64,000 nt of DNA from Halobacillus amylolyticus (GTDB lineage Bacteria; Bacillota; Bacilli; Bacillales; Halobacillaceae), in NCBI RefSeq assembly GCF_022921115.1, contig NZ_CP095075.1, positions 1,902,001-1,966,000 on the forward strand, written 5' to 3'. Shown piece by piece: positions 1 to 64,000 of the stretch. Each line of letters opens with the position of its first letter. The first letter of the stretch is position 1. A program made the translations under genes and the position numbers. Below the pieces are notes generated by a model that was given only the letters and a program-made list of their open reading frames with translations, had not been told where the DNA came from and made no database searches.

Positions 1-26
1 CCTTAACAGGTACGAGGAGGTGTACT

Positions 27-620
27 ATGGTACCATCATCTAAGTCCATTAAATGTCCATACACCACTCGATTAAACTTTATGGCTGTTGTTGATGCGCT
101 TATTCCATCTAGTTTGATGACATTCCCATCTGGATGGACATTCCAATATGGTGCATTGGATTTGTCTATTTGGAAGTACCTGCTCATGTCTTTTGACAAC
201 TTGCCAACGCCATTATCAAGCGAGACCTCTCAACTTCTGGACCTTTCAGTTATATACGAATATAAGGAACGTTATCCACATATCTACAAAGGACTATTTT
301 CAACTTTATCCAGGAATGACAGGTTAAAGGCCATCACCCGTTTAGAAAATCTAGAGGTTCCTCTCGATACTCTTCCTATTCCTTATAAGAATAACCCCAC
401 TCTTTTACAGATAATGATCGATTCTTTATATCAACTAACTTTCTTTGGCTACTATTCTGAATGGTACGGGTATGCTGACACCCGCTATAACCCACCCAGT
501 TTCAGGCACCTTCGCACCTATCCAGTAAGCTGGGCCTATACGGGATATCCCGGACCTTCTTTTGGTTATCGAGATTTTAGAGGTTTTTTATTAAAGATGA
601 GAGACTTAGAACCGGAGTGA
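27..620 (+). CDS. gluconate 2-dehydrogenase subunit 3-like small subunit of a GMC dehydrogenase
   Basis: Resembles the subunit 3 family that partners membrane-associated GMC-type (FAD) sugar or polyol dehydrogenases. The C-terminal third carries the typical run of Tyr, Gly and Pro residues (EWYGYADTRYNPP, then YPGPSFGYRDF at about 165-185). A GAGGAGG ribosome binding site lies seven bases before the ATG. The stop is only six bases before the large-subunit start, so the two genes form an operon. No clear Tat or Sec signal is visible, although such subunits are sometimes exported. The substrate cannot be told from sequence. Because the large subunit next door is frameshifted, the pair may be non-functional. 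Confidence 0.75.
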   Translation: MVPSSKSIKCPYTTRLNFMAVVDALIPSSLMTFPSGWTFQYGALDLSIWKYLLMSFDNLPTPLSSETSQLLDLSVIYEYKERYPHIYKGLFSTLSRNDRLKAITRLENLEVPLDTLPIPYKNNPTLLQIMIDSLYQLTFFGYYSEWYGYADTRYNPPSFRHLRTYPVSWAYTGYPGPSFGYRDFRGFLLKMRDLEPE

Positions 621-626
621 TTTTAT

Positions 627-2301
627 ATGCGAAAACAGGACGTGATTGTAATCGGGGCAGGCGGTGGCGGGGCCGTAATAGCTAAGGAACTAGGAGAACT
701 TGGGCTACATGTTCTTGTGCTGGAAGCGGGACCGTGGTATGGAAATAGGAAATGGCCTAGTCCAAATACCGAAAAAGGCGAAGTTTGTAGCAGGAGTCCC
801 GATGATTTAGATGTCAACCTCTTCAGGGAGAGTTACGATAAATTAGAAAATAATATGAATGATCTAATAGCAGGAAGACTACGTTGGGGGCCTGCTAATC
901 AGGAAAATCCCCCCTGGAATCGATCATATCAGCAAAGAGGTTTTGTGTGGCAAAATTCGGGAGTGGGTGGTTCTACTCAGCACTATCTAGCAAACTCTCC
1001 CCGTGCATTTCCATCTGCTATTGATGGAGAATGGCCTCTAACCTACCGTGAACTGATTCCATTTTACGAGAAAGTTGAAGCTGAGTTACCAGTCGAATTC
1101 GCCCCCACTACTTCTAAGGAAGAATTATTTTATTTTGGAGCAAAAAAAGCTGGCTGGAATCTTTTAGCTACTCTCAATGTTGTATCCCCCGGATATCGTC
1201 CCCAGCCCAATGCGATTTTGCCACCCAATGCAAACCTTCTTAATCCAGCCTACTCTGAAGAGCAGCTTTCATGGATGGAAGGTTGTACACTTGCGGGCCA
1301 TTGTATAAATGGCTGCCCCCATGGACCATCTGTTGCAAAAATTGCTAAACGCTCCACGAATGTCAGCTATGTACCCTTAGCTTTAAATACCGGCAATGTG
1401 GAGATCCGACCTAATACATTCTCATATGAAGTGATTACTGAAAACCACCCTAAAGTAGGAATAAGGGCAATTGGAGTGAAAATAAGAAATACATGGACTG
1501 GTGAAAGGGACGAATTATTTGCCGACTGTATCATTGTAGCAGCCGGGGCGATTGAAACCCCCGGCTGTGGATCAATTCCTCCTTGCCTTTTAACCAATGG
1601 GTTGGCAAAGGAATTGTAAATCATAACATGGATATGATTACTGGAGTTTTTAAAGAAAAGGAACTGCTCCCTATATTAGGGAGCACTGATGTAAATCCAT
1701 TTACCGGTCATACATCCGGTGCTAGGCTAGACTTTCCTGGTTTAGGCTCCATTCAAGTGATTGGAACTAGCCCAGGGTTAATGGCGAGCTTTACTTACGC
1801 ATTAGGTAAGTCAGAAACTAATAACTCGTTTAAAAAAGGGCGGGTTTTTGGAAAAGAATTAATAGAGTTAATGGCAGAATATAAAAGTTCATTGAATATC
1901 TTAATTGTAACGGACGATGAAATTGATAGGAATAACAGTGTCTCTGTTTTACCCGCCACCCTTGATGAAAATGGAGCTATCCCATCGATACGTTATGCTC
2001 CGACAAGGAACACTCGAAGAAAAAAGAGGGAATTGGTGAAGATAGCAGCAGACATCCTCCTTCAAGCTGGGGCGAGAAAAGTGGTCCATTCAGATTGGCC
2101 AGATGGCTTGATGATTCACATAATGAGTACAATGAGAATGGGCTATGTCGTAGATCAAAACTGTGAATCATTTCAGGTTAGCCGATTATTCATAGCGGAT
2201 AATAGTGTCCTAAGTAATGGGCTGGGGGGTCAAATCCAACTCTAACAACTCAAGCTTTAGCTATAAGGACTGCTGAGAAAATCTATAAAAAATACTTTTG
2301 A
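627..2301 (+). pseudogene. GMC oxidoreductase large subunit, two frameshifts
   Basis: FAD-dependent GMC oxidoreductase. The N-terminus shows the dinucleotide-binding motif GAGGGGAVIAKEL, followed by the flavin-site region GVGGSTQHY. The C-terminus has IHIMSTMRMG, ADNSVLSNGLGG and then NPT in another frame, which are the usual GMC landmarks. Reading needs two corrections: one base appears missing in the C run at 1558-1562 (ETP then RLWINSS), and one near 2231 (GLGG then PNPTLTTQALA). Frame-corrected length is about 558 residues, normal for the family, with the true stop at 2299-2301. This is either a recently inactivated gene or sequencing error. It probably works with the upstream small subunit on an unknown alcohol or sugar. 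Confidence 0.85.
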
Positions 2302-2345
2302 TATAAAAAAGTGTATCTTCCCGAAACTCAATAACGGATTTAATC

Positions 2346-2370
2346 AAATAGCTTCTTTAGGAAGCTATTT
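2346..2370 (+). terminator. hairpin after the GMC genes
   Basis: A ten-base stem (AAATAGCTTC with GAAGCTATTT) and a five-base loop sit 45 bases after the frame-corrected stop of the GMC gene. The trailing T tract is weak, so termination is inferred. Confidence 0.5.
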
Positions 2371-2440
2371 GTATTGTAATTAACCTCCGATTTGGGATTA
2401 AAAAAATCAACTTTTGTTTATGTACGGTACGTTGATCATC

Positions 2441-2543
2441 CTTTTCCAAATGGTGAGAGGTTGGGTTTTCCTTCAGCAGTTTTTATCCACTCTCAATTTT
2501 CATGGCGAACCTTATTCTATAGAAGACCCGTGGATTTTTGTAA
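2441..2543. repeat. degraded remnant resembling the 11.13-11.32 kb locus
   Basis: Short blocks match the 3' part and flank of the MazG-like gene at 11203-11526. Positions 2442-2454 match 11134-11146, 2474-2495 match 11167-11189, and 2515-2543 match 11287-11315 with one mismatch in 29 bases. About 90 bases between the last two blocks are missing here. No open frame of the parent gene survives. It looks like a third, rearranged relic of the same locus that flanks the AAA/nuclease module. Confidence 0.55.
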
Positions 2544-2648
2544 CATTATTGAGTAACTCTCTGACTTTAGTGGCCAGTTTTAGATTACTATATACAGGAA
2601 AACAAATAAGAGTGATACTTGTTTAATACGTTTCGCGTCATTCCACAA

Positions 2649-3140
2649 TCACCCATCGATTTTCCCCGGCTCAATCAGATCCGTATCATCAGGTATGTAA
2701 CCCAATTGCCTGCCCATTGACACGATTTGCCCTTTGTGATGAAATTCATGAGTAGCCGCATGTGTATAGAGCCAGAGGGGTGTGAGTTCTTCCTTTTCAT
2801 CTTGCCATGGAACAGGGCCGGTAATACTAAGGTTCCACTGCCCTTCAAAGTCCTCAAGAAATTCGTAAACAAGATTATCTACCTCTTTAAAAATCCGTCG
2901 CATGTCTTTCACGTTTCTCACTCGGTCAGGTGTTACCAAAGTGAGCCCTTTTCTAAGGCCAAAATTACCCAACCAGGATTGATAACATTCCGCAACGTGT
3001 ACATGTAGGTTTCGCATAGAGTTCCGTCCGAATTTATCAAGTTCGTAAGTGTAATGTTCTGTAGTTGGTTTTTCACAATATTGAAACAGTTCTTCCCTAG
3101 TGTGCTGAATCCAGTCATACTGTTTCTTCAATACATTCAT
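2649..3140 (-). CDS. DinB/YfiT-family putative metal-dependent protein
   Basis: DinB-superfamily four-helix bundle protein of 163 residues. Three histidines expected to bind a divalent metal are visible: one in NLHVHVAECYQSW (about residue 48) and two in THEFHHKGQ (about 130-135). Family members are often thiol-dependent transferases or stress-linked proteins, but the substrate is unknown. I chose the ATG at 3140 because AGGAG lies ten bases upstream. A GTG three codons earlier has the ribosome binding site almost touching it. The gene stands alone. Confidence 0.85.
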   Translation of the reverse strand: MNVLKKQYDWIQHTREELFQYCEKPTTEHYTYELDKFGRNSMRNLHVHVAECYQSWLGNFGLRKGLTLVTPDRVRNVKDMRRIFKEVDNLVYEFLEDFEGQWNLSITGPVPWQDEKEELTPLWLYTHAATHEFHHKGQIVSMGRQLGYIPDDTDLIEPGKIDG

Positions 3141-3350
3141 TGATTCCACACTCCTAAAAAATCAATTCTGATTTGTGAGGGAATAGCATATCGTCGACTC
3201 TCCATCGACCACTTTTTAACAGTTCTCTTTCCGTTAATACTATGCAATAAACTGGCCAAATGAACAATGAAGATTGCAATTCTTCCTACAGAAACGCGTC
3301 CATTCTTAAAGAAAGATAAAGTTGAAGACTTACATTGATCATCAGCTCTC

Positions 3351-3656
3351 TCACCCCGATATAATCTCAATATTTTGGGACTTCTTTTGTAACACTTTGC
3401 GTACGTACTTTTGATATTTATTCTTGTAAGGATTTCTTTTAATACTCTTCGTATTCAATTTTCCAATCTCATTACGAACATATTTGTCAGAAACGATCAA
3501 CTTTCTAGATTCATCGTTATTAAGATATTTTTGAAACCATTCATTTCTTTTAAGATATTTAAGATTTTCACCTATTCTCTCTCCCGTTACTTCAGTTATA
3601 AATGGTGAAAAAGAAATAATGCTTGCCAAGTCACTTAAAAACCTCACTAACCTCAT
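3351..3656 (-). CDS. hypothetical basic protein
   Basis: A 101-residue protein, not recognised. The first 25 residues are hydrophobic (MRLVRFLSDLASIISFSPFI) and the remainder is rich in Lys, Asn and Tyr, so it may be a small membrane-anchored or secreted basic protein. The start at 3656 has GAGGTGGG about five bases upstream. The same frame stays open upstream to a TTG at 3743 without a ribosome binding site. It lies between the DinB gene and the divergent secreted DUF3888 gene. Confidence 0.45.
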   Translation of the reverse strand: MRLVRFLSDLASIISFSPFITEVTGERIGENLKYLKRNEWFQKYLNNDESRKLIVSDKYVRNEIGKLNTKSIKRNPYKNKYQKYVRKVLQKKSQNIEIISG

Positions 3657-3928
3657 TAAATCCCACCTCGTATAAAAAGCCTCTCTTTTAAATACGCTTA
3701 ATTCCATATAAGATTTCATTATTATTAACAGTTCGTTATTCAAGAATTACGAATCTTTTGCTGAATATTATCCTTTGCTTAGAATACCATCAAAAAATTT
3801 TACTCCGATTTTAACAACGTTAAGGTAATAAAGCTCAAAATCCACTGTATTAAAATCATACGGCTAACAAATATTACTTTTAAGGAGAATTTTTATAGAA
3901 GATTTGTTATTTTTCAGGAGGGAAAAAC

Positions 3929-4375
3929 ATGAAAAAAGTAGTTTATGCATGCATGGTTGCCTTATTAGCACTGAACGTCAATATCATGACGACTCACGCT
4001 CAAAGTTCTAATAATCACGATACAAAGGGACAGGAACAAGCCGTAGATCAACTCTTATTAGACCTTTTTAATCAGGAGATTGATGATGCAGTCGCCAATT
4101 ATTATAAGGAGGACTCAATAAACTATCAATATAACTGGTGGGACAAAGATTATGATGTTGTTGAGGTAGATCAAACCGAAAAAGGTCATGTATTGGAGTA
4201 TGTCCATAATGGCAAAAAGCAACAATTTGCCTATGTAGTAAAGTTTACAGTTCAACCTCAAAAAGACAAAGTATTAGGGACCGATACAATAACCTTCGGT
4301 GTCCAACAAGATGCAAATTTAGAACCTAAAATAAAAATGTTAAGTTATGACCATAGTGAACCAAAAAATGAGTAG
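3929..4375 (+). CDS. secreted DUF3888 domain protein
   Basis: A 148-residue exported protein. Residues 1-24 form a Sec signal peptide ending THA|QSS. The rest matches the DUF3888 pattern: a helix with LLLDLFNQEIDDAVANYY, then the YNWWDKDYDVVEV strand region and a C-terminal DTITFGV strand. The domain has no assigned biochemical role and is found in secreted Bacillaceae proteins. An AGGAGGG site precedes the ATG. A strong hairpin follows the stop, so the gene is probably transcribed alone. Confidence 0.8.
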   Translation: MKKVVYACMVALLALNVNIMTTHAQSSNNHDTKGQEQAVDQLLLDLFNQEIDDAVANYYKEDSINYQYNWWDKDYDVVEVDQTEKGHVLEYVHNGKKQQFAYVVKFTVQPQKDKVLGTDTITFGVQQDANLEPKIKMLSYDHSEPKNE

Positions 4376-4399
4376 TATAGACACTGCATTCTGAACTTT

Positions 4400-4437
4400 A
4401 CTCCGATTAAAGGTACCTAAAACCCTTTACTCGGAGT
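4400..4437 (+). terminator. terminator after the DUF3888 gene
   Basis: Long hairpin in which ACTCCGA...TAAAGG pairs with CCTTTA...CTCGGAGT, starting about 25 bases after the stop codon at 4375. Confidence 0.7.
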
Positions 4438-4486
4438 ATTTGGGGTCTCGCTGTAAAAATGCGCCCATTATGGAGCAATTCTTATA

Positions 4487-5065
4487 TTATCCACCTTGCC
4501 TGTCAATAACATCTCCACTTTCGGATAAACCTCTAACAATAACTTCCTTGCCAATTTTAAAGTAATAACGCTTTCCATGTTTTGTAATAATTTCAGCTCT
4601 TTCAAATCCATCTTCTTTCTTGGATTTAGTATCTACTTTTACTATTTCATCATTATTCACTTTACCGAACACCACATAAAATTCATGTAGCTCGTTTCCT
4701 GTTTTATCATGCTCACGCAGAGACTCAGTATAAACTGTCATATTTTCGTTAACATAATGCGTCCACCCATGTTGACCAATGTTTTCCCATCCTTCTTCAT
4801 TGTTACCTTTAAAGAAAGCTACTGCAAGTGCTTCATAATTTTCATTAGGCAATTCATCTTTATCCGGTTCAATTATGTACATAATAATAGTTACACCCTC
4901 GTGTTCTTCACTATGTAGAACAGTGTTGACTTCATAGGGGATACCTTTTTCAATTGCTTCTTGAAAATCATCATATTTTCCAAGTTCAAAATCAGATACA
5001 AGACCCCAGGTAATTAACACTAATGAGACAATAACAATGAGGGCTATGCTAATTAACCTGATCAA
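4487..5065 (-). CDS. hypothetical membrane-anchored protein
   Basis: A 192-residue protein, family not recognised. Residues 1-24 form one hydrophobic N-terminal segment (signal anchor or uncleaved signal). The remaining acidic region alternates strands and loops and is probably extracytoplasmic. The start is a TTG with GGGAGG seven bases upstream. The nearby sigma/anti-sigma operon reads the same way but is separated by about 170 bases, so co-regulation is uncertain. Confidence 0.6.
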   Translation of the reverse strand: MIRLISIALIVIVSLVLITWGLVSDFELGKYDDFQEAIEKGIPYEVNTVLHSEEHEGVTIIMYIIEPDKDELPNENYEALAVAFFKGNNEEGWENIGQHGWTHYVNENMTVYTESLREHDKTGNELHEFYVVFGKVNNDEIVKVDTKSKKEDGFERAEIITKHGKRYYFKIGKEVIVRGLSESGDVIDRQGG

Positions 5066-5236
5066 TTTTAACCCTCCCTAAATTACTCTAAATCTTATTC
5101 CAGATAACGGCCTCTAATATTTAACACCAATTATTTCAAAATATGGTGTTAACTCAATACTTTATTCCATTAAAACAGGCGCAATCCCTTGTTCCGCAAT
5201 GCGCCCGTTTCACAAATAAATTTACTATTTATATAT

Positions 5237-6607
5237 TTACTCTCTCAAATCGATTTTTACTGGTTCTAATTTTACAGGTATATTGCTGCTCAAAGTACCT
5301 AAGCTAACTCTTATGACGTAATCGTTTGAATTAAATTTGCCTAAAGAACTAAGATCAAAAGTGCTTCTAAAGCGTAAATCACCCTCACTTAAAACTTTTA
5401 TAGAATGATCTATCGGTTTTTTATAAATATCCTTTTCTGATTCCTTAACGAGAGTCACATCATGCCGTGCTACATCCTTATAGAAATGGTTTTTTTTATT
5501 TTTTTCTTTTCCCTCATTGATTTGAAAATCTATAACCAGCTTATTGTCCTTCTTATTTATACTCTCCAGATTTATCGAGTGATCTTGTCGAGGAGAACTT
5601 ATTTGAACTGGTGTTTTTTGATTTAACTTCACAAACTGATCTTCTGTTTGTAATGCTACCTTTGGGTGTATTTCAATATAATCGGTTTTCCCTTTAAGCT
5701 CTTGCGGAACAATACTTCTTCCTTTTACAATCACTTGGTTGTTCTCTTTTGTTTTCTCTAAATCGATACCGTCCATCGAAATGTGGACCGTATTCCCATG
5801 ATCATCATAAGCTTCTAATCGAACCTGATCGTTCTCAGCCTCAGCTGGAAAAATTGCTGTATAATCAATTGCTGTTGAAGCCTTTCCTGCTATAATTGAA
5901 TCGAAATAAACCTTTACATTTGCTTGTTTATTGCTACTTTCCTTGTCAACCATTACAGTTTCATTAGGCAGTTGTTTAATCGGAACATCAAACTTCCACA
6001 CTCCGTCTTCATCTCCAATTTCTAGAAATTCTAAAGGAAATGTCGTGTCAGCAGGTAACTTTTCTCCTGGAAAGTGCAACTGGATTTGCCCCGTAAATCC
6101 ATTATCTGTTTGTTCCATATGAACGAGTTCTTTACTATCTGCAATAGCCTTATCTCCATTGAATATTTCATAAAATCCAGTAAGTTTTCCCCTCTGATTC
6201 GGATTAACGTCACCAGTTACATCAAAGGTAACACCAATCACAGCCCCATCATAATAAGCACTCGTAACAGTAACATCTATCCCACCATGACTAGCTGTTT
6301 CATTTAGCTTGGTAATAAGTTGCTGGGAAGCCAAGTTTCTCCCAACTAAATCATTAAAACCCATATATATTTTCCCTACTAATGGCACGTCAGCCATGAC
6401 ATGAGATACAGAGGGCACAATAAAGCTAGAAGACAGTAACGTAATAGCTGCTGCGGTCGATATAATAAATTTTCTTGTTCGACTCACCTTTTTTTTAGGT
6501 TTCGAACCCTCATCCACTTTTCGAATACCTTTTCGGATCGCCTCATTAACATCTTCTTTAGGTATTTCAATCTCTTCATATTTTTCTCGAAATAGCTTTT
6601 CCTTCAT
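5237..6607 (-). CDS. anti-sigma factor-like DUF4179 membrane protein
   Basis: A 456-residue protein with a basic cytoplasmic N-terminus, one membrane segment at about 47-70 (FIISTAAAITLLSSSFIVP), and a large extracellular region starting with a DUF4179-type domain. It overlaps the end of the upstream ECF sigma gene by 32 bases, the usual arrangement of a sigma factor and its membrane anti-sigma factor. The inferred role is to hold the sigma factor inactive until an envelope signal arrives. The start ATG has AGGGGTGGG upstream. The signal and protease are unknown. Confidence 0.8.
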   Translation of the reverse strand: MKEKLFREKYEEIEIPKEDVNEAIRKGIRKVDEGSKPKKKVSRTRKFIISTAAAITLLSSSFIVPSVSHVMADVPLVGKIYMGFNDLVGRNLASQQLITKLNETASHGGIDVTVTSAYYDGAVIGVTFDVTGDVNPNQRGKLTGFYEIFNGDKAIADSKELVHMEQTDNGFTGQIQLHFPGEKLPADTTFPLEFLEIGDEDGVWKFDVPIKQLPNETVMVDKESSNKQANVKVYFDSIIAGKASTAIDYTAIFPAEAENDQVRLEAYDDHGNTVHISMDGIDLEKTKENNQVIVKGRSIVPQELKGKTDYIEIHPKVALQTEDQFVKLNQKTPVQISSPRQDHSINLESINKKDNKLVIDFQINEGKEKNKKNHFYKDVARHDVTLVKESEKDIYKKPIDHSIKVLSEGDLRFRSTFDLSSLGKFNSNDYVIRVSLGTLSSNIPVKLEPVKIDLRE

Positions 6608-7121
6608 TGCATCCCACCCCTTCCAGAATAGTCTTCAATTGTTTCTTGCCTCTTTGAAGGTATGTTTTCACCGTATTCTCGGGAATGTCCATGATTTTAG
6701 AAATCTCTTTAATTGGAAGGTCATGATAGTAAAACAGGATAATCGCGTCACGGTAAGTATCTCGCAAGCCATTTACGGCCCTTACTAAATCAATATGTTC
6801 AACCGTGCTTTGGTTTTTGTTTGAGGGTAAATCACTGACATATTCAAGTGGGATATCTTTCTTCTGCTTTTTCTTCAAATCATAAGCACTATTGATAAGA
6901 ATCCTTGTCAGCCATGTTAAAAAATATGTATTCTCTTTTAATTTACCAATGGCTAGGAATGCCTTATAAGAGGTTTCTTGTACAATATCCAATGCATCTT
7001 CGCGATTACCTGCATAAAGATACGCAGTTCGGTATAATCGGTCGCTATATAGCGAAAGAAGCTTTTCAAATGCTTCTTTGTTTCCTGCTTTAGCTTTTTT
7101 TATTAATTTTAAATGCCTCAT
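6576..7121 (-). CDS. ECF-type RNA polymerase sigma factor
   Basis: A 181-residue sigma-70 family protein. Region 2 spans about 8-75 (NREDALDIVQETSYKAF, then FLTWLTRILINSAYD). Region 4 spans about 110-165 (LRDTYRDAIILFYYHDLP, then the helix-turn-helix IKEISKIMDIPENTVKTYL). The ATG at 7121 is preferred over a GTG two codons upstream because AAAGGAGG lies six bases before the ATG. A TGAAAC -35-like hexamer lies on the minus strand at 7164-7169, but no convincing CGTC -10 follows, so autoregulation is only suggested. It forms an operon with the overlapping anti-sigma gene. Confidence 0.88.
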   Translation of the reverse strand: MRHLKLIKKAKAGNKEAFEKLLSLYSDRLYRTAYLYAGNREDALDIVQETSYKAFLAIGKLKENTYFLTWLTRILINSAYDLKKKQKKDIPLEYVSDLPSNKNQSTVEHIDLVRAVNGLRDTYRDAIILFYYHDLPIKEISKIMDIPENTVKTYLQRGKKQLKTILEGVGCNEGKAISRKI

Positions 7122-7201
7122 TCTCACCCTCCTTTACCATTAGAGAAGAATTTGTGTTGAAAAGTTTCAAGTTTTTTAATTTGTGAAAAATGCCATTGCA
7201 A

Positions 7202-7237
7202 TAAAAAATACGTGCTAACTCACTCAGTTTAGCACGC
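7202..7237 (-). terminator. minus-strand terminator-like hairpin
   Basis: CGTGCTAAACT pairs with AGTTAGCACG (one bulge), and on the minus strand it is followed by ATTTTTTATT. It lies 370 bases beyond the DUF817 stop and upstream of the sigma gene, and would insulate the sigma operon from upstream transcription. Confidence 0.6.
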
Positions 7238-7607
7238 TCATATCTTGTTCTTTCTTTACTCCACTATGCGTCTCTTTTACGCAAGACAGTCGCCTATTCT
7301 TTACTCAGGGAAAGCACCCAATAACTGAATAAAAATAATATGTATTACAATCTCGAAATGACCCATTATTAAAAGTCCTGACAAATTTTCTAAGAATGCC
7401 AACACCAACAGATATCTCCTATTCCTTTACGAACACACTTCTATAAAGTTTCGGGATAATAAACAAAACTGCCCGATTACGAACGTTACCTTTTTGATTT
7501 ATTTATTTGGAATATTCTACGCTAGGAGAACTTCAACCTAAAAAAATCGAATTCCTTACTATACTAAGGATCCGACTTTCTTAACAGTTATAAAAATTGA
7601 CTAGTAC
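7238..7607. other. intergenic region without a recognisable gene
   Basis: About 370 bases between the DUF817 stop and the hairpin at 7202-7237. I see no open frame with a ribosome binding site, no riboswitch and no repeat. It may be the remains of a lost gene. Confidence 0.4.
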
Positions 7608-8432
7608 CTATCCTAGTGGAGCTCTTCCCTTAACCTGCTTTAACGTCGCTACTATAAGAAAGCTAACAATCACTAATAAAAGCCATGAACTCACCTTTCC
7701 TAGATGAACGAGACTCCATGCATCGGTTTGGTATGGATATTCCCAAGCTCCAAAGTACGTTGCGATATTTTCGGCTATCCATATAAAAAAACCGATGAGC
7801 ACAAAAGAAAGGGCGAGTGGCATGCGGTAACGAGTTCCATCAACCTCGTATGTGACCCATGATTGCCAAAAGACGATAATAACAAGTCCGGATAACCAAA
7901 AGCGGACATCAATCCAATAATGGTGGGTGAAAAAATTCAAATAAATTGCAGCTGCAAGAGGTACAACTACTAGAAACGGCGGCCACTTAACCAGTTCAAC
8001 CTTTAATCTCCTCCATGCCTGGCAAAGATAACTCGCTACACTTGCGTACATGAATCCGCTATACAAAGGCACTCCAAAAAATTTGGAATATGCTTCCTCT
8101 GGATACGACCAGGAGCCCATATGTACCTTAAAAAGTTCAAGGGCAAGTCCAATAAGGTGAAATACTGTAATAACCTTTAGTTCATCCCGTGTTTCAAGCC
8201 TAGAACGCACCATCCACCACTGCATCAGAAGGCAGATGATGAGCAGCCAGTCATACCGTGGCAGGAAGGGAAGTGACATGATTTCTGTAAAGGCCAAAGA
8301 GACAAAAATAACGACAGGAAACAAACACGATAAGGCCTGCTCCCAACCAAAACGAACGAGTTGTTTTAGTGGTCTCATGATTTGTGCCTTCAAAGTTTTT
8401 TTCTGAGAATCTTTTTGAATGGTTAAATTCAT
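7608..8432 (-). CDS. DUF817 family integral membrane protein
   Basis: A 274-residue polytopic protein with about eight hydrophobic segments. It shows the DUF817 landmarks: LELFKVHMGSWSYPEEAY (about 98-115), FGVPLYSGFMYASVASYL (about 118-135), and a second similar motif AENIATYFGAWEYPYQ (about 223-238). The conserved acidic, His and Tyr residues within the membrane suggest an enzyme or channel, but no function is established. The start lies behind AAAAGGGGAG. It appears monocistronic. Confidence 0.85.
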   Translation of the reverse strand: MNLTIQKDSQKKTLKAQIMRPLKQLVRFGWEQALSCLFPVVIFVSLAFTEIMSLPFLPRYDWLLIICLLMQWWMVRSRLETRDELKVITVFHLIGLALELFKVHMGSWSYPEEAYSKFFGVPLYSGFMYASVASYLCQAWRRLKVELVKWPPFLVVVPLAAAIYLNFFTHHYWIDVRFWLSGLVIIVFWQSWVTYEVDGTRYRMPLALSFVLIGFFIWIAENIATYFGAWEYPYQTDAWSLVHLGKVSSWLLLVIVSFLIVATLKQVKGRAPLG

Positions 8433-8521
8433 GAGTAACTCCCCTTTTATGACTTTGATTCATTGAAATAATGGGAAATGAAATCTTTCTTTTCCTTTTA
8501 ATATTAAATATTTCTGCTTTA

Positions 8522-8743
8522 TTAACCTTGGGTATCTTCATCACTTCGGTATTCTAAAATATCTCCAGGTTGACATTCTAAAGCCTTACAGATCGCTTCT
8601 AAAGTTGAAAATCGAATCGCTTTTGCCTTTCCATTTTTCAATATAGAAAGGTTTGCCATTGTTATTCCTACCCTCTCTGAAAGTTCTGTTACGCTCATTT
8701 TCCTTTTCGCCAACATCACATCAATATTAATTATAATCGCCAT
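8522..8743 (-). CDS. small Xre-type regulator (YozG-like)
   Basis: A 73-residue single-domain helix-turn-helix protein. The HTH runs VTELSERVGITMANLSILKN, and the C-terminal part ALECQPGDILEYR is typical of the YozG group. The start at 8743 has GAGGTG six bases upstream; a GTG three codons earlier is embedded in that site. It follows the DUF2975 membrane gene by ten bases, the same order as the B. subtilis yoaS-yozG pair, so the two are co-transcribed. The membrane partner may modulate the regulator. Confidence 0.85.
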   Translation of the reverse strand: MAIIINIDVMLAKRKMSVTELSERVGITMANLSILKNGKAKAIRFSTLEAICKALECQPGDILEYRSDEDTQG

Positions 8744-8753
8744 GTTATTCACC

Positions 8754-9236
8754 TCAGACCGTTAAATCATTCTCTGATTTTATATCTATGGCATTTTTTA
8801 ATAGCTTTTGAAGAAGAGCAGCAAAGACTGCAATCACTAATGAAGCAAAAATAATGATCATTCCGAGTACTATGATACCTGGGGCGTCATCTCTCTCCGC
8901 GATGAGATAAAAGAGTGGCATGCCTACCACATACAAAATACTGATTGTGATTGCACAGTATTTTATATTCTTTAAAGTCCTTACAGATAATTCCGAGAAA
9001 GCTTTGTTCTTGTCAATATAGCTTAAAAGTTTAAAAGCTTGATACAGAGCAAAGTAAAAAGGTATTGCCGCCGCATACAAATCGATTAAAACGAGATCGT
9101 TCATATAAGCAATATCTGGATACAATTCTGCTGCATAATTCGCTATCTCAGGCACTACAAATATGCACAGAGCAAGAATTGGGATTCCAATAAGAATAAC
9201 AGCTATCTTTAAAAAGAGTGTTGATCCTCGTTTCAT
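8754..9236 (-). CDS. DUF2975 membrane protein (YoaS-like)
   Basis: A 160-residue protein with four membrane segments at about 10-32, 47-67, 93-115 and 122-147, and with the conserved central region ALYQAFKLLSYIDKNKAFS. The ATG at 9236 has GAGGTG six bases upstream. The frame is open for 14 more codons upstream without a better site. It is the first gene of a two-gene unit with the small Xre regulator. Function unknown; the pairing suggests a membrane sensor and DNA-binding partner. Confidence 0.82.
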   Translation of the reverse strand: MKRGSTLFLKIAVILIGIPILALCIFVVPEIANYAAELYPDIAYMNDLVLIDLYAAAIPFYFALYQAFKLLSYIDKNKAFSELSVRTLKNIKYCAITISILYVVGMPLFYLIAERDDAPGIIVLGMIIIFASLVIAVFAALLQKLLKNAIDIKSENDLTV

Positions 9237-9380
9237 AAAAAGCACCTCACTTATTCGTTGTAAATTTGATTTTAGCACTTAGTTTATCGTTTATCAATAA
9301 ATTATTACCGATTATAATTATATTTTTATTCTTAAATAAATATCCTTTTAACTTTAGACTAAACAATCTGAGCCTTTTCT

Positions 9381-9588
9381 TTAATAACTCGTTCCATCCT
9401 GTTTATATTTGTAACTAGTTCCTTTAAAAACTTCCCTCACATGCCATTCTAAAAGATCTGAACTTGGCTCATGATAAAACAAAAACGGCATCCTAATGTT
9501 TTGGATTATGGAAATTCGTCATGATCTTCCTAAAGGTCCCCACCCCACTTACATACTCAGAAACCCTGGCCTTCTTAACATTCGTCAT
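9381..9588 (-). pseudogene. possible decayed small gene
   Basis: A 69-residue frame can be read if one frameshift near 9487-9492 is allowed: MTNVKKARVSEYV at the start and LLEWHVREVFKGTSYKY near the end, stopping at 9381. The family is not recognised and there is no strong ribosome binding site. Its upstream edge adjoins the 37-base direct repeat at 9591-9627. It may be a relic left by rearrangement. Confidence 0.3.
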
Positions 9589-9590
9589 AA

Positions 9591-9627
9591 TAAAAATACC
9601 TTTATCAAACAGCTTGTGATGCAGAGA
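9591..9627. repeat. 37-bp direct repeat, left copy
   Basis: Identical to 11016-11052 except for one base. Weaker similarity extends leftwards for about 30 bases (a shared CAGAAACCCT block). The two copies lie either side of the glycine betaine binding protein gene. Confidence 0.8.
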
Positions 9628-9640
9628 GGTTTGGTTCCCC

Positions 9641-9668
9641 AAATCGCGTTAACGCATTAACGCGATTT
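9641..9668. other. perfect 12-bp inverted repeat
   Basis: AAATCGCGTTAA and its exact complement are separated by CGCA. No T tract follows on either strand, so it is not a classical terminator. It lies 13 bases right of the 37-bp repeat, and could be an end structure or a protein site. Confidence 0.6.
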
Positions 9669-9963
9669 GTCACCGCAGCTTATTCCGCAGCGATTGGTGT
9701 CATAGAGTGGTGGACCATGATTTCCACGAACTTCCCCGTCCTTTTAGCTAGACAACAATCTTAAGCTGTTGTTTCTAGGCGTGCACGATATAAAAAATAA
9801 TAAAATTAGGAGCATGGTGTAATTCGGAGAAAAACGAACAAAATAAAAGCAATATATTTAAAGGTTATTATTTTTTAAACTGTACGTACTAAAATAACTG
9901 TATTTATTGTTTGAGTTATACATAGAACAAAGATAAAGTAAGGCCAAAGGAGTGTTTTACAAC
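9669..9963. other. leader region of the betaine-binding protein gene
   Basis: No gene seen. It contains a second imperfect hairpin (CTAGACAACA with TGTTGTTTCTAG, about 9750-9780) and then AT-rich DNA that must hold the promoter. No convincing pair of promoter hexamers or riboswitch was found. Confidence 0.4.
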
Positions 9964-10893
9964 ATGATTAATATTAAATGGAAAAACTTAGGTATAATTG
10001 TTGGTTTATCTTTATCTCTTGTAGCAGCGGGTTGTGGTCAGGGAGATACAGATGATACTACGAACAATGCGAATGACAGTGGAGATGAGGCCCCAAATTA
10101 TAGTGAAGAAGTAGAGTATACGATTACAGGGATAGAACCAGGAGCAGGAATAACAGAACTTGCCAAAAACACTTTAGAGGAATATGAAAACTTAGAAGGT
10201 TGGACACTTCAAGAAAGTTCAACAGCAGGTATGATAGGTGCACTGCAAGAGGCAATTCAGAACGAAGAACCAATTGTTGTAACAGGCTGGACTCCGCACT
10301 GGATATTCTCTCAATATGATTTAAAGTTCCTAGAAGATCCAAAAGGTACACTTGGCAAAACTGAAAACATCAATACAATAGTAAGGAAAGGCTTAGAAGA
10401 GGACATGCCTATTGCTTATCAAATTCTTGATCGTTTCCACTGGGAACCAAAAGATATGGAAACTGTCATGCTTGAAGCGCAAGAATCTTCTTTTGAGGAA
10501 GCTGCAAAGAATTGGGTAGAAGAGAATTCGGATAAAGTGGATGAATGGACAAAAGGTGTAGATAAGGTAGACGGAAAAGAAATCGTATTAGTATCAACCC
10601 TATGGGAGTCAGAACGTGCTTCCGGCAATGTAATGAAGGTAGTATTAGAACAACAAGGGTACGAGGTATCATTGAAAACTGTAGCTCCAGCAATTGTGTT
10701 TCAATCAATAGCTGGCGCGGATGCGGATGCAACCGTAGCTCCATGGTTGCCTACAACCCACGGCTCCTTCTATGAGAAATACAAGGAAGACTTTGTTGAT
10801 TTAGGTGAGAACTTAACAGGTACAAAAAATGGATTCGTTGTCCCTGAATACATGGACATTGAATCAATTGAGGATTTACAACCAAAAGAATAA
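9964..10893 (+). CDS. OpuAC-like glycine betaine ABC transporter substrate-binding lipoprotein
   Basis: A 309-residue lipoprotein with a signal sequence ending LVAAGC (lipid-modified Cys). The mature part has both lobes of the OpuAC family in the normal order: ITGIEPGAGI, then VTGWTPHWIF, then LVSTLWESERASGN, then VAPWLPTTHGS. The Trp residues in the last three motifs correspond to the aromatic cage that binds betaine. The ATG at 9964 is chosen over the GTG at 9952, which overlaps the AAAGGAG site. No OpuAA or OpuAB gene is adjacent, so it must use a transporter encoded elsewhere or be an orphan spare. It lies between 37-bp direct repeats. Confidence 0.92.
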   Translation: MINIKWKNLGIIVGLSLSLVAAGCGQGDTDDTTNNANDSGDEAPNYSEEVEYTITGIEPGAGITELAKNTLEEYENLEGWTLQESSTAGMIGALQEAIQNEEPIVVTGWTPHWIFSQYDLKFLEDPKGTLGKTENINTIVRKGLEEDMPIAYQILDRFHWEPKDMETVMLEAQESSFEEAAKNWVEENSDKVDEWTKGVDKVDGKEIVLVSTLWESERASGNVMKVVLEQQGYEVSLKTVAPAIVFQSIAGADADATVAPWLPTTHGSFYEKYKEDFVDLGENLTGTKNGFVVPEYMDIESIEDLQPKE

Positions 10894-10899
10894 CGATAT

Positions 10900-10939
10900 A
10901 AATAAAGGAGAACTCCTATATTGGAGTTCTCCTTTATTT
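10900..10939 (+). terminator. strong terminator after the opuAC-like gene
   Basis: A perfect 17-bp stem with a six-base loop starts seven bases after the stop codon. The stem ends are A- and T-rich, so it could act on both strands. Confidence 0.9.
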
Positions 10940-11015
10940 ATACTTTTACATCCTTTTGTTGCTTTGAAATAAAGTTTGATAAAACAGCAGCCAGAAACCC
11001 TTATTTCAATAACAG

Positions 11016-11052
11016 TAAAAATACCCTTATCAAACAGCTTGTGATGCAGAGA
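11016..11052. repeat. 37-bp direct repeat, right copy
   Basis: Same sequence as 9591-9627 with one mismatch. The 10940-11202 interval otherwise holds no gene; it also contains the blocks that recur at 2441-2495. Confidence 0.8.
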
Positions 11053-11202
11053 ACACAGGCTAATCCGTTATCTTCCACATCCGTCCCCCACACTGATGCC
11101 ACTTAATATGGGCCGCTTCCACTCCAGCATGCTTTTTCCAAATGGTAAGATGTTCGATCTTTCTCTCAGCAGCTGTTTGTCCACTCTCATTCCCCCAACT
11201 TT

Positions 11203-11526
11203 TCAATCCTCCACCTCGACTAGATAAACCCGATTATGAAACGATCCACGCTGGTCACACTTTTCACGACGGATCCTTTCTAACTGTTCTATAGAAGACC
11301 CGTGGGTTTTTGTAAAAGTATGGATTAACTCCAGTAAATCAGCTAATTCCTCCAAAGCTTCTTGATCATCTTTTGCTGCAAGATATTCGTTTACTTCTTC
11401 TTGGAGCTTGTTTTTCAATGAATCTATGTATTCCTCTTCATTTAATATACGGGTACGAATCGATTTACCTCTCCCTTCGATAATCTCAGGAATTCGGTCA
11501 CGGACAAGTTTGTTATATATGAGCAT
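11203..11526 (-). CDS. MazG-like nucleoside triphosphate pyrophosphohydrolase
   Basis: A 107-residue all-helical pyrophosphohydrolase. The N-terminus YNKLVRDRIPEII is typical of the Bacillaceae group, and the metal-binding acidic motif is EEVNEYL followed by EELADLLELI (about 43-68). The family hydrolyses NTPs or related nucleotides to the monophosphate, often for house-cleaning. A GAGGTGAGATAAGA region precedes the start. Its 5' two-thirds is duplicated at 14801-15027 on the far side of the AAA/nuclease pair. The gene itself appears intact. Confidence 0.85.
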   Translation of the reverse strand: MLIYNKLVRDRIPEIIEGRGKSIRTRILNEEEYIDSLKNKLQEEVNEYLAAKDDQEALEELADLLELIHTFTKTHGSSIEQLERIRREKCDQRGSFHNRVYLVEVED

Positions 11527-11551
11527 TTCTTATCTCACCTACTTTTCAATA
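11327..11551. repeat. long direct repeat flanking the AAA/nuclease module, left copy
   Basis: About 225 bases covering the 5' two-thirds and leader of the pyrophosphohydrolase gene. It matches 14801-15027 at about 93% by eye, with roughly 13 substitutions and two small indels. It bounds the 3.2-kb segment that carries the two defence-like genes. Confidence 0.85.
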
Positions 11552-11612
11552 GAATAGGTTTCCTATATATGGTTATACAAATTTACTTCATTACCATTCA
11601 TCTTACTTCTGG

Positions 11613-12878
11613 TCAATTCACCCTTTTTACAATATCAACCAACTCAGATTTACTTCCATCGGTTAGCGGAACATCCTCAACACAAAGGATTCCTGTTACA
11701 GACACCGGGCCACCATATACATAGTCCCCCTTATGATTCTTCACTAAATAAATGTACTCTAACAATTCCTCTAGGCCAGTAATTGCGTACTCTATCCTAG
11801 AGGTATTCTTTACTTCCCCGATGACAATCTTGATGATTTTATTTGTGTTTTGATCATATACCTCTAAAAGGAAATCAGGGCGCCCGCGCCATAAATCTTT
11901 GGAAGGTGAACGGCCAAAAAACTGGTTTGCAAGTTGATTAGATGTATGGAAAGACTGGTATTTTTGCCGCAAATAAAGATTGTTGCTTTCGGCTATTTCA
12001 TTTGATGAGATAGCGAAGCGAACTTGATTTGATCCGGTTGAGTCATGATAAAGATGGTAGATTGATGAACCTTTTTCCCAGGAGGCTACCTTGTTTTGTG
12101 ATCCATCCATTAAATGAAGTTCGCTATCGTCCGTATTATCTTTAATCAGCTGGACGATCCAGTACAACTCGAAAAGCACATCCACATTATCAGGTGCGAT
12201 GAAGGTTTCTCGGAGTAATGTCCGAATGTCCTCCTCACTGTAATTTCCCCTCACTAGACTACGGTAAGATAACAGTAGTCTTGCTGCATCGCGGTAGAGT
12301 TTGTTTCGATGGTTCAACGTTTTATGTACTATACGGTCGGATGCATGAACAGAATCAACTCGCTGCAGGTAAATATTCTTCTTGAAAGCATGGGCAATGT
12401 TCCCTTTTAATTGCTGCCACTCCAAAAACCATTTGGCACTTTCGAAACCTTTTATATATGAATCTTTATAAAGACTGGAGTATAAAAGGCCTAGCAGTTC
12501 TTTTAATACTAAATTCTCAGGTATATTATAGGAACGAATACTCTCACTGGTTGAAAAAATAGTTCTATCCTTATGATTTCTGGCCATTCGCTCTTTCGTT
12601 GTATCTGCCCAGTCCACCTCCCCCCGCACTTCACCAATGTGGGTGTCTTTTTTTGAGGCAGTGTTTGTTTTAAAACGTTTCAAAAGTATCGGCAATTGTC
12701 TTGCAAAATCCATCGTTTCATCCTTTAGTAAGAAACGAACGATCAACAGTTGTCCCAGATTGGATATATTTAGATTCATTTTTGAAAAAAATGAATTGAT
12801 TGTTACTTTTCCTGCCTTTAAATAGCCGTGTAAATATCCAGAAATCTCTTCAAGGATTGCTTCTTCTTGTACACTCAT
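11613..12878 (-). CDS. PD-(D/E)XK nuclease partner of a McrB-like ATPase (McrC-like role)
   Basis: A 421-residue protein. The C-terminal third shows a PD-(D/E)XK nuclease core: GRPDFLLEVYD (Asp) then IVIGEVKNTSRIEYA (Glu-x-Lys), followed by a helix GLEELLEYIYLVKNH. The remaining N-terminal 330 residues are mainly helical and not recognised. It starts inside the stop of the AAA gene (ATGA overlap), so the two are translationally coupled. By analogy with McrBC, the ATPase would translocate DNA and this subunit would cut it. The exact family (McrC, DUF2357 or a new branch) was not resolved. Confidence 0.75.
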   Translation of the reverse strand: MSVQEEAILEEISGYLHGYLKAGKVTINSFFSKMNLNISNLGQLLIVRFLLKDETMDFARQLPILLKRFKTNTASKKDTHIGEVRGEVDWADTTKERMARNHKDRTIFSTSESIRSYNIPENLVLKELLGLLYSSLYKDSYIKGFESAKWFLEWQQLKGNIAHAFKKNIYLQRVDSVHASDRIVHKTLNHRNKLYRDAARLLLSYRSLVRGNYSEEDIRTLLRETFIAPDNVDVLFELYWIVQLIKDNTDDSELHLMDGSQNKVASWEKGSSIYHLYHDSTGSNQVRFAISSNEIAESNNLYLRQKYQSFHTSNQLANQFFGRSPSKDLWRGRPDFLLEVYDQNTNKIIKIVIGEVKNTSRIEYAITGLEELLEYIYLVKNHKGDYVYGGPVSVTGILCVEDVPLTDGSKSELVDIVKRVN

Positions 12879-14719
12879 TCAAATCCACCCGCATCGAAGA
12901 AGTCATTTACAAAATCAAGGAGATGATTCTGATCGATAACGGCCTCTGTTTCTCCATTCAATCGATTAATGAATTCTTTTATACGATGGACTGGGAGCCC
13001 TTCAAATTGTGGCAAAACGTAGAGTATGATAGCAGAAGTAAAGTCATCATTATCCTGAGTATGTCTGGCGATATCTTCTACAATAGCAGGTCCAATCTTT
13101 CGGTAGTTATTGATCAGCTTCCAAATTACTGCCAGTGTATCGACATTTGGGTACGTCTCCATTTCCCAGACTTTCAGATACTGCTCAATCAGGTCAGCCG
13201 TAATATGATTAGGGATGCCCACCGGAATAAAGGCGAAGCGGCGCATGAATGCATAGCTCATTTCATATAAAGATGCTTTATCTATAGTATTCATCGTCGC
13301 AATAATTCGCCAGTCATTTGGAATAATATAAGTGTGATCATCTGGTTCCAGAGAAGTCATTAGTCCCTGGTGCTTCATAATAATGGACTTCCCACGTTTT
13401 GATTCAAACGGCAGTGTCACTTCATCCCCAGTTAATACAGAAAACAACGAGCCAAATGCCTTATCGATATCTGCACGATTTATTTCATCGATAATTAACC
13501 ACTTATTGTCTGGTTGGTTCGTCTCCTTATCCTTCACACATCTCAGAAAGATTCCATCATCAAAATACAGATTCCCTTCTCGATCAGGGCGATAGCCTCC
13601 AATCGTTTCATAAGTAGACCAATTAGAAGCTGCCGTTACCATGATTGGTTGAATATCGTACATTTCACATATCTTACTTGCTAGCTTCGATTTCCCCGTA
13701 CCTGGAGGACCTGTCAAAATAATATGTTTTCCTTTGCGGATGGCGGTCATTACTTGATCCAGAAGGATGTCTAAGTTTTCAAAAACCAGCCCATCTTCCA
13801 AACGATCCACATTAAAATTGACTGTAGGAATAGTCTTATCGGTAGCGGGTTGAATAACATCTTCAGTTTTATTTGCCTTCCTGTTATCTTTTGGGCGCTT
13901 TTCACCTGTTTCCTTAGTACCTCTCCATTTCCCCTCAATACTAGGTGTATGATAAAAATCTATTTCTGCCTGATATTTATTCTCCAGTTTTTCCCTAATA
14001 ACGTATAATTGTCCATCTGTATCATCTATTGAATCATCTGTAATCAAATTAGAAAAAGCTTTCACAATCTTATTCTTGTGTCCCCAACTTGCAATTCGTT
14101 CAAAATAATTCGGGAGCAATAAATGGAGGATAATATTTTGCATTTGCACCCTTTTCCCTACTTTTTGACGTTCGTTGTCTACGACTGCTTTCAGTTTCAT
14201 TTCATCACTAAAAATCTCTTTTCTTTCATCAAGTTGGTTACTTTTTAAAGATTCCACAACTAAAACTAAGAAAGACACCTCAAAGTACTTACTTGTGTTG
14301 AAGAAAGTTCCTGTAGAACCCAACCCCTGTTCCAACCCCTGAAAAATAGGAAGGGACCGATCGAAATCAATATCCTTCCATGAAGCGATCATTTCTAACT
14401 TTCTCATCTTCGTTTCATAGCTTGTTGAGCTTCTCACAGGGTAGATATAATAAATAAACAATAATTCAATCACGAACTTATATGTATCTTCAGACTCATT
14501 TTCTAACTGCTTCCTCAATTTATCGTCAAACGAGTCCCCGGATTCATCAGGGCTTTCGATAAATATATTTATAAACCTACTAATATTGTGAGCAGTCCAA
14601 ATAGGTTCTCCATCCCAAATCAAAGATCCATCATTCAATAAGCAATTTTCTTTCCATTTTTCAGCAGCATCATATACTGCCTTCCTATCGCCTTTTTTCA
14701 CTTCATAGTAAATCGCCAT
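12875..14719 (-). CDS. McrB-like AAA+ NTPase
   Basis: The C-terminal half is a MoxR/dynein-type AAA+ module like McrB: Walker A GPPGTGKSK, Walker B KWLIIDEINRAD, sensor-like IIATMNTIDKAS and arginine-finger region YAFMRRFAF. The N-terminal 300 residues show no domain I can name; in McrB this part reads modified DNA, so it may hold target recognition. The ATG at 14719 has TGGGGA about ten bases upstream. A GTG at 14758 would add 13 residues but has no good site. The gene overlaps the nuclease gene by four bases. Probable type IV restriction-like defence pair; GTP versus ATP use is untested. Confidence 0.85.
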   Translation of the reverse strand: MAIYYEVKKGDRKAVYDAAEKWKENCLLNDGSLIWDGEPIWTAHNISRFINIFIESPDESGDSFDDKLRKQLENESEDTYKFVIELLFIYYIYPVRSSTSYETKMRKLEMIASWKDIDFDRSLPIFQGLEQGLGSTGTFFNTSKYFEVSFLVLVVESLKSNQLDERKEIFSDEMKLKAVVDNERQKVGKRVQMQNIILHLLLPNYFERIASWGHKNKIVKAFSNLITDDSIDDTDGQLYVIREKLENKYQAEIDFYHTPSIEGKWRGTKETGEKRPKDNRKANKTEDVIQPATDKTIPTVNFNVDRLEDGLVFENLDILLDQVMTAIRKGKHIILTGPPGTGKSKLASKICEMYDIQPIMVTAASNWSTYETIGGYRPDREGNLYFDDGIFLRCVKDKETNQPDNKWLIIDEINRADIDKAFGSLFSVLTGDEVTLPFESKRGKSIIMKHQGLMTSLEPDDHTYIIPNDWRIIATMNTIDKASLYEMSYAFMRRFAFIPVGIPNHITADLIEQYLKVWEMETYPNVDTLAVIWKLINNYRKIGPAIVEDIARHTQDNDDFTSAIILYVLPQFEGLPVHRIKEFINRLNGETEAVIDQNHLLDFVNDFFDAGGFE

Positions 14720-14800
14720 GTAACTTGATCCCCACTTTAAAAATGTATTCCTTTCCACCTTACTATAACAAACAGAGAGTTCAACACACTAGATCAATAT

Positions 14801-15027
14801 AACTCTAGTAAATCGGCTCACTCCTCAAAGCTTCTTGATCATCTTTTTTGCTGCAAGATATTCGTTTACTTCTTCTTGGAACTTGTTTTTCAATGAATCT
14901 ATGTATTCCTCTTCATTTAATATACGGGTACGAATCGACTTCCCTCTCCCTTCGATCATCTCAGGAATTCGGTCACGGACGAGCTTGTTATATATGGGCA
15001 TTTCTTATCTCACCTGCTTTTCAATAT
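14801..15027 (-). pseudogene. truncated duplicate of the pyrophosphohydrolase gene (right direct repeat)
   Basis: Second copy of the MazG-like gene from its start (ATG at 15001, YNKLVRDRIPEMIEGRG visible) to about residue 52. Two extra A bases in the run near 14848-14853 shift the frame, giving a stop after about 58 codons. Homology then ends near 14801, just upstream of the AAA gene. It is the right-hand member of the long direct repeat. Its leader with GAGGTGAGATAAGA is preserved and could still supply a promoter reading into the AAA operon. Confidence 0.85.
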
Positions 15028-15178
15028 ACAGAGTTCTTATATATACATAATTAGACATTCCCCCACCATAATCCTCTTACCTGCAACCAAAAATAGATAG
15101 ATTGCATGATTTTAAATGTTCATTCAATTTGGTACATTGTATACGGTTTCTATTATAATTCAAGGGGGAAAAAGACGG

Positions 15179-17218
15179 ATGAAGAAGAAGCAGTTGTTGA
15201 CCGTTTTAGCCGCTCCAGTCATGGCGTTTTCATTGTTTCAGGCGGATGAGGTAAAAGCTGAGACGAATTTCGACATGACGCAGTTAAGTGATACAGAGCT
15301 TTTGATTGAACAAGACATTATTAAGAAGAAGAAGCAGGCTCAGGTACATAAAAACCCGTATGTGACGCGCCTTGATGTGATGAAGATGTTGAAGCGTGCG
15401 AATGAGATGAAGGGGTTAAGTCCGAAAGATGTGTTTTTCTCTGATTCATCAAACAAGTCCAAAGGTGCTAGTCCTAAAGAACCGATCACCCGTATTGATA
15501 TGGCGAAGTTGTTCACGCTTGCGATGAATGATGGCAATGTTCCTGAAGTGGATCTTGAGGTGTTGAATAACTTTACGGATGCAGAGTCTATTCCTGAGGA
15601 AGCGAAGCCGTATGTGGCCTATGCTACTCTAGCAGGTGGGTTTGATATTACGTTTGAAGAAGCGTTTCAACCAAATGAGCCAATGACACTCGATGAAGTG
15701 GCAAAGTCGTTCAAACCACTAGTCTTTGATGTCATTGATATTCTTTCTACCAACGACATTCATGGTCATATTACCCAAAACCAGCAATATCAACAGGGCG
15801 GCATGGCGTTAATCGGCGGCATTGTTGAGGATTTCCGCTCCGTGAATGCGGATGGTACGGTCGTTGTGGACGGCGGAGATACGATGCAAGGAACTCTTAT
15901 CTCTAATTCTTTTTACGGAAAATCTACCATTGAAACATTGAATGATATCAAGTACGATGCAGGCGCAATCGGTAACCATGAGTTTGACTGGGGTGTCGAT
16001 GTCCTGAAGCAGCGCCTGGATGATGCTGCTTATCCCATTCTTGGTGCGAACATTTTTGAAGAAGAAACTGGAGAGCGTCCTGAGTGGGCCAAGCCTTATA
16101 CCATTGTGGAAAAAGGCGGCTATAAGATAGGGATTATCGGATTTGCAACACCACAAACACCTCAGACGACATTATCCACGCATGTAGAGGGCTTGAAGTT
16201 TCCAACGCCTGCCCCAATTGCTGAGGAACTTGCGGCTGAACTTGAAGCAAAAGGTGCCGACATGGTAATGGTAACCTCTCACCTTCCTGGCTGGCATGAG
16301 GAAGAAACAGATAAAATTATGGGTGAACTGGCACAACTGGCAAACTCATCTGAAGGCGGACTGGATGCCCTTGTCGGTGGTCACTCCCACGAACGAGTAG
16401 CTAGGCATGTGAATGGGATTCCGGTTGTAGAAGCTGACCGTTATACAAACGCGATTGGCCACATTCAGTTGTTTGTCGATCCTGAATCAGAGGAAATCTA
16501 TGATTCTGAAATCGACATGCTAGAAACATATGAGCACCTAGCTGGTGAAGATGAAAGCGTTCGCGAGATTGTAGACTACTATAAGCAACAAGTAGAAGAA
16601 GTAAAGAGCGAGGTCGTTTCCACTACAGAAGGGCCGCTGACTCGTGAACGCAAGTACGGCGACCTTGGTGTCAGCCAGCTTGGAAATATGATTACTGATG
16701 CAATGCGTGAACGTGCAAATGCAGACATTGCCTTCCAAAACAGTGGCGGTATCCGCACAGATATTAATGCAGGTGAGATTACGTACGGTGAAGTATTTGA
16801 AGTGCTTCCTTTTGACAACTATAACGTAACAGCAGAAATGACTGGGCAGCAGCTTAAGGAAATCTTAGAAGGGCCAGCTCCCGATGATTGGAACTTTATG
16901 AAGATTCAGTTTTCAGGAATGAATGTTGTCTATGATCCTTCACAGTCTGATGGAGAGCGCGTGACTTCCATTAAGTTGACTGATGGCACACCTGTTTATA
17001 CGAATGGTGAATTTTCTGATCAGACGTTTACGGTTGTGACGAACAACTTCCTTTCTACAGGTGAAGGTGATGGTTATACGACCTTTGGTGAAGTGGAATG
17101 GGCATCGCATCCTGACTTTCAGCGTGAATTGTTTGCTGATTACTTGCGAGAGATGCAAGCGAGTGGGGAGACGATTGTTCCAGCTGAAGCGTTTGATGGT
17201 CGTTTAATTCAAGAGTAA
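15179..17218 (+). CDS. cell-surface 5'-nucleotidase / 2',3'-cyclic phosphodiesterase with SLH-like domain
   Basis: A 679-residue exported enzyme. Residues 1-28 are a signal peptide. An S-layer homology-like region follows (about 50-190; FTDAESIPEEAKPYVAY, then FQPNEPMTLDEVAK), suggesting wall attachment. The metallophosphatase domain then shows STNDIHGH, GGDTMQG, GNHEFDWG and GGHSHE. The C-terminal 5'-nucleotidase domain shows FQNSGGIRTDI and LPFDNYNVT. It should release phosphate and nucleosides from extracellular nucleotides. The start at 15179 is chosen because of the AAGGGGG just upstream. It has its own terminator. Confidence 0.92.
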   Translation: MKKKQLLTVLAAPVMAFSLFQADEVKAETNFDMTQLSDTELLIEQDIIKKKKQAQVHKNPYVTRLDVMKMLKRANEMKGLSPKDVFFSDSSNKSKGASPKEPITRIDMAKLFTLAMNDGNVPEVDLEVLNNFTDAESIPEEAKPYVAYATLAGGFDITFEEAFQPNEPMTLDEVAKSFKPLVFDVIDILSTNDIHGHITQNQQYQQGGMALIGGIVEDFRSVNADGTVVVDGGDTMQGTLISNSFYGKSTIETLNDIKYDAGAIGNHEFDWGVDVLKQRLDDAAYPILGANIFEEETGERPEWAKPYTIVEKGGYKIGIIGFATPQTPQTTLSTHVEGLKFPTPAPIAEELAAELEAKGADMVMVTSHLPGWHEEETDKIMGELAQLANSSEGGLDALVGGHSHERVARHVNGIPVVEADRYTNAIGHIQLFVDPESEEIYDSEIDMLETYEHLAGEDESVREIVDYYKQQVEEVKSEVVSTTEGPLTRERKYGDLGVSQLGNMITDAMRERANADIAFQNSGGIRTDINAGEITYGEVFEVLPFDNYNVTAEMTGQQLKEILEGPAPDDWNFMKIQFSGMNVVYDPSQSDGERVTSIKLTDGTPVYTNGEFSDQTFTVVTNNFLSTGEGDGYTTFGEVEWASHPDFQRELFADYLREMQASGETIVPAEAFDGRLIQE

Positions 17219-17233
17219 TACGAAATAGTTAAG

Positions 17234-17266
17234 CCAGCAGAATGTGGGGATTCTGCTGGCTTTTTT
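17234..17266 (+). terminator. terminator, CCAGCAGAAT family
   Basis: AGCCAGCAGAAT pairs with ATTCTGCTGGCT and is followed by TTTTTTT, just after the 5'-nucleotidase gene. Near-identical stems recur at 37086, 38629 and 49121, and a looser one at 26103. Confidence 0.9.
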
Positions 17267-17403
17267 TACGATCATAATCTAATAATCATCTTCTGTTTTT
17301 CATACCATAACTTTAGTTAGGGCGTTATAAATTGACCAACTCGTCACTAGTTCCAAACGCTTTAATAGCTTGGCTACAGACATCGCACCGTAGTTTTAAG
17401 AAA

Positions 17404-18165
17404 TTAATCCATAACCAATCCACCATCAACGACTAAGTTTTGCCCCGTAACTGCACGACTCCATGGTGATGCAAAAAATAAGGTTGCATCAGCTAGTTCC
17501 TCAGGGGTTGTCACTTGTTTTAACGGCGTATTTTCACTAATCATCTCGAACACTTCATCAGGAGTCGATGCACTTGCATCCGTTTTTTGCAATAACCCGC
17601 CCGAAACCATATTCACCGTAATACCATGAGCTCCCACGTCACGAGCCATGTTTCTAGTAAAACCGAGTAATGCCGCTTTGCTTGTATTATAGTCATGATA
17701 AGGAACAACAGGGTTTTGAAATAGGTTGGTACCGATGTTAATGATTCTTCCAAATTTCAGGGCGCACATTCCTTCATAAGCTGCTTGTATTGTGTGTAAT
17801 GCTGCTTTTACACTCCCTTCTAATTGCATTTGGTACTCTTCCCAAGTTACGGTTTCTGCTGTATTCCGGTTAGCGGCATCAAACTTAAAATTAACCAGGG
17901 CATTGTTGATGACTGTTGTAACGGCTTGGCCAAAATGCATTTCAGCTTGATCAAACATTGCTTGAACTTGTTCTTTGTCGAGAATATCTGCCTGAACCGC
18001 CAAAGCACGGTCACCAATACTTTCAACGACTTCCTGCGCTTTCTTTTCACTTTGATTATAGTTAACAATAACCCTTGCTCCCTCACGTCCGAAAGCTTTG
18101 GCAATTTCTGCTCCCAATCCCCTGCTTGCCCCAGTTATCAATACAATTTGATCTTTAATTTCCAC
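17404..18165 (-). CDS. SDR-family oxidoreductase (FabG-like) under TPP riboswitch
   Basis: A 253-residue short-chain dehydrogenase. The NAD(P) motif is TGASRGLG (about 11-18), NNA follows at about 87, and the catalytic Tyr-Lys pair sits in YNTSKAAL. The usual catalytic Ser position appears to be Thr (NIGTN). The C-terminus LVVDGGLVMD is typical. The GTG at 18165 has AGGAG ten bases upstream; the frame extends further but into the riboswitch expression platform. A TPP aptamer and terminator precede it, so it should be repressed when thiamine pyrophosphate is plentiful. The substrate is unknown; a thiamine-linked role is inferred only from regulation. Confidence 0.85.
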   Translation of the reverse strand: MEIKDQIVLITGASRGLGAEIAKAFGREGARVIVNYNQSEKKAQEVVESIGDRALAVQADILDKEQVQAMFDQAEMHFGQAVTTVINNALVNFKFDAANRNTAETVTWEEYQMQLEGSVKAALHTIQAAYEGMCALKFGRIINIGTNLFQNPVVPYHDYNTSKAALLGFTRNMARDVGAHGITVNMVSGGLLQKTDASASTPDEVFEMISENTPLKQVTTPEELADATLFFASPWSRAVTGQNLVVDGGLVMD

Positions 18166-18242
18166 TGTTATATTTCTCCTCTCAGTATTCAAAAAATCCC
18201 CCATCAATTTCTCAAGTGTGGAAATACTTCCTGAAATGAAAC

Positions 18243-18278
18243 AAATAAAAAACAGCACCACATAAAAGTGATCCTGTT
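18243..18278 (-). terminator. riboswitch expression-platform terminator
   Basis: An 11-bp stem with one mismatch (AACAGGATCAC with GTGGTGCTGTT), followed on the minus strand by TTTTATTTG, lies between the TPP aptamer and the SDR start. It fits transcription attenuation. Confidence 0.8.
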
Positions 18279-18313
18279 ATACCAATTAATCAACATGATT
18301 AACGCTAACATCA

Positions 18314-18402
18314 TCACTTCCCTTCGCTGGTATTAACCAAATCAGGTTCAGAGGGTCAAAGAAATGTCATTTCCTTTCTCAGCCAAATGGCTCCCCTAGT
18401 GA
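18314..18402 (-). promoter_or_regulatory. TPP riboswitch (THI element)
   Basis: On the minus strand the aptamer reads TCACTAGGGGAGCC, GGCTGAGA, CCCTCTGAACCTGAT and TAATACCAGCGAAGGGAAGTGA, in that order, with P1 formed by TCACT and AGTGA. All conserved THI-box blocks are present. It controls the SDR gene 150 bases downstream. Confidence 0.95.
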
Positions 18403-18570
18403 ATATTATTCTTATATTATTTTCTAGAGTTTAACACACAAAGTTAGCCTTGTCTTGTAACATTTAAAATTGGATGTCCATTTGTCAGGGTGGATTCTTG
18501 AAATAGATGTAAATGGGATATTTTTCACCTTTTAACGAATACTCTAAGTAAGAAGATAGGAGGTTTTTAT

Positions 18571-18681
18571 ATGAAAAATGACTACAAGTTAGCAACTCTT
18601 TCAGAGACTGAACGAGAAAAATTAGAAAACCTTGAAAAGGAATTTGGAAAAGTACTCATTGCTTGGGAAGGAAAAAGGTAA
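18571..18681 (+). CDS. small conserved-looking protein, 36 residues
   Basis: A 36-residue ORF with a strong AGGAGG site seven bases before ATG. The product is mostly one charged amphipathic helix (LSETEREKLENLEKEFGK) ending in IAWEGKR. I recall similar tiny proteins in Bacillaceae but cannot name a family. The gene is followed by a hairpin at 18713-18740. No function assigned. Confidence 0.6.
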   Translation: MKNDYKLATLSETEREKLENLEKEFGKVLIAWEGKR

Positions 18682-18712
18682 CCAACCTCCGTATCCCTCA
18701 CGGCGGTATTTT

Positions 18713-18740
18713 GTTTCCAGCTTCCTACTAAGCTGGAAAC
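18713..18740 (+). terminator. hairpin after the 36-residue ORF
   Basis: Perfect 11-bp stem GTTTCCAGCTT / AAGCTGGAAAC. The following CTTGTCTTT is only moderately T-rich. Confidence 0.55.
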
Positions 18741-18812
18741 CTTGTCTTTAGCTAACCGAACGACCTTCATCGCTCGGGACTTGAATCCTATAGCTTCGAC
18801 CCATGCCGGCTA

Positions 18813-18850
18813 CAAAAATAAAACCGTCTCGGGCTTGTCTCGAGACGGTT
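18813..18850 (-). terminator. terminator of the S8 protease gene
   Basis: AACCGTCTCG pairs with CGAGACGGTT, followed on the minus strand by TTTTATTTTTG, seven bases after the protease stop. Confidence 0.88.
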
Positions 18851-18856
18851 GGTATA

Positions 18857-20311
18857 TTATCTTAGAGACTTATGTTTTGGACCCTTCTGAGCCTTACTGT
18901 CTGTCAATGCAAACGCACTATCTACGGCCGCGTAAGCATTCACATAGCCAGTGCCGACTTCCCACGCTTCATATCCTGGCATGTTCGTAGTAGTTTCTGT
19001 CAAGATTTCAAATACTTCGTCAGGGGACAGCGTCGGATTGGCTTCAAGCATCAACATGACTATACCTGCAACGTGTGGCGTAGCCATGGATGTTCCACTT
19101 AACGTAGTATAATACGGCAGAAAAGCAGTGGGTATATTTTCTACGTCGGTAGTCGTATTAAGTACTCCTACCGGTGACAGAGTTCTGGTTGACACGATGT
19201 TTAAACCTGGAGCTGTTAGGTCAGGCCGGTTGAAATACGTATAGGTTTCACCTTCGATAGTAAACGTGCCGCTTTCACCTTTCACACCGCGGGAAGAAAA
19301 ATCAGCAAGCTCATTTTCAAAGGTACCTGCTGCCACAGAAATTACCCAAGGCGCGAGAGAATACGGATTCATCGTATCTGCCCCAGGACCAGCATTACCG
19401 GCGGCAAATGTCACAACCATTCCCCGTTCATACGCCGCTTTACTAGCAACATTGACTGGACCATTCGGATCGAATTCACCTGATGAACCCCAAGAATTTG
19501 TAATAACGCGAATGTCAAATTCCGCCTGATGGGTTAAAGCGTAGTCAAATCCGCCAATAGCATCAAGAATAAAGAGAGCACCGCCGGAACCATAGCCGAC
19601 TAAATCAGCACCCGGGGCAACACCTTCGTATTTTCCGTTAGACATTTGTCCTGTTCCACCCACAGTACCAGCAACATGTGTCCCATGCCCGGAATTTGTA
19701 TCCGTGTTCACAACGCCCTCTTGATACGTCACAGGGCCAATATCGCTATAGGCATGTAAGTTAATGGAGCTAAGTACGTTTTCAACCAGATGGGAACCAT
19801 ATTCCAAGTCTGCATGTGTGCCGTCAACCCCGCTATCATGAACAAGAACGGAACCCCCTTCTCCGGTAACAGGAAGACCTTCGTTCCTTTTTGTCATTTG
19901 ATCATCCGTACGAACCTGATCAACTCCTGTAAGTTCTGTGGCCTTCTCGTTAAAGTAAGACAGCTTTCTGTTCAAGTAGAGAGAACGAACTCCTTCTGCT
20001 TGTGCTAATTTATCAATCTGACTTTCTGTTGCTAAGACACCGGCAACTGGAAGGGCCTTCATGGTAACCCCTTCCGTCAATCCAATCTTTTCGAGTAAAG
20101 CAACATTTTGAGTAGTTGGGGCTCCTTCACCTTCAAAAGTGACCACCACTTCAAACGGCCCTGTCTCCGTTTCTAATGCTTTATTTAGGTGGGGATCGAT
20201 AGAAACGTTTACACCTGTTTCAGCATTCACACCTAATCCACTTGGAAAAAGTGAAACAAGTAAGGTCAAGATTGCAGCCAATGATAAAACAATACTTGCT
20301 CTTTTCTTCAT
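18857..20311 (-). CDS. secreted subtilisin-like S8 serine protease
   Basis: A 484-residue preproprotease. Signal peptide 1-30, then an inhibitor I9-type propeptide (about 35-125). The catalytic triad is clear: Asp in DSGVDGTHADL, His in SGHGTHVAGTVGG, Ser in SGTSMATPHVAG, with the oxyanion Asn in FAAGNAGPG. A roughly 20-residue insert sits between the oxyanion and Ser motifs. It resembles extracellular Bacillus and halophile proteases of the WprA/Vpr type, without a long C-terminal extension. AGGAGGAG precedes the ATG. It is monocistronic with its own terminator. Confidence 0.93.
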   Translation of the reverse strand: MKKRASIVLSLAAILTLLVSLFPSGLGVNAETGVNVSIDPHLNKALETETGPFEVVVTFEGEGAPTTQNVALLEKIGLTEGVTMKALPVAGVLATESQIDKLAQAEGVRSLYLNRKLSYFNEKATELTGVDQVRTDDQMTKRNEGLPVTGEGGSVLVHDSGVDGTHADLEYGSHLVENVLSSINLHAYSDIGPVTYQEGVVNTDTNSGHGTHVAGTVGGTGQMSNGKYEGVAPGADLVGYGSGGALFILDAIGGFDYALTHQAEFDIRVITNSWGSSGEFDPNGPVNVASKAAYERGMVVTFAAGNAGPGADTMNPYSLAPWVISVAAGTFENELADFSSRGVKGESGTFTIEGETYTYFNRPDLTAPGLNIVSTRTLSPVGVLNTTTDVENIPTAFLPYYTTLSGTSMATPHVAGIVMLMLEANPTLSPDEVFEILTETTTNMPGYEAWEVGTGYVNAYAAVDSAFALTDSKAQKGPKHKSLR

Positions 20312-20633
20312 GTTTGTGAGTCTCCTCCTTTTTATTAATCTTCTAAAATCCTTTTCCGCACTATACTAACACAAAATTTAAAATTTTCAGTATACACGGT
20401 TTAAAAAACACCTTTGGAACTAGCATTTGCTAGTTTATGGTTAATGTAAAGGACCAAAATTTATTCCAATTTAAACGAACGGGTATCGGATAGGGAATAC
20501 ATATAAAAAAACGAGCTTGAAAACTTAAGCCCGTTTTTCCGAAATAACTAGATTCATCTCTACAAGTCCCAATGTTTAATAGAGCTTGGATTAATAAATC
20601 CATGAAATGTTCCACTCTTCACGAACATTAACC
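20312..20633. other. intergenic region between protease and esterase genes
   Basis: No gene recognised. It holds the protease promoter region and, at 20505-20541, the esterase terminator. Confidence 0.4.
20505..20541 (-). terminator. terminator of the carboxylesterase gene
   Basis: AAACGGGCTTAAG pairs with AAGCTCGTTT and is followed on the minus strand by TTTTTATATG, about 95 bases after the esterase stop. Confidence 0.7.
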
Positions 20634-22115
20634 TTAATTAACAACAACTTTTTCCCAATTCACTCGGTCTTCGCTAGTTGGATCATGCTCAATTCTGCTT
20701 TCCGCGTTAAAAATCATTGTAGACCGATTTTCCAAATCATAATCCGGCCAACTTGGGATAGCTTGAGTATTTGGGTTACCACTCAGAGCAAAGGCAATCC
20801 AAGCCTGATGCATCTGCTCAGACACTTTCTGCCGGTCAGAAGAGTCACCTATCAGAGACTTTGCACTATCAATCGTATTCCAGACAAATGGAATTTCCAA
20901 AGCATGACAGGCTTTTAATCTGCCATTAGAAACAGGACTCTGCCAGTCGAAGCGGTACATCCAGACAGGGGCATCCTGTTCCAGTTGCATCTCCGCCAAT
21001 TTAATTGCTGGATAGAAAAACACACGGAGGGTCATCAGTTGATCATAGAGGGTTTGAGTTAATTTTTCTCCCTTGTCCAAGAATTGATCAGAGATTTTTG
21101 GCCACCGTGAGCCAAACGTCCGCCCGAACATGTTCGCAACATCTTTAGGATCTCCGTTTTTCCATATAGGGTCAAAAAAGGTAAAGAGTCGGAATTCATC
21201 TTTAGTAGTCCCAATTAAAATAGGAACACCTTTAGCAGCACCTGCGGCCAATGCCTTCTCTGGATGTTCGGGTAAGGACACCCCATCGATGACTGGCTGC
21301 AAACTCATCGAAGGAAGAGCAGCGGAAGCTTCCACTAGTTTCTCGATCGGCATATCCACAAGCTTTGATAGTTCATCCGCGCCCACGTCTAAAGAATCCA
21401 AAAGATGGTGGGCAACCTTTGTAGCCTTTGATGAGCTTAAAGCATTTTTAGCAGCACCACTTTGCAGGATCGCCTGATGGAATAGTCCTTTTGCTGAAGG
21501 GAGTGCCAGTAATACACCAATGCTCATCGCCCCTGCCGATTCGCCAAAAACAGTCACCCGATTAGGGTCCCCACCAAAAGCTTCTATATTTTCCTGTACC
21601 CATCGTAAAGCAGCGACTTGATCGAGTATCCCGCAGTTTCCAGAAGTCGCATACTCCTCACCTCCAATTTCGCCTAAGTGAAGAAAGCCCATTATTCCAA
21701 GCCGATAATTGATCGTAACGACCACAACGTCACCTTCAGTAGCAAAAGAAGTTCCGTCATAGAAATCGCTAGAACCGGAACCCGAAATAAATGCTCCTCC
21801 ATGAATCCAGACCATAACAGGACGGCGTTTGTCATCCGCCCCTGGTGACCAAACATTTAAATACAAACAATCTTCACTTGTGTTTTTCGCCTCATTACCC
21901 AAAAAATCCGAAATTTCCCTCGAAGGCTGTGGTGAGGCTGGACCGAAATGTGTAGCATCACGGATCCCCTCCCATGATTCAGGTTGTTCAGGCGGCTGAA
22001 AACGAAGAGGGCCTAGTGGTGGTTTTGCATAAGGAATCCCCTTCCAAGCATATACCCCTTCAACTTGTTTCCCTTTAACTTTACCGTTAGCTGTTTCGAC
22101 TACGGTCATTGACAT
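20634..22115 (-). CDS. pnbA: type-B carboxylesterase (para-nitrobenzyl esterase family)
   Basis: A 493-residue alpha/beta hydrolase of normal family length. Visible landmarks: ETANGKVKG and WKGIPYAKPPLGPLRF at the N-terminus, oxyanion region WIHGGAFISGSG, nucleophile elbow FGESAGAMS, acidic residue in TTKDEFRLF and catalytic His in ACHALEIPFVW. No signal peptide, so it is cytoplasmic. It hydrolyses esters of simple alcohols or aryl esters; the natural substrate is unknown. GAAGGAGA precedes the ATG. The symbol is by family resemblance only. Confidence 0.88.
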   Translation of the reverse strand: MSMTVVETANGKVKGKQVEGVYAWKGIPYAKPPLGPLRFQPPEQPESWEGIRDATHFGPASPQPSREISDFLGNEAKNTSEDCLYLNVWSPGADDKRRPVMVWIHGGAFISGSGSSDFYDGTSFATEGDVVVVTINYRLGIMGFLHLGEIGGEEYATSGNCGILDQVAALRWVQENIEAFGGDPNRVTVFGESAGAMSIGVLLALPSAKGLFHQAILQSGAAKNALSSSKATKVAHHLLDSLDVGADELSKLVDMPIEKLVEASAALPSMSLQPVIDGVSLPEHPEKALAAGAAKGVPILIGTTKDEFRLFTFFDPIWKNGDPKDVANMFGRTFGSRWPKISDQFLDKGEKLTQTLYDQLMTLRVFFYPAIKLAEMQLEQDAPVWMYRFDWQSPVSNGRLKACHALEIPFVWNTIDSAKSLIGDSSDRQKVSEQMHQAWIAFALSGNPNTQAIPSWPDYDLENRSTMIFNAESRIEHDPTSEDRVNWEKVVVN

Positions 22116-22391
22116 TTCATTTCTCCTTCCCCATTAGGTGGTGAACTAACCAATCATCGATATATGTATTATATTCTATTCAACAGAAAGCCCACTTTTC
22201 CTTCAATTAAAGAAACGCCGGCCTCTCTAAAAAAACGTGGCATTAGTGAAATAGATTTCCGTCCTAATTCGATTAGATTCTACCCAGACCAGATAATATT
22301 CTTCCCTAACTAAAAAATCTGACGGTGAAACGTACAATAACCACATAAGATGCTTTTAGAGCAAGCAAAGATCCTCATTTAAAGGAAGTGA

Positions 22392-22906
22392 GTGAAAACA
22401 GCAGATATAAACCAACCTAACTTTAATCAGGAATCCCTTTTATCTGAAATTGAATATCCATTCAATCATGGGTATCCAATTTAGGAGAACGTGAATTTCG
22501 GCGTGCAGAACGAACTAGAAAGGTAATAGGATTAACATACCCTATCATTGGTCACGGATCTCTCCGCGTTGTTTTCGATCTTAATAATGGATATGTACTA
22601 AAAATAGCCAAACGCAAAATAGGGCTGGATAGCATTACAAATGAAGTCAGCTTACACAAAAACTGTCCTCCCCATTTGCGAAAACATCTCTGCCCTGTAA
22701 AAGAATTTGGACGTGGCTGGATTATTATGAAGAAAATGAATCCAATCTCTACGATTAATCAGGATTGGAGAGATAAGATTTTAGAGGTAAAAAACGGTTT
22801 TTTGAAAAGTGGTATTGAACCGCAAGACCTAAAAAGTGCTAATCTGGCATTGTCTAGTGAGGGAGATATTATCGTCATCGATTACGGAAATTTTACTAGC
22901 CGCTGA
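22392..22906 (+). pseudogene. protein kinase-like small protein, one frameshift
   Basis: Starts at a GTG with AAAGGAAG upstream and reads to an apparent stop at 22482. Adding one T to the TTT run at 22480-22482 restores a frame that continues to 22906, giving about 171 residues. The middle shows a kinase-like glycine loop (IIGHGSLRVVFDLNNGYVLK) and the C-terminus has DLKSANLAL and IIVIDYGN, like the catalytic and DFG regions. It resembles small kinase-like proteins of phages and Bacillaceae. Either inactivated or a base-calling error. Confidence 0.65.
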
Positions 22907-23102
22907 TATTATCCATTAGAGACGATATCATACTGCGTATAAGTGATAAGTGATGCTACCATTTGTCATTATTTGATCAGTTTCTCAGTAATAACACTGT
23001 TCTTATGGTAGCAACTATTACCACGCAGCCAGTGTTCATGTTCGTAGTCATCTCTTTCGCTATAAATTTTGGAGCATTGGAATTTGGTATGAGCCCTGCA
23101 AT

Positions 23103-23143
23103 AAGAAAATAAAGACCAGCATAATATCGAGATGACGCTGGCC
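23103..23143 (-). terminator. terminator of the acetyltransferase gene
   Basis: GGCCAGCG pairs with TGCTGGTC across a 13-base loop and is followed on the minus strand by TTTATTTTCTT, 40 bases after the stop. Confidence 0.75.
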
Positions 23144-23180
23144 TGATTTTGATGATTGAAAAAAAAGATAGCTAAAGGAT

Positions 23181-23738
23181 TTATTTAGTCTGGCCTTTAG
23201 CCTCCCACTCCCTAGATAAGATCCCGTACAACACACAATCATGGTAATGATCATATAAAAATTCACCATCTCTAATCATTCCCTCTTGCTTAAAACCAAG
23301 TCTTTTAGGTATACCATTGCTTTTTTGATTATCAACACCACATTGTATTTCAACACGATTCAGCTTATAGTTTTCAAAAGCATAGTTTACTAACGCTTTC
23401 ACGACCTTGGTCATAACCCCGTAGCCCTGGTATTTTTCAGAGAGCCAGTAACCAATACTCGTTTTTTGGTTGGACCAATCAATACCGTGAAACCCAGCCA
23501 TACCTGCTAATTTATTTTTGTAAAGAATGCCAGCTTGAAAACCGTCATGAGAGGCGGATTGTTTTAACCACATTTCGATTACAGGCTCATAATCCTTTTC
23601 TTGTTTCATGCTATCCACCCAGGGAAGCCACCTTCTTAGAGAATCTCTTGACCCATCCACTAGGGCAAACAACTCTTTGGCATCTTCCTTCTCTAGTAAT
23701 TTCAATGATAAGTCTGTATCAACATTTAATGTGAACAT
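23181..23738 (-). CDS. GNAT N-acetyltransferase, RimJ/RimL (YdaF) group
   Basis: A 185-residue GNAT protein of the ribosomal-protein-serine acetyltransferase-like group. Typical features: N-terminal LKLLEKEDAKELFALVD, then DSLRRWLPWVD, IGYWLSEKYQGYGVMT (acetyl-CoA loop region) and the C-terminal motif RLGFKQEGMIRDGEFL. It should transfer an acetyl group from acetyl-CoA to an amine; the acceptor is unknown. GAGAGGGATGTT precedes the start. It lies 75 bases after the Cdd1-like gene, same strand. Confidence 0.9.
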   Translation of the reverse strand: MFTLNVDTDLSLKLLEKEDAKELFALVDGSRDSLRRWLPWVDSMKQEKDYEPVIEMWLKQSASHDGFQAGILYKNKLAGMAGFHGIDWSNQKTSIGYWLSEKYQGYGVMTKVVKALVNYAFENYKLNRVEIQCGVDNQKSNGIPKRLGFKQEGMIRDGEFLYDHYHDCVLYGILSREWEAKGQTK

Positions 23739-23812
23739 AACATCCCTCTCGATCAGTTTTAACTTTAGGTTTCATAGAAAATAACTTAAGCCCCGGCTTT
23801 GTTTTCAATTTT

Positions 23813-24277
23813 TCACTCATACCAAGCCTTCTTTGGCCTTGATTTCGGATAACCCTCTTTTTGACGGTACAATTTTCTTTCTTCAGTAAAATCGAACCAT
23901 TGCTTATTACTTTTAGGGTGATTAGCATAATAGATGACACATCGAATCTGATCTTCTACACATGGATCAGTCCAGACACCAAGATTGCTCTCTAACTTAT
24001 CGAATAGTTCGGCACCATTTTCATCCTGAATTTCGTGTAAAGAACTGATTCCAAGATTATGTACAATTTTTTCAGCTAACTTCTCGCCAATGGAAGGGAC
24101 TTGTTGAAAGGCTGCCAACCCTTTTATTAGTCTTGCTCGATTCATCGGCACACAAAGAATCTTAGACAATTCATCTACTTCCTTATTACGAATGTCGCTT
24201 ATTTTCACTTTTGCCTTCCTCAGTTTAGCTTTTTCATCTTTTTCAAAAGGCAGCTTGATGTTCTTGTTTCCGCTCAT
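23813..24277 (-). CDS. Cdd1-like helix-hairpin-helix protein (pathogenicity locus family)
   Basis: A 154-residue protein. It shows the helix-hairpin-helix segment FQQVPSIGEKLAEKIVHNLG (about 63-82) and the family signature GVWTDPCVEDQIRCVIYYAN (about 106-125). The family has no proven activity; the HhH motif suggests nucleic acid binding. The ATG at 24277 has AGGAGGG six bases upstream, and is preferred over a GTG further upstream. It lies just downstream of the broken VOC gene. Confidence 0.85.
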   Translation of the reverse strand: MSGNKNIKLPFEKDEKAKLRKAKVKISDIRNKEVDELSKILCVPMNRARLIKGLAAFQQVPSIGEKLAEKIVHNLGISSLHEIQDENGAELFDKLESNLGVWTDPCVEDQIRCVIYYANHPKSNKQWFDFTEERKLYRQKEGYPKSRPKKAWYE

Positions 24278-24301
24278 CGTTCGCCCTCCTAACACCTTCC
24301 A

Positions 24302-24663
24302 TCACTTTGAAATAGAAAAATCCTGATATAGACCAATCCTGTTTCCATATGGGTCTTCAAACGTAGACCATGCCGCCGGTACACCTTCTCTTGTGTTAAC
24401 CCCTTCAATCTTTACATCCAATTCTTTCATAAGCCGCAGTCTCTCACTTTCAATATTTTCTACCCCTAACCGCAAAGGGCCATTCCCTACTGTCGGCTGT
24501 CCTTTTGCAACCTGAAGCCATGCATCTTGTGTGATTTCCCCTCGGCAAAGTCTTCATGGGGAACGAAATCAGGTTTTCTACTGAAAAGCTTCTCGTACCA
24601 TTTTATACCTTCTTCGTAATCAGATATTCTTACTTGAAATGTTACCCCTGTATTGCTTCCCAT
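24302..24663 (-). pseudogene. VOC (glyoxalase/bleomycin resistance) family protein, frameshifted
   Basis: An ATG at 24663 with AGGAGG seven bases upstream begins MGSNTGVTFQVRISDYEEGI, typical of VOC proteins. At the G run corresponding to plus-strand 24538-24541 the frame breaks. Adding one G continues through DAWLQVAKGQPTVGNGPLRLGV to DPYGNRIGLYQD and a stop at 24302. Total 120 residues, a normal single-domain VOC length. Family members bind a metal and act on glyoxal adducts or antibiotics; no specific role is visible. Confidence 0.75.
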
Positions 24664-24876
24664 GACATAGCCTCCTACGAATTTTTCAAGTTCATGATCA
24701 AACCCGATATTTGTTGACTCTATAACTTTCTATTTTTTCCATATAAAATCCTTCTTTGATTCGGCCCTCTGGGAAAAATGTGTAGTATAACTATTGGGAT
24801 TCGCTGTTCATCACAAGCCTGTATTTTCTAAAACTGCTGTTAAGAAAAATCTTACTAAAGCTAATAAACATAAAAG

Positions 24877-24922
24877 CGGAGTCTGTCCCTAAGTAGTTTA
24901 ATTTACTTGGGAACAGACTCCG
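24877..24922. terminator. bidirectional hairpin after the membrane gene pair
   Basis: CGGAGTCTGT pairs with ACAGACTCCG, with CCC/GGG continuing inwards. It lies about 55 bases beyond the stop at 24976 and near the VOC gene start. The remaining 24664-24975 interval has no gene. Confidence 0.6.
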
Positions 24923-24975
24923 TAACCACAATCATGTTTTGTCTTAATGTTTTTAAGTGGCCTCAAGTCTTTTTT

Positions 24976-25479
24976 TCAACCATTGCTCTTGAGCACCTTG
25001 AACTTTGAAAATACGAGCTCATAGTATAAACCGGTTACCGTTTGCGTCATTAGAAATATCGGAAAAGAAAAAGGAATCTTATATCCCTTCTGGAATTGAA
25101 CAATCTCTAGCAAGGTGAAAACCCATTGCATCCCCACACCTATCATGGCCCAAGCCACAATGTACCATATGAAGGTTTTCTTATTAATTCGAAAAGATTC
25201 ATAAAAGTAAATAAAAAAGTAACTGAACGGCGCAAATAAAAGATAGTACAATAAGTCAAATAAACGATAACCATTCGAATCGTTCAGCTTAAAAAAGTCA
25301 ACGAGCCCACCGCCGATTGTAAAGTCGAATAAAACCCCAATCGTAAATCCCCATAATAAAAATAATAACGTAATCTCGCGAGCGAACTTTTTAGGAAGCA
25401 AGAATAAGACGGCATAACTTACGACAACGAAAAGCAATATGGATATTTCGTTTTTATCAAAACTCCCCCATAAGCTCAT
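24976..25479 (-). CDS. integral membrane protein, CBO0543-like
   Basis: A 167-residue protein with five membrane segments and a central FDLLYYLLFAPFSYFFIYFYE stretch split by short loops. It resembles the small five-helix Bacillaceae membrane proteins annotated CBO0543 family, whose role is unknown. Its start overlaps the stop of the preceding membrane gene by four bases (ATGA), so the two are translationally coupled and may form a complex. Confidence 0.65.
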   Translation of the reverse strand: MSLWGSFDKNEISILLFVVVSYAVLFLLPKKFAREITLLFLLWGFTIGVLFDFTIGGGLVDFFKLNDSNGYRLFDLLYYLLFAPFSYFFIYFYESFRINKKTFIWYIVAWAMIGVGMQWVFTLLEIVQFQKGYKIPFSFPIFLMTQTVTGLYYELVFSKFKVLKSNG

Positions 25480-25949
25480 GAGTATTTCACCTCACTCTGG
25501 GCGCTCTTTCTAAAGAATTTGAGGGAAAAATAAGCTATTACATGAAGACTCAAATAATATATGGCATCATAACCTATGTTCCACTTAATATAATTCGTCA
25601 TGTTGAAGAAGGTTGAAAAGAACGTCAATAAGAGCAATATTGCTAAAGATGTACTCACATTTAATAAGGATTTGGCGAACGTGTTTGCTCTGCAAAGCAG
25701 ATTTAATTGCGTTACTAAAATCATAGGAATAATTATACTTCTAAACAATAAAAAAGCGGTATAATCCATTGCGTCCTTTGTTGATTTAATGAGTTTCATC
25801 TCTTCATAAATAATCCAAGTCCAATTAATGCTAATCACCAGAATGATCAAAAACACAAAGGTATTTTCGATTATTGACAACTTCTTTGGAATGGCTAAAA
25901 AAAGTGCTAATACCAGCCATGAAGTAAAGAAAAACACAGCAAACGCCAT
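25476..25949 (-). CDS. integral membrane protein, first gene of a coupled pair
   Basis: A 157-residue protein with about five hydrophobic segments; family unknown, though its size and topology match its downstream partner, suggesting related proteins. The ATG at 25949 has AAGGAGGG five bases upstream; the frame begins six codons earlier at an ATG without room for a site. Only the four-base overlap with the next gene and shared topology are informative. Confidence 0.6.
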   Translation of the reverse strand: MAFAVFFFTSWLVLALFLAIPKKLSIIENTFVFLIILVISINWTWIIYEEMKLIKSTKDAMDYTAFLLFRSIIIPMILVTQLNLLCRANTFAKSLLNVSTSLAILLLLTFFSTFFNMTNYIKWNIGYDAIYYLSLHVIAYFSLKFFRKSAQSEVKYS

Positions 25950-26102
25950 AAAGACCCTCCTTCTCATTGCCGTTATTATGTGTTTTTCAAAGCGGAAGTA
26001 TACGATTCAAAGAACGGTGAGCCTATCTTTAAGTGTCGGTAATTTTTTGTGTTTTTTTGACAATAACCGTTGTCAAAAGATGAGACATGTCCAAGCAGAA
26101 TA

Positions 26103-26136
26103 ACCAGCGGGGTACGGGGACCCTGCTGGTTTTTTT
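26103..26136 (+). terminator. orphan plus-strand terminator with a possible gene remnant
   Basis: ACCAGCGGGGT pairs with ACCCTGCTGGT and is followed by TTTTTT. No plus-strand gene precedes it. A short frame ending FDNNRCQKMRHVQAE at 26101 may be the surviving 3' end of a deleted gene. The inverted repeat TTGACAA-N6-TTGTCAA at 26057-26076 lies within that remnant. Confidence 0.6.
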
Positions 26137-26174
26137 GCGTATGATCCGATTATTGAAGGGCTAGCCCCTTACGT

Positions 26175-27009
26175 TCAATAATACTTTTCTGATTCAATAG
26201 GCTGGTGAGCCTGCCCAGCTTCCTCTAAAGGGAATTCTTTGCCGATTTTAATGTTCAGCTGTCCATTAGATATGTATTTTAGAATTTCACTTGCAGCTTC
26301 GCTTAAAGTCTCTGGCCTTTCTTTTCGTGTAGTTCCTAGACTATACCCCAAGATAGAGCGACAACTTGCATGAAGCTCTTTCGTCTTGAAATTGCCTATT
26401 TTCCACTTGAATTGCCGAAGTGAACAAGTCTCCCGTATGTTGCCAAGCAGTTCATGCTTAATTCTGAGGCCTCCCCTGCTAAAGAATCCAGGATAATGTC
26501 GCCCCTTTACCATTTGTAAGTTCGTTTACCTTATCCGAAAAACGATCATATAACAAGACGTGATCTGCTCCAGCTTCTTCAATAACTAAAAACTTATCTT
26601 TATGACTGACAGTACCAATAACCTGACCTGCTCCTAAAATTTTAGCTAATTGGATGGCTGTTGCCCCCCCAGCTGCTGCATGAATAAGTACATTTTCACC
26701 TTGTTCCAATCTTGCTACATCACGGAGAAGCTTATAGGATAAAATTGAAACCGTAGGACAAGCTGCCACTATAGAAAAATTTATATTTTCAGCAACTCCG
26801 TAAGTTAGTACATCCCAGGCAACAGCATATTCAGAATAAGATGCTTTTGAAGGAAAAGCAATCACTCGTTGGCCAACAGTTAGGCTTTTCACCTTATCTC
26901 CTATGGCTTCAACGGTTCCAGCGATATCCAGTCCAGGTGTTAAAGGAAGGTCTCCCTGCAAAAAGACGTAATCCATCATTCTTAGTTCGACTCTTCGCAA
27001 TATAAGCAC
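26175..27009 (-). pseudogene. zinc-type alcohol dehydrogenase/quinone oxidoreductase remnant
   Basis: The medium-chain dehydrogenase/reductase fold is recognisable: PLTPGLDIAGTVEAIG near the start and the NADPH region NVLIHAAAGGATAIQLAKILGA. The frame breaks near 26497 (after NELTNGKG, with DIILDSLAGEASEL next) and again at the A run near 26400 (FGNSSGK then IGNFKTKELHAS). The C-terminus LEEAGQAHQPIESEKYY is intact. The first 30 or so residues of the family are missing, so this is real decay, not only base-calling error. Confidence 0.8.
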
Positions 27010-27128
27010 ACTGCCTGTATGCGATTCTTTTTATTTAATGACCTTTTTCAAGTAAAATAGATATAAACTGGTTTGCTATAATTAGGCAATCTTAAAGGAA
27101 ACGATTTCTGGAAAGGGAGAAAAATCAC

Positions 27129-27647
27129 ATGAAGAAGATACTATTATCAGTGTTCTTACTATTTGCCGTTATTTTATCAGCCTGTGGTGACCAACAACAG
27201 CAAAGCGGCCAAGCTGATACAGATAGTCAACAGGAGGATGTAAATGAAGAGGAAAACACTCAAGATGGAACCCAAGCGGATGGGAACGGTAATCAGGGAG
27301 GTTCTGGTGGGATTGCGGCAGGAACACTAGAACCCACACTGGAAGTCAATGGAAAACAGGCATCCTTTCAAATAACGAATCAAACAGAGCGTGTGAAAAA
27401 ACTTATTCTTCCGGGAAATTCTCCATACACATATGTCATTACTAATGCCGAGGGAAAAACGGTTTTTGAAATATCAAAAAGCAATCCGCAATTTGAGCAA
27501 AAGAAACCAGTCACCCTGAAACAAGGAGAGGTCATCGAGTACAAGCTGTCTATCCCCGAAGCTTTGCAGCCAGGGACCTATGATATCACTGCTATTTTGC
27601 ATACTGAGCCTGTGGTAAAGGCAAAAACTTCATTCACAAGGGAATAG
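27129..27647 (+). CDS. lipoprotein with BsuPI-type domain
   Basis: A 172-residue lipoprotein: signal sequence ending ILSAC, then an acidic, Gln/Asn/Gly-rich linker (about 20-65), then a BsuPI-like immunoglobulin fold (ASFQITNQTERVKKLIL to GTYDITAILHTEP). BsuPI domains were named from an intracellular proteinase inhibitor, but exported members have no proven target. GGAGA lies before the ATG. It is flanked by oppositely directed genes and so is monocistronic. Confidence 0.8.
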   Translation: MKKILLSVFLLFAVILSACGDQQQQSGQADTDSQQEDVNEEENTQDGTQADGNGNQGGSGGIAAGTLEPTLEVNGKQASFQITNQTERVKKLILPGNSPYTYVITNAEGKTVFEISKSNPQFEQKKPVTLKQGEVIEYKLSIPEALQPGTYDITAILHTEPVVKAKTSFTRE

Positions 27648-27743
27648 ATCTACTTCCCCTCAAGCTTAATAAATAATTTCTCTAAGTCACACTGTAAGAA
27701 CACCTTCCTATTAAGATGGCTACACAGTAAGGTTGATTGTATA

Positions 27744-27786
27744 GAAAAGCCCCCTTTTCCAATAAATATATTAGACTAGAGGGCTT
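27744..27786 (-). terminator. terminator of the ABC exporter operon
   Basis: AAGCCCTCT pairs with AGGGGGCTT across a long A/T loop, followed on the minus strand by TTCTATAC, 20 bases after the permease stop. The T tract is short. Confidence 0.5.
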
Positions 27787-27806
27787 GGTATTTTTGTTCC
27801 ATATGT

Positions 27807-29411
27807 TTAACCTTGAATATCACGCTTCTTATATCCGATAAAGCCCAAAATCGTTAGAACCATTGCGAAAATTGTTAATATGGAGACATTCGTAACATCC
27901 ATATCTTCAATGGGAATTTGCGGAATATGCCCATACGGTGATAGTTTACTCACCCATTCCGGAAATTGAAACAAACCGCCCATGTAAACAGCCACAAAGG
28001 AAAAGATTAAATATAACCAAGTTAACCCTGTTAATTTTGGCTCCATTCCAACAAACAATACCGCGAAACCAATCATGATCCACGTTGCAGGCAGATACAC
28101 CATTGCTGCACTATAAAAAGTACTAAAACCGATCGCATCATCCATAACGGCTCCTCCGACAACTCCTAAACCAATTGCTGCAAGGGACAGCATCACAATT
28201 CCAACGAAAATAGATAGGATGAAGTAGCTCCCCATTAGGCGCTTACGGGACACCGCTCGACCTAACAAGTGTTCCGTACGATTCTTTTTCTCTTCGGCTT
28301 TAAGCTTGAATAGTACCATTAGGGCAGGGATGGTACTAATAATGGAGAGAATTGACATTAACATCGTTATAAACTGTTCTGTTAGCGAAACCCCCTCCAC
28401 AGGTGTTAAGAGATCTTCCATCATATCTATATTTGCAAAAATGGACTCTAGATCACCTAATACCGAACCATAGGATGCTCCGATCATAAATATGCCTATC
28501 CCCCATGCAATTAATCCTGTGCGCTGAATTCTTAAGGCAAGACCGAACGGACTTTGTAAAAATGCAGTGGCATGTTTCCTTCCAGGTTTCGATGGCAAAA
28601 ATCCAGATCCCAGGTCACGAATCGCATTCAGATAAAGCGCAAGTACAGCTAACACACCCGCCACACCTACCGTTAGTAAAATCGGCCACCAGTAGTTATT
28701 AACATAAACTTCCGCACCTAACACCCAGCCAAGTGGGGAAAGCCATGAAAGAGTTTCGTTTCCCACATCGCCAATTGCCCGCATAAGATAGGCGATGCCC
28801 AGGACAGCGAACGATAGACCTGTTGCCCCTCGGGAACCTTTCGAAAGTTGGGCAGAAAGTGCAGTGAGGCTTGCGAAGAAGAATCCGGTGGCTCCTAAAG
28901 CCGCACCGTATAGAAGGGAGCCCTCTAAATCCATGCTTTCAAGTCCTAACGCGTACAGGCCAAATCCAATTAATAACGCTAATAATACATTCGTGCCAAA
29001 CAAAACAGAAATTGTGGCATTTAAATTAGCTAGCCGCCCAGCAGGAAGAGACCGAATCATTTCAACACGCCCATCTTCTTCATTCGCCCGTGTATGACGG
29101 GTAACAAGTAAAATACTCATAATTCCAACGACTACCGCTGTCATGAGTAATGTTTGATGAGCCATCATAGCTCCGAACGTATAGTTTTCTAACCCATAAC
29201 CTTGACCGACCATCGCTGTCATGGCAGGGTTACCCATTGTTTCAGCAATAGCCTCTCTATCTTGCTTTGTCGCGTATAAATCAGTAAATGACACGGCCAC
29301 TAAAAATGTAAAAGCAGATAGCGCCACTAACCAAACAGGAATGCGAATACGATCCTGTCGTACTATGAAACGGGAGAGTTCCATCGATTTACTGTATAAC
29401 TGTTTTGACAT
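27807..29411 (-). CDS. ABC exporter permease (antibiotic/polyketide exporter type)
   Basis: A 534-residue membrane protein with about twelve hydrophobic segments in two halves, separated near residue 275 by the basic loop FLPSKPGRKHATAFLQ. Cytoplasmic loops RHTRANEEDGRVEMIRSLPAGRL and the EEKKNRTEHLLGRAVSRKRL repeat are typical of the YhaP/TipB-like exporter permeases. Its start overlaps the ATPase stop by one base (TAATG). With the upstream ATPase it should export an amphipathic compound; the substrate is unknown. Confidence 0.88.
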   Translation of the reverse strand: MSKQLYSKSMELSRFIVRQDRIRIPVWLVALSAFTFLVAVSFTDLYATKQDREAIAETMGNPAMTAMVGQGYGLENYTFGAMMAHQTLLMTAVVVGIMSILLVTRHTRANEEDGRVEMIRSLPAGRLANLNATISVLFGTNVLLALLIGFGLYALGLESMDLEGSLLYGAALGATGFFFASLTALSAQLSKGSRGATGLSFAVLGIAYLMRAIGDVGNETLSWLSPLGWVLGAEVYVNNYWWPILLTVGVAGVLAVLALYLNAIRDLGSGFLPSKPGRKHATAFLQSPFGLALRIQRTGLIAWGIGIFMIGASYGSVLGDLESIFANIDMMEDLLTPVEGVSLTEQFITMLMSILSIISTIPALMVLFKLKAEEKKNRTEHLLGRAVSRKRLMGSYFILSIFVGIVMLSLAAIGLGVVGGAVMDDAIGFSTFYSAAMVYLPATWIMIGFAVLFVGMEPKLTGLTWLYLIFSFVAVYMGGLFQFPEWVSKLSPYGHIPQIPIEDMDVTNVSILTIFAMVLTILGFIGYKKRDIQG

Positions 29412-30328
29412 TATGCCTTCCCCCCTGCTCCTGACTTGTTAGCAGGTTGATCCCCCTCGTAATGACGCATGAATAAATCCTCTAAGTTCGGTGGTGCGCT
29501 TTCTAATTTTACTACCCCGAACTGACTTACATACTTGATCACATTGTCCATATTAGGGATATCTACTTGAAATGAAAGTGCTTGACCTTTCTCTCTGATA
29601 TCGTGCACACCTTTTAATTCGTGTAAAGCAGTAATGGGTTGCTTCGTTTCGAGAAGAAAAGTTGTTCTTGTTAAGTGCCTCAACTCATTTAAAGTACCGG
29701 TTTCGATCATCTTTCCTTGACGAATGATCCCGACTTTGTCGCACAATTTTTCAACTTCGGATAAAATGTGACTGGAAAGCAGAATACTTTTCCCGTCTCT
29801 TTTCGCTTCCAACACGCATTCTTGGAACACCCTCTCCATCAATGGATCAAGCCCCGATGTCGGCTCATCTAAAATATACAAATCTGCATCTGAGGAAAAG
29901 GCGGCAACGAGCGCGACCTTTTGCCTGTTGCCTTTTGAATATGTTCCACACTTTTTGGTTGGATCTAAATCAAATTTCTTCGTTAGCTCCTGACGTCTGC
30001 TTTTATTTATCGTTCCCCGTAACTTCATAAATAAATCGATCACTTCTCCACCTGTTAAATTCGGCCACAAATTCATATCCCCAGGAACATACGCAATACG
30101 CTTATGAATTTCAACTGCTTCTTTCCAAGCATCCATGCCAAAAATCTTTGCTTCCCCTGCTGTTGCCTTTATAATTCCCAGCAACAAACGTATAGTAGTC
30201 GATTTCCCAGCACCGTTAGGACCAATGAAACCATAAACTTCCCCTTTATTCACTTCAATGTCAACACCATCTAAGGCAGTAAAATTCCCAAACTTTTTCG
30301 TTAAGTTATTTGTTCTAAGGATAGTCAT
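29411..30328 (-). CDS. ABC transporter ATP-binding protein
   Basis: A 305-residue drug-exporter-type ATPase. Walker A GPNGAGKSTT (about 38), signature YSKGNRQKV (about 135, a variant with Asn for the usual Gly), Walker B DLYILDEPTSGLDPL (about 155) and H-loop LLSSHILSE. A C-terminal extension of about 90 residues follows, as in export ATPases. It is the second gene of a regulator-ATPase-permease operon. AGGAGGATTAG precedes the ATG. Confidence 0.92.
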   Translation of the reverse strand: MTILRTNNLTKKFGNFTALDGVDIEVNKGEVYGFIGPNGAGKSTTIRLLLGIIKATAGEAKIFGMDAWKEAVEIHKRIAYVPGDMNLWPNLTGGEVIDLFMKLRGTINKSRRQELTKKFDLDPTKKCGTYSKGNRQKVALVAAFSSDADLYILDEPTSGLDPLMERVFQECVLEAKRDGKSILLSSHILSEVEKLCDKVGIIRQGKMIETGTLNELRHLTRTTFLLETKQPITALHELKGVHDIREKGQALSFQVDIPNMDNVIKYVSQFGVVKLESAPPNLEDLFMRHYEGDQPANKSGAGGKA

Positions 30329-30341
30329 TTCTAATCCTCCT

Positions 30342-30914
30342 CTATTTATAAAAACATGATTTTAGCACCTCAATATATCCGTGGAATTCCTCCCAATAGG
30401 GTTCAAAATCGATTGAGGCCAGTTTTTGACCTTTGAGCCGGTTTGTTAACTCGTTCTGGTATCCTTCCATCGACCAACGAATAAGCTGAAACGCCTTATC
30501 TACATCGACATCATCTCGGAATAACCTTCTATCAATCTTTTCATACAGCTTCGAGTAACCTAATTTTTGTAATTCCTCAATTCGAACTTTTAAATCCGCA
30601 GGTATTTCTGATTCATCAGTTAATAGGAGGCTGCCCAGGAAATTAAAAATAGCTGGATTCTCTGTATATGCCTTCATTTTGATTCGGGATGCTTGCAGAA
30701 GCCGTTCGATAAAATCGGGTTCTGCCGTATCAATAAGGTTTATATACTCATTAATCGTGAAGTCGAGATTGTAATCAATTAGATATTGATAAAGCTCCTT
30801 TTTATTTTTGAAATAATAAAAGAGCATTCCCTTCCCTATGCCAGCACTCTTTACCATTCGATTTGTTGAAGCTTGCTCAAATCCGTTCTCACCAAATTCT
30901 TTAATAATAACCAT
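30342..30914 (-). CDS. TetR/AcrR regulator, probably N-terminally shortened
   Basis: A 190-residue TetR-family protein. The HTH is intact (EQASTNRMVKSAGIGKGMLFYYF, quoted in part), followed by a helical ligand domain. The first helix normally starts 12-20 residues earlier. Here an in-frame stop lies just upstream, and a matching segment (GRIIK) is present in another frame, so a one-base shift near 30915-30925 is likely. The ATG lacks a well-spaced ribosome binding site. It lies 13 bases before the exporter ATPase gene and probably regulates it. Confidence 0.75.
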   Translation of the reverse strand: MVIIKEFGENGFEQASTNRMVKSAGIGKGMLFYYFKNKKELYQYLIDYNLDFTINEYINLIDTAEPDFIERLLQASRIKMKAYTENPAIFNFLGSLLLTDESEIPADLKVRIEELQKLGYSKLYEKIDRRLFRDDVDVDKAFQLIRWSMEGYQNELTNRLKGQKLASIDFEPYWEEFHGYIEVLKSCFYK

Positions 30915-30949
30915 GTATAGGCTTTATGATCCTTCCAATACTCTAAGAC

Positions 30950-31591
30950 CTAGTCCAGTCTTATAGCACATCGATCTGCTAACGGACATTGATTACATAT
31001 AGGTTTTGCTCTACAGTGCTCCTTCGCATGTGCAACTAGAAGGGCATGAAATTCATCAAACAGCCTCAATTCTCTTGGCAACTCCGCTTCCACTTTCTGT
31101 CTAAAGACATCATATGATTTTGGCATATCCAATCCGAACCGATAGAAAATCCTTCTGGTATAAGCATCCACTACAAATATTGGCTTTTCAAATGCATAAA
31201 GCAGCATAACATCAGCTGTTTCCCGGCCAATACCACTTATGGCCAATAACTCTTTCCGCAATGGCCCTCTTTCCAGCTTTTTTATCTTATCAACGTCATA
31301 TTCATATGTTCTAAACCACTCTAAATAGGCTTTTATCCTCTTTGCTTTAATATTGAAAAAACCACTTGACCTTATAAGTTGGGCAAGTTCGTCGAGAGGT
31401 AATTTTTCAATTGCTTCAGGTTCTAGAAATGGCTTTACTTTTAAGAGGGCTTTCTCAACATTACGCCAGTTAGTGTTTTGAACTAAGATCGCTCCAACCA
31501 TCATTTCAAATGATGTCTCGGCTGGCCACCAGCCTTGAGGGCCATAATGGTCGAACAGCCTGTCATAGATGATTTGATATTCGTTCTTCAT
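30950..31591 (-). CDS. HhH-GPD DNA glycosylase, endonuclease III-like (MagIII-type)
   Basis: A 213-residue base-excision repair glycosylase. The helix-hairpin-helix is LLAISGIGRETADVMLL (about 120-136), and the catalytic Asp is in VVDAYTRRIF (about 145). The Lys that marks bifunctional endonuclease III is Glu here (GRETAD), as in MagIII 3-methyladenine glycosylases, suggesting a monofunctional alkylation-repair enzyme. A four-Cys iron-sulfur loop, CRAKPICNQCPLADRC, closes the protein. AGGTAATA precedes the ATG. It lies upstream of the TetR gene, same strand. Confidence 0.88.
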   Translation of the reverse strand: MKNEYQIIYDRLFDHYGPQGWWPAETSFEMMVGAILVQNTNWRNVEKALLKVKPFLEPEAIEKLPLDELAQLIRSSGFFNIKAKRIKAYLEWFRTYEYDVDKIKKLERGPLRKELLAISGIGRETADVMLLYAFEKPIFVVDAYTRRIFYRFGLDMPKSYDVFRQKVEAELPRELRLFDEFHALLVAHAKEHCRAKPICNQCPLADRCAIRLD

Positions 31592-31759
31592 TATTACCTC
31601 CGCTTTCTTTCTGTAGCAGTTACATTATATCAGGTTTAATCAGGAGGAATTTTAGGAGCGCATAATGCCATTCCTTCATTCAATCCAAGAAATTCTTCTA
31701 AGCTTTTTTCATTAATTAATCTTTATTGCAAATGATAAAGGGGAAGGGTGGTGTTTAAT

Positions 31760-31915
31760 ATGGCTAAGGATGTGCTTTGCGAGGTCAATAATTGCATCTA
31801 TTGGGGTGAAGGCAACGTTTGTAATGCCGATCGGATCTACGTGGTTACCCACAAACAAGCAAGAGCCAGAACAACAGAGGAAACGGATTGTAAAACGTTT
31901 GAACCAAAAGGATAA
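31760..31915 (+). CDS. DUF1540 domain protein
   Basis: A 51-residue Cys-rich protein with the DUF1540 pattern: LCEVNNCIYWGEGNVCNAD, then a C-terminal DCKTF. Four cysteines could bind a metal. In Bacillales such proteins are often sporulation-associated, but the function is unknown. GGGAAGGGTGG lies eight bases before the ATG. A terminator follows at once. Confidence 0.85.
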   Translation: MAKDVLCEVNNCIYWGEGNVCNADRIYVVTHKQARARTTEETDCKTFEPKG

Positions 31916-31940
31916 TGCTACTCCCTTTAATAAACGACCG

Positions 31941-31972
31941 AAGAGGCTCTTCTAATTTGGAGGAGCCTTTTT
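31941..31972 (+). terminator. terminator after the DUF1540 gene
   Basis: GAGGCTCTTC and GGAGGAGCCT form an imperfect stem followed by TTTTTG, 26 bases after the stop. Confidence 0.7.
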
Positions 31973-32115
31973 GCCTAAAGTCCATCAAACATCATTTGTT
32001 GATCGAAAGACGTAACAAAAATCAACCTTGCCACGAAAGATGATTAGTCGGTTGAAACACTTTCCATAATCTACATAGAATATACGGAGATCTATTACCT
32101 ATGGAGGTGTTTACA

Positions 32116-32610
32116 TTGATTCATACGGTGAAACCAGGTGAAACACTTACTCAAATATCACAAGATTATCGTACCCCGGTGTCTGCGATTATTCAGGCTA
32201 ATCCAGCCATTAATCCAAATATCATTTATCCTGGACAGTCCATTGTTATACCAGGCTTTCCGCCCGTAAATACCATCCCATACCACATTGATGTGTCAGT
32301 TAACAGTCGCAGGTTAACTTTACTCAGAGATGGTATCCAGCAAAAACAGTACCCGATAGCGGTCGGAAGGATGTTGCACGGGACACCAGTAGGGAGCTTT
32401 ATAATCATTAATAAAGCGCCCAATCCTGGAGGGCCATTCGGGACGATGTGGATGAGTTTATCGAAAGAGCACTATGGAATTCACGGAACAAATGATCCGA
32501 GTTCGATTGGTAAAGCTGTATCAAGAGGTTGTATCCGGATGTACAATAATGATGTAGAGGAATTAGCAAGTATGATTCCAGTCGGAACACCGGTTTCCAT
32601 ACATCTCTGA
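32116..32610 (+). CDS. LysM-containing L,D-transpeptidase (YkuD family)
   Basis: A 164-residue wall enzyme. An N-terminal LysM motif ([17 protein letters not shown] to [11 protein letters not shown]) binds peptidoglycan. The YkuD catalytic domain follows, with HGTN and the nucleophile motif SRGCIRM. It should form 3-3 peptide cross-links or related amide bonds in the wall or spore cortex. There is no signal peptide, as in B. subtilis YkuD. The start is a TTG with GGAGG seven bases upstream. The in-frame ATG five codons earlier overlaps that site and is unlikely. Confidence 0.9.
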
Positions 32611-32764
32611 TTTGCTTAATGTGTAGGCTTTTCTGCTTTAATTTAACAATAATCTATCCCATTTTGCCGCTTTTCCATCTTAGTCTGCCTTTGCTAAAAT
32701 TACCCTTCATTTTCAGTGCATGAATTCATTGCATTTATTCATACTACGGTCAGAGGTGTTAGCA

Positions 32765-33625
32765 ATGAAATTCATGGTCCTATCTTTTCTTTTATTCTTT
32801 ATACTACCCCAAGAAAATATCACTGACTATTTTTCGGTTACGAATGATGGGGAAACCGTCGCGCGGGTCAACAGAACTGATTTTACCATTCCCTACCTTG
32901 ATGAAAAGTTCATCGATAAAGTCAGACTCGAAACATTTATGGATGACTTAGACAAGAAATTAGCTAGATCACCAATAAATGCAACTATTGATGGGGATGG
33001 TAACATTGTTCAAGGAAAAGCTGGAACTAAGGTAAATCATACAAAATTAGCTAAACGATATTACCATTATTTTTATTCCCATGGTTCAGTGAAGACTACC
33101 GTACCTATGATTCCCGACTATCCTCAAGTAGATGGTGAGTTACTCGCAGATATAAGAACACAGCAAATTGGAAACTATCTAACCTTTTTTAAGAAGAGCA
33201 ACAGTGAACGGACGAACAATATTGATCTTGCGACAAAGGCTATCAATAATCATGTTGTATTCCCTGGGGAGACGTTTTCCTTTAATCAAGTAGTTGGAAA
33301 ACGAACAAAAGAAAGAGGGTATTTACGCGCCCCCGTTATTGTGAAAGGAGAATTAGCTGAAGACATTGGCGGTGGAATTTGCCAAGTGTCCTCTACTTTA
33401 TTTAATGCAGCAGATGATGCCGGACTCAAAATTATCGAGCGCTATTCTCACAGTAGGCAAGTCCCTTATGTCCCGCCAGGACGGGATGCTACGGTTAGCT
33501 GGTATGGCCCTGATTTCACTTTTAAAAACGACTATAACCAGCCTGTACTAATCCAGGCTAAATCCGTAAATGGCCAAATGACGGTCCAAATCCTCTCTTC
33601 AGACAGGCTCAGGCAACATGAATGA
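32765..33625 (+). CDS. VanW family protein (YoaR-like)
   Basis: A 286-residue exported protein. A hydrophobic N-terminus (MKFMVLSFLLFFILP) acts as signal or anchor. A peptidoglycan-binding-like region follows, and the VanW domain occupies the C-terminal half: NNIDLATKAINNHVVFPGE, GGGICQVSSTLFNAA and ATVSWYGPDFTF. VanW proteins accompany wall metabolism and vancomycin loci but have no proven activity. The ATG at 32765 has AGAGGTG seven bases upstream. It lies 155 bases after the transpeptidase and may share a wall-related role. Confidence 0.88.
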   Translation: MKFMVLSFLLFFILPQENITDYFSVTNDGETVARVNRTDFTIPYLDEKFIDKVRLETFMDDLDKKLARSPINATIDGDGNIVQGKAGTKVNHTKLAKRYYHYFYSHGSVKTTVPMIPDYPQVDGELLADIRTQQIGNYLTFFKKSNSERTNNIDLATKAINNHVVFPGETFSFNQVVGKRTKERGYLRAPVIVKGELAEDIGGGICQVSSTLFNAADDAGLKIIERYSHSRQVPYVPPGRDATVSWYGPDFTFKNDYNQPVLIQAKSVNGQMTVQILSSDRLRQHE

Positions 33626-33970
33626 TGCCCTTAGGATTTCACAAGTTGAAAAAGACACTCCTCGCTCTTCACCCCTATTGATCGACAACAGCACGTGATG
33701 CAATAGTATCACCCATCCCTTGCCAGCAACGCAGAGATCGTGTTGTTGGCGGATTGATCATCCATCACTCTTTCGAGAAAAATAAAAGTAAGCCCTTCTA
33801 ATTTAAATCCATTCAAATCTTAAATACCTACAGGTAAAAAGGGTTCTATGACACTGAACCTCTATCACGACTCTGACAAAACAAACTCTTTGATCAGGAC
33901 ATGCGTGGCTACGCTATCCACAAATTTGAGTATATTAATAGTAAGTCAAAAGATCAAAGGAGGAAATGGA
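33626..33970. other. intergenic region with an imperfect long inverted repeat
   Basis: No gene seen. CAACAGCACG near 33690 can pair with CGTGTTGTTG near 33745, a possible VanW terminator without a T tract. The right end must hold the promoter of the acidic protein gene. Confidence 0.35.
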
Positions 33971-34312
33971 ATGGGTAGAAAAAAGAGAGATCAATGGGAT
34001 CGCAACGACGATCAAACTCAAGGCCTTTTTGATGAAAATGGAAATCAAAGATTTTCTGTTTCAAAGGCAAAAGCAAAAGTAGATTTCGAGAATGAAATTG
34101 AAAATGATAATGAGAGTGAAAGCGAGTCAAAGAGCAAAAACTACAATTTTGCCAGCGTTAAAGACAGTGGAAACTCTTATGTTGATGTAGAAGTTGACTC
34201 CGAGTCTAAAGCAAAGGTCCGCAAAGAATCCGATGAAGAGCAGGATGATCAAGTAGCAGGCGCTGAAGACGAACAGGACGGTCGACGTCGACGCAAGCAT
34301 TATGAGTGTTAA
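33971..34312 (+). CDS. acidic, Arg-tailed protein, spore-coat-like composition
   Basis: A 113-residue very polar protein, family not recognised. It starts basic (MGRKKRDQWDR), has an acidic Ser/Glu/Lys repeat (DNESESESKSKNYNF, then VDVEVDSESKAKV) and ends DGRRRRKHYEC. There is no signal or membrane segment. An AAAGGAGG site sits seven bases before the ATG. The next gene also starts MGR and ends in an Arg tail, so the two are probably functionally linked. The composition recalls spore coat or crust proteins, but this is inference. Confidence 0.7.
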   Translation: MGRKKRDQWDRNDDQTQGLFDENGNQRFSVSKAKAKVDFENEIENDNESESESKSKNYNFASVKDSGNSYVDVEVDSESKAKVRKESDEEQDDQVAGAEDEQDGRRRRKHYEC

Positions 34313-34321
34313 TAACTAGTT

Positions 34322-34347
34322 GAAGTGGGATAAATTTATCCCACTTC
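34322..34347 (+). terminator. perfect palindromic hairpin between the two Arg-tailed genes
   Basis: A 26-base perfect palindrome, GAAGTGGGATAAA with its complement, followed by TATTAAAC. It may partly terminate, or protect the upstream message. Confidence 0.6.
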
Positions 34348-34373
34348 TATTAAACTTAAAGTGAGGTGACGTT

Positions 34374-34673
34374 ATGGGACGTTCAAATGATAATATGTAT
34401 CCATTCGAGACTAAGGGCGAGGTTTTACCTTATAGGAACTCGAACGATTCTTCAATTATGTCCAGCGGAAATTCCGATGTTGATGTAAGTGTTCTTGTTG
34501 ATACGACACCGATGGCCTATGCTATGCTGTGCTCATTATTAGCTTCAGATCAAATGACTGAAAAAGAATTTAGATCAGCTGTTCGGAAACTAGAAGACTT
34601 TTCAAAAAGTAAATGTAAATCTAAGAACGATGTTTCTGATAGACTATCCGATGAAAGAAGACGAAGAAAGTAA
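34374..34673 (+). CDS. second Arg-tailed protein, spore-coat-like
   Basis: A 99-residue protein. N-terminal MGRSNDNMYPFETKG, central SGNSDVDVSVLVDTTPMAYAML (quoted in part) with a short hydrophobic helix, a Lys/Ser-rich stretch and a tail ERRRRK. The DVDVSV-type run recalls spore coat CotX/CotV-like strands, but similarity is weak and I do not assign the family. GTGAGGTGACG lies before the ATG. It is paired with the preceding gene. Confidence 0.65.
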   Translation: MGRSNDNMYPFETKGEVLPYRNSNDSSIMSSGNSDVDVSVLVDTTPMAYAMLCSLLASDQMTEKEFRSAVRKLEDFSKSKCKSKNDVSDRLSDERRRRK

Positions 34674-34914
34674 TGATTTGTTTTGCTATCTTCGTATTTT
34701 AAGGCTCCAAACATTTAAAATTCCCCCACCATCCCGAATTAAACAAAATAAAGCCCCCCTTCTTAACCATGTATTCAATACTTAGTTCGGGATGGTCAAA
34801 TTCTTCAAATCAAATGCTTAGAAGACTCCCCTACACTCTAACCATGCTATCAGTGTAACCGCATCTCCCTAAGAAGCCTTACTTTATGAAAATACAAACC
34901 CTTCTATTTAGGTA

Positions 34915-34942
34915 TTGTTTTCGACAAAACTCGTGCTATACT
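34915..34942 (+). promoter_or_regulatory. promoter of the xpt-pbuX operon
   Basis: TTGTTT and TATACT hexamers separated by 16 bases, 22 bases upstream of the riboswitch aptamer. SigA-type. Confidence 0.6.
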
Positions 34943-34964
34943 ATTGGTACATTCGAATATCATA

Positions 34965-35037
34965 TTTTTCATATAATCGCGGGGATATGGCCTGCAAGTT
35001 TCTACCGGTTTACCGTAAATGAACCGACTATGAAAAG
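34965..35037 (+). promoter_or_regulatory. guanine-type purine riboswitch
   Basis: Aptamer with P1 TTTTTCATA / TATGAAAAG, conserved core TATAATCGCGGGGATATGG and TTTCTACCGG, and J3/1 CCGACTATG. The C before TATG (CCGAC) indicates guanine or xanthine-class rather than adenine specificity. It matches the xpt leader of B. subtilis. Confidence 0.95.
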
Positions 35038-35096
35038 CAGCAAAGTGTTGAGATGATGCCTGCTCGTGCTCTCTTTTCATTTGTTTTTGTTTTTTC

Positions 35097-37065
<1,969 letters not shown>

Positions 37066-37085
37066 ACAGAATAGTAATCTAGGTA

Positions 37086-37119
37086 GGCCAGCAGAATGTT
37101 TGATTCTGCTGGCTTTTTT
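37086..37119 (+). terminator. terminator, CCAGCAGAAT family
   Basis: GGCCAGCAGAAT / ATTCTGCTGGC with TTTTTT, 20 bases after pbuX. Same stem as at 17234. Confidence 0.9.
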
Positions 37120-37136
37120 ATGTAAGAAGAAAAACC

Positions 37137-38018
37137 TTATCTATATTCTCTAATGCCATTATTAAAAGCCCCTACATCATTGTTTTCAATCCCAAATAAA
37201 GCTTCTTGTAAGGCAAATGTACTTTTATAAAACTTCATTCGTTTCAAAATATGATCTATCCCAGGATAATGACTTGTAAGCATATTTAAAAATTCTTCTC
37301 CGTAACTTGATAAGATGCCAGCAAAGTCATACGCTGGATCACCTAAATATGAACCTCCAAAGTCGATAACACCCGTGATTTTGTTTTGATCAGAACTGTA
37401 TAAAATATTTGAGGCTCCAAAATCTCCATGAATGAGACACGGTGTAAAGTTAAAGTGTGACCCGTCACTTAAATAGGCTTCGAAGCGTTCTGAAGTTTTC
37501 CTTTTTGCCTCATCTCTCATATAAGGAAACAACTTAATTTTAAAATCAACGTACAAGTCGGAAATTTCGTTATATGGATTAATCGTTTCTTTCTCAAGAG
37601 TTGGCACGACTTTTTTGACTGGAATACTATGTAACTCATTTAAAAACTGAGCTAGCTGATTCGCTATGCCCTGCAAATGACCTGCATTTTTACTAGTAGA
37701 GATTAGATTCCTCCAAAATGGCTGACCATCAATCCTTTCATATCCCATGAAAGATCGACCAGGTTCTTTACTTGCAAAGTCTTTATATATCGGTCGAGGA
37801 ATTGGCAGGGAAACGTACTCATAAATGCCATTTAAAATTTCTATTTCTAATTTTAGATGGTCGATCCCTTCTTTATATTTTGCAAATCGAAACACAAGCG
37901 AATCGTTAGCAATGAGTACATCATTGTTTTGTCCACTATCATTCATTTCTGCTGAGTATATATGTAAATTTGGATAACACTGTTTGATCCTATCGACATA
38001 GAACTTTTCTTTCTTCAT
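37137..38018 (-). CDS. aminoglycoside phosphotransferase (APH)-family kinase
   Basis: A 293-residue APH/choline-kinase-like protein. The catalytic loop is LIHGDFGASNIL (about 197-208), and the metal-binding motif is GVIDFGGSYLGDPAYD (about 218-233). These match the macrolide or aminoglycoside kinase group, but many such proteins act on other small molecules, so resistance is not implied. The ATG at 38018 has AGGAGG seven bases upstream. A MaoC-like gene lies 23 bases upstream and may be co-transcribed. Confidence 0.85.
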   Translation of the reverse strand: MKKEKFYVDRIKQCYPNLHIYSAEMNDSGQNNDVLIANDSLVFRFAKYKEGIDHLKLEIEILNGIYEYVSLPIPRPIYKDFASKEPGRSFMGYERIDGQPFWRNLISTSKNAGHLQGIANQLAQFLNELHSIPVKKVVPTLEKETINPYNEISDLYVDFKIKLFPYMRDEAKRKTSERFEAYLSDGSHFNFTPCLIHGDFGASNILYSSDQNKITGVIDFGGSYLGDPAYDFAGILSSYGEEFLNMLTSHYPGIDHILKRMKFYKSTFALQEALFGIENNDVGAFNNGIREYR

Positions 38019-38041
38019 ATTCCACCTCCTCATACTTGTTA

Positions 38042-38422
38042 TTATTGGTTTTTAATGACTCCCGAAAACTCACCTCTTACTACTTCCTTTTCCTCCTGAT
38101 TTCGGCATGAAAAAGAGGCAGTAATCAGGGTTCTCCCACCTTGATTCGCAAATTGGTCAATAATCACTTCACAAAGGATGGTATCCATTGTGAATACTGG
38201 CCTGAAAAACTCAAAAGTCATCTTACGGGCGAGGACGTTGTAGTCGCCCCCTACCTTTGTAGGCAATGTAGCCGTAAGTAATCCTTGAACAACCAACCTC
38301 CCCCGTTCATCAGGGGTCAGGTGATGAGCACCCTCATCGCCTGAGATCCTTGTGAATAATTCAACATCTTCTTCTGTAAAAGTACGTTCAAATGTAATCA
38401 TATCTCCAGCTTTTAATGCCAT
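38042..38422 (-). CDS. MaoC-like hot-dog dehydratase
   Basis: A 126-residue single hot-dog domain. The hydratase-type motif FTEEDVELFTRISGDEGAHH is seen at about 15-34, with Asp and His in the places expected for (R)-specific enoyl-CoA hydratases. GRLVVQGLLTATLPT follows. It may act on an acyl-CoA or acyl-ACP intermediate. GGGGGAAGTAGGA precedes the ATG. Transcribed towards the APH-like gene. Confidence 0.8.
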   Translation of the reverse strand: MALKAGDMITFERTFTEEDVELFTRISGDEGAHHLTPDERGRLVVQGLLTATLPTKVGGDYNVLARKMTFEFFRPVFTMDTILCEVIIDQFANQGGRTLITASFSCRNQEEKEVVRGEFSGVIKNQ

Positions 38423-38628
38423 TCCTACTTCCCCCTATTTTAAAAAGCACCTATTAATTCGCCTTATTTAATTTTACTTGTTCAATTTTTTCGCGATAAA
38501 AACCCTGTATTCATTACACATTCTATTTTCTTGATAAAAGTCCTGCTAAGTGAGCACTGGTCGCTTTTTGTGATAGTGCTTTGACTAGAGGGAACGTTCA
38601 TGATCGCTTCATCCAATAGTAATAGTTA

Positions 38629-38658
38629 AGCCAGCAGAATGTAGAGGTTCTGCTGGCT
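38629..38658. repeat. CCAGCAGAAT-family hairpin without T tract
   Basis: AGCCAGCAGAA / TTCTGCTGGCT preceded by AATAGTTA, the same flank as at 17234. No T run follows on either strand, so it is probably a displaced or decayed terminator. No plus-strand gene lies to its left. Confidence 0.6.
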
Positions 38659-38684
38659 GGCTGATCCTTATTTAGAGGATATTC

Positions 38685-39644
38685 CTAATTCAATTTGTTG
38701 GCTTTCGTACCTCTAATAATAATCTTGTAAGGAATCTTTTCAATTGAAAGTTCTTCTCTTTTTATCTCAATCACTTGCTTTACGTATTTTTCGATTTCTT
38801 CTGCTTGTTTTTTCACCCCCCATGAAAACCACCCATCTGATAACGACGTTTTTATAATGATCTGCAGTGGTTTAGGGTGGAATGAGTAAGCAAATCCACT
38901 TACTTTATCAAACTTTTTATCTGTTTCTTCCATGATTGAATGAAAAATAGGCGACCATTTCATGTCTCTTATTTCTGCTTCACTTCTTCTTTCGACTTTT
39001 ACTGGGTAATCTAAACCTTTCTTGGCAGATACAGTATCGTGTACAAGTCTTTCAATATCTTCCTTAACGTTATTATAATATGACTCCGTTCCTTCAATTT
39101 TAATATAAATCATTTGCTTTGACTTCCTTGGGTCAATTCTCATTGCGATAACCTGGTTATACCCCTCTTGTTCTAATACTTTGCGACTGATTTCAAACAA
39201 TTCATGTGTAAGCTCCTGCAGTCTCCTGTCCTCTTCACTTAAATCCCCAATCCCCCTATCCTCGACTTTCACATGAATAGCAACCTCACCAAAATTGTAG
39301 GGTTTTACAACACCTTCAATGAATTGTTTTATTTCACTTTCATGTTCTTTTTTATATCGCTTCTCCTTAACCCTAACGGTCACTGACGGTTGTTTAGAAA
39401 AAAAATGGTTATCTATGGAAGTAGAAAGACTGCCTTCAAATCCTTCTTCCTTGAATTTATCGTTTAGTTCTTTGTGGAAAGCTTCTACCTTTTCATTCTT
39501 TTCTGCGGTGTCCTTCATACTCTGTTTAATGCTGTCCTTCAAATTTTGACCCTGCGCCGTTTGACTACCACCAAAATAACTACTCATGAAAATAACCAAA
39601 GTAAAGGCTAACACCGTTCCTACTAAAATAGTAATCTTCTTCAT
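38685..39644 (-). CDS. DUF4030 domain secreted or anchored protein
   Basis: A 319-residue protein with an N-terminal signal or anchor (residues 6-25). The remaining region consists of repeated alpha/beta units with alternating Lys/Glu-rich helices and strands such as QPSVTVRVKEKRYK, IAMRIDPRKSKQMIYIKIEG and LQIIIKTSLSDGWFSWG, the pattern of DUF4030. No function is established. AGGGGA precedes the ATG. Monocistronic. Confidence 0.78.
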   Translation of the reverse strand: MKKITILVGTVLAFTLVIFMSSYFGGSQTAQGQNLKDSIKQSMKDTAEKNEKVEAFHKELNDKFKEEGFEGSLSTSIDNHFFSKQPSVTVRVKEKRYKKEHESEIKQFIEGVVKPYNFGEVAIHVKVEDRGIGDLSEEDRRLQELTHELFEISRKVLEQEGYNQVIAMRIDPRKSKQMIYIKIEGTESYYNNVKEDIERLVHDTVSAKKGLDYPVKVERRSEAEIRDMKWSPIFHSIMEETDKKFDKVSGFAYSFHPKPLQIIIKTSLSDGWFSWGVKKQAEEIEKYVKQVIEIKREELSIEKIPYKIIIRGTKANKLN

Positions 39645-39796
39645 TCATTCCCCTCCACTTTTGGAAAAATCATGGATAATCATGCTTGTATTTAATATAT
39701 AGCTCGTTCCTTTAAATATGATATGAATTCTTTTTGATTCCCAATAGACCCTTAATAAGAGGTACAATTAGCCCTGTGATAGAGCTTTTGACTAAA

Positions 39797-39814
39797 TTGT
39801 GAAACATTGAGCAA
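39797..39814 (+). promoter_or_regulatory. Rex-type operator, upstream copy
   Basis: TTGTGAAACATTGAGCAA, a good left half and weaker right half of the TTGTGAA-N4-TTCACAA Rex consensus. It ends five bases before the -35 hexamer of nox. Confidence 0.6.
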
Positions 39815-39819
39815 AGGAC

Positions 39820-39848
39820 TTGTATTAAACTCTGAAGCAGATTATACT
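39820..39848 (+). promoter_or_regulatory. promoter of the NADH oxidase gene
   Basis: TTGTAT and TATACT hexamers with 17-base spacing, 60 bases before the start codon and bracketed by two Rex-type sites. Confidence 0.65.
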
Positions 39849-39864
39849 TAGGTTACAATTAAAT

Positions 39865-39882
39865 ATGTGAAATGTTTCACAA
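39865..39882 (+). promoter_or_regulatory. Rex-type operator, downstream copy
   Basis: ATGTGAAATGTTTCACAA matches the Rex palindrome at 17 of 18 positions and lies just after the expected transcription start, where bound repressor would block nox when NAD+ is high. Confidence 0.8.
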
Positions 39883-39907
39883 TACAAATTATTAGGAGGA
39901 TGAACTC

Positions 39908-41263
39908 ATGAAAATCGCAGTCATAGGTAGCACACACGCTGGCACAGCAGCAGCTACCAATATCGCAAACTTATATCCAGAATCAACAATTACCGTATAT
40001 GAACGAAACGACAACGTATCTTTTTTATCTTGCGGTCTGGCTTTATATGTGGGTGGTGTCGTCAATGATCCTCAAGGCTTGTTCTACTCCTCCCCTGAAA
40101 AAATGAGAGAACTTGGCATCACAATGAAGATGCAGCACGACGTCAAGGAAATCGACACCGATCGCCAGCTGATCCATGCTTCAAATTTAGTTACAGGAGA
40201 GTCGGTGACAGACCACTATGACAAGCTCGTTATGACAACAGGTTCTCAAGCCATTACTCCACCGATTGAAGGCATGAATCTCGACAACGTATTGTTTGCG
40301 AAGAATTATAACCAGGCGAATACGATCATCGAACGTGCAGAACAGGCTGAACATGTGACGGTCGTCGGTGCCGGGTACATCGGTGTGGAACTCGTCGAAG
40401 CTTTCGAAAAAGGCGGCAAACGCGTCACGTTGATCGATGGTGCCGACCGAATTTTGAACAAATATCTTGATCCCGAGTTCACGGACGATGTGGAAGCCGA
40501 TTTCCGGACACGCAACATCGAACTTGCTCTGTCGCAAACGGTTGAGCGCATCGAAGGTCAGGATGGTTCCGTGAAAAGCGTCATCACCAATAAAGGCAAG
40601 TATGAAACTGACCTTGTCATCATGTGTGTCGGCTTCCGCCCGAATACCGGTTTGCTAAAAGGGAAGGTTGATATGCTAAATAACGGAGCTATTAAAGTTA
40701 ATGACTACATGCAAACGAGTGATCCAGCGATTTTTGCTGCTGGTGACTGTTGTGCCGTCAAGTATAATCCAACCGAAGGGTATGCTTATATTCCTCTTGC
40801 AACGAATGCTGTCCGCATGGGAACACTCGTCGCTCGCAATTTAATAGAACCAACGATAGCAAACGTCGGGACACAAGGCACCTCAGGATTGCACATTTAC
40901 GATTTGAACATGGCCTCTACTGGATTAACCGAAACGTCTGCTTGTCTTATGGGCACTCATGTGAAAAGCGTCACAATCGAAGACAACCACCGCCCTAATT
41001 TTATGCCAACAGCGGAAAACGTAAAATTAAAAGTGTCGTTCGACCCAGACACGAGACGCATTCTTGGCGCTCAGGTGTTATCAAAAGCGGATGTCACCCA
41101 ATCCATCAACACGATCTCGGTCGGTATCCAGCACGGCATGACAATCGACGAACTTGCCTTTGTCGACTTTTTCTTTCAACCACATTTTAATCAACCATGG
41201 AACTTTTTGAATAAAGCTGGTTTGGAAGCAAACCTTTCTGTGAAACAACCTGAGTTGGTGTGA
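39908..41263 (+). CDS. nox: water-forming NADH oxidase / CoA-disulfide reductase-like flavoprotein
   Basis: A 451-residue FAD and NADH-binding pyridine nucleotide-disulfide family enzyme. N-terminal FAD motif IGSTHAGTAAA, redox Cys in FLSCGLALY (position 42, as in Nox and CoA-disulfide reductase), NAD motif VVGAGYIGVELVEAF and FAD motif FAAGDCCAV. It would oxidise NADH with oxygen to water, recycling NAD+. The Rex-type sites in its promoter support that role. TAGGAGGATGAACTC precedes the ATG. Monocistronic, with a terminator shared on the other strand. Confidence 0.9.
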   Translation: MKIAVIGSTHAGTAAATNIANLYPESTITVYERNDNVSFLSCGLALYVGGVVNDPQGLFYSSPEKMRELGITMKMQHDVKEIDTDRQLIHASNLVTGESVTDHYDKLVMTTGSQAITPPIEGMNLDNVLFAKNYNQANTIIERAEQAEHVTVVGAGYIGVELVEAFEKGGKRVTLIDGADRILNKYLDPEFTDDVEADFRTRNIELALSQTVERIEGQDGSVKSVITNKGKYETDLVIMCVGFRPNTGLLKGKVDMLNNGAIKVNDYMQTSDPAIFAAGDCCAVKYNPTEGYAYIPLATNAVRMGTLVARNLIEPTIANVGTQGTSGLHIYDLNMASTGLTETSACLMGTHVKSVTIEDNHRPNFMPTAENVKLKVSFDPDTRRILGAQVLSKADVTQSINTISVGIQHGMTIDELAFVDFFFQPHFNQPWNFLNKAGLEANLSVKQPELV

Positions 41264-41310
41264 TGAGGATTGGGATCTCCTGAAGCGCCTAGTGAACGAT
41301 TCATTCAATA

Positions 41311-41352
41311 TAAAAAAGCGGTGCCTGCATCCTTTCGAGGGAACAGGCACCG
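41311..41352 (-). terminator. terminator of the sugar operon
   Basis: CGGTGCCTG pairs with CAGGCACCG; the minus strand continues CTTTTTTAT. It lies 11 bases after the GH32 stop and can also serve nox on the plus strand. Confidence 0.85.
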
Positions 41353-41362
41353 TTTGGTAACT

Positions 41363-42861
41363 TCACTTATTAAATTCAGTCACATCAATACTCTGATTTA
41401 ATGACCATTTATCCAATTGAACCATTTCTATTTTATCATCAGAAAAAAATTGGATTCCCTCTGAATTTTTACCAGGGTAAATACGAGCAGTCATCACTTT
41501 TTCCCCGTTCTGTAAAAAGACCTCGAGGGATGATTGATCAATAAAGACCCTTAAGTGGAGCCGTCCATCCTTTAAAGAAAGGGGAGCTCTTCTTATCCCT
41601 CCTGGTCCTGCTCCAGAATGGTTTCTATCAAGAATAAATACTTCCTGTTTCACATCATATAAGAGTTTAGTTTCTTCCGTTTCACTTTCATTACAACGAA
41701 CTCTCATGCCAAATGCAGAAGCATCTTTTGAATCTATGACAACATTTAGTTCTAAGCTAGTCCCCTCAACACCTTCGAAAGTGCACTCACTCTCAACTTC
41801 TACATTTTCGTATGAGATATGATCACACCTCAATGATTTTAACTCTGGCACAGGCACACTCTTTAATTGGCCATCTTCAATCGAAATAATCCTAGGTATA
41901 GTTATAGCACCAGCCCAGTAATCATCTTGTTCTGGCATGTCACTTTCCCACATGGCCATCCAAGCTAACAAAATTCTATTTCCCTTATCATCAAAAGTGG
42001 TTTGTGGGGCATAAAAATCAAATCCATAATCCAATGGTTGAAAATGATTAAAATCAAATATGCCCTTGTCTACGTCTAAATCTCCTAAAGCATAGACAGA
42101 TTGATGGAGATTGTGATATAAATCCCCTTCAGGCATCACGCCCTGTGGAGACATCACTAATACATCATAGCCGTCCAGTTGAAAAAGATCGGGACATTCC
42201 CACATGTATCCCATATTACCCTTTCCTTTAGCTGCTACATTTAGAAACTCCCAAGAAATTAGATCCTTTGAGCGATAGAGTAATACCTGTCCACCTCGGT
42301 CATTCGTTTGGGATCCGACTACACTATAGTAATAGTCTTCTTTTTTCCAAACTTTTGGATCACGGAAATGAAAAGGATGTACATCCCTGAAGGTGCATCT
42401 GCTATCACAGGGTTATCAGCCATTTTTTCAAAAAGGGTTCCGTCTTCACTCACGGCGAGACATTGGACTTGCTTTAGATCTGTATCTGGATTGGTCCCTG
42501 TCCACCTGTTTCCCGTATAAAAAAGATATAGTCTTCCATCTTTCTCTATGGCGCTGCCTGAAAAACATCCATCTTGATCATAGGATTCACTAGGTGCTAG
42601 TGCAATCGGCAGGTGCTCCCAATGAACGAGATCTTTACTCTTCACATGTCCCCAATGCATAGGTCCCCATTCTGCCGAGTAAGGGTGATGTTGATAAAAC
42701 AAATGAAACTCGTTATTAAACATACAGAAACCATTCGGATCATTCATCCAGAAGGCAGGTGCTGTAACATGATAATTTAATCTCCACTGATCCTCAGTAA
42801 TTTTTACTCGTGTATTTTTTATCGAATCGGTAGCAAATTGAATTTGTTGCTGGTGTATCAA
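41363..42861 (-). pseudogene. GH32 sucrose-6-phosphate hydrolase / fructan hydrolase, one frameshift
   Basis: Frame-corrected 499-residue GH32 enzyme. The nucleophile motif WMNDPNG (about 38), RDPK (mid, corrected frame) and acid/base motif WECPD (about 218) are all present, as is the C-terminal beta-sandwich (FIDQSSLEVFLQNGE). The frame breaks at the C run 42385-42387 (plus strand), after IADAPSG; one extra base restores DVHPFHFRDPKVW. It hydrolyses beta-fructosides such as sucrose or sucrose 6-phosphate. It is last in the sugar operon. The single lesion may be a base-calling error, in which case the gene is functional. Confidence 0.88.
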
Positions 42862-42884
42862 AGAATCACCTCAAAAATGTTTAG

Positions 42885-44549
42885 TTAGGTTACGTTATAA
42901 ACTCTAGATTCAAACGGTTTCAATACGATATGATTGATATCTTCATTTGAATCAGCTTCATAATTACTCATGTACAACTGTTTAGATTTGTTCTTGAAAT
43001 CTTCCGGCCATTTAAAATCTGCTTCATTAGGGAACAAATTCGTTACAATTAACATCAACTCCCCCTCTAAACTTCTTGTATAAGCATAGATTTGGTCGTG
43101 TTCCGGCAAAATGATATGGTAATGACCATAAATTAGAACAGGGTGTTTCTTTCGAATCTGGATAAGCTCTTTATAGTAATGATAAATAGATTTATTGTCC
43201 TGAATAGACCTTTCCACATTGATCTCCTTGTGATTAGGATTTATTCCTATCCACGGTTCACCTTCTGTAAACCCTGCATTCCTTTCCCCTGTCCATTGCA
43301 TAGGAGTTCTAGAATTATCACGTCCTGTTTGCCAAATCACTTCCATAATTTCTCGATGTGATTTACCAGCCTCAATTTCATGGTGATATAAATTCTTTAT
43401 CGCAACATCATCATAATCCTCTATGGAAGCGAACTGCACATTCGTCATTCCAATTTCTTGTCCCTGATAAATAAAAGGTGTACCTTGCATTAAAAAGTAA
43501 AGCGTAGCAAGACACTTAGCTGCTTTATCATGGTACTCCACATCATCTCCCCAAACCGAAACCGCTCTTGGCAAGTCATGATTTTCTAGAAACAATGCGT
43601 TCCAACCTACACCATCTAGGCCCGTTTGCCATTTTGTAAAAACATCCTTCAACGCATGGATATCTAAACCCTTACTATCTTTGCCCCATAGATCTACATG
43701 CTCAAATTGGAAGATCATATTAAACTTCCCGTTAGCTTCACCAACCCAATTATCGGCCTCATCAACACTTACCCCATTGGCTTCACCAACAGTCATGATG
43801 TCATACTTATCAAACGTTTCCTTGTTAAGCTCCTCTAAGAAAGTGTGAATACCTTCCCTATTTCTATGGCCTTCAAAAGATGAAGCGAATTTCTTATTCT
43901 TCGGATTAGAAACATCAGGAAAACCAGGCACCTTCTTAATATGAGAAATAGCATCGATACGAAAACCGTCGATCCCCTTATCTAACCACCAATTAATCAT
44001 TTCATATATATCGTAGCGCACATCTGGATTTTCCCAATTCAGGTCAGGTTGTTTACGTGAAAAAACGTGCATGAAATACTCATCTGTATCGAGATCATAT
44101 TCCCATGCAGATCCCTCAAAAATTGATGCCCAATTATTAGGCTCTTGCCCATCTTCCCCTGGATGCCAAATATAGTAATCTCTATATGGATTATCTTTAG
44201 ATGATCTTGACTCGATGAACCAAGGATGCTCATCAGATGTGTGGTTGACAACTAAGTCCATAATTAATCCCATGTTCCGATTATGTACCTCAGTTAAAAG
44301 TTGATCAAAATCTGCCATAGTTCCAAACTCATCCATAATCGCTTTATAGTTGCTAATATCGTAACCATTATCATCATTTGGTGAACTATAAACGGGACAA
44401 AGCCAAATGACGTCTATTCCTAAATCTGCTAAATAATCTAGCTTCGATATGAGACCTTGGATATCACCAATACCGTCCCCGTTTGAATCTTTGAAACTAC
44501 GTGGATAAACTTGATAAACGACAGCTTCCTTCCACCACTTTTTATTCAT
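42885..44549 (-). CDS. GH13 alpha-glucosidase
   Basis: A 554-residue cytoplasmic GH13 enzyme of the oligo-1,6-glucosidase/alpha-glucosidase group. Nucleophile Asp in GFRIDAIS, acid/base Glu in TVGEANG, third carboxylate in LENHDLPRAVSVWG, and DLVVNHTSDEHPWF before them. The residue after the nucleophile is Ala rather than the Val typical of strict alpha-1,6 enzymes, hinting at alpha-1,4 or sucrose-type substrates. The ATG at 44549 has GGGGAGG upstream. Fourth gene of the operon; splits the imported sugar. Confidence 0.9.
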   Translation of the reverse strand: MNKKWWKEAVVYQVYPRSFKDSNGDGIGDIQGLISKLDYLADLGIDVIWLCPVYSSPNDDNGYDISNYKAIMDEFGTMADFDQLLTEVHNRNMGLIMDLVVNHTSDEHPWFIESRSSKDNPYRDYYIWHPGEDGQEPNNWASIFEGSAWEYDLDTDEYFMHVFSRKQPDLNWENPDVRYDIYEMINWWLDKGIDGFRIDAISHIKKVPGFPDVSNPKNKKFASSFEGHRNREGIHTFLEELNKETFDKYDIMTVGEANGVSVDEADNWVGEANGKFNMIFQFEHVDLWGKDSKGLDIHALKDVFTKWQTGLDGVGWNALFLENHDLPRAVSVWGDDVEYHDKAAKCLATLYFLMQGTPFIYQGQEIGMTNVQFASIEDYDDVAIKNLYHHEIEAGKSHREIMEVIWQTGRDNSRTPMQWTGERNAGFTEGEPWIGINPNHKEINVERSIQDNKSIYHYYKELIQIRKKHPVLIYGHYHIILPEHDQIYAYTRSLEGELMLIVTNLFPNEADFKWPEDFKNKSKQLYMSNYEADSNEDINHIVLKPFESRVYNVT

Positions 44550-44589
44550 GTTTTCCTCCCCTTGCTCTCTTTCAGACATTGATTAAACT

Positions 44590-45414
44590 TTATTTTACAG
44601 CCCCTTCAGAAACCCCTTTGATAATTTGCTTCTGTGCAAAGAAATAACCGATGATGACTGGGATGATCGCGATCGTCAGCCCTGCCAGTGCCAAATGCCA
44701 CTGCTTCGTATACTGGCCGAAGAAATAAAACATTTTCAAAGGAATCGTTGCATTGGCTTCACTAAGAACAAGAGAAGGCAACAGATAGTCGTTCCAGATC
44801 CAGATTGTATTTAAGATCCCCACCGTCACGGAAATTGGTTTCAGTAGAGGGAAAATGATATACCAAAACAATTGAAAACGGTTGGCCCCATCAATGATCG
44901 CCGCTTCGTCCATCGTTTTTGAAACACCTGTCATCGCCCCATGGTAAAGGAAGATCGATAAACTGCACCCAAAGCCAAGGTACATGAAAACTAACCCACC
45001 CGCATTCAACATATTCGCTTGACCAAAAATCGATACAAGCGGAATCATCACCGATTGGAAGGGAATCAACATCGCAGCTACAAAGGTGAAAAAGATGATG
45101 CCACTAAGCTTACTTTTGTTACGAGCCAAGGCGTATCCAGCCATCGAAGAAAAGAGAATAATGACGGCAATACTCAGTCCCGTGATCAACACCGAGTTGA
45201 ATAAAGACTTTAGAAACTCCAAGTCAATAAAAGCTTGCTTAAAGTTTTCAAGCGCTAATGATTCAGGCAATCCTAAAACACCACTAAAAATTTCCCGCTT
45301 CGTTTTGAACGCATTGACAAGCATCAGATAGAACGGCGCAATCCATAGTAACCCTAAGGCAATACCGAGGATTTCGATTGAGAATAAATTCCGTTTTTCT
45401 TTGTTCTTCTTCAT
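44590..45414 (-). CDS. carbohydrate ABC transporter permease (MalG-type)
   Basis: A 274-residue permease with six membrane segments. The EAA loop, which contacts the ATPase, is MDEAAIIDGANRFQLFWYIIFPLLKP (quoted in part as EAAIIDGANRFQLF). Its start overlaps the stop of the upstream permease by one base (TAATG). It pairs with that permease to form the channel. No ATPase is encoded in the operon. Confidence 0.93.
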   Translation of the reverse strand: MKKNKEKRNLFSIEILGIALGLLWIAPFYLMLVNAFKTKREIFSGVLGLPESLALENFKQAFIDLEFLKSLFNSVLITGLSIAVIILFSSMAGYALARNKSKLSGIIFFTFVAAMLIPFQSVMIPLVSIFGQANMLNAGGLVFMYLGFGCSLSIFLYHGAMTGVSKTMDEAAIIDGANRFQLFWYIIFPLLKPISVTVGILNTIWIWNDYLLPSLVLSEANATIPLKMFYFFGQYTKQWHLALAGLTIAIIPVIIGYFFAQKQIIKGVSEGAVK

Positions 45415-46274
45415 TACATCTCAACCTCCCGTTTCTTGTTGTAGTACACCTGGGTCAGCGCAATAACGGCAACGATTAAGAAGAAAATCACCGCTTTGGC
45501 TTGGGCATAGGCCATCTGATTGTCTGAAAAGGCTGTGCGAACAATTTCCATCGCAACCATCTGCGTGGAGTTGAACGGCCCGCCATTGGTCAGGGATAAG
45601 TTTTGGTCATAAATCTTGAAAGCCATCGACAATGTCAGGAACATACTGACGGTAAAGGCTGGGGCTACAAGCGGGAAGGTAATACTCTTAAACCGCTGCA
45701 ATCCATTGGCCCCATCGATTTTTGCCGCTTCGATCAAGTCCTTTGGAATATTTTCTAAGTAAGCAATGTAAATGATCATAATATATCCCGCCATCTGCCA
45801 GGCTGTTAAAATAACAAGGCCCCAAAAGCCTGTACTCGTCGTCGAAAGCCAGCCTTGCAAATTCTCAATCCCGAATAGGGTACCGATATCGTCGAACACA
45901 CTGACGAAAATAAACTGCCAGATGAAGCCGAGGATCAAACCGCCAATTAAGTTCGGCATAAAGAATACCGTCCGAAGTAAGTTATTGGTTTTAATATTGC
46001 GGGTTACGAGTAGCGCAAGTCCAAGTCCCATGATATTTAGCAGAATGACCGTAACAACGGCAAACTTAACGGTAAACCAAATCGAGCTCATGAATTCGTC
46101 TTCTTGAAATAGATTGATATAATGTTCAAATCCTAAAAACTTGGTGGCCGTCAGCCCATTCCAATCGGTAAAGGAAAAGATGAAGCCGTAGATGAATGGA
46201 ATGACAACAACAAGACCCAACCCGAGAATAACCGGGGTGAGAAAAAGCCAAAACCAAATATTGCGATTGTGCAT
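45414..46274 (-). CDS. carbohydrate ABC transporter permease (MalF-type)
   Basis: A 286-residue permease with six membrane segments and the EAA motif LIEAAKIDGANGLQRFKSI. The ATG at 46274 has TAGGAGG seven bases upstream; the longer frame adds 17 residues without a ribosome binding site. First of two coupled permease genes, downstream of the binding protein gene. Confidence 0.92.
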   Translation of the reverse strand: MHNRNIWFWLFLTPVILGLGLVVVIPFIYGFIFSFTDWNGLTATKFLGFEHYINLFQEDEFMSSIWFTVKFAVVTVILLNIMGLGLALLVTRNIKTNNLLRTVFFMPNLIGGLILGFIWQFIFVSVFDDIGTLFGIENLQGWLSTTSTGFWGLVILTAWQMAGYIMIIYIAYLENIPKDLIEAAKIDGANGLQRFKSITFPLVAPAFTVSMFLTLSMAFKIYDQNLSLTNGGPFNSTQMVAMEIVRTAFSDNQMAYAQAKAVIFFLIVAVIALTQVYYNKKREVEM

Positions 46275-46386
46275 GTCAAATCCTCCTATTAAACTGAAAA
46301 ATTGCTGGAATGAATGACCAAGCAAAACTATAAAAATATAGCTAACAAATCAGTAGCTAGTGCTGATTTGTTAGCTTTCTTTCAAC

Positions 46387-47666
46387 TTATTCCTGCCTTA
46401 ATTTTTTCCACTCCTTACGCGAGTCAGCTTCCACTTCATCCCAGGTAATGTTTTCACTTATATATTTTTGTATATTCACTCCTAAATAATCCCCCACGAT
46501 ACGGGATACCCAAGAAATACCCACCCAGTGGTATTTCCTTCTGAAGCATACTCATAAATCTCCCTAGAAAGAGGATCAGCTATTTTTGAAGTGTCGTAGC
46601 CTTCATAAGCAGGTATAAACTTGAAATCATTTAACACAGCTTCTTTTCCAGTTTCAGAAGTATTCATCCAATCTAAAAAGTCCTTAGAGGCCTGAATAAC
46701 TTCTTCATCGCTATTATTATTTACAGCCCAATAATTCGGAATACCTACAGGCAATTTACCTTCAAATCCCTCCACAGGAATTGGAATGATCCCTATATTG
46801 TTTTCTGCAAATTCAGGAGCCAATTGGTGTACAGAAGGGTAAATCCAGTTCCCTTGTTGAATCATGGCTACTTTTCCAAGGGAGAAGTATTCTTCTACTT
46901 GTTGTGAGTAATCTAGGCTCAAAGTCGGCTGTATAGAGTATTTGTTCTGCAAATCTACCATTCTTTTAAGTTCGTCACCTTTTTTAAATTCTACCGTTTC
47001 TGAATTAAACGCTTCTAAGACTTTTTGATCAAACTCTGGTGCTAAATATACATTGGATAAGTGGTTTCCAGGAACCCATTTCTCTTTCGCAGGAAACGCA
47101 AATACCTCTTCGATGCCTAATTTTTCTTTTTGGCTATCCAGTTCTTTAACGGCCTGTTCTAAATCTCCGTAAGTCAAAATTTCATCAGGATTAATTCCCG
47201 CTTCTTCGAAGACCTCTTTATTATAAATGAATCCATAACCTTCCTGATTAAATGGAAGTCCATGAACTTCACCGTTTTTAGTTACAGGTTCTAAGGTACC
47301 TTCCAAAGCGGCTTCTGCTGCCTTTGTATCAGACAAGTCGGCTAGATACTTCTCGTATTGTGCGGCTTCAGTAGGCCCAGCAATACTAAAAATTTCCGGC
47401 TCCTCGCCAGAAGAGAATTTTGTTTTTAGTGCACTAGCATAGTCAGAACCCCCACCAACACTCGTAATCTCGATGTTTACATCTGGATTTTCTTCTTCGT
47501 ATTTTTGAGCCAGGTTTTCAAATTGGTCGTTAAACTCTACTTTTCCTTGAAAGATTTCTATGTCTATCTGGCCTTCAGAAGCCGACTCCGAGCCTCCTGA
47601 TGAGAATGAACATCCTGCTAATAGAACACTAGAAGCAAATAAAGACACCATAAGTTTTCCCTTCAT
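46387..47666 (-). pseudogene. sugar ABC transporter substrate-binding lipoprotein, 3' frameshift
   Basis: MalE-like lipoprotein: signal sequence with lipobox LLAGC, then two-lobed binding protein features (IEIFQGKVEFNDQFENLA, PFNQEGYGFIYNKEVFEEAG, VAMIQQGNWIYPS). As written it stops at 46482 after GYPVSWGII. One extra base in the C run at 46491-46495 (plus strand) gives DYLGVNIQKYISENITWDEV and a stop at 46387, which completes the normal C-terminal helix. Frame-corrected length is 426 residues. The ATG at 47666 has GGGGAG upstream. It delivers an alpha-glucoside or oligosaccharide to the permeases. Confidence 0.88.
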
Positions 47667-47738
47667 TTCATACACTCCCCTTATTTTAATTTTCAAATAA
47701 ATAATCAAAAAAATATTAAACTCTACATTCTTACTCTC

Positions 47739-47752
47739 TGTAAGTGCTTTCA
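47739..47752 (-). promoter_or_regulatory. cre-like CcpA site at the sugar operon promoter
   Basis: TGAAAGCACTTACA on the minus strand matches the cre consensus except at one central base. It overlaps the expected transcription start, consistent with carbon catabolite repression. Confidence 0.6.
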
Positions 47753-47758
47753 AAAGTT

Positions 47759-47786
47759 ATTATACAATAAAAATAATTTATGTCAA
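47759..47786 (-). promoter_or_regulatory. promoter of the sugar ABC operon
   Basis: TTGACA (47781-47786) and TATAAT (47759-47764) on the minus strand with 16-base spacing; both consensus hexamers. Confidence 0.8.
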
Positions 47787-47796
47787 TCGTTTTCAT
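47779..47796 (-). promoter_or_regulatory. probable LacI-type operator at the operon promoter
   Basis: ATGAAAACGATTGACATA on the minus strand; 16 of 18 positions match the plus-strand site at 47891-47908. It covers the -35 hexamer of the sugar operon. Confidence 0.6.
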
Positions 47797-47890
47797 AAAC
47801 AAGTATAACAATCATAGTTAATGACTAAATTAAGCATGATATACAAAATAAAAATCCTAATTAATAGGTATTTAAGGAATCTAACAAATC

Positions 47891-47908
47891 ATGGTAACGT
47901 TTGACATA
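47891..47908 (+). promoter_or_regulatory. probable LacI-type operator at the regulator promoter
   Basis: ATGGTAACGTTTGACATA, mirror placement of the 47779-47796 site, with a central AACGTT. It overlaps a TTGACA, so the regulator may also repress itself; a matching -10 is not obvious. Confidence 0.6.
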
Positions 47909-47997
47909 CAAGATCAGATATTAAATGATATAATACAATAAGTATAATAATAGAGTGACTAAGTATAGTGTGAAATTGGATTGGAGAGTGGCAAGCT

Positions 47998-48987
47998 ATG
48001 GTAAGTATAAAAGATGTTGCAAAACTTTCAGGGGTTTCGGTAACAACCGTTTCAAGAGTAATGAATAACAGAGGATATATAGGAAAGGAAACTCGCCTTA
48101 AAGTAGAAGAAGCTATGAAGCAACTAGATTACCAACCGAATCAAATCGCACGCGCACTACTTAAGAATCAATCCTACGTTATTGGTGTCATTGTGCCCGA
48201 TCTTGCACACCCTCTTTTTTCCGAATTGATTAATTGGATAGAGTCATACGCCAGTGAAAGAAATTATAAGCTGTTAATTTGTAATTCGTTACAAGAAAAA
48301 GATAAAGAGTCAAATTATATTAGTATGCTTCGACAAAATAGGGTTGATGGGATCATTATGTGTAGTCACACCTTAGAAGTGGATGCATACCGCAGTGTTG
48401 GTATGCCGATTGTATCTTTTGATCGTATCCTCTCCTCCTCTATTCCCTATGTAGCCAGCGATAACTACAAAGGTGGGGAAATCGCTACTCAACACTTAAT
48501 TGATCAGGGATGTAAAAATATACTTCATATCTCTGGGCCTTTGAAATATGAGTTGTTAGCAAACCGCAGAAATGATGCTTTTCAATTAACATGCATGAAA
48601 CAAGGGATAGAATGGAATTACGTGGAAGGGGCTCATGTACAATCCACCTTTCAAGATAACTGGGATTTCATAGAAGCTGAAATTGCTCCCCTATTGGAGG
48701 AATATGATGGTGTATTTTGTAGTAATGATATTATGGCCTACACCCTTTATGTCTATGCTGCAAGGAAAAAAATTAAGGTGCCCGACCAATTAAAGATTAT
48801 CGGTTACGACTATCATAGCTTTACTAGAATGCTCCAGTATCCTATTTTAACTACCATCAAACAGCCGCTGGATGCTATCGGAAAGATACTTTGCTCTTCA
48901 TTGATTGAGCAGATTGAGAACCAAAATTCTGACACCCAAAGAAACACCATTCTTGATGTTCAACTAATTAAAGGGGAAACAACATGA
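47998..48987 (+). CDS. LacI-family regulator of the sugar operon
   Basis: A 329-residue LacI/GalR protein. The N-terminal HTH is SIKDVAKLSGVSVTTVSRVM, with the hinge helix QPNQIARALL (about 55), and the periplasmic-binding-protein-like effector domain follows (VIGVIVPDLAHPLFSELI to KIIGYDYHSFTRML). It lacks the usual long C-terminal tail but is of normal length. Divergent from the sugar operon, with twin operators between, it should repress the operon until the sugar is present. GGAGAG precedes the ATG. Confidence 0.92.
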   Translation: MVSIKDVAKLSGVSVTTVSRVMNNRGYIGKETRLKVEEAMKQLDYQPNQIARALLKNQSYVIGVIVPDLAHPLFSELINWIESYASERNYKLLICNSLQEKDKESNYISMLRQNRVDGIIMCSHTLEVDAYRSVGMPIVSFDRILSSSIPYVASDNYKGGEIATQHLIDQGCKNILHISGPLKYELLANRRNDAFQLTCMKQGIEWNYVEGAHVQSTFQDNWDFIEAEIAPLLEEYDGVFCSNDIMAYTLYVYAARKKIKVPDQLKIIGYDYHSFTRMLQYPILTTIKQPLDAIGKILCSSLIEQIENQNSDTQRNTILDVQLIKGETT

Positions 48988-49120
48988 ATGTAGATCTTGA
49001 TGGCATACCCTGATGATCAGAGTGTGCTTTTCGCTGACTACTAGCGTGGGAAGCAAGTAGTGAGATGATTATTGGTTATTGCGATTGACGCATGTGAGCG
49101 TCGTCGTTTAATTGGATAGT
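48988..49120. other. intergenic region after the LacI-type gene
   Basis: No gene recognised between the regulator stop and the terminator at 49121. Confidence 0.4.
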
Positions 49121-49164
49121 AAAAGAGCCAGCAGAATCCTATAAGGAATTCTGCTGGCTCTTTT
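49121..49164 (+). terminator. terminator, CCAGCAGAAT family
   Basis: AAAAGAGCCAGCAGAAT and ATTCTGCTGGCTCTTTT form a perfect stem around CCTATAAGGA. Symmetric, so it may act on both strands. Confidence 0.88.
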
Positions 49165-49403
49165 AATGGCTAGTTCCCCATGACCGGTAACACTAGATCA
49201 TCGTGAAGAAAAAAATTATTTTGTTTTCGTTGAGCAACTGTAAAAAAAACAAGGAAAGAAAGACCAAGATTAATGAACGAGTTTGTCGAATATATGTATC
49301 TTATTTCCATTAATAAACACTTAAAATGGAATAATAAGTAATATAATTGATTCTATCATCCTTTCAGTAAAAATTTCACTAATATACCAATAAAGCCACT
49401 CCC

Positions 49404-49445
49404 TTAACAGTCCTTAACAGATCGTTAATATACACATTCTATACT
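49404..49445 (+). promoter_or_regulatory. Pho box and -10 element of phoD
   Basis: Three direct repeats TTAACA (49404), TTAACA (49414) and TTAATA (49425) at 10-11 base spacing match the PhoP binding pattern. TATACT at 49440-49445 is the likely -10. No -35 is needed in PhoP-activated promoters. Confidence 0.75.
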
Positions 49446-49490
49446 AAGAATCGATTCAAACAATAAGAATGCAGAAGGGAGCAAGATAAC

Positions 49491-51236
49491 ATGTCTAAGG
49501 AAAGATCAATGGATGGGTTGATTCAAAAACTAAATGAGGAAACCTTACAAAAAGACATCGATAGGCGCGGATTTCTTCAAGGAGCAGGGAAAATTGCTGG
49601 CATTTCTCTCGGCATGGTGATCGCTCAATCCATGGGTGGAATTCAAGTCGATGCAGAAGCCAAGTTCAATGATTATCCGTTCTCACTTGGAGTGGCTTCC
49701 GGTGATCCCCTCCCTGATGGGGTCGTTCTATGGACTAGACTAGCCCCAGAACCTCTCAAAGGAGGAGGAGCCCCTTCACGAAACATCCCGGTGCATTGGG
49801 AACTAGCAAAGGATGAACATTTTCGTCGTATTGTGCAGCGCGGAACAGAAGTAGCAAGACCTGAATTAGCACACTCCATCCATGTGGAAGTCGAGAGATT
49901 GCAGTCCGATACCGTCTATTTCTATCGTTTCAAGGCCGGAGGTGAATATAGTCAAGTCGGGAAAACGAAGACACTGCCTGCGAATGGCTCCCATGTCTCA
50001 AGCCTCACCTTTGCTTTTGCCTCCTGCCAGCAATATGAACACGGCTACTACACAGCCTACAAACATATGGCGAAAGAGGATCTCGATCTTGTTTTCCATC
50101 TTGGGGACTACATATATGAATATGGTCCGAATGAATACATTTCCGGTTCAGGAAATGTCAGAACCCACATCGGCCCGGAAATTATGACGTTAGAAGACTA
50201 CCGTAATCGTCATGCTCAATATCGAACGGATGAGAATCTACAATCTGCTCATGCAGCGTTCCCATGGGTAGTGACCTGGGATGATCATGAAGTGGAAAAC
50301 AATTATGCTGATACCGTTCCGGAAAAAGGACAGCCCGTGGAGGAGTTTGTGAAGCGCCGTGTTGCTGCTTATCAAGCGTACTATGAACATATGCCGCTCC
50401 GTAAATCATCTATGCCTCATGGTGCAGATATGCAGTTATATCGCAGCTTTTCATACGGTGACTTAGCGGATTTCTTTGTACTAGATACTCGACAATATCG
50501 CTCAGACCAGGCGAATGGAGATACAAGTTCTTCACAGACAGCGGAGTCGTTAGATCCATCCCGTACCTTGCTAGGCGAAGAACAAGAAAGTTGGTTGCTT
50601 GATAAGCTTAACAACTCCCAATCGAATTGGAACGTGATGGCACAGCAAATCTTTTTTGCAAAAAGGAACTATGGACCAAGTCAGGAAGAGCCATTATTCA
50701 GTATGGACGGTTGGGACGGGTACACTCCGGCCCGTCAGCGAATCACAGACTTTGTAGATAGTAAAAAATTAAATAACTTGATCGTGCTTACTGGTGATGT
50801 CCATGCAAACTGGGCGTCCAACTTGCTCGCAGACTTTAATGATTTGAAATCTCGTGTTTTGGGAGTTGAATTTGTCGGAACCTCCGTTACGTCAGGTGGA
50901 AATGGAGCTGATAAACGTGCTGATACCGACCGAATTCTAGCACAGAATGAACACATCAAATTCTTTAACGATTATCGCGGTTATGTTCGCTGCCAGGTCA
51001 CCCCTACACAATGGAAAACAGACTACCGTGTCCTTCCTTTTGTCACAAACCCGGGCGCTGATATATCTACAAGAGCATCCTTTGTATATGAAAAGGACCA
51101 AGCAGGATTGAAAGAGGTATCTGCAACGGTAGTTCCACAAGGTAAACAATCGTCCAATGAAGTGGAAGATGATCGTCATCAAGCCCATGACCGTGCACAC
51201 AAAAAACAACTAAAAAAAGAAAGACAACCAAATTAA
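49491..51236 (+). CDS. phoD: alkaline phosphatase D, Tat-exported phosphodiesterase
   Basis: A 581-residue PhoD. The twin-arginine signal is DRRGFLQGAGKIAG (about 24-37), followed by a hydrophobic run. The N-terminal Fn3-like domain (PFSLGVASGDPLPDGVVLWTRL, quoted in part) precedes the metallophosphatase domain with FAFASCQQYE, LGDYIYEYG, VTWDDHEVENNY and LTGDVHANW. B. subtilis PhoD is of nearly identical length. It degrades teichoic acid or other diesters during phosphate starvation, consistent with the Pho box. No tatAd/tatCd genes adjoin it here. Confidence 0.94.
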   Translation: MSKERSMDGLIQKLNEETLQKDIDRRGFLQGAGKIAGISLGMVIAQSMGGIQVDAEAKFNDYPFSLGVASGDPLPDGVVLWTRLAPEPLKGGGAPSRNIPVHWELAKDEHFRRIVQRGTEVARPELAHSIHVEVERLQSDTVYFYRFKAGGEYSQVGKTKTLPANGSHVSSLTFAFASCQQYEHGYYTAYKHMAKEDLDLVFHLGDYIYEYGPNEYISGSGNVRTHIGPEIMTLEDYRNRHAQYRTDENLQSAHAAFPWVVTWDDHEVENNYADTVPEKGQPVEEFVKRRVAAYQAYYEHMPLRKSSMPHGADMQLYRSFSYGDLADFFVLDTRQYRSDQANGDTSSSQTAESLDPSRTLLGEEQESWLLDKLNNSQSNWNVMAQQIFFAKRNYGPSQEEPLFSMDGWDGYTPARQRITDFVDSKKLNNLIVLTGDVHANWASNLLADFNDLKSRVLGVEFVGTSVTSGGNGADKRADTDRILAQNEHIKFFNDYRGYVRCQVTPTQWKTDYRVLPFVTNPGADISTRASFVYEKDQAGLKEVSATVVPQGKQSSNEVEDDRHQAHDRAHKKQLKKERQPN

Positions 51237-51274
51237 AATACAATTACCCAGATGAAAAGCAGAATAGACTTGGA

Positions 51275-51309
51275 AAGAGTAGACGGGGGGACTCGCCTAC
51301 TCTTTTTTT
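51275..51309 (+). terminator. terminator of phoD
   Basis: AAGAGTAG-CG and CGCCTACTCTT form the stem, followed by TTTTTTTG, about 40 bases after the stop. Confidence 0.85.
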
Positions 51310-51481
51310 GAACAGAAGAAGGTCATTATTCAAGAAAGGCGAACATTATGCCCAAGTGATGTTAACTCATATTTAACGAAACCTTTCGCTATTCCAATCG
51401 TATGAATAGAATGTTCGGGTCTAGATATCCTGATAAGGTACAATTTAGTCATTGTACACCATTATCGAAAGGGGATTACAT

Positions 51482-52480
51482 ATGAACAAACGTATTGTTG
51501 CAAGTATCATCGCCGCGAGCATACTGTTGATCGCGATTGCATTCCAAAGTATCGGCTTTTTCATGAATAAAAGTTTTTCTGAAAACACGGCATCGATGCT
51601 ACCAAGCAACCAAAAGCTAGAAGAAAAAGTCATCGAAAGAGGATCGGCTACCAAGCGGATTGCTCAAATCAACCTAGAAGGTACGATTATGAACAACCCG
51701 GGATCAAACCCTAATCCTTTCGGGGGCGGGGGCTATCAACACGAGCAATTCATTGAAAGGCTTGAGACCATTAAAGAAGATAACACCATCAAAGGTGTGC
51801 TCCTCTACGTGAATTCACCAGGTGGCGGCGTCTATGAAAGTGCCGAAATCCACGAGCAATTGCTCGAAATCAAAGACGCTGGCAAAACAATTTACGTCTC
51901 CATGGGAGGAATGGCTGCTTCAGGAGGCTATTACATCTCAGCACCTGCACATCGAATTTTCGCCTCAAACGAAACGTTCACAGGTTCTCTCGGGGTCATT
52001 ATGCAAAGTATCAACTACCAGGAATTAGCCAATAATTTTGGTGTGAAGTTCAATACATTTAAAAGCGGAGAGTTCAAAGATATCATGAGCCCGACGAAAC
52101 CAATGTCAGAGGAAGAACGCCAAATCATCCAATCTCTTGTCGATGAATCCTATGAAGAGTTTGTCGATGTCATTGCAGAAGGACGCAACATGCCGGAAGA
52201 CAAGGTTTATGACCTTGCAGATGGCCGCATTTATTCGGGGAAGCAAGCTGTCGAGAACGGCCTCGTGGACGAAATTGGCTTCAAGGATGACGCATTGAGT
52301 GCTTTGAAGGAAGAAATCGGCGGAGATCCACAAGTAATTGAATATAAGAATAATAGCATTGGGTCCTTTTTCGGCCTGCCGCTGGCGAAAAGTTTGCTGC
52401 CGAACAGTGAAATCCGCTTCATCGAACAGCTGATCAGTAACCGCCAAGGTCCAACATTAATGTATATGTATAGCGAATAA
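51482..52480 (+). CDS. sppA: signal peptide peptidase SppA
   Basis: A 332-residue membrane-anchored S49 protease that degrades cleaved signal peptides and damaged membrane proteins. One N-terminal membrane segment (about 5-27), then VLLYVNSPGGGVYES, nucleophile Ser in MAASGGYYISA, TGSLGVIMQ and the catalytic Lys in FKSGEFKDIMSP. The ATG at 51482 has AAAGGGGATT upstream. The yteJ-like gene follows after 16 bases, as in B. subtilis sppA-yteJ. Confidence 0.95.
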   Translation: MNKRIVASIIAASILLIAIAFQSIGFFMNKSFSENTASMLPSNQKLEEKVIERGSATKRIAQINLEGTIMNNPGSNPNPFGGGGYQHEQFIERLETIKEDNTIKGVLLYVNSPGGGVYESAEIHEQLLEIKDAGKTIYVSMGGMAASGGYYISAPAHRIFASNETFTGSLGVIMQSINYQELANNFGVKFNTFKSGEFKDIMSPTKPMSEEERQIIQSLVDESYEEFVDVIAEGRNMPEDKVYDLADGRIYSGKQAVENGLVDEIGFKDDALSALKEEIGGDPQVIEYKNNSIGSFFGLPLAKSLLPNSEIRFIEQLISNRQGPTLMYMYSE

Positions 52481-52496
52481 AGGAGGGGTGGAAAAT

Positions 52497-53033
52497 ATGG
52501 AGACTACCGAACAACAAACAGCAGACATGACAGTCATGAATATGTTCAAAAGCCAAAAAAATGATATCCAACGGGTGTTATATGCCGGATTCGGGACCCG
52601 TCTCGTCGCCTATTTGATTGATCTGATTGTCATTTGGGGAGTGAATTCCATTGTGACAAGACCGCTCCTCAACTTATTCAATCTCGAGGAAGCTAAACTC
52701 TGGATCAACATGTTCAGTGCTTCGAACATTATGACATCCATCATCTTTTTCCTTTATTTTATCCTGATGACAAAGTTTTTTCGGGCGACACTCGGAAAGA
52801 TGATCCTCGGCTTATCCGTTGAATCGTTGACGAGTAAACCACTCACAAACGTGCAGGTCATTTTTCGTGAATGTATTGGCAGATACATCAGCATGGCGCT
52901 CTTCGGCTTACCCTACTTGGTGGTCGCCTTTACGAAACGCCACCAGGGGATCCATGACTTGTTCGCTGACACTTCCGTGATTAAAAATAAATTTAAGCGG
53001 CTTAATGATTCAATCGAAAAAGAGACCGAATAA
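52497..53033 (+). CDS. yteJ: RDD family membrane protein (YteJ-like)
   Basis: A 178-residue protein with an RDD domain: AGFGTRLVAYLIDLIVIWGV (Arg and Asp of the motif), three membrane segments and the C-terminal HQGIHDLFADTSVIKNK. The ATG at 52497 is preferred over a GTG three codons earlier because GGAGGGG is correctly spaced from it. Operon partner of sppA; the role is unknown, though it may support envelope stress handling. Confidence 0.88.
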   Translation: METTEQQTADMTVMNMFKSQKNDIQRVLYAGFGTRLVAYLIDLIVIWGVNSIVTRPLLNLFNLEEAKLWINMFSASNIMTSIIFFLYFILMTKFFRATLGKMILGLSVESLTSKPLTNVQVIFRECIGRYISMALFGLPYLVVAFTKRHQGIHDLFADTSVIKNKFKRLNDSIEKETE

Positions 53034-53040
53034 GCTAGAT

Positions 53041-53081
53041 AAACAAAGCCTGCTTCCTGGTTAAGGAGCAGGCTTTGTTTT
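53041..53081. terminator. bidirectional terminator between yteJ and metE
   Basis: ACAAAGCCTGCTTCC pairs with GGAGCAGGCTTTGT, with T-rich tails on both strands. It serves the convergent yteJ and metE genes. Confidence 0.85.
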
Positions 53082-53104
53082 GTATCAAGTTCCTGTTGTT
53101 ATCC

Positions 53105-55417
53105 TTACTTTTTAATAATTAATACTTCATCATTAATTTTCTCTCGAATTTGCCGGGCTACTTTAACCATGTTTCTAAGAGCATCCGTTGTTTCGTTAAT
53201 TCCTCTTGTTTTCAACCCACAATCAGGGTTAACCCAAAATTGTCTCGGGTGAAGTACTTTTAATGCACGCAGGATATTGCTCTCCATTTCTTCCACTCCT
53301 GGTACCCTTGGACTATGGATGTCGTAAACTCCTAGACCAATCCCTTTTTCATATGACTTTTCCTCAAAATCAGAAATTAATTCTCCGTGACTTCTGGCGG
53401 CTTCTATAGAAATGACGTCAGCATCCAATTGGTCAATGGTGTCCATAATTTCCCCGAACTCGGAATAACACATATGTGTATGGATTTGAGTCTCATCTTG
53501 AACAGATGATGTGGCAAGCTTAAAAGCGTAAACGGCTTCCTCCAAATATTCTTTTTGTTTTTCAACCTTTATCGGCAGGCCTTCTCGTAAAGCCGGTTCA
53601 TCCACTTGAATCATGTTAATGTTATTTTCTTCTAAAAAACTAATTTCCTTTTGCAGGGCTAAGGCAATTTGTTTAGTAACTTCAAATTTGCTGATATCTT
53701 CACGGACAAACGACCAATTTAAGATGGTGATAGGACCAGTAAGCATACCTTTCACAGGTTTTTTGGTTAGAGATTGAGCGTATGTGATTTCTTTGACTGT
53801 CATCGGTTCTGTGAGAGACACATCTCCATAAATGACGGGAGGTTTGACGCAGCGGGAGCCGTATGACTGAACCCATCCGTATCTGGTAAAGGCAAACCCA
53901 TCCAGTTTTTCACCAAAGAATTCTACCATATCGTTACGTTCAAACTCGCCATGTATGAGGACGTCAAGCCCGATTTCCTCCTGGCGTTTAATCCATTCGG
54001 AAATGTTGTCTTCAATAAACGATTGATAATATTCATCAGACCACTCCCCTCTTCGCCATTTCAGCCGTGCCTGACGAATTTCTTTCGTTTGTGGGAGACT
54101 GCCAATCGTTGTTGTTGGCAATAATGGAAGCTCGAAATAATCTTGATGTATTTTCTGGCGACTGGAATAGTGGGTTGGACGTTTTGGTTCAATATCTTTC
54201 CATAACTCCACTTCTTTTTGAACATCTTCTAGATTTCTGCTCGAAGACTTCCAAAGTAATTCAATACACCGAGTACGTTCTTCTATATGTTTTTCAATCG
54301 TATGTCTACCATGGTTTAGACCTTCTGTTAACACTGTCGCTTCTTCAAGTTTTTGATCAGCAAATGATAGTGCATTTTTTATGACAGGGTCTAAATCCTC
54401 TTCGGTGGTTACAGTTACTGGAACGTGTAACAAACTGCAAGAAGGCTGTACGATGAGCCGATCTTTTTCAACTTTTGAAAGTATGTTTTCAAGTTGTGCG
54501 TATTTTGTGTCTAAATCTTCACTCCATATGTTGCGGCCGTTAATTACCCCGGCTGCGAGATACTTATCCTTAGGAAAGCCATGCTTTTTCAGTGATTCTA
54601 GATTAGCTCCCTGATCATGGACAAAATCAAGGCCTATCCCAGCAACTGGAAGGGAAACGACCTCCTGGTAATGATCAACGGATTCAAAATACGTTTGGAG
54701 AAGAATCTTTACACTTGAAACACCGTTTTGCATAGAGTCATATACTTCCCTGAATAGATGTAAATCATCCTTGGTCATCGGTGTTGTCAGAATAGGTTCG
54801 TCCACCTGCACCCACTCAGCACCAGCTCTTTCCAGCTCATAAAGAACTTGTATGTAGAGAGGAACAAGTCTTTTCAGTAGCTTTTTAAAATCTTTCTGCT
54901 CATAACCTTTCGCTAATTTTAAAAATGAAACAGGTCCCAGTATAACTGGCTTTCCTATGATACCTAGTTTTTCTTTGGCTTCCAAAAAGTAAGGTAACAG
55001 TCGATTCTCCGTAAGTGTTGGTTGAGCATCCGAGTCAATCTCAGGTACAATGTAGTGATAATTTGTGTTGAACCATTTGGTCATTTCAGATGCCACTGCT
55101 TCATGATTCCCTCGGGCGATATCAAAATACAAGTCTATTGGCACTTCCCCGCCCTTGTGCTTAAAACGGTTGGGTATAAAACCAAACATAACTGCCGTAT
55201 CAAGCACATGATCATATAGACTAAAATCACCAATAGGAATGAGATCGCTCCCAATGTCCTGTTGCTTTTGCAAATCGTTTGTCCTTAGCGTCTCCATTTC
55301 TGACAAAAATTCACTTTCAGTTATGTTTCCATTCCAAAATTGTTCCAGTGCTTTTTTCCACTCTCTCTTTTCGCCTATTCTTGGATAACCAATCGTTGAA
55401 CTTAATACCTTTGTCAT
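53105..55417 (-). CDS. metE: cobalamin-independent methionine synthase
   Basis: A 770-residue MetE. N-terminal TIGYPRIGEKREWKKALE, C-terminal zinc site with His-Met-Cys in THMCYSEFGE and Cys in NPDCGLKTRG, and substrate residues in VQVDEPALREG. It transfers a methyl group from methyltetrahydrofolate polyglutamate to homocysteine. The ATG at 55417 has GGAGG seven bases upstream; the longer frame runs into the riboswitch terminator. Its leader carries cobalamin and SAM-I riboswitches in series, so it is shut off when either B12 (allowing MetH) or methionine/SAM is available. Confidence 0.96.
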   Translation of the reverse strand: MTKVLSSTIGYPRIGEKREWKKALEQFWNGNITESEFLSEMETLRTNDLQKQQDIGSDLIPIGDFSLYDHVLDTAVMFGFIPNRFKHKGGEVPIDLYFDIARGNHEAVASEMTKWFNTNYHYIVPEIDSDAQPTLTENRLLPYFLEAKEKLGIIGKPVILGPVSFLKLAKGYEQKDFKKLLKRLVPLYIQVLYELERAGAEWVQVDEPILTTPMTKDDLHLFREVYDSMQNGVSSVKILLQTYFESVDHYQEVVSLPVAGIGLDFVHDQGANLESLKKHGFPKDKYLAAGVINGRNIWSEDLDTKYAQLENILSKVEKDRLIVQPSCSLLHVPVTVTTEEDLDPVIKNALSFADQKLEEATVLTEGLNHGRHTIEKHIEERTRCIELLWKSSSRNLEDVQKEVELWKDIEPKRPTHYSSRQKIHQDYFELPLLPTTTIGSLPQTKEIRQARLKWRRGEWSDEYYQSFIEDNISEWIKRQEEIGLDVLIHGEFERNDMVEFFGEKLDGFAFTRYGWVQSYGSRCVKPPVIYGDVSLTEPMTVKEITYAQSLTKKPVKGMLTGPITILNWSFVREDISKFEVTKQIALALQKEISFLEENNINMIQVDEPALREGLPIKVEKQKEYLEEAVYAFKLATSSVQDETQIHTHMCYSEFGEIMDTIDQLDADVISIEAARSHGELISDFEEKSYEKGIGLGVYDIHSPRVPGVEEMESNILRALKVLHPRQFWVNPDCGLKTRGINETTDALRNMVKVARQIREKINDEVLIIKK

Positions 55418-55451
55418 TCTCATTCCTCCATTTAAGTTTTTTCCAGCTAAA

Positions 55452-55480
55452 TAAAAAAATCTCCCTTTATAAAGAGAGAT
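55452..55480 (-). terminator. terminator of the cobalamin riboswitch
   Basis: ATCTCTCTTTATAAAGGGAGAT hairpin (given in part: ATCTCTC/GGGAGAT), followed on the minus strand by TTTTTTTATTT, between the B12 aptamer and the metE start. Confidence 0.88.
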
Positions 55481-55565
55481 AGTCATGCAGCATTGCCAAA
55501 TTCAAACCGTGAAAACAGCCTGAACACGTTACGCTCATAACACCCCCCTATACCTCGTAGGTTTA

Positions 55566-55750
55566 GTGCATTGCCTCAGGCAGGTCTCCTGACTCATGAT
55601 CTTCACTCCCCTGCGCCTTCCCATCCTTTTCTAACAAAAAGGTAGTGACATTTCTTGCAGGTAGCTCCCATTTACAGTGGCGGGACCGTGTCGGATTTTC
55701 ACCGAGCTTCCCTTTTAAGTTGAATAGATTTTTCACCTAGACAACACCTG
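55566..55750 (-). promoter_or_regulatory. cobalamin (adenosylcobalamin) riboswitch
   Basis: The minus strand contains the B12 box AGTCAGGAGACCTGCCT (plus-strand 55578-55594), CCGCCACTGTAA, GGGAAGCTCGGTGAAAATCC and an upstream AGGTG element, in the order of the cobalamin aptamer. Second of two riboswitches before metE. Confidence 0.95.
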
Positions 55751-55791
55751 AGTAATCAACATATCTAGTTTTCTATGCATGTATGTGTATT

Positions 55792-55827
55792 AAAAAAGAA
55801 AAAGCCTCTCCATATTTAGAGAGGCTT
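55792..55827 (-). terminator. terminator of the SAM-I riboswitch
   Basis: AAGCCTCTC / GAGAGGCTT with the minus-strand tail TTTTTCTTTTTT, just after the SAM aptamer. Confidence 0.9.
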
Positions 55828-55841
55828 ACACATGCGTACCC

Positions 55842-55953
55842 CTCTTATTTCCCAAAGCATTTGCTTTGCTGGAATTAGCACATTATCAACGACTAAACGC
55901 TGACAGGTTGCCGGGCATCATCGGGCCAGTCCCTCCGCCTCTCTGAATAAGAG
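55842..55953 (-). promoter_or_regulatory. SAM-I riboswitch (S box)
   Basis: The minus strand reads CTCTTATTCAGAGAGGCGGA, GGACTGGCCC, GATGATGCCCGGCAACC and closes with AATAAGAG, all S-box landmarks. First of the tandem riboswitches controlling metE. Confidence 0.95.
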
Positions 55954-56198
55954 TTTCAATTTAATTGGTTAAAGGCATACTAGCATGGAGGGAAAGAACT
56001 GTCAATATTTTCACACAATATAAAATATAATATCCATTTCTTAATGTATATAAAAAATCCAACTTGTGCTTAGCCAGTAAAATGATACGAATAATAAAAA
56101 ACAGTTTACCTATATACTATACAGGGGTATTGTACAAGGAAATGCTTTGCCATTGCTGATAAGGTCCCTAATCTAAGTAATTTTAAAGGAGGATGAAC

Positions 56199-56780
56199 AT
56201 GAAGCGTAAAAAAATAATGATGGGAATTATTCTACTCACCTCTGCATTGCTGCTAGCCGCATGTGCCAGTGATAGTGAAGAGCAGAGCCAGACGGAAAAT
56301 GAAGAAAACACAAACATGGAATCCAGTTCTGATGAACATATGGAAATGGACCACTCCAGTTCAGGTGCAGTCCCTGATGATTTGGAAGCAGCAGAGAATC
56401 CAACCTATGAAGTTGGAAGTCAAGTAATGATCGAAAAAGGTCACATGAAAGGAATGGAGGGTGCTGAAGCAACTATAACCGGCGCCTACGATACTATCGC
56501 CTATGCTGTTTCTTACACACCTACTACTGGCGGTGAGCGAGTTGAAAATCATAAATGGGTCATTCATGAAGAAATTGAAGACGCCGGTGAAGAAAAGCTA
56601 AAACCCGGAACAGAGGTTACGTTGGATGCATCACATATGGAAGGCATGGACGGGGCCACTGCCGAAATTGAATCTGCCCAACAAACAATAGTATATATGA
56701 TCACCTATACCCCAACTGCTGGTGGTGAGAAAGTAACCAACCATAAATGGGTAACAAAAAGTGAATTATCTGCTGAATAA
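56199..56780 (+). CDS. ydhK: YdhK-like lipoprotein with two DUF1541 repeats
   Basis: A 193-residue lipoprotein: lipobox LLAAC, an acidic Met/His-rich linker (HMEMDHSSSG) and two DUF1541 units (GSQVMIEKGHMKGMEGAEAT region and GTEVTLDASHMEGMDGATAE region), each ending in NHKWV. YdhK homologues often lie near copper-resistance genes, and the Met/His-rich motifs could bind metal, but this is inference. The ATG at 56199 has AAAGGAGG six bases upstream; an ATG two codons earlier overlaps the site. TACAGGGGTATTGTAC about 75 bases upstream recalls a CsoR-type operator. Confidence 0.88.
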   Translation: MKRKKIMMGIILLTSALLLAACASDSEEQSQTENEENTNMESSSDEHMEMDHSSSGAVPDDLEAAENPTYEVGSQVMIEKGHMKGMEGAEATITGAYDTIAYAVSYTPTTGGERVENHKWVIHEEIEDAGEEKLKPGTEVTLDASHMEGMDGATAEIESAQQTIVYMITYTPTAGGEKVTNHKWVTKSELSAE

Positions 56781-56820
56781 CATTTGAACAAAATGAACGG
56801 ACTTTTCAACACACCTAAAG

Positions 56821-56850
56821 AGCTTATTCCTAAACTGGATAAGCTTTTTT
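56821..56850 (+). terminator. terminator of ydhK
   Basis: AGCTTAT / ATAAGCT with TTTTTT following, 40 bases after the stop. Confidence 0.8.
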
Positions 56851-56957
56851 AATTTAAACGTAAAAGAAGTTAAGCTAAGAAAAATGTTCATTATTTTCAG
56901 TGGTTACGTCCGGGCATTGTAACACCAGAAGAATTATTCTACTCAAATTCATTTGGT

Positions 56958-57055
56958 TTCTACCCAAATATTCGATGATTCTACCCAAAATAGGTAGGAT
57001 TTTGACAAAATTTCTCAGGAATCTAACCGAAATAGTTAAGATTTTGACCAAAACA
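56958..57055. repeat. imperfect tandem repeat with internal inverted repeats
   Basis: Two units of about 42-45 bases: one with TTCTACCCAAAATAGGTAGG and ATTTTGACAAAA, the next with ATCTAACCGAAATAGTTAAG and ATTTTGACCAAAA; a shorter TTCTACCCAAATA precedes them. Similar TTCTACCCAGA occurs near 22270. No coding frame. Confidence 0.55.
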
Positions 57056-57073
57056 GAAGGTATGCTTCCCTAA

Positions 57074-57105
57074 TCAAAAAAGCTGTCGGCCTTAGACCGA
57101 CAGCT
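57074..57105 (-). terminator. terminator of ppc
   Basis: AGCTGTCGG / CCGACAGCT with a minus-strand TTTTTTGATT tail, 12 bases after the stop. Confidence 0.92.
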
Positions 57106-57116
57106 CCCTATCAAGA

Positions 57117-59876
57117 TCAACCCGTATTACGCAAACCTGCCGCAATACCACTGATCGTGAGTAATACTTCTGTGAGTGTATCTTCATTTTCATTTCCTTT
57201 TTGACGAAGATCCTTGATAAGTTCTACTTGTAAGAAGTTCAATGGATCAACGTATGGGTTACGCAGCTTGACCGATTCCTGAATCGTAGGCTGCTGGTCG
57301 AGAAGTTCGTGATCACCTGTGATTTGTAAGAGAACCTGTTTCGTCGTATTGTATTCTTCAACGATAGTTTGAAAGATACGTTCACCAAGAACTTGATCAT
57401 TCACTAGAGCCGTATATTCTTTGGCTGTGTGAATATCTGCTTTGGTTAAAGCCATTTGCAGATTGTAAATGGTGGAGCGGAAGAAAGGCCAGTTCTCATA
57501 CATTTGCTGCAATTGCTTTAAGTGATCATCACTTTGGGAGGCATAGTTTACCAATCCTGTACCAGAAGCATACCACGCTGGAATTAGCTGGCGATTTTGG
57601 GTCCAGGCGAATACCCATGGGATCGCTCTTAAGTTTTCAAACTTCATGCTGTCCTTCCGTTTCATAGGACGCGAACCAATATTCAATTCACTAATTTCTT
57701 GAAGCGGAGTCGCTTCATTGAAATACGTTAGGAAGTCTTTATCTCCAAAGACAAGCGATTGGTATTTTTCTAGAGAGACGTTCGCGATCTCTTCCATGGC
57801 TTGTTCCCACATTTCCTCACGGTTGTGTGCTTGTTCCGACTCTTTGGATACATGGGCCGCTCCTTCAACCAAGGTGGAAACACCCTGTTCAAGACTACGG
57901 TAGGCAATATCTGTCAGCAGGTAGCGTGATGACAGCACTTCACCTTGTTCAGTAATTTTCACGCCGTCACCTAATGTTTCAGCAGGCTGTGATAGAATGC
58001 TTCGATTTAACGGACCACCGCCGCGTCCAAGCGAGCCGCCGCGTCCATGGAAGAATTTCAAACCAATATTATAATCTTTGGCCATATCATGGATTTCTTG
58101 CTGGGCCTTATAAAGTCTCCAGTTGGCTGTTAGAGTACCGCCGTCTTTACTCCCGTCAGAGTAGCCTAGCATAATTTCTTGATGGTTATTCATGTCGCCC
58201 AAGTGTTTATTGTAGACATCCATTTCAAACAATGTTTTTAAGATCTCTGGTCCTGCCACCAAATCATCTACAGTTTCAAGCAATGGCGCGATGTTCAAAT
58301 GGCTCTCTACTCGTCCATCGGCATGCAGACGGTAAATCCCCGCCTCTTTGGCAAGCACTAATACTTCCAGAAGATCACTTGTAGATTCAGTCATGCTGAT
58401 TAAATAGACTTCAATCGAACGTTTGCCGAATTCCTTATGAGCCTCACGAATCAATTGGAAGACCTTCAACATTTCCTGCGTTTCTTCACTGTAGTCTTCA
58501 TTTAGTAGAGTGATAGGACGGGGATCTTTTAACACACCCTCAAGCAGCTCAATCTTTTCCGATTCAGAAAGACTAGTATAATCACGATCAATATTTACTT
58601 TTTGCAAAATTTCCGTAATCGCTGCTTCATGCTCACCGCTATGATTACGAATATCGAGGGTAGCTAAGTGAAAGCCGAAAAGTTTCACCTGGCGAACGAG
58701 TTTACGCAGCATTTTCAAATCTCGCTTCGATGGTTGATGGTTTTTCACACTGTTTTGAATCAGATCAAGATCTGCTAAAAGCTGGTCGTCGGATGCATAA
58801 CCTGTTTCCGATTCACCCACTTGACGCAAACGCTCCAGGATAATAGCAAATTTACGGCGATACATTTCTTCTTTGACTCGCCACCTCTTCCCTTCTGGAA
58901 TGAGGGACTCTTCTTTTTCAACAGAAGCAACCAGTTCTTCACTCACTTTTACACGAGTTGTCGAATGACTGAACCGCTTCATTAATTCAACAAGCACAGC
59001 ATCATACTTTTTCAAAACAAGCTCCCTCTGTTTGATCAATGTTTCCCATGTGATCTCTGGAGTAACATTCGGGTTGCCGTCTCGATCCCCACCAATCCAT
59101 GAACCGAAGCGAAGGAAATTTGGTACATTCCATTTCTCTTCAGGATAACTTTCTTCAAGACGATCCTCTAACTCCTGATGGATATCTGGGAGCACATCAA
59201 ACAAGGTTTGATCAAAATAATACAAGCCATTTCGCACTTCATCCATGACAGTCGGTTTCCGGTGTCTCAATTCATCCGTTTGCCAAAGAACCGTAACCTC
59301 GTTAAACAAGCTTTCTTGGATACGTTCACGCTCATTATCCGTTAGCTGTGGATGATCGAGCTGCATTAATATTGTCGCAATACGCTTTTGAATTTCAAGT
59401 ACAGTACGCTTCGTCGCTTCAGTAGGGTGTGCTGTAATGATCAGCTCCAATGATAATTGATCGAGCACATCCTGAATGACCTTCTTATCCATGCTATGGT
59501 CTTTTAAAGACAGAACAGCACTCTCAATCGAAAAAGGCTGCACCCCTTGGTCATCAAAAAGTTGATATTCGCGACGTCTGCGAATACGATGGTTTTGCTC
59601 TGCAATATTTACGAGGTGGAAATAGATTGAGAATGCGCGGATGACTTGGGAACGCATCGGAGGTTGTAGGGTTTGAATTTCACTTTTAAGTTTTTCATAC
59701 GTAGAGGTTTCGCGATTTCTTCTAAGTTCTTTCGTTAACTTACGGATTGTTTCCACTTTGTTTAATAGCTCTTCCCCGCCTTGATGAACAAGAATCTCAC
59801 CAAGCATATTCCCAAGTAGATTCACATCATGTCGTAAGGGGGTTGTATGGTCGTTTTTTTCTTTTTGAATTGTCAC
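57117..59876 (-). CDS. ppc: phosphoenolpyruvate carboxylase
   Basis: A 919-residue PEP carboxylase, normal length. Catalytic His in ITAHPTEATKR, Arg/Gly loop FHGRGGSLGRGGG, the GYSDGSKDGG motif and the C-terminal LRNTG end are all present. It converts PEP and bicarbonate to oxaloacetate, refilling the TCA cycle. The start is a GTG with AGGATGG about seven bases upstream. A palindrome-like TGTAAGCGCTTGAT at 59995-60008 resembles a cre site, though with mismatches. Monocistronic. Confidence 0.96.
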   Translation of the reverse strand: MTIQKEKNDHTTPLRHDVNLLGNMLGEILVHQGGEELLNKVETIRKLTKELRRNRETSTYEKLKSEIQTLQPPMRSQVIRAFSIYFHLVNIAEQNHRIRRRREYQLFDDQGVQPFSIESAVLSLKDHSMDKKVIQDVLDQLSLELIITAHPTEATKRTVLEIQKRIATILMQLDHPQLTDNERERIQESLFNEVTVLWQTDELRHRKPTVMDEVRNGLYYFDQTLFDVLPDIHQELEDRLEESYPEEKWNVPNFLRFGSWIGGDRDGNPNVTPEITWETLIKQRELVLKKYDAVLVELMKRFSHSTTRVKVSEELVASVEKEESLIPEGKRWRVKEEMYRRKFAIILERLRQVGESETGYASDDQLLADLDLIQNSVKNHQPSKRDLKMLRKLVRQVKLFGFHLATLDIRNHSGEHEAAITEILQKVNIDRDYTSLSESEKIELLEGVLKDPRPITLLNEDYSEETQEMLKVFQLIREAHKEFGKRSIEVYLISMTESTSDLLEVLVLAKEAGIYRLHADGRVESHLNIAPLLETVDDLVAGPEILKTLFEMDVYNKHLGDMNNHQEIMLGYSDGSKDGGTLTANWRLYKAQQEIHDMAKDYNIGLKFFHGRGGSLGRGGGPLNRSILSQPAETLGDGVKITEQGEVLSSRYLLTDIAYRSLEQGVSTLVEGAAHVSKESEQAHNREEMWEQAMEEIANVSLEKYQSLVFGDKDFLTYFNEATPLQEISELNIGSRPMKRKDSMKFENLRAIPWVFAWTQNRQLIPAWYASGTGLVNYASQSDDHLKQLQQMYENWPFFRSTIYNLQMALTKADIHTAKEYTALVNDQVLGERIFQTIVEEYNTTKQVLLQITGDHELLDQQPTIQESVKLRNPYVDPLNFLQVELIKDLRQKGNENEDTLTEVLLTISGIAAGLRNTG

Positions 59877-60218
59877 TCTTTCACCATCCTGTATTATTTT
59901 TTTCTGAGCGATTCTGATAATACCTCGCCCATATTTTAATTATGTTATCAGAATCTTTTGGATAGTCAAATGGATAAGATACCCTACCAATCCTTGTAAG
60001 CGCTTGATTTAAAGGCTTCTTGCAAGAAATTTAAATGGGGTTGATGCATAGAGGGACAGGGGCCAAGCGTTAAAAAACACACCACTATTATAACTAGCTT
60101 TAAAATTTTTTAATTTATTTTCGAATTTTTGTTAGAGATCGTCTCATGTTGGCTATTAGAAATGAGCACTTTTCCCACTCCTTCTATATAAAATTAGTTG
60201 AATAATATTCCATTACTG
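59877..60218. other. intergenic region upstream of ppc
   Basis: No gene seen. AT-rich, with the ppc promoter region and the cre-like TGTAAGCGCTTGAT at 59995-60008. Confidence 0.4.
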
Positions 60219-60421
60219 TTACAAAAATAAATATAGATAAATATATACATATAACCTAACCACTGCTGTTCGCTTTGACACTTTCAATACCAGATAGTAA
60301 AAAAACATTAAAGATATAAAAGAAAATAAGAAGTTAGTAGGCGGTTCGAAGTCATCGTCAATAAAATGATAGACGAACAAACTAGTAGCTAATAAATATT
60401 AATTTTTCGTAAAGCATTCAT
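60219..60421 (-). pseudogene. small two-helix membrane protein, one frameshift
   Basis: AAAGGGAGGGA precedes an ATG at 60421. The frame MNALRKINI breaks at a T run (plus-strand AAA 60394-60396); one extra base restores LLATSLFVYHFIDDDFEPP and a second hydrophobic stretch, stopping at 60219. About 67 residues, no family recognised. It adjoins another broken small membrane gene. Confidence 0.5.
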
Positions 60422-60494
60422 TGTCTCCCTCCCTTTCTACAGAAACATTTATCTAGTAAAAATGCTTATAGCTACTAAATAATTAAAAAAGGGG

Positions 60495-60695
60495 TTATTT
60501 GTTTTCTCGATCACTTTTCCATTTGAAATACAATAGAATAAACATAATCACTAAAACTACCCATCATAAAACTAGTAAAGAGGTGTTTAACGAACCTGGA
60601 TATTTCCCTTCCATTTTGTAAGACCAAAATAAACTTTGAGTTGTCGTTATGAAGCCTACAAATACCACAATGAATATATGCCACCAATATTTCAT
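60495..60695 (-). pseudogene. small two-helix membrane protein with in-frame TGA
   Basis: An ATG at 60695 with GGAGTGATAG upstream begins MKYWWHIFIVVFVGFITT. At codon 44 (60564-60566) a TGA interrupts a second membrane helix; reading through gives WVVLVIMFILLYFKWKSD and a stop at 60495. A TGG to TGA change would explain it. Function unknown. Confidence 0.55.
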
Positions 60696-60763
60696 AACTA
60701 TCACTCCATGTTTCTTCCTATTTCAAAAAGAATTATTCTCTTGGTCTGAGAACCATTTCAAAC

Positions 60764-60804
60764 TACAAAAAAGGATGGCACTCATAAAGTTGAATGGCAT
60801 CCTT
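60764..60804 (-). terminator. terminator of the TIM-barrel isomerase gene
   Basis: AAGGATG / CATCCTT with an internal ATGCCATTC/GAGTGCCAT pairing and a minus-strand TTTTTT tail, about 40 bases after the stop. Confidence 0.75.
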
Positions 60805-60846
60805 TTCACTTATAGAAATGTAGATGATGACTTTAAACGGGTCGTT

Positions 60847-61608
60847 CTATTTTTGTAAATAAGGAAGCCTGGCCTTCAAATATTCCAAACTGATCTCTAG
60901 ACTTTCTAGTGGTGTTTTCCGGCTTTCATCTTGTTCAACGATCCACCAATGAACGCCAGTATCCTTACCTTTTTCTAGAATCGATTCGATATCGATGCCA
61001 CCCGTCCCAAGCTCCGCAAAAAACTGCTCATCGTCTGTGGTCATATCTTTCAAATGCAAAAGCGGCGTTCTCCCTTTGTATCTTTCCAGCCATTTGATCG
61101 GGTCTTCCCCCGCTTTTTTCAGCCAATACACATCAAACTCGGTTTGGACGTGTTCGGCATCGGTCTCTTCAAAAATCGTTTGCAGAGCCGTTCGCCCATC
61201 ACTTAATTTTTCCAGTTCAAAATCATGGTTATGGTAGCAGAGTGTCAGCCCTTCCTGGGAACATATTTCTCCAGCTTTCTTTAAGTTAGTAACGAGATCG
61301 TCGTAGTCTTCTTCCCTTTTTGGTTCAAAATAAGGACAGACTACATACTTGCTACCTAATGTTTTCTGATCTTCTATAACTTGGGGTAAATGGTGTGTCA
61401 GTTCATCTAGCGGGATATGACTGGATGCTGCCTTAAGCCCAAGTTGATCTAATAATTTCCTTAGATCCCCGGCACTCAAGCCTTCATATCCAGCTAGCTC
61501 CACCCCTGAAAAACCAAGATCAGCTACTTTTTTCAATGTACTTGCAAAGTCTTGCTTGACTTCATTTCGCAATGTGTACATTTGCGCAGCGATAGGTATG
61601 TTTTTCAA
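60847..61608 (-). CDS. sugar phosphate isomerase/epimerase (TIM barrel)
   Basis: A 253-residue xylose isomerase-like/AP endonuclease 2-fold protein. Landmarks: AAQMYTLRNEVKQDF, LGFSGVELAGYEG, LCYHNHDFEL (metal-binding His and Glu area), HVQTEFDVYWL, LLHLKDM and the C-terminal WIVEQDES. It probably isomerises a keto sugar or cyclitol intermediate; the substrate is unknown. The start is TTG behind GAAGGGA. It stands alone. Confidence 0.88.
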   Translation of the reverse strand: MKNIPIAAQMYTLRNEVKQDFASTLKKVADLGFSGVELAGYEGLSAGDLRKLLDQLGLKAASSHIPLDELTHHLPQVIEDQKTLGSKYVVCPYFEPKREEDYDDLVTNLKKAGEICSQEGLTLCYHNHDFELEKLSDGRTALQTIFEETDAEHVQTEFDVYWLKKAGEDPIKWLERYKGRTPLLHLKDMTTDDEQFFAELGTGGIDIESILEKGKDTGVHWWIVEQDESRKTPLESLEISLEYLKARLPYLQK

Positions 61609-61811
61609 TAGTGTTCCCTTCTTTCTTAATTAAAAGTTTCCAACCCCATTGGTTTAAATTATGCTCCAACTTTCTAGCACCTTTAACTTTATTTCTATCC
61701 AAACCTTACAAACCCTCTAAAAAGGAAACAATTTTAGTTGAAATAACCCAAGCTATGATAATAACTTCACTTAATCGATGGTTATTACAAAAAACGGAAG
61801 GTGACTATTTC

Positions 61812-63206
61812 CTAAGATCTCTTGACCATATCAATATAAAGCTGCTGGTAGGCCCTGTGCTCCTCTTCCATTCCTAACTCGCTGTAAAGCTTTGCAAGCC
61901 ACTGCACTGGTTTGGGGTCTTCTTCACGTAGTTCCATATCCCAGCTCATACATTCAATAGCTTGCTCAGGGTTATGGAAATAGTGGTAGAGTTCGCCGAG
62001 GCGTCGTTGTTCATTTGGGTCCTCGACAATCCGATTCATTTCATCGACCTTTTGTAAAATGGGTTTGGCAAGGGATATATTTCTTAGCGGTTGTGTCCAT
62101 TCTTGTATGTAAGAAAGATCCCGCTCGTTCAGTAAGGAAGTGATCGCTTGATGGAGAAAATCAGCGGCTTGATCATCCTTTGATTCAAATAAAGCCATAA
62201 TCAGTTTTCGTAATCCTTCAGGTGGGGTAGCATCGGCTGTAATTTCTTGCTGTTTTACAATTTTGATCAGTCGTTGAGATTGGGATGGCTGCAGCGTAAG
62301 CTCATGCTTACCTATAAAAGTCAATACCTCTTCAAGCTTTTCATCCTCCATATACAAGTTCAGTAAATCTTGTTTTAGTGGTTCAAATTCAAGACCGCGA
62401 GTGTATAAGTCTTCTAGTAAATGCAACCTATTCATACCGATAAAATGTTCATCAATCAATGAGTGGAGTATATGATAATCTTTTTGTGTTTGCGTATGAA
62501 CCACTCGCGTTATGTAGATAGCGATAATATCCAGCCATCGCGACTGTTCTTTATACAAGGCCGTCAGCTTTTGAAAAGATAGGTCATGATGTTTATTGGA
62601 ATACAACCTTTTTTCCACATGGACGGGGTCTTTGGCAAGGAATGTCTCATCCCCATTTTTGTAGCGTTCATCGTATTTGGTAAATTGCAGGTCGCCTGAG
62701 AATGTTGAAATCAAACTATGGTTTGGTGCAAAGTCTTTGAGGATATGAAGAATGCGATAACAGGATAGTAACTTTCCGTCCCGCCGATCCTTATAGAAAA
62801 GAGTTTGAATAAAGGCGGCTAGTTTCTCTTTTTTAATAAAGGATTCAAAGTAGCTGGCGATCAAGGCCGTTTCTTGAAAAGTGTACTGTTGTTGAAGTTT
62901 TTTAAAGAGATCGTTGAAATTCTGTTTCTTAAAATGAGGAAGTGAGGAGACCACCATTTCAATCAGTGGATGGGGTGGGGATAGGGTAACACCTTTTTCA
63001 AATGCATCTTTAACATGTGAACGTTTCGTAATTTTCTTTGATGTTACGTAATTTAAATATTGTTCTTTATGAAAAAAGATATAGTAGATCTGGTCATGTT
63101 CGTCTGTGGCTTCAATAATTTTACTTTGTTTATAGACCGTCATACGTCTAATTTCTAGTTGGAGTGATTGCTGTTTATCTTTTATATTTACCGCTTGAAT
63201 GGACAT
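61812..63206 (-). CDS. hypothetical helical (TPR-like) protein
   Basis: A 464-residue cytoplasmic protein, family not recognised. The first 70 residues look like a beta-rich domain (VYKQSKIIEATDEHDQIYYI). The remainder is built of helical pairs suggestive of TPR-like repeats, clearest near the end (RRLGELYHYFHNPEQAIECM, LAKLYSELGMEEEHRAYQQL). The ATG at 63206 has AAGGAGG six bases upstream; an extra 28 residues upstream in frame lack a site. Divergent from the sigma-like gene, sharing the 267-base region with the LexA box. Confidence 0.7.
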   Translation of the reverse strand: MSIQAVNIKDKQQSLQLEIRRMTVYKQSKIIEATDEHDQIYYIFFHKEQYLNYVTSKKITKRSHVKDAFEKGVTLSPPHPLIEMVVSSLPHFKKQNFNDLFKKLQQQYTFQETALIASYFESFIKKEKLAAFIQTLFYKDRRDGKLLSCYRILHILKDFAPNHSLISTFSGDLQFTKYDERYKNGDETFLAKDPVHVEKRLYSNKHHDLSFQKLTALYKEQSRWLDIIAIYITRVVHTQTQKDYHILHSLIDEHFIGMNRLHLLEDLYTRGLEFEPLKQDLLNLYMEDEKLEEVLTFIGKHELTLQPSQSQRLIKIVKQQEITADATPPEGLRKLIMALFESKDDQAADFLHQAITSLLNERDLSYIQEWTQPLRNISLAKPILQKVDEMNRIVEDPNEQRRLGELYHYFHNPEQAIECMSWDMELREEDPKPVQWLAKLYSELGMEEEHRAYQQLYIDMVKRS

Positions 63207-63400
63207 AATCAACCTCCTTATCGTTATCTTGACCATACCATGAAACGGTTTATAAAGATACCAACACTTCAAGGAGTAATTTAATTTCATCCCCCACTCT
63301 CCTAGACAAATTCCGATGATGGGCCCATCCTTTTATTAGACCGGCTGAGCTTTATTCATTCTATAAAAATGTATAAAGTTTATTTTTTTGTGTAAAAATA

Positions 63401-63414
63401 CGAACATTAGTTCG
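63401..63414. promoter_or_regulatory. LexA/DinR SOS box
   Basis: CGAACATTAGTTCG, a perfect match to the Gram-positive SOS consensus CGAAC-N4-GTTCG. It lies 60 bases before the sigma-like gene, overlapping an A/T-rich region that probably holds the promoter. Confidence 0.82.
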
Positions 63415-63473
63415 ATTTAAGGTTGTGAAATGTTAACCAGAACCCTTATTCTTTAGAAAGGAGGGGTGATCGC

Positions 63474-63998
63474 ATGATGAAAAAACCGCTCGAGTTATTT
63501 TTGCAGAACGAGAACCATTACGAGGCCGTTGTGATCGCAACAAAGAAACCAACACTTAAAAATCGCAGCTATGTGAATCAGTTGTTCTATCATTATCAAA
63601 TTGAGGCGCGCTTTGTGACCTATATCAATACGGTGTTATGGCGTTACGCCAAAGATTATCAGAAAAAGCGAAAGCATTGGTGTGATTGGCATGTGTTCAA
63701 GCTTGACCAGTCCGTTGGTGAGGACTTGACTGTGTTAGATGTGCTGGCAGATGAGCGTGTGGATTTAGACCATTGGACTGTGGGGCGGGATCCGCTTGAA
63801 TCAGTAACCAATCGTCATTTACACAGAGAAATTGGCAGGCTGACTAGTCGCCAGCGGCAGATTTTAGATGATCATATAGCTGAGCAAATGTCATTCAGTG
63901 AGATTGCAAACAAACTCGGAATCTCGCAGCAATCCGTGTCCAAGTCGTTTCACACGATGATGAGAAAACTTCTTATTGCCTATCAGAAAGGAGAATAA
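63474..63998 (+). CDS. sigma-70-like protein under probable SOS control
   Basis: A 174-residue protein with a partial sigma region 2 (RFVTYINTVLWRYAKDYQKK, about 45-65) and a clear region 4 at the C-terminus (REIGRLTSRQRQILDDHI, then helix-turn-helix SEIANKLGISQQSVSKSF). It resembles small sigma-like activators such as phage late-gene factors (Xpf), YvrI or UviA-type proteins more than housekeeping sigma factors. AGGAGGGG lies eight bases before the ATG. It ends just inside the window, so its targets are not visible. Confidence 0.78.
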   Translation: MMKKPLELFLQNENHYEAVVIATKKPTLKNRSYVNQLFYHYQIEARFVTYINTVLWRYAKDYQKKRKHWCDWHVFKLDQSVGEDLTVLDVLADERVDLDHWTVGRDPLESVTNRHLHREIGRLTSRQRQILDDHIAEQMSFSEIANKLGISQQSVSKSFHTMMRKLLIAYQKGE

Positions 63999-64000
63999 CG

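Follow-up and report, generated by a model that had tools for sequence, protein, structure and literature searches.

A probable McrBC-type module inserted, with target duplication, into a mazG-like gene of Halobacillus amylolyticus

Two coupled genes, one for an AAA+ protein and one for a nuclease, lie in this stretch of DNA between duplicate 5' segments of a mazG-like gene, and the arrangement raises the questions of how the pair came to lie there, what it might do, and whether the MazG-like protein has any part in it. Coordinates are collected in Table 1. When the window (the whole 64-kb stretch analysed, which was the only baseline for comparing repeats) was searched against itself with blastn, six direct repeats were listed, and the lowest E-value among them, 4e-94, belonged to the pair 11326-11570 and 14800-15044 (247 columns, 91.5% identity). 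The core of this repeat is identical in 213 of 225 ungapped columns, with 4 gap columns in addition, or 93% over 227 bases by blastn. This confirms the direct repeat of about 93% that an earlier note on the same DNA had placed on either side of the two genes, and the open reading frames, 107 codons at copy A, which is part of the complete gene, against 58 at copy B, agree with its description of the repeats as the intact and the 5'-truncated copy of one MazG-like gene.

Table 1. Features of the locus, in positions of the window
Feature	Position	Strand	Basis
McrB-like AAA+ gene, 614 aa	12875..14719	-	AAA_5, E 1e-17 (Pfam)
AAA+ core, residues ~316-607	12899..13774	-	
N-terminal domain predicted all-helical, residues ~13-266, presumed target recognition	13922..14683	-	AlphaFold2 model
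McrC-like PD-(D/E)XK nuclease gene, 421 aa	11613..12878	-	Foldseek match to McrBC
Catalytic stretch G-R-P-D335 ... G-E355-x-K357	11808..11876	-	Residue conservation
Intact MazG-like gene, 107 aa, last in presumed operon	11203..11526	-	ORF and near-threshold PRA-PH score
Left copy (A) of duplicated mazG 5' segment	11326..11551	-	Self-blastn and alignment
Right copy (B) of duplicated mazG 5' segment, running on into native upstream region	14800..15026	-	
Truncated mazG frame within copy B, 58 codons and stop	14825..15001	-	ORF of the gene's 5' part
Spacer from copy A to nuclease stop, 61 bp, weakly similar to native region past copy B	11552..11612	-	
Broken 3' part of phosphorothioate-DNA HNH gene, resident mazG neighbour	9420..9630	-	Match to intact protein of G007
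Second fragment of same HNH gene, opposite side of OpuAC gene	11008..11064	-	Match to intact protein of G007

In a genome of the same genus (G007) the corresponding place holds a single uninterrupted mazG; the flanks on both sides are in order there and the module is absent, and because this place is a single gene there the duplication goes beyond chance. Taken together, the repeats and the empty site indicate that the module entered a mazG already in place, within its 5' part, of which about 227 bp now stands in two copies as a target duplication. The earlier note had proposed just such an insertion and had pointed to an empty site with an undivided MazG-like gene in relatives, and G007 supplies it. 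In two further relatives (G006 and G008) mazG occurs once, next to a nucleotidase gene, and only one flank is shared with the window, the G008 gene containing frame shifts; none of the three has the doubled mazG in the absence of the module, an arrangement that the note had named as contrary to its reading. Between the repeats there is no further minus-strand reading frame of at least 70 aa besides the two module genes, hence no transposase or integrase among such frames, and the two plus-strand frames found there (12800-13270 and 13383-13595) both lie inside the module genes.

The order resulting from the insertion, all on one strand, is native upstream side, truncated mazG', mcrB, mcrC and complete mazG, so that mazG stays whole and ends what is probably a single mcrB-mcrC-mazG operon. 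A promoter scan returned 7 sites against a shuffle mean of 13.0, and promoters and terminators were rarer than in shuffled sequence; the operon call therefore rests on strand and spacing. The start of the nuclease gene overlaps the end of the McrB-like gene in the sequence ATGA, which couples the two in the order mcrB to mcrC.

The nuclease gave no match in Pfam, PADLOC or NCBIfam at E <= 1, DUF2357 included, and its profile found nothing among PDB sequences at E <= 10, so that only the fold revealed its likeness to McrC. In Foldseek the three matches at E <= 0.001 were all McrBC chains (6hz4_M, E 9.6e-9; 6ut6_G, 6.1e-7; 6ut7_G, 5.2e-6), chains M and G of these entries being presumably McrC, which fits their lengths. 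The 6hz4_M match covers residues 47-421 at an rmsd of 15.9 Å, and for 6ut5_G the alignment takes in 135 residues of the region 38-207 at 4.0 Å; given that the long superpositions on McrC have rmsd values of 13-16 Å, the domains appear to be displaced. All 33 aligned homologues retain residues D335, E355 and K357, and the loss of conservation in the Asp/Glu-Lys motif that the earlier note had regarded as fatal to its reading was not seen. Four relatives of the nuclease were likewise missed by PADLOC, and none of the 120 homologues listed for this McrC-like family bears a Pfam domain.

For the AAA+ protein an alternative GTG start lies upstream at 14758, and the ATG at 14719 agrees with the starts of homologues. 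McrB chains of the PDB were matched at E of about 1e-21 with profile A2 of the protein, midasin at lower E still, and McrB came top for the AAA part in both Foldseek and VIA, with NorQ and CbbQ nearly tied. Residues G342, K343, D411, E412, N477 and D480, which make up the Walker and N-x-x-D motifs, were kept in 34 of 34 aligned homologues. In PADLOC, a search that the earlier note had suggested for both proteins, the best match of the AAA+ protein was REase_II and the nuclease had none. By predicted fold, then, the pair is McrB/McrC-like, which supports the type IV restriction-like module that had been suspected, with a function that would be defence.

The N-terminus of the McrB-like protein had been noted as some 300 residues with no nameable domain, and this was upheld: the first 300 residues have no Pfam match at E <= 0.01, and residues ~13-266 are predicted by AlphaFold2 to fold into 14 helices, with pLDDT mostly near 90. 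No fold of the PDB was matched by this helical part among the rows listed, all of which were filled by the AAA core, and it may therefore still have a known fold. By tblastn (E <= 1e-3) the helical N-terminus was found at 13 of 28 distinct related loci and was not found at a further 13 with the AAA core; 10 proteins of about its own size match it, several of them perhaps fragments. An EVE domain (PF01878) occurs on relatives of the McrB core among the 120 homologues listed for the AAA+ protein.

Flanking repeats were sought at 29 of the 30 rows listed for the module, which represent 28 distinct loci (L044 is L064, and L049 is L094); L093 was left out, a second AAA match having stretched the module to the end of the locus, and L066 and L090 had short left flanks. 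No flanking direct repeat was found at E <= 0.001 in 24 of the 29 rows, and one was found in five (four loci). The repeat in G041 (191 bp, 88%) was rejected as a target duplication, being a dispersed genomic repeat (48 matches are listed for G041 and 61 for G151, the majority falling on this stretch), and the 571-bp repeat in G211, the 3' end of spoVR with several partial copies, marks an insertion hotspot and is not clearly a case of the same mechanism. The others were at L049/L094 (44 bp, 93%) and L051 (85 bp, 72%). Given that most rows have no flanking repeat, and that dispersed and hotspot cases are among the rest, long duplication is no habit of the module family.

We consider it likely that the locus holds a small McrBC-type (type IV-like) module that was inserted with target duplication into mazG and that probably forms an operon with MazG for use in the same defence. 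In such a module the helical N-terminus of McrB would bind a site that carries a modification or some other mark, the AAA+ ring would translocate, and McrC would join the ring and cut the DNA, with MazG probably assisting this defence through hydrolysis of abnormal or modified dNTPs. This last role is suggested because relatives of mazG often adjoin nuclease genes, modification-dependent ones included.

The MazG label itself is weak by profile for the proteins of the window and of G007, the former scoring 21.2 bits with PRA-PH against a Pfam cut-off of 21.3, and the latter having no Pfam match at E <= 0.01 and none in NCBIfam. Three of eight other family members tested (L046, L092 and L033) pass a curated PRA-PH, MazG or MazG-like cut-off, and E43, E44, E47, E60 and D63, which make up the acidic motif E-E-x-x-E ... 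E-x-x-D of MazG and PRA-PH proteins, are invariant in 10 of 10 sequences.

At 13 of 30 loci of a phosphorothioate-DNA HNH restriction gene (the best 30 of 36 matches above the family cut-off) a relative of mazG is found no more than about 1.5 kb away; the 13 come from six genera represented by four, three, three, one, one and one loci, a count that ignores relatedness. A mazG-type neighbour was present at none of 31 control loci, for which genus was not matched (12 loci at spoVR from a single genus, 12 at a dispersed repeat and 7 at N6-methylase genes in the genome of the window); the expectation of 0.023 behind the neighbour counts was derived from the 52 matches listed and 61 genomes of about 4 Mb. 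Seen from the side of mazG, at 29 loci drawn from 38 other genomes with a match, eight have no recognised nuclease neighbour, and at L010 an HNH gene lies 1.1 kb away. Among DUF2357 loci, 3 of 30 have mazG (one of them, L172, is the place in G045 also listed as L027), a number that may be low since the DUF2357 gene is long and mazG is reached only at the edges of the loci; L184 is similarly the place in G295 also listed as L093. Two of the helicases neighbouring mazG are called mREase_IV by PADLOC. The associations at L046, L092 and L093 resemble defence islands. In G007 the HNH gene beside mazG is intact, and its protein matches NF045808 at E 2e-96. With so recurrent a nuclease neighbour mazG is hardly a neutral target for insertion, a point absent from the earlier note.

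It was not unreasonable to consider that MazG is nonetheless a bystander, defence genes clustering in islands and the insertion beside mazG having no functional meaning, and we give this a substantial chance, somewhat short of even. The three island-like loci and the eight without a recognised nuclease are consistent with it, as are neighbour counts that take no account of relatedness and controls that differ in their mix of genera. Against it, mazG adjoins several unrelated types of nuclease, its presence at 13 of 30 phosphorothioate-HNH loci in six genera exceeds what loose clustering easily gives, and the insertion in the window leaves mazG complete, in the orientation of the module genes.

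The duplication might also have arisen by homology-guided arrival, in which an incoming mcrB-mcrC already lying before a related mazG recombined into the resident gene, and the partial copy was left where the other side was joined unequally or illegitimately. The order of nuclease then mazG on one strand does recur (at L092 of G096, where some 0.2 kb separates the two; in G001, where the nuclease is a relic; and in G045, where it is a DUF2357 McrC), and the 61-bp spacer resembles the native upstream region while being far more diverged than the core. Its anchored score against the copy B side was 26, reached by 0 of 300 shuffles, and against G007 it was 24, reached by 25 of 300, with five of seven spacer comparisons in one set no better than chance; an extension of the duplication into the spacer is suggestive only. 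However, both copies look native (93.3% identity to G007 for A and 91.0% for B, the two agreeing against G007 at 11 sites), and no stretch of foreign mazG is visible, so we regard this route as unlikely.

Still less probable is that the pair is the restriction half of a LlaJI- or BsuMI-like restriction-modification system that has lost its methyltransferase and cuts unmodified DNA. Both proteins match 9a5m (titled YDJA-YDIS, which we take to be the BsuMI subunits) in Foldseek, the AAA+ protein at E 8.1e-7 and the nuclease weakly at 1.9e-3, and a gene for a C5 methylase is found in G096, 2.6 kb downstream of mazG. LlaJI, which resembles McrBC, is described as acting together with methyltransferases (PMC1459862). 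In the genome of the window, on the other hand, neither PF00145 nor PF01555 is matched at E <= 0.001 (PF02384 is matched seven times, never inside the window), and an unprotected nuclease would attack its own genome. That the repeat is an artefact of assembly may be dismissed, as no point was found in its favour, 12 of 225 aligned sites and a further 4 gap columns set the copies apart, and the locus lies in a 4.15-Mb contig with both flanks fitting G007.

Returning to an McrBC-type module with MazG in the same defence, we can offer a wider proposal, tentatively and with more doubt than confidence. A MazG-like dNTP pyrophosphohydrolase might regularly form the third part of several unrelated modification-dependent systems (phosphorothioate-HNH, PLD-helicase and two McrC families), clearing away modified dNTPs, which would keep host DNA free of the targeted mark whether that came by salvage of phage DNA or from the chemistry of the host itself. 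The module in the window, with a new helical reader, would then have acquired its mazG from a phosphorothioate-HNH system in decay, and insertion with target duplication would have produced an McrB-McrC-MazG operon.

The locus offers a relatively dated McrBC-type insertion with long target duplication and its empty site in hand, and we know of no such report for an McrBC-type pair in this group. It points as well to an McrC family whose member in the window is missed by Pfam, PADLOC and NCBIfam, paired with McrB cores of varied N-termini, and it raises the testable question of why MazG-like genes travel with restriction enzymes. We found no publication joining MazG with phosphorothioate and restriction endonuclease, nor, among the 15 of 48 literature matches listed, with type IV restriction; three papers came up for MazG with McrBC. 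MazG is among the predicted, unvalidated defence domains given for DefensePredictor (PMC13092281), and a MazG-like human enzyme is described as preferring dCTP and 5-methyl-dCTP and as lowering DNA methylation (PMC4491611).

With McrBC of E. coli K-12 and T. gammatolerans the window has in common an AAA+ protein with N-x-x-D, a PD-(D/E)XK partner that matches McrC by model, and the order mcrB-mcrC, and its genome has no PF00145 methylase either. It differs in a nuclease without sequence match in Pfam or among PDB chains, and in an N-terminus predicted to be all-helical and without Pfam match, whereas those described are DUF3578, EVE or YTH (PMC7641849). EVE-McrB proteins are reported there as abundant in Firmicutes; relatives of the window's McrB core among the 120 listed homologues include EVE proteins, but its own N-terminus is not EVE. 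LlaJI and BsuMI share the McrB/McrC-like pair, the 9a5m fold matches and the REase_II call, yet the window genome, having no PF00145 methyltransferase, has no linked C5 methyltransferase. CoCoNuTs likewise combine a McrB-type GTPase with an McrC partner, with N-x-D (PMC11090510) in place of the N-x-x-D of the window family. A SauUSI-type enzyme is reported with a neighbouring MutT, a nucleotide pyrophosphohydrolase (PMC7641849, in whose main text "MazG" occurs 0 times), where the window has a MazG-like protein. Finally, insertion of restriction genes with long direct target duplication, the site being uninterrupted in a relative, is described for restriction-modification genes of Helicobacter pylori (Nobusato et al. 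2000, as cited in PMC1643837 and PMC3031569); in the window the inserted genes are an McrBC-type pair in Bacillales, and the target gene is itself often found beside nucleases.

The AAA and nuclease gene pair, bounded by a direct repeat of a MazG-like gene as the earlier note had described, was confirmed in the window. The two copies of the mazG 5' segment agree in 213 of their 225 ungapped columns; one belongs to a complete gene and the other is truncated, with a reading frame of 58 codons followed by a stop. The window spans G000:C1:1902001-1966000, and the named relatives of the module are Bacillales.

Features of the module and the adjoining HNH gene remnants in the window
Feature	Position	Strand	Remark
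mazG 5' part, copy B, truncated	14800-15026	minus	first in transcription order
AAA gene (McrB-like)	14719-12875	minus	second in transcription order
Nuclease gene (McrC-like)	12878-11613	minus	third; overlaps AAA gene by ATGA
Complete MazG-like gene	11526-11203	minus	fourth; its first part is copy A
Copy A of mazG 5' segment	11326-11551	minus	start of complete MazG-like gene
NF045808-type HNH gene, fragments	9420-9630 and 11008-11064
OpuAC-domain gene (PF04069)	9952-10893		splits the HNH gene
37-bp direct repeat	9591-9627 / 11016-11052		flanks OpuAC gene; 97% identical; single in G007

The MazG label was assigned from the PRA-PH score of the window protein (21.2 bits against a cut-off of 21.3), from the passing of the curated cut-off by 3 of 8 further family members, and from residues E43, E44, E47, E60 and D63, which are invariant in 10 of 10 MazG-like sequences and which we take to be the MazG acidic motif. 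The MazG-like protein of G007, a genome of the same genus, gave no Pfam match at E <= 0.01. The genome also carries a second, more distant mazG (G000:C1:1777658-1777978, L056; 59% protein identity, one stop in the match), and at 2442-2559, some 8.7 kb away from the complete mazG, remains of its 3' region and downstream sequence are preserved (56 columns at 82% and 45 columns at 89% identity).

The proposal that the segment is mobile, by insertion with a long target duplication, is borne out by G007, where a single undivided mazG, encoding a protein 88% identical to the window's, stands in an uninterrupted site with the window's gene order (nucleotidase gene, mazG, HNH gene, DUF2975, HTH, next gene). 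In G006 and G008 a single mazG, disrupted by frame shifts in G008, adjoins the nucleotidase gene and the other flank is unlike the window; the module nuclease was not found in G006, G007 or G008 (E <= 0.001). Judged from this comparison, the module is evidently inserted with a target duplication of about 227 bp, a pattern reported in 2000 for restriction genes in Helicobacter, according to passages of PMC1643837 and PMC3031569 citing that work. It is no rule for this family, flanking repeats being absent in 24 of the 29 module rows tested. Relative to G007, 11 differences are common to copies A and B, 8 occur in B alone and 3 in A alone, which places the duplication after the split from G007 and indicates that the truncated copy decays faster. 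Copy A is separated from the nuclease stop by 61 bp in which the native upstream region seems to continue in strongly diverged form; the similarity of this spacer to B is reached by 0 of 300 shuffles and that to G007 by 25 of 300. This could mean that the module arrived from a relative, guided by homology.

The gene after mazG in G007 is intact and encodes a 284-aa NF045808 protein (NCBIfam; phosphorothioated DNA-binding restriction endonuclease; E 2e-96). The corresponding HNH gene of the window lacks about 500 bp, survives as fragments and is split by the OpuAC-domain gene; the former nuclease neighbour of mazG is thus broken, and the McrBC pair now precedes the same mazG. The stretch 9591-11052 is itself a second insertion with target duplication, less than 5 kb from the module, at a site uninterrupted in G007.

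Among 29 mazG loci of related genomes, a 329-aa-type HNH gene was found in 11 (one 1.1 kb off), a PLD-helicase adjoins mazG in 8 (PADLOC best match mREase_IV for both tested), and a phosphorothioate-DNA HNH gene (G007) and a DUF2357-PDDEXK_7 McrC (G045) occur in one each; at 8 a recognised nuclease neighbour is absent. The G045 gene (L027, 2-1821) lies directly before mazG, in the window's order, yet its McrC is recognised by Pfam. Conversely, of 30 phosphorothioate-DNA HNH restriction loci (L173-L202; best 30 of 36 matches), 13 from six genera have a MazG-like gene no more than about 1.5 kb away, as do 3 of 30 DUF2357 loci and 0 of 31 control loci unmatched by genus, the chance expectation being 0.023 per set; these counts take no account of relatedness among genomes. 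Around the module itself, mazG lies within 5 kb in 4 of 30 rows (L046, L047, L092, L093), and G001 has a relic of the module's nuclease directly before a mazG. As a target of insertion mazG is hardly random, and the neighbour counts suggest that MazG-like genes are linked, unexpectedly, with modification-dependent restriction.

Other repeats were also seen. The spoVR 3' end (up to about 650-700 bp) recurs as partial copies in the genus of G211, among them 5722-6290 and 14297-14866 of locus L095; G211 has copies at 3793378, 3796670 and 3801721 ahead of the full gene at 3810249, with the McrBC-like module between the last two of these positions, which looks like an insertion hotspot leaving gene ends behind. 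A dispersed repeat of about 190 bp (L063, 5371-5561 and 11975-12161) is present dozens of times in G041 and G151, of one genus, the copies being about 90% identical, and a repeat of about 40 bp occupies three places in the window (17224-17266, 37080-37119, 38621-38658; 88-92% identical).

No nameable domain had been recognised in the N-terminus of the AAA protein, and a Pfam search of it likewise gave no match; the predicted structure is all-helical, with 14 helices over residues 13-266 and pLDDT mostly near 90. Across 28 distinct related loci this N-terminus is present in 13, the McrB core stands with no detectable copy of it in 13, and a partial core or none was found in 2; EVE (PF01878) proteins with the same core occur among the relatives listed. 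Hence the nuclease is the constant partner and the N-terminus the variable one, which is what a part that sets specificity should show. Of 397 genomes in the order, 20 carry the nuclease family (E <= 1e-20).

The reading of the earlier note is supported. Insertion, duplication, motifs and gene order are seen, the folds are predicted, and the working as a defence module is inferred. Most probably the helical N-terminus would read a mark on DNA, the AAA ring would move the DNA and McrC would cut it, and MazG may hydrolyse away modified dNTPs, keeping the mark out of host DNA. According to PMC4491611, a human enzyme of the MazG-like kind has dCTP and 5-methyl-dCTP as its preferred substrates and reduces DNA methylation; passages of PMC7641849 describe SauUSI homologues accompanied by a MutT homologue, and an excerpt of PMC13092281 places MazG among predicted, unvalidated defence domains. 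We hypothesize that MazG and type IV enzymes may form one functional unit. Neither PF00145 nor PF01555 methylases were found in the genome that holds the window, and this favours a modification-dependent enzyme over an R-M enzyme of the LlaJI kind. The evidence supports, as a new variation on known elements, a pair of the McrBC type whose N-terminus is unusual and whose insertion went with a long target duplication.
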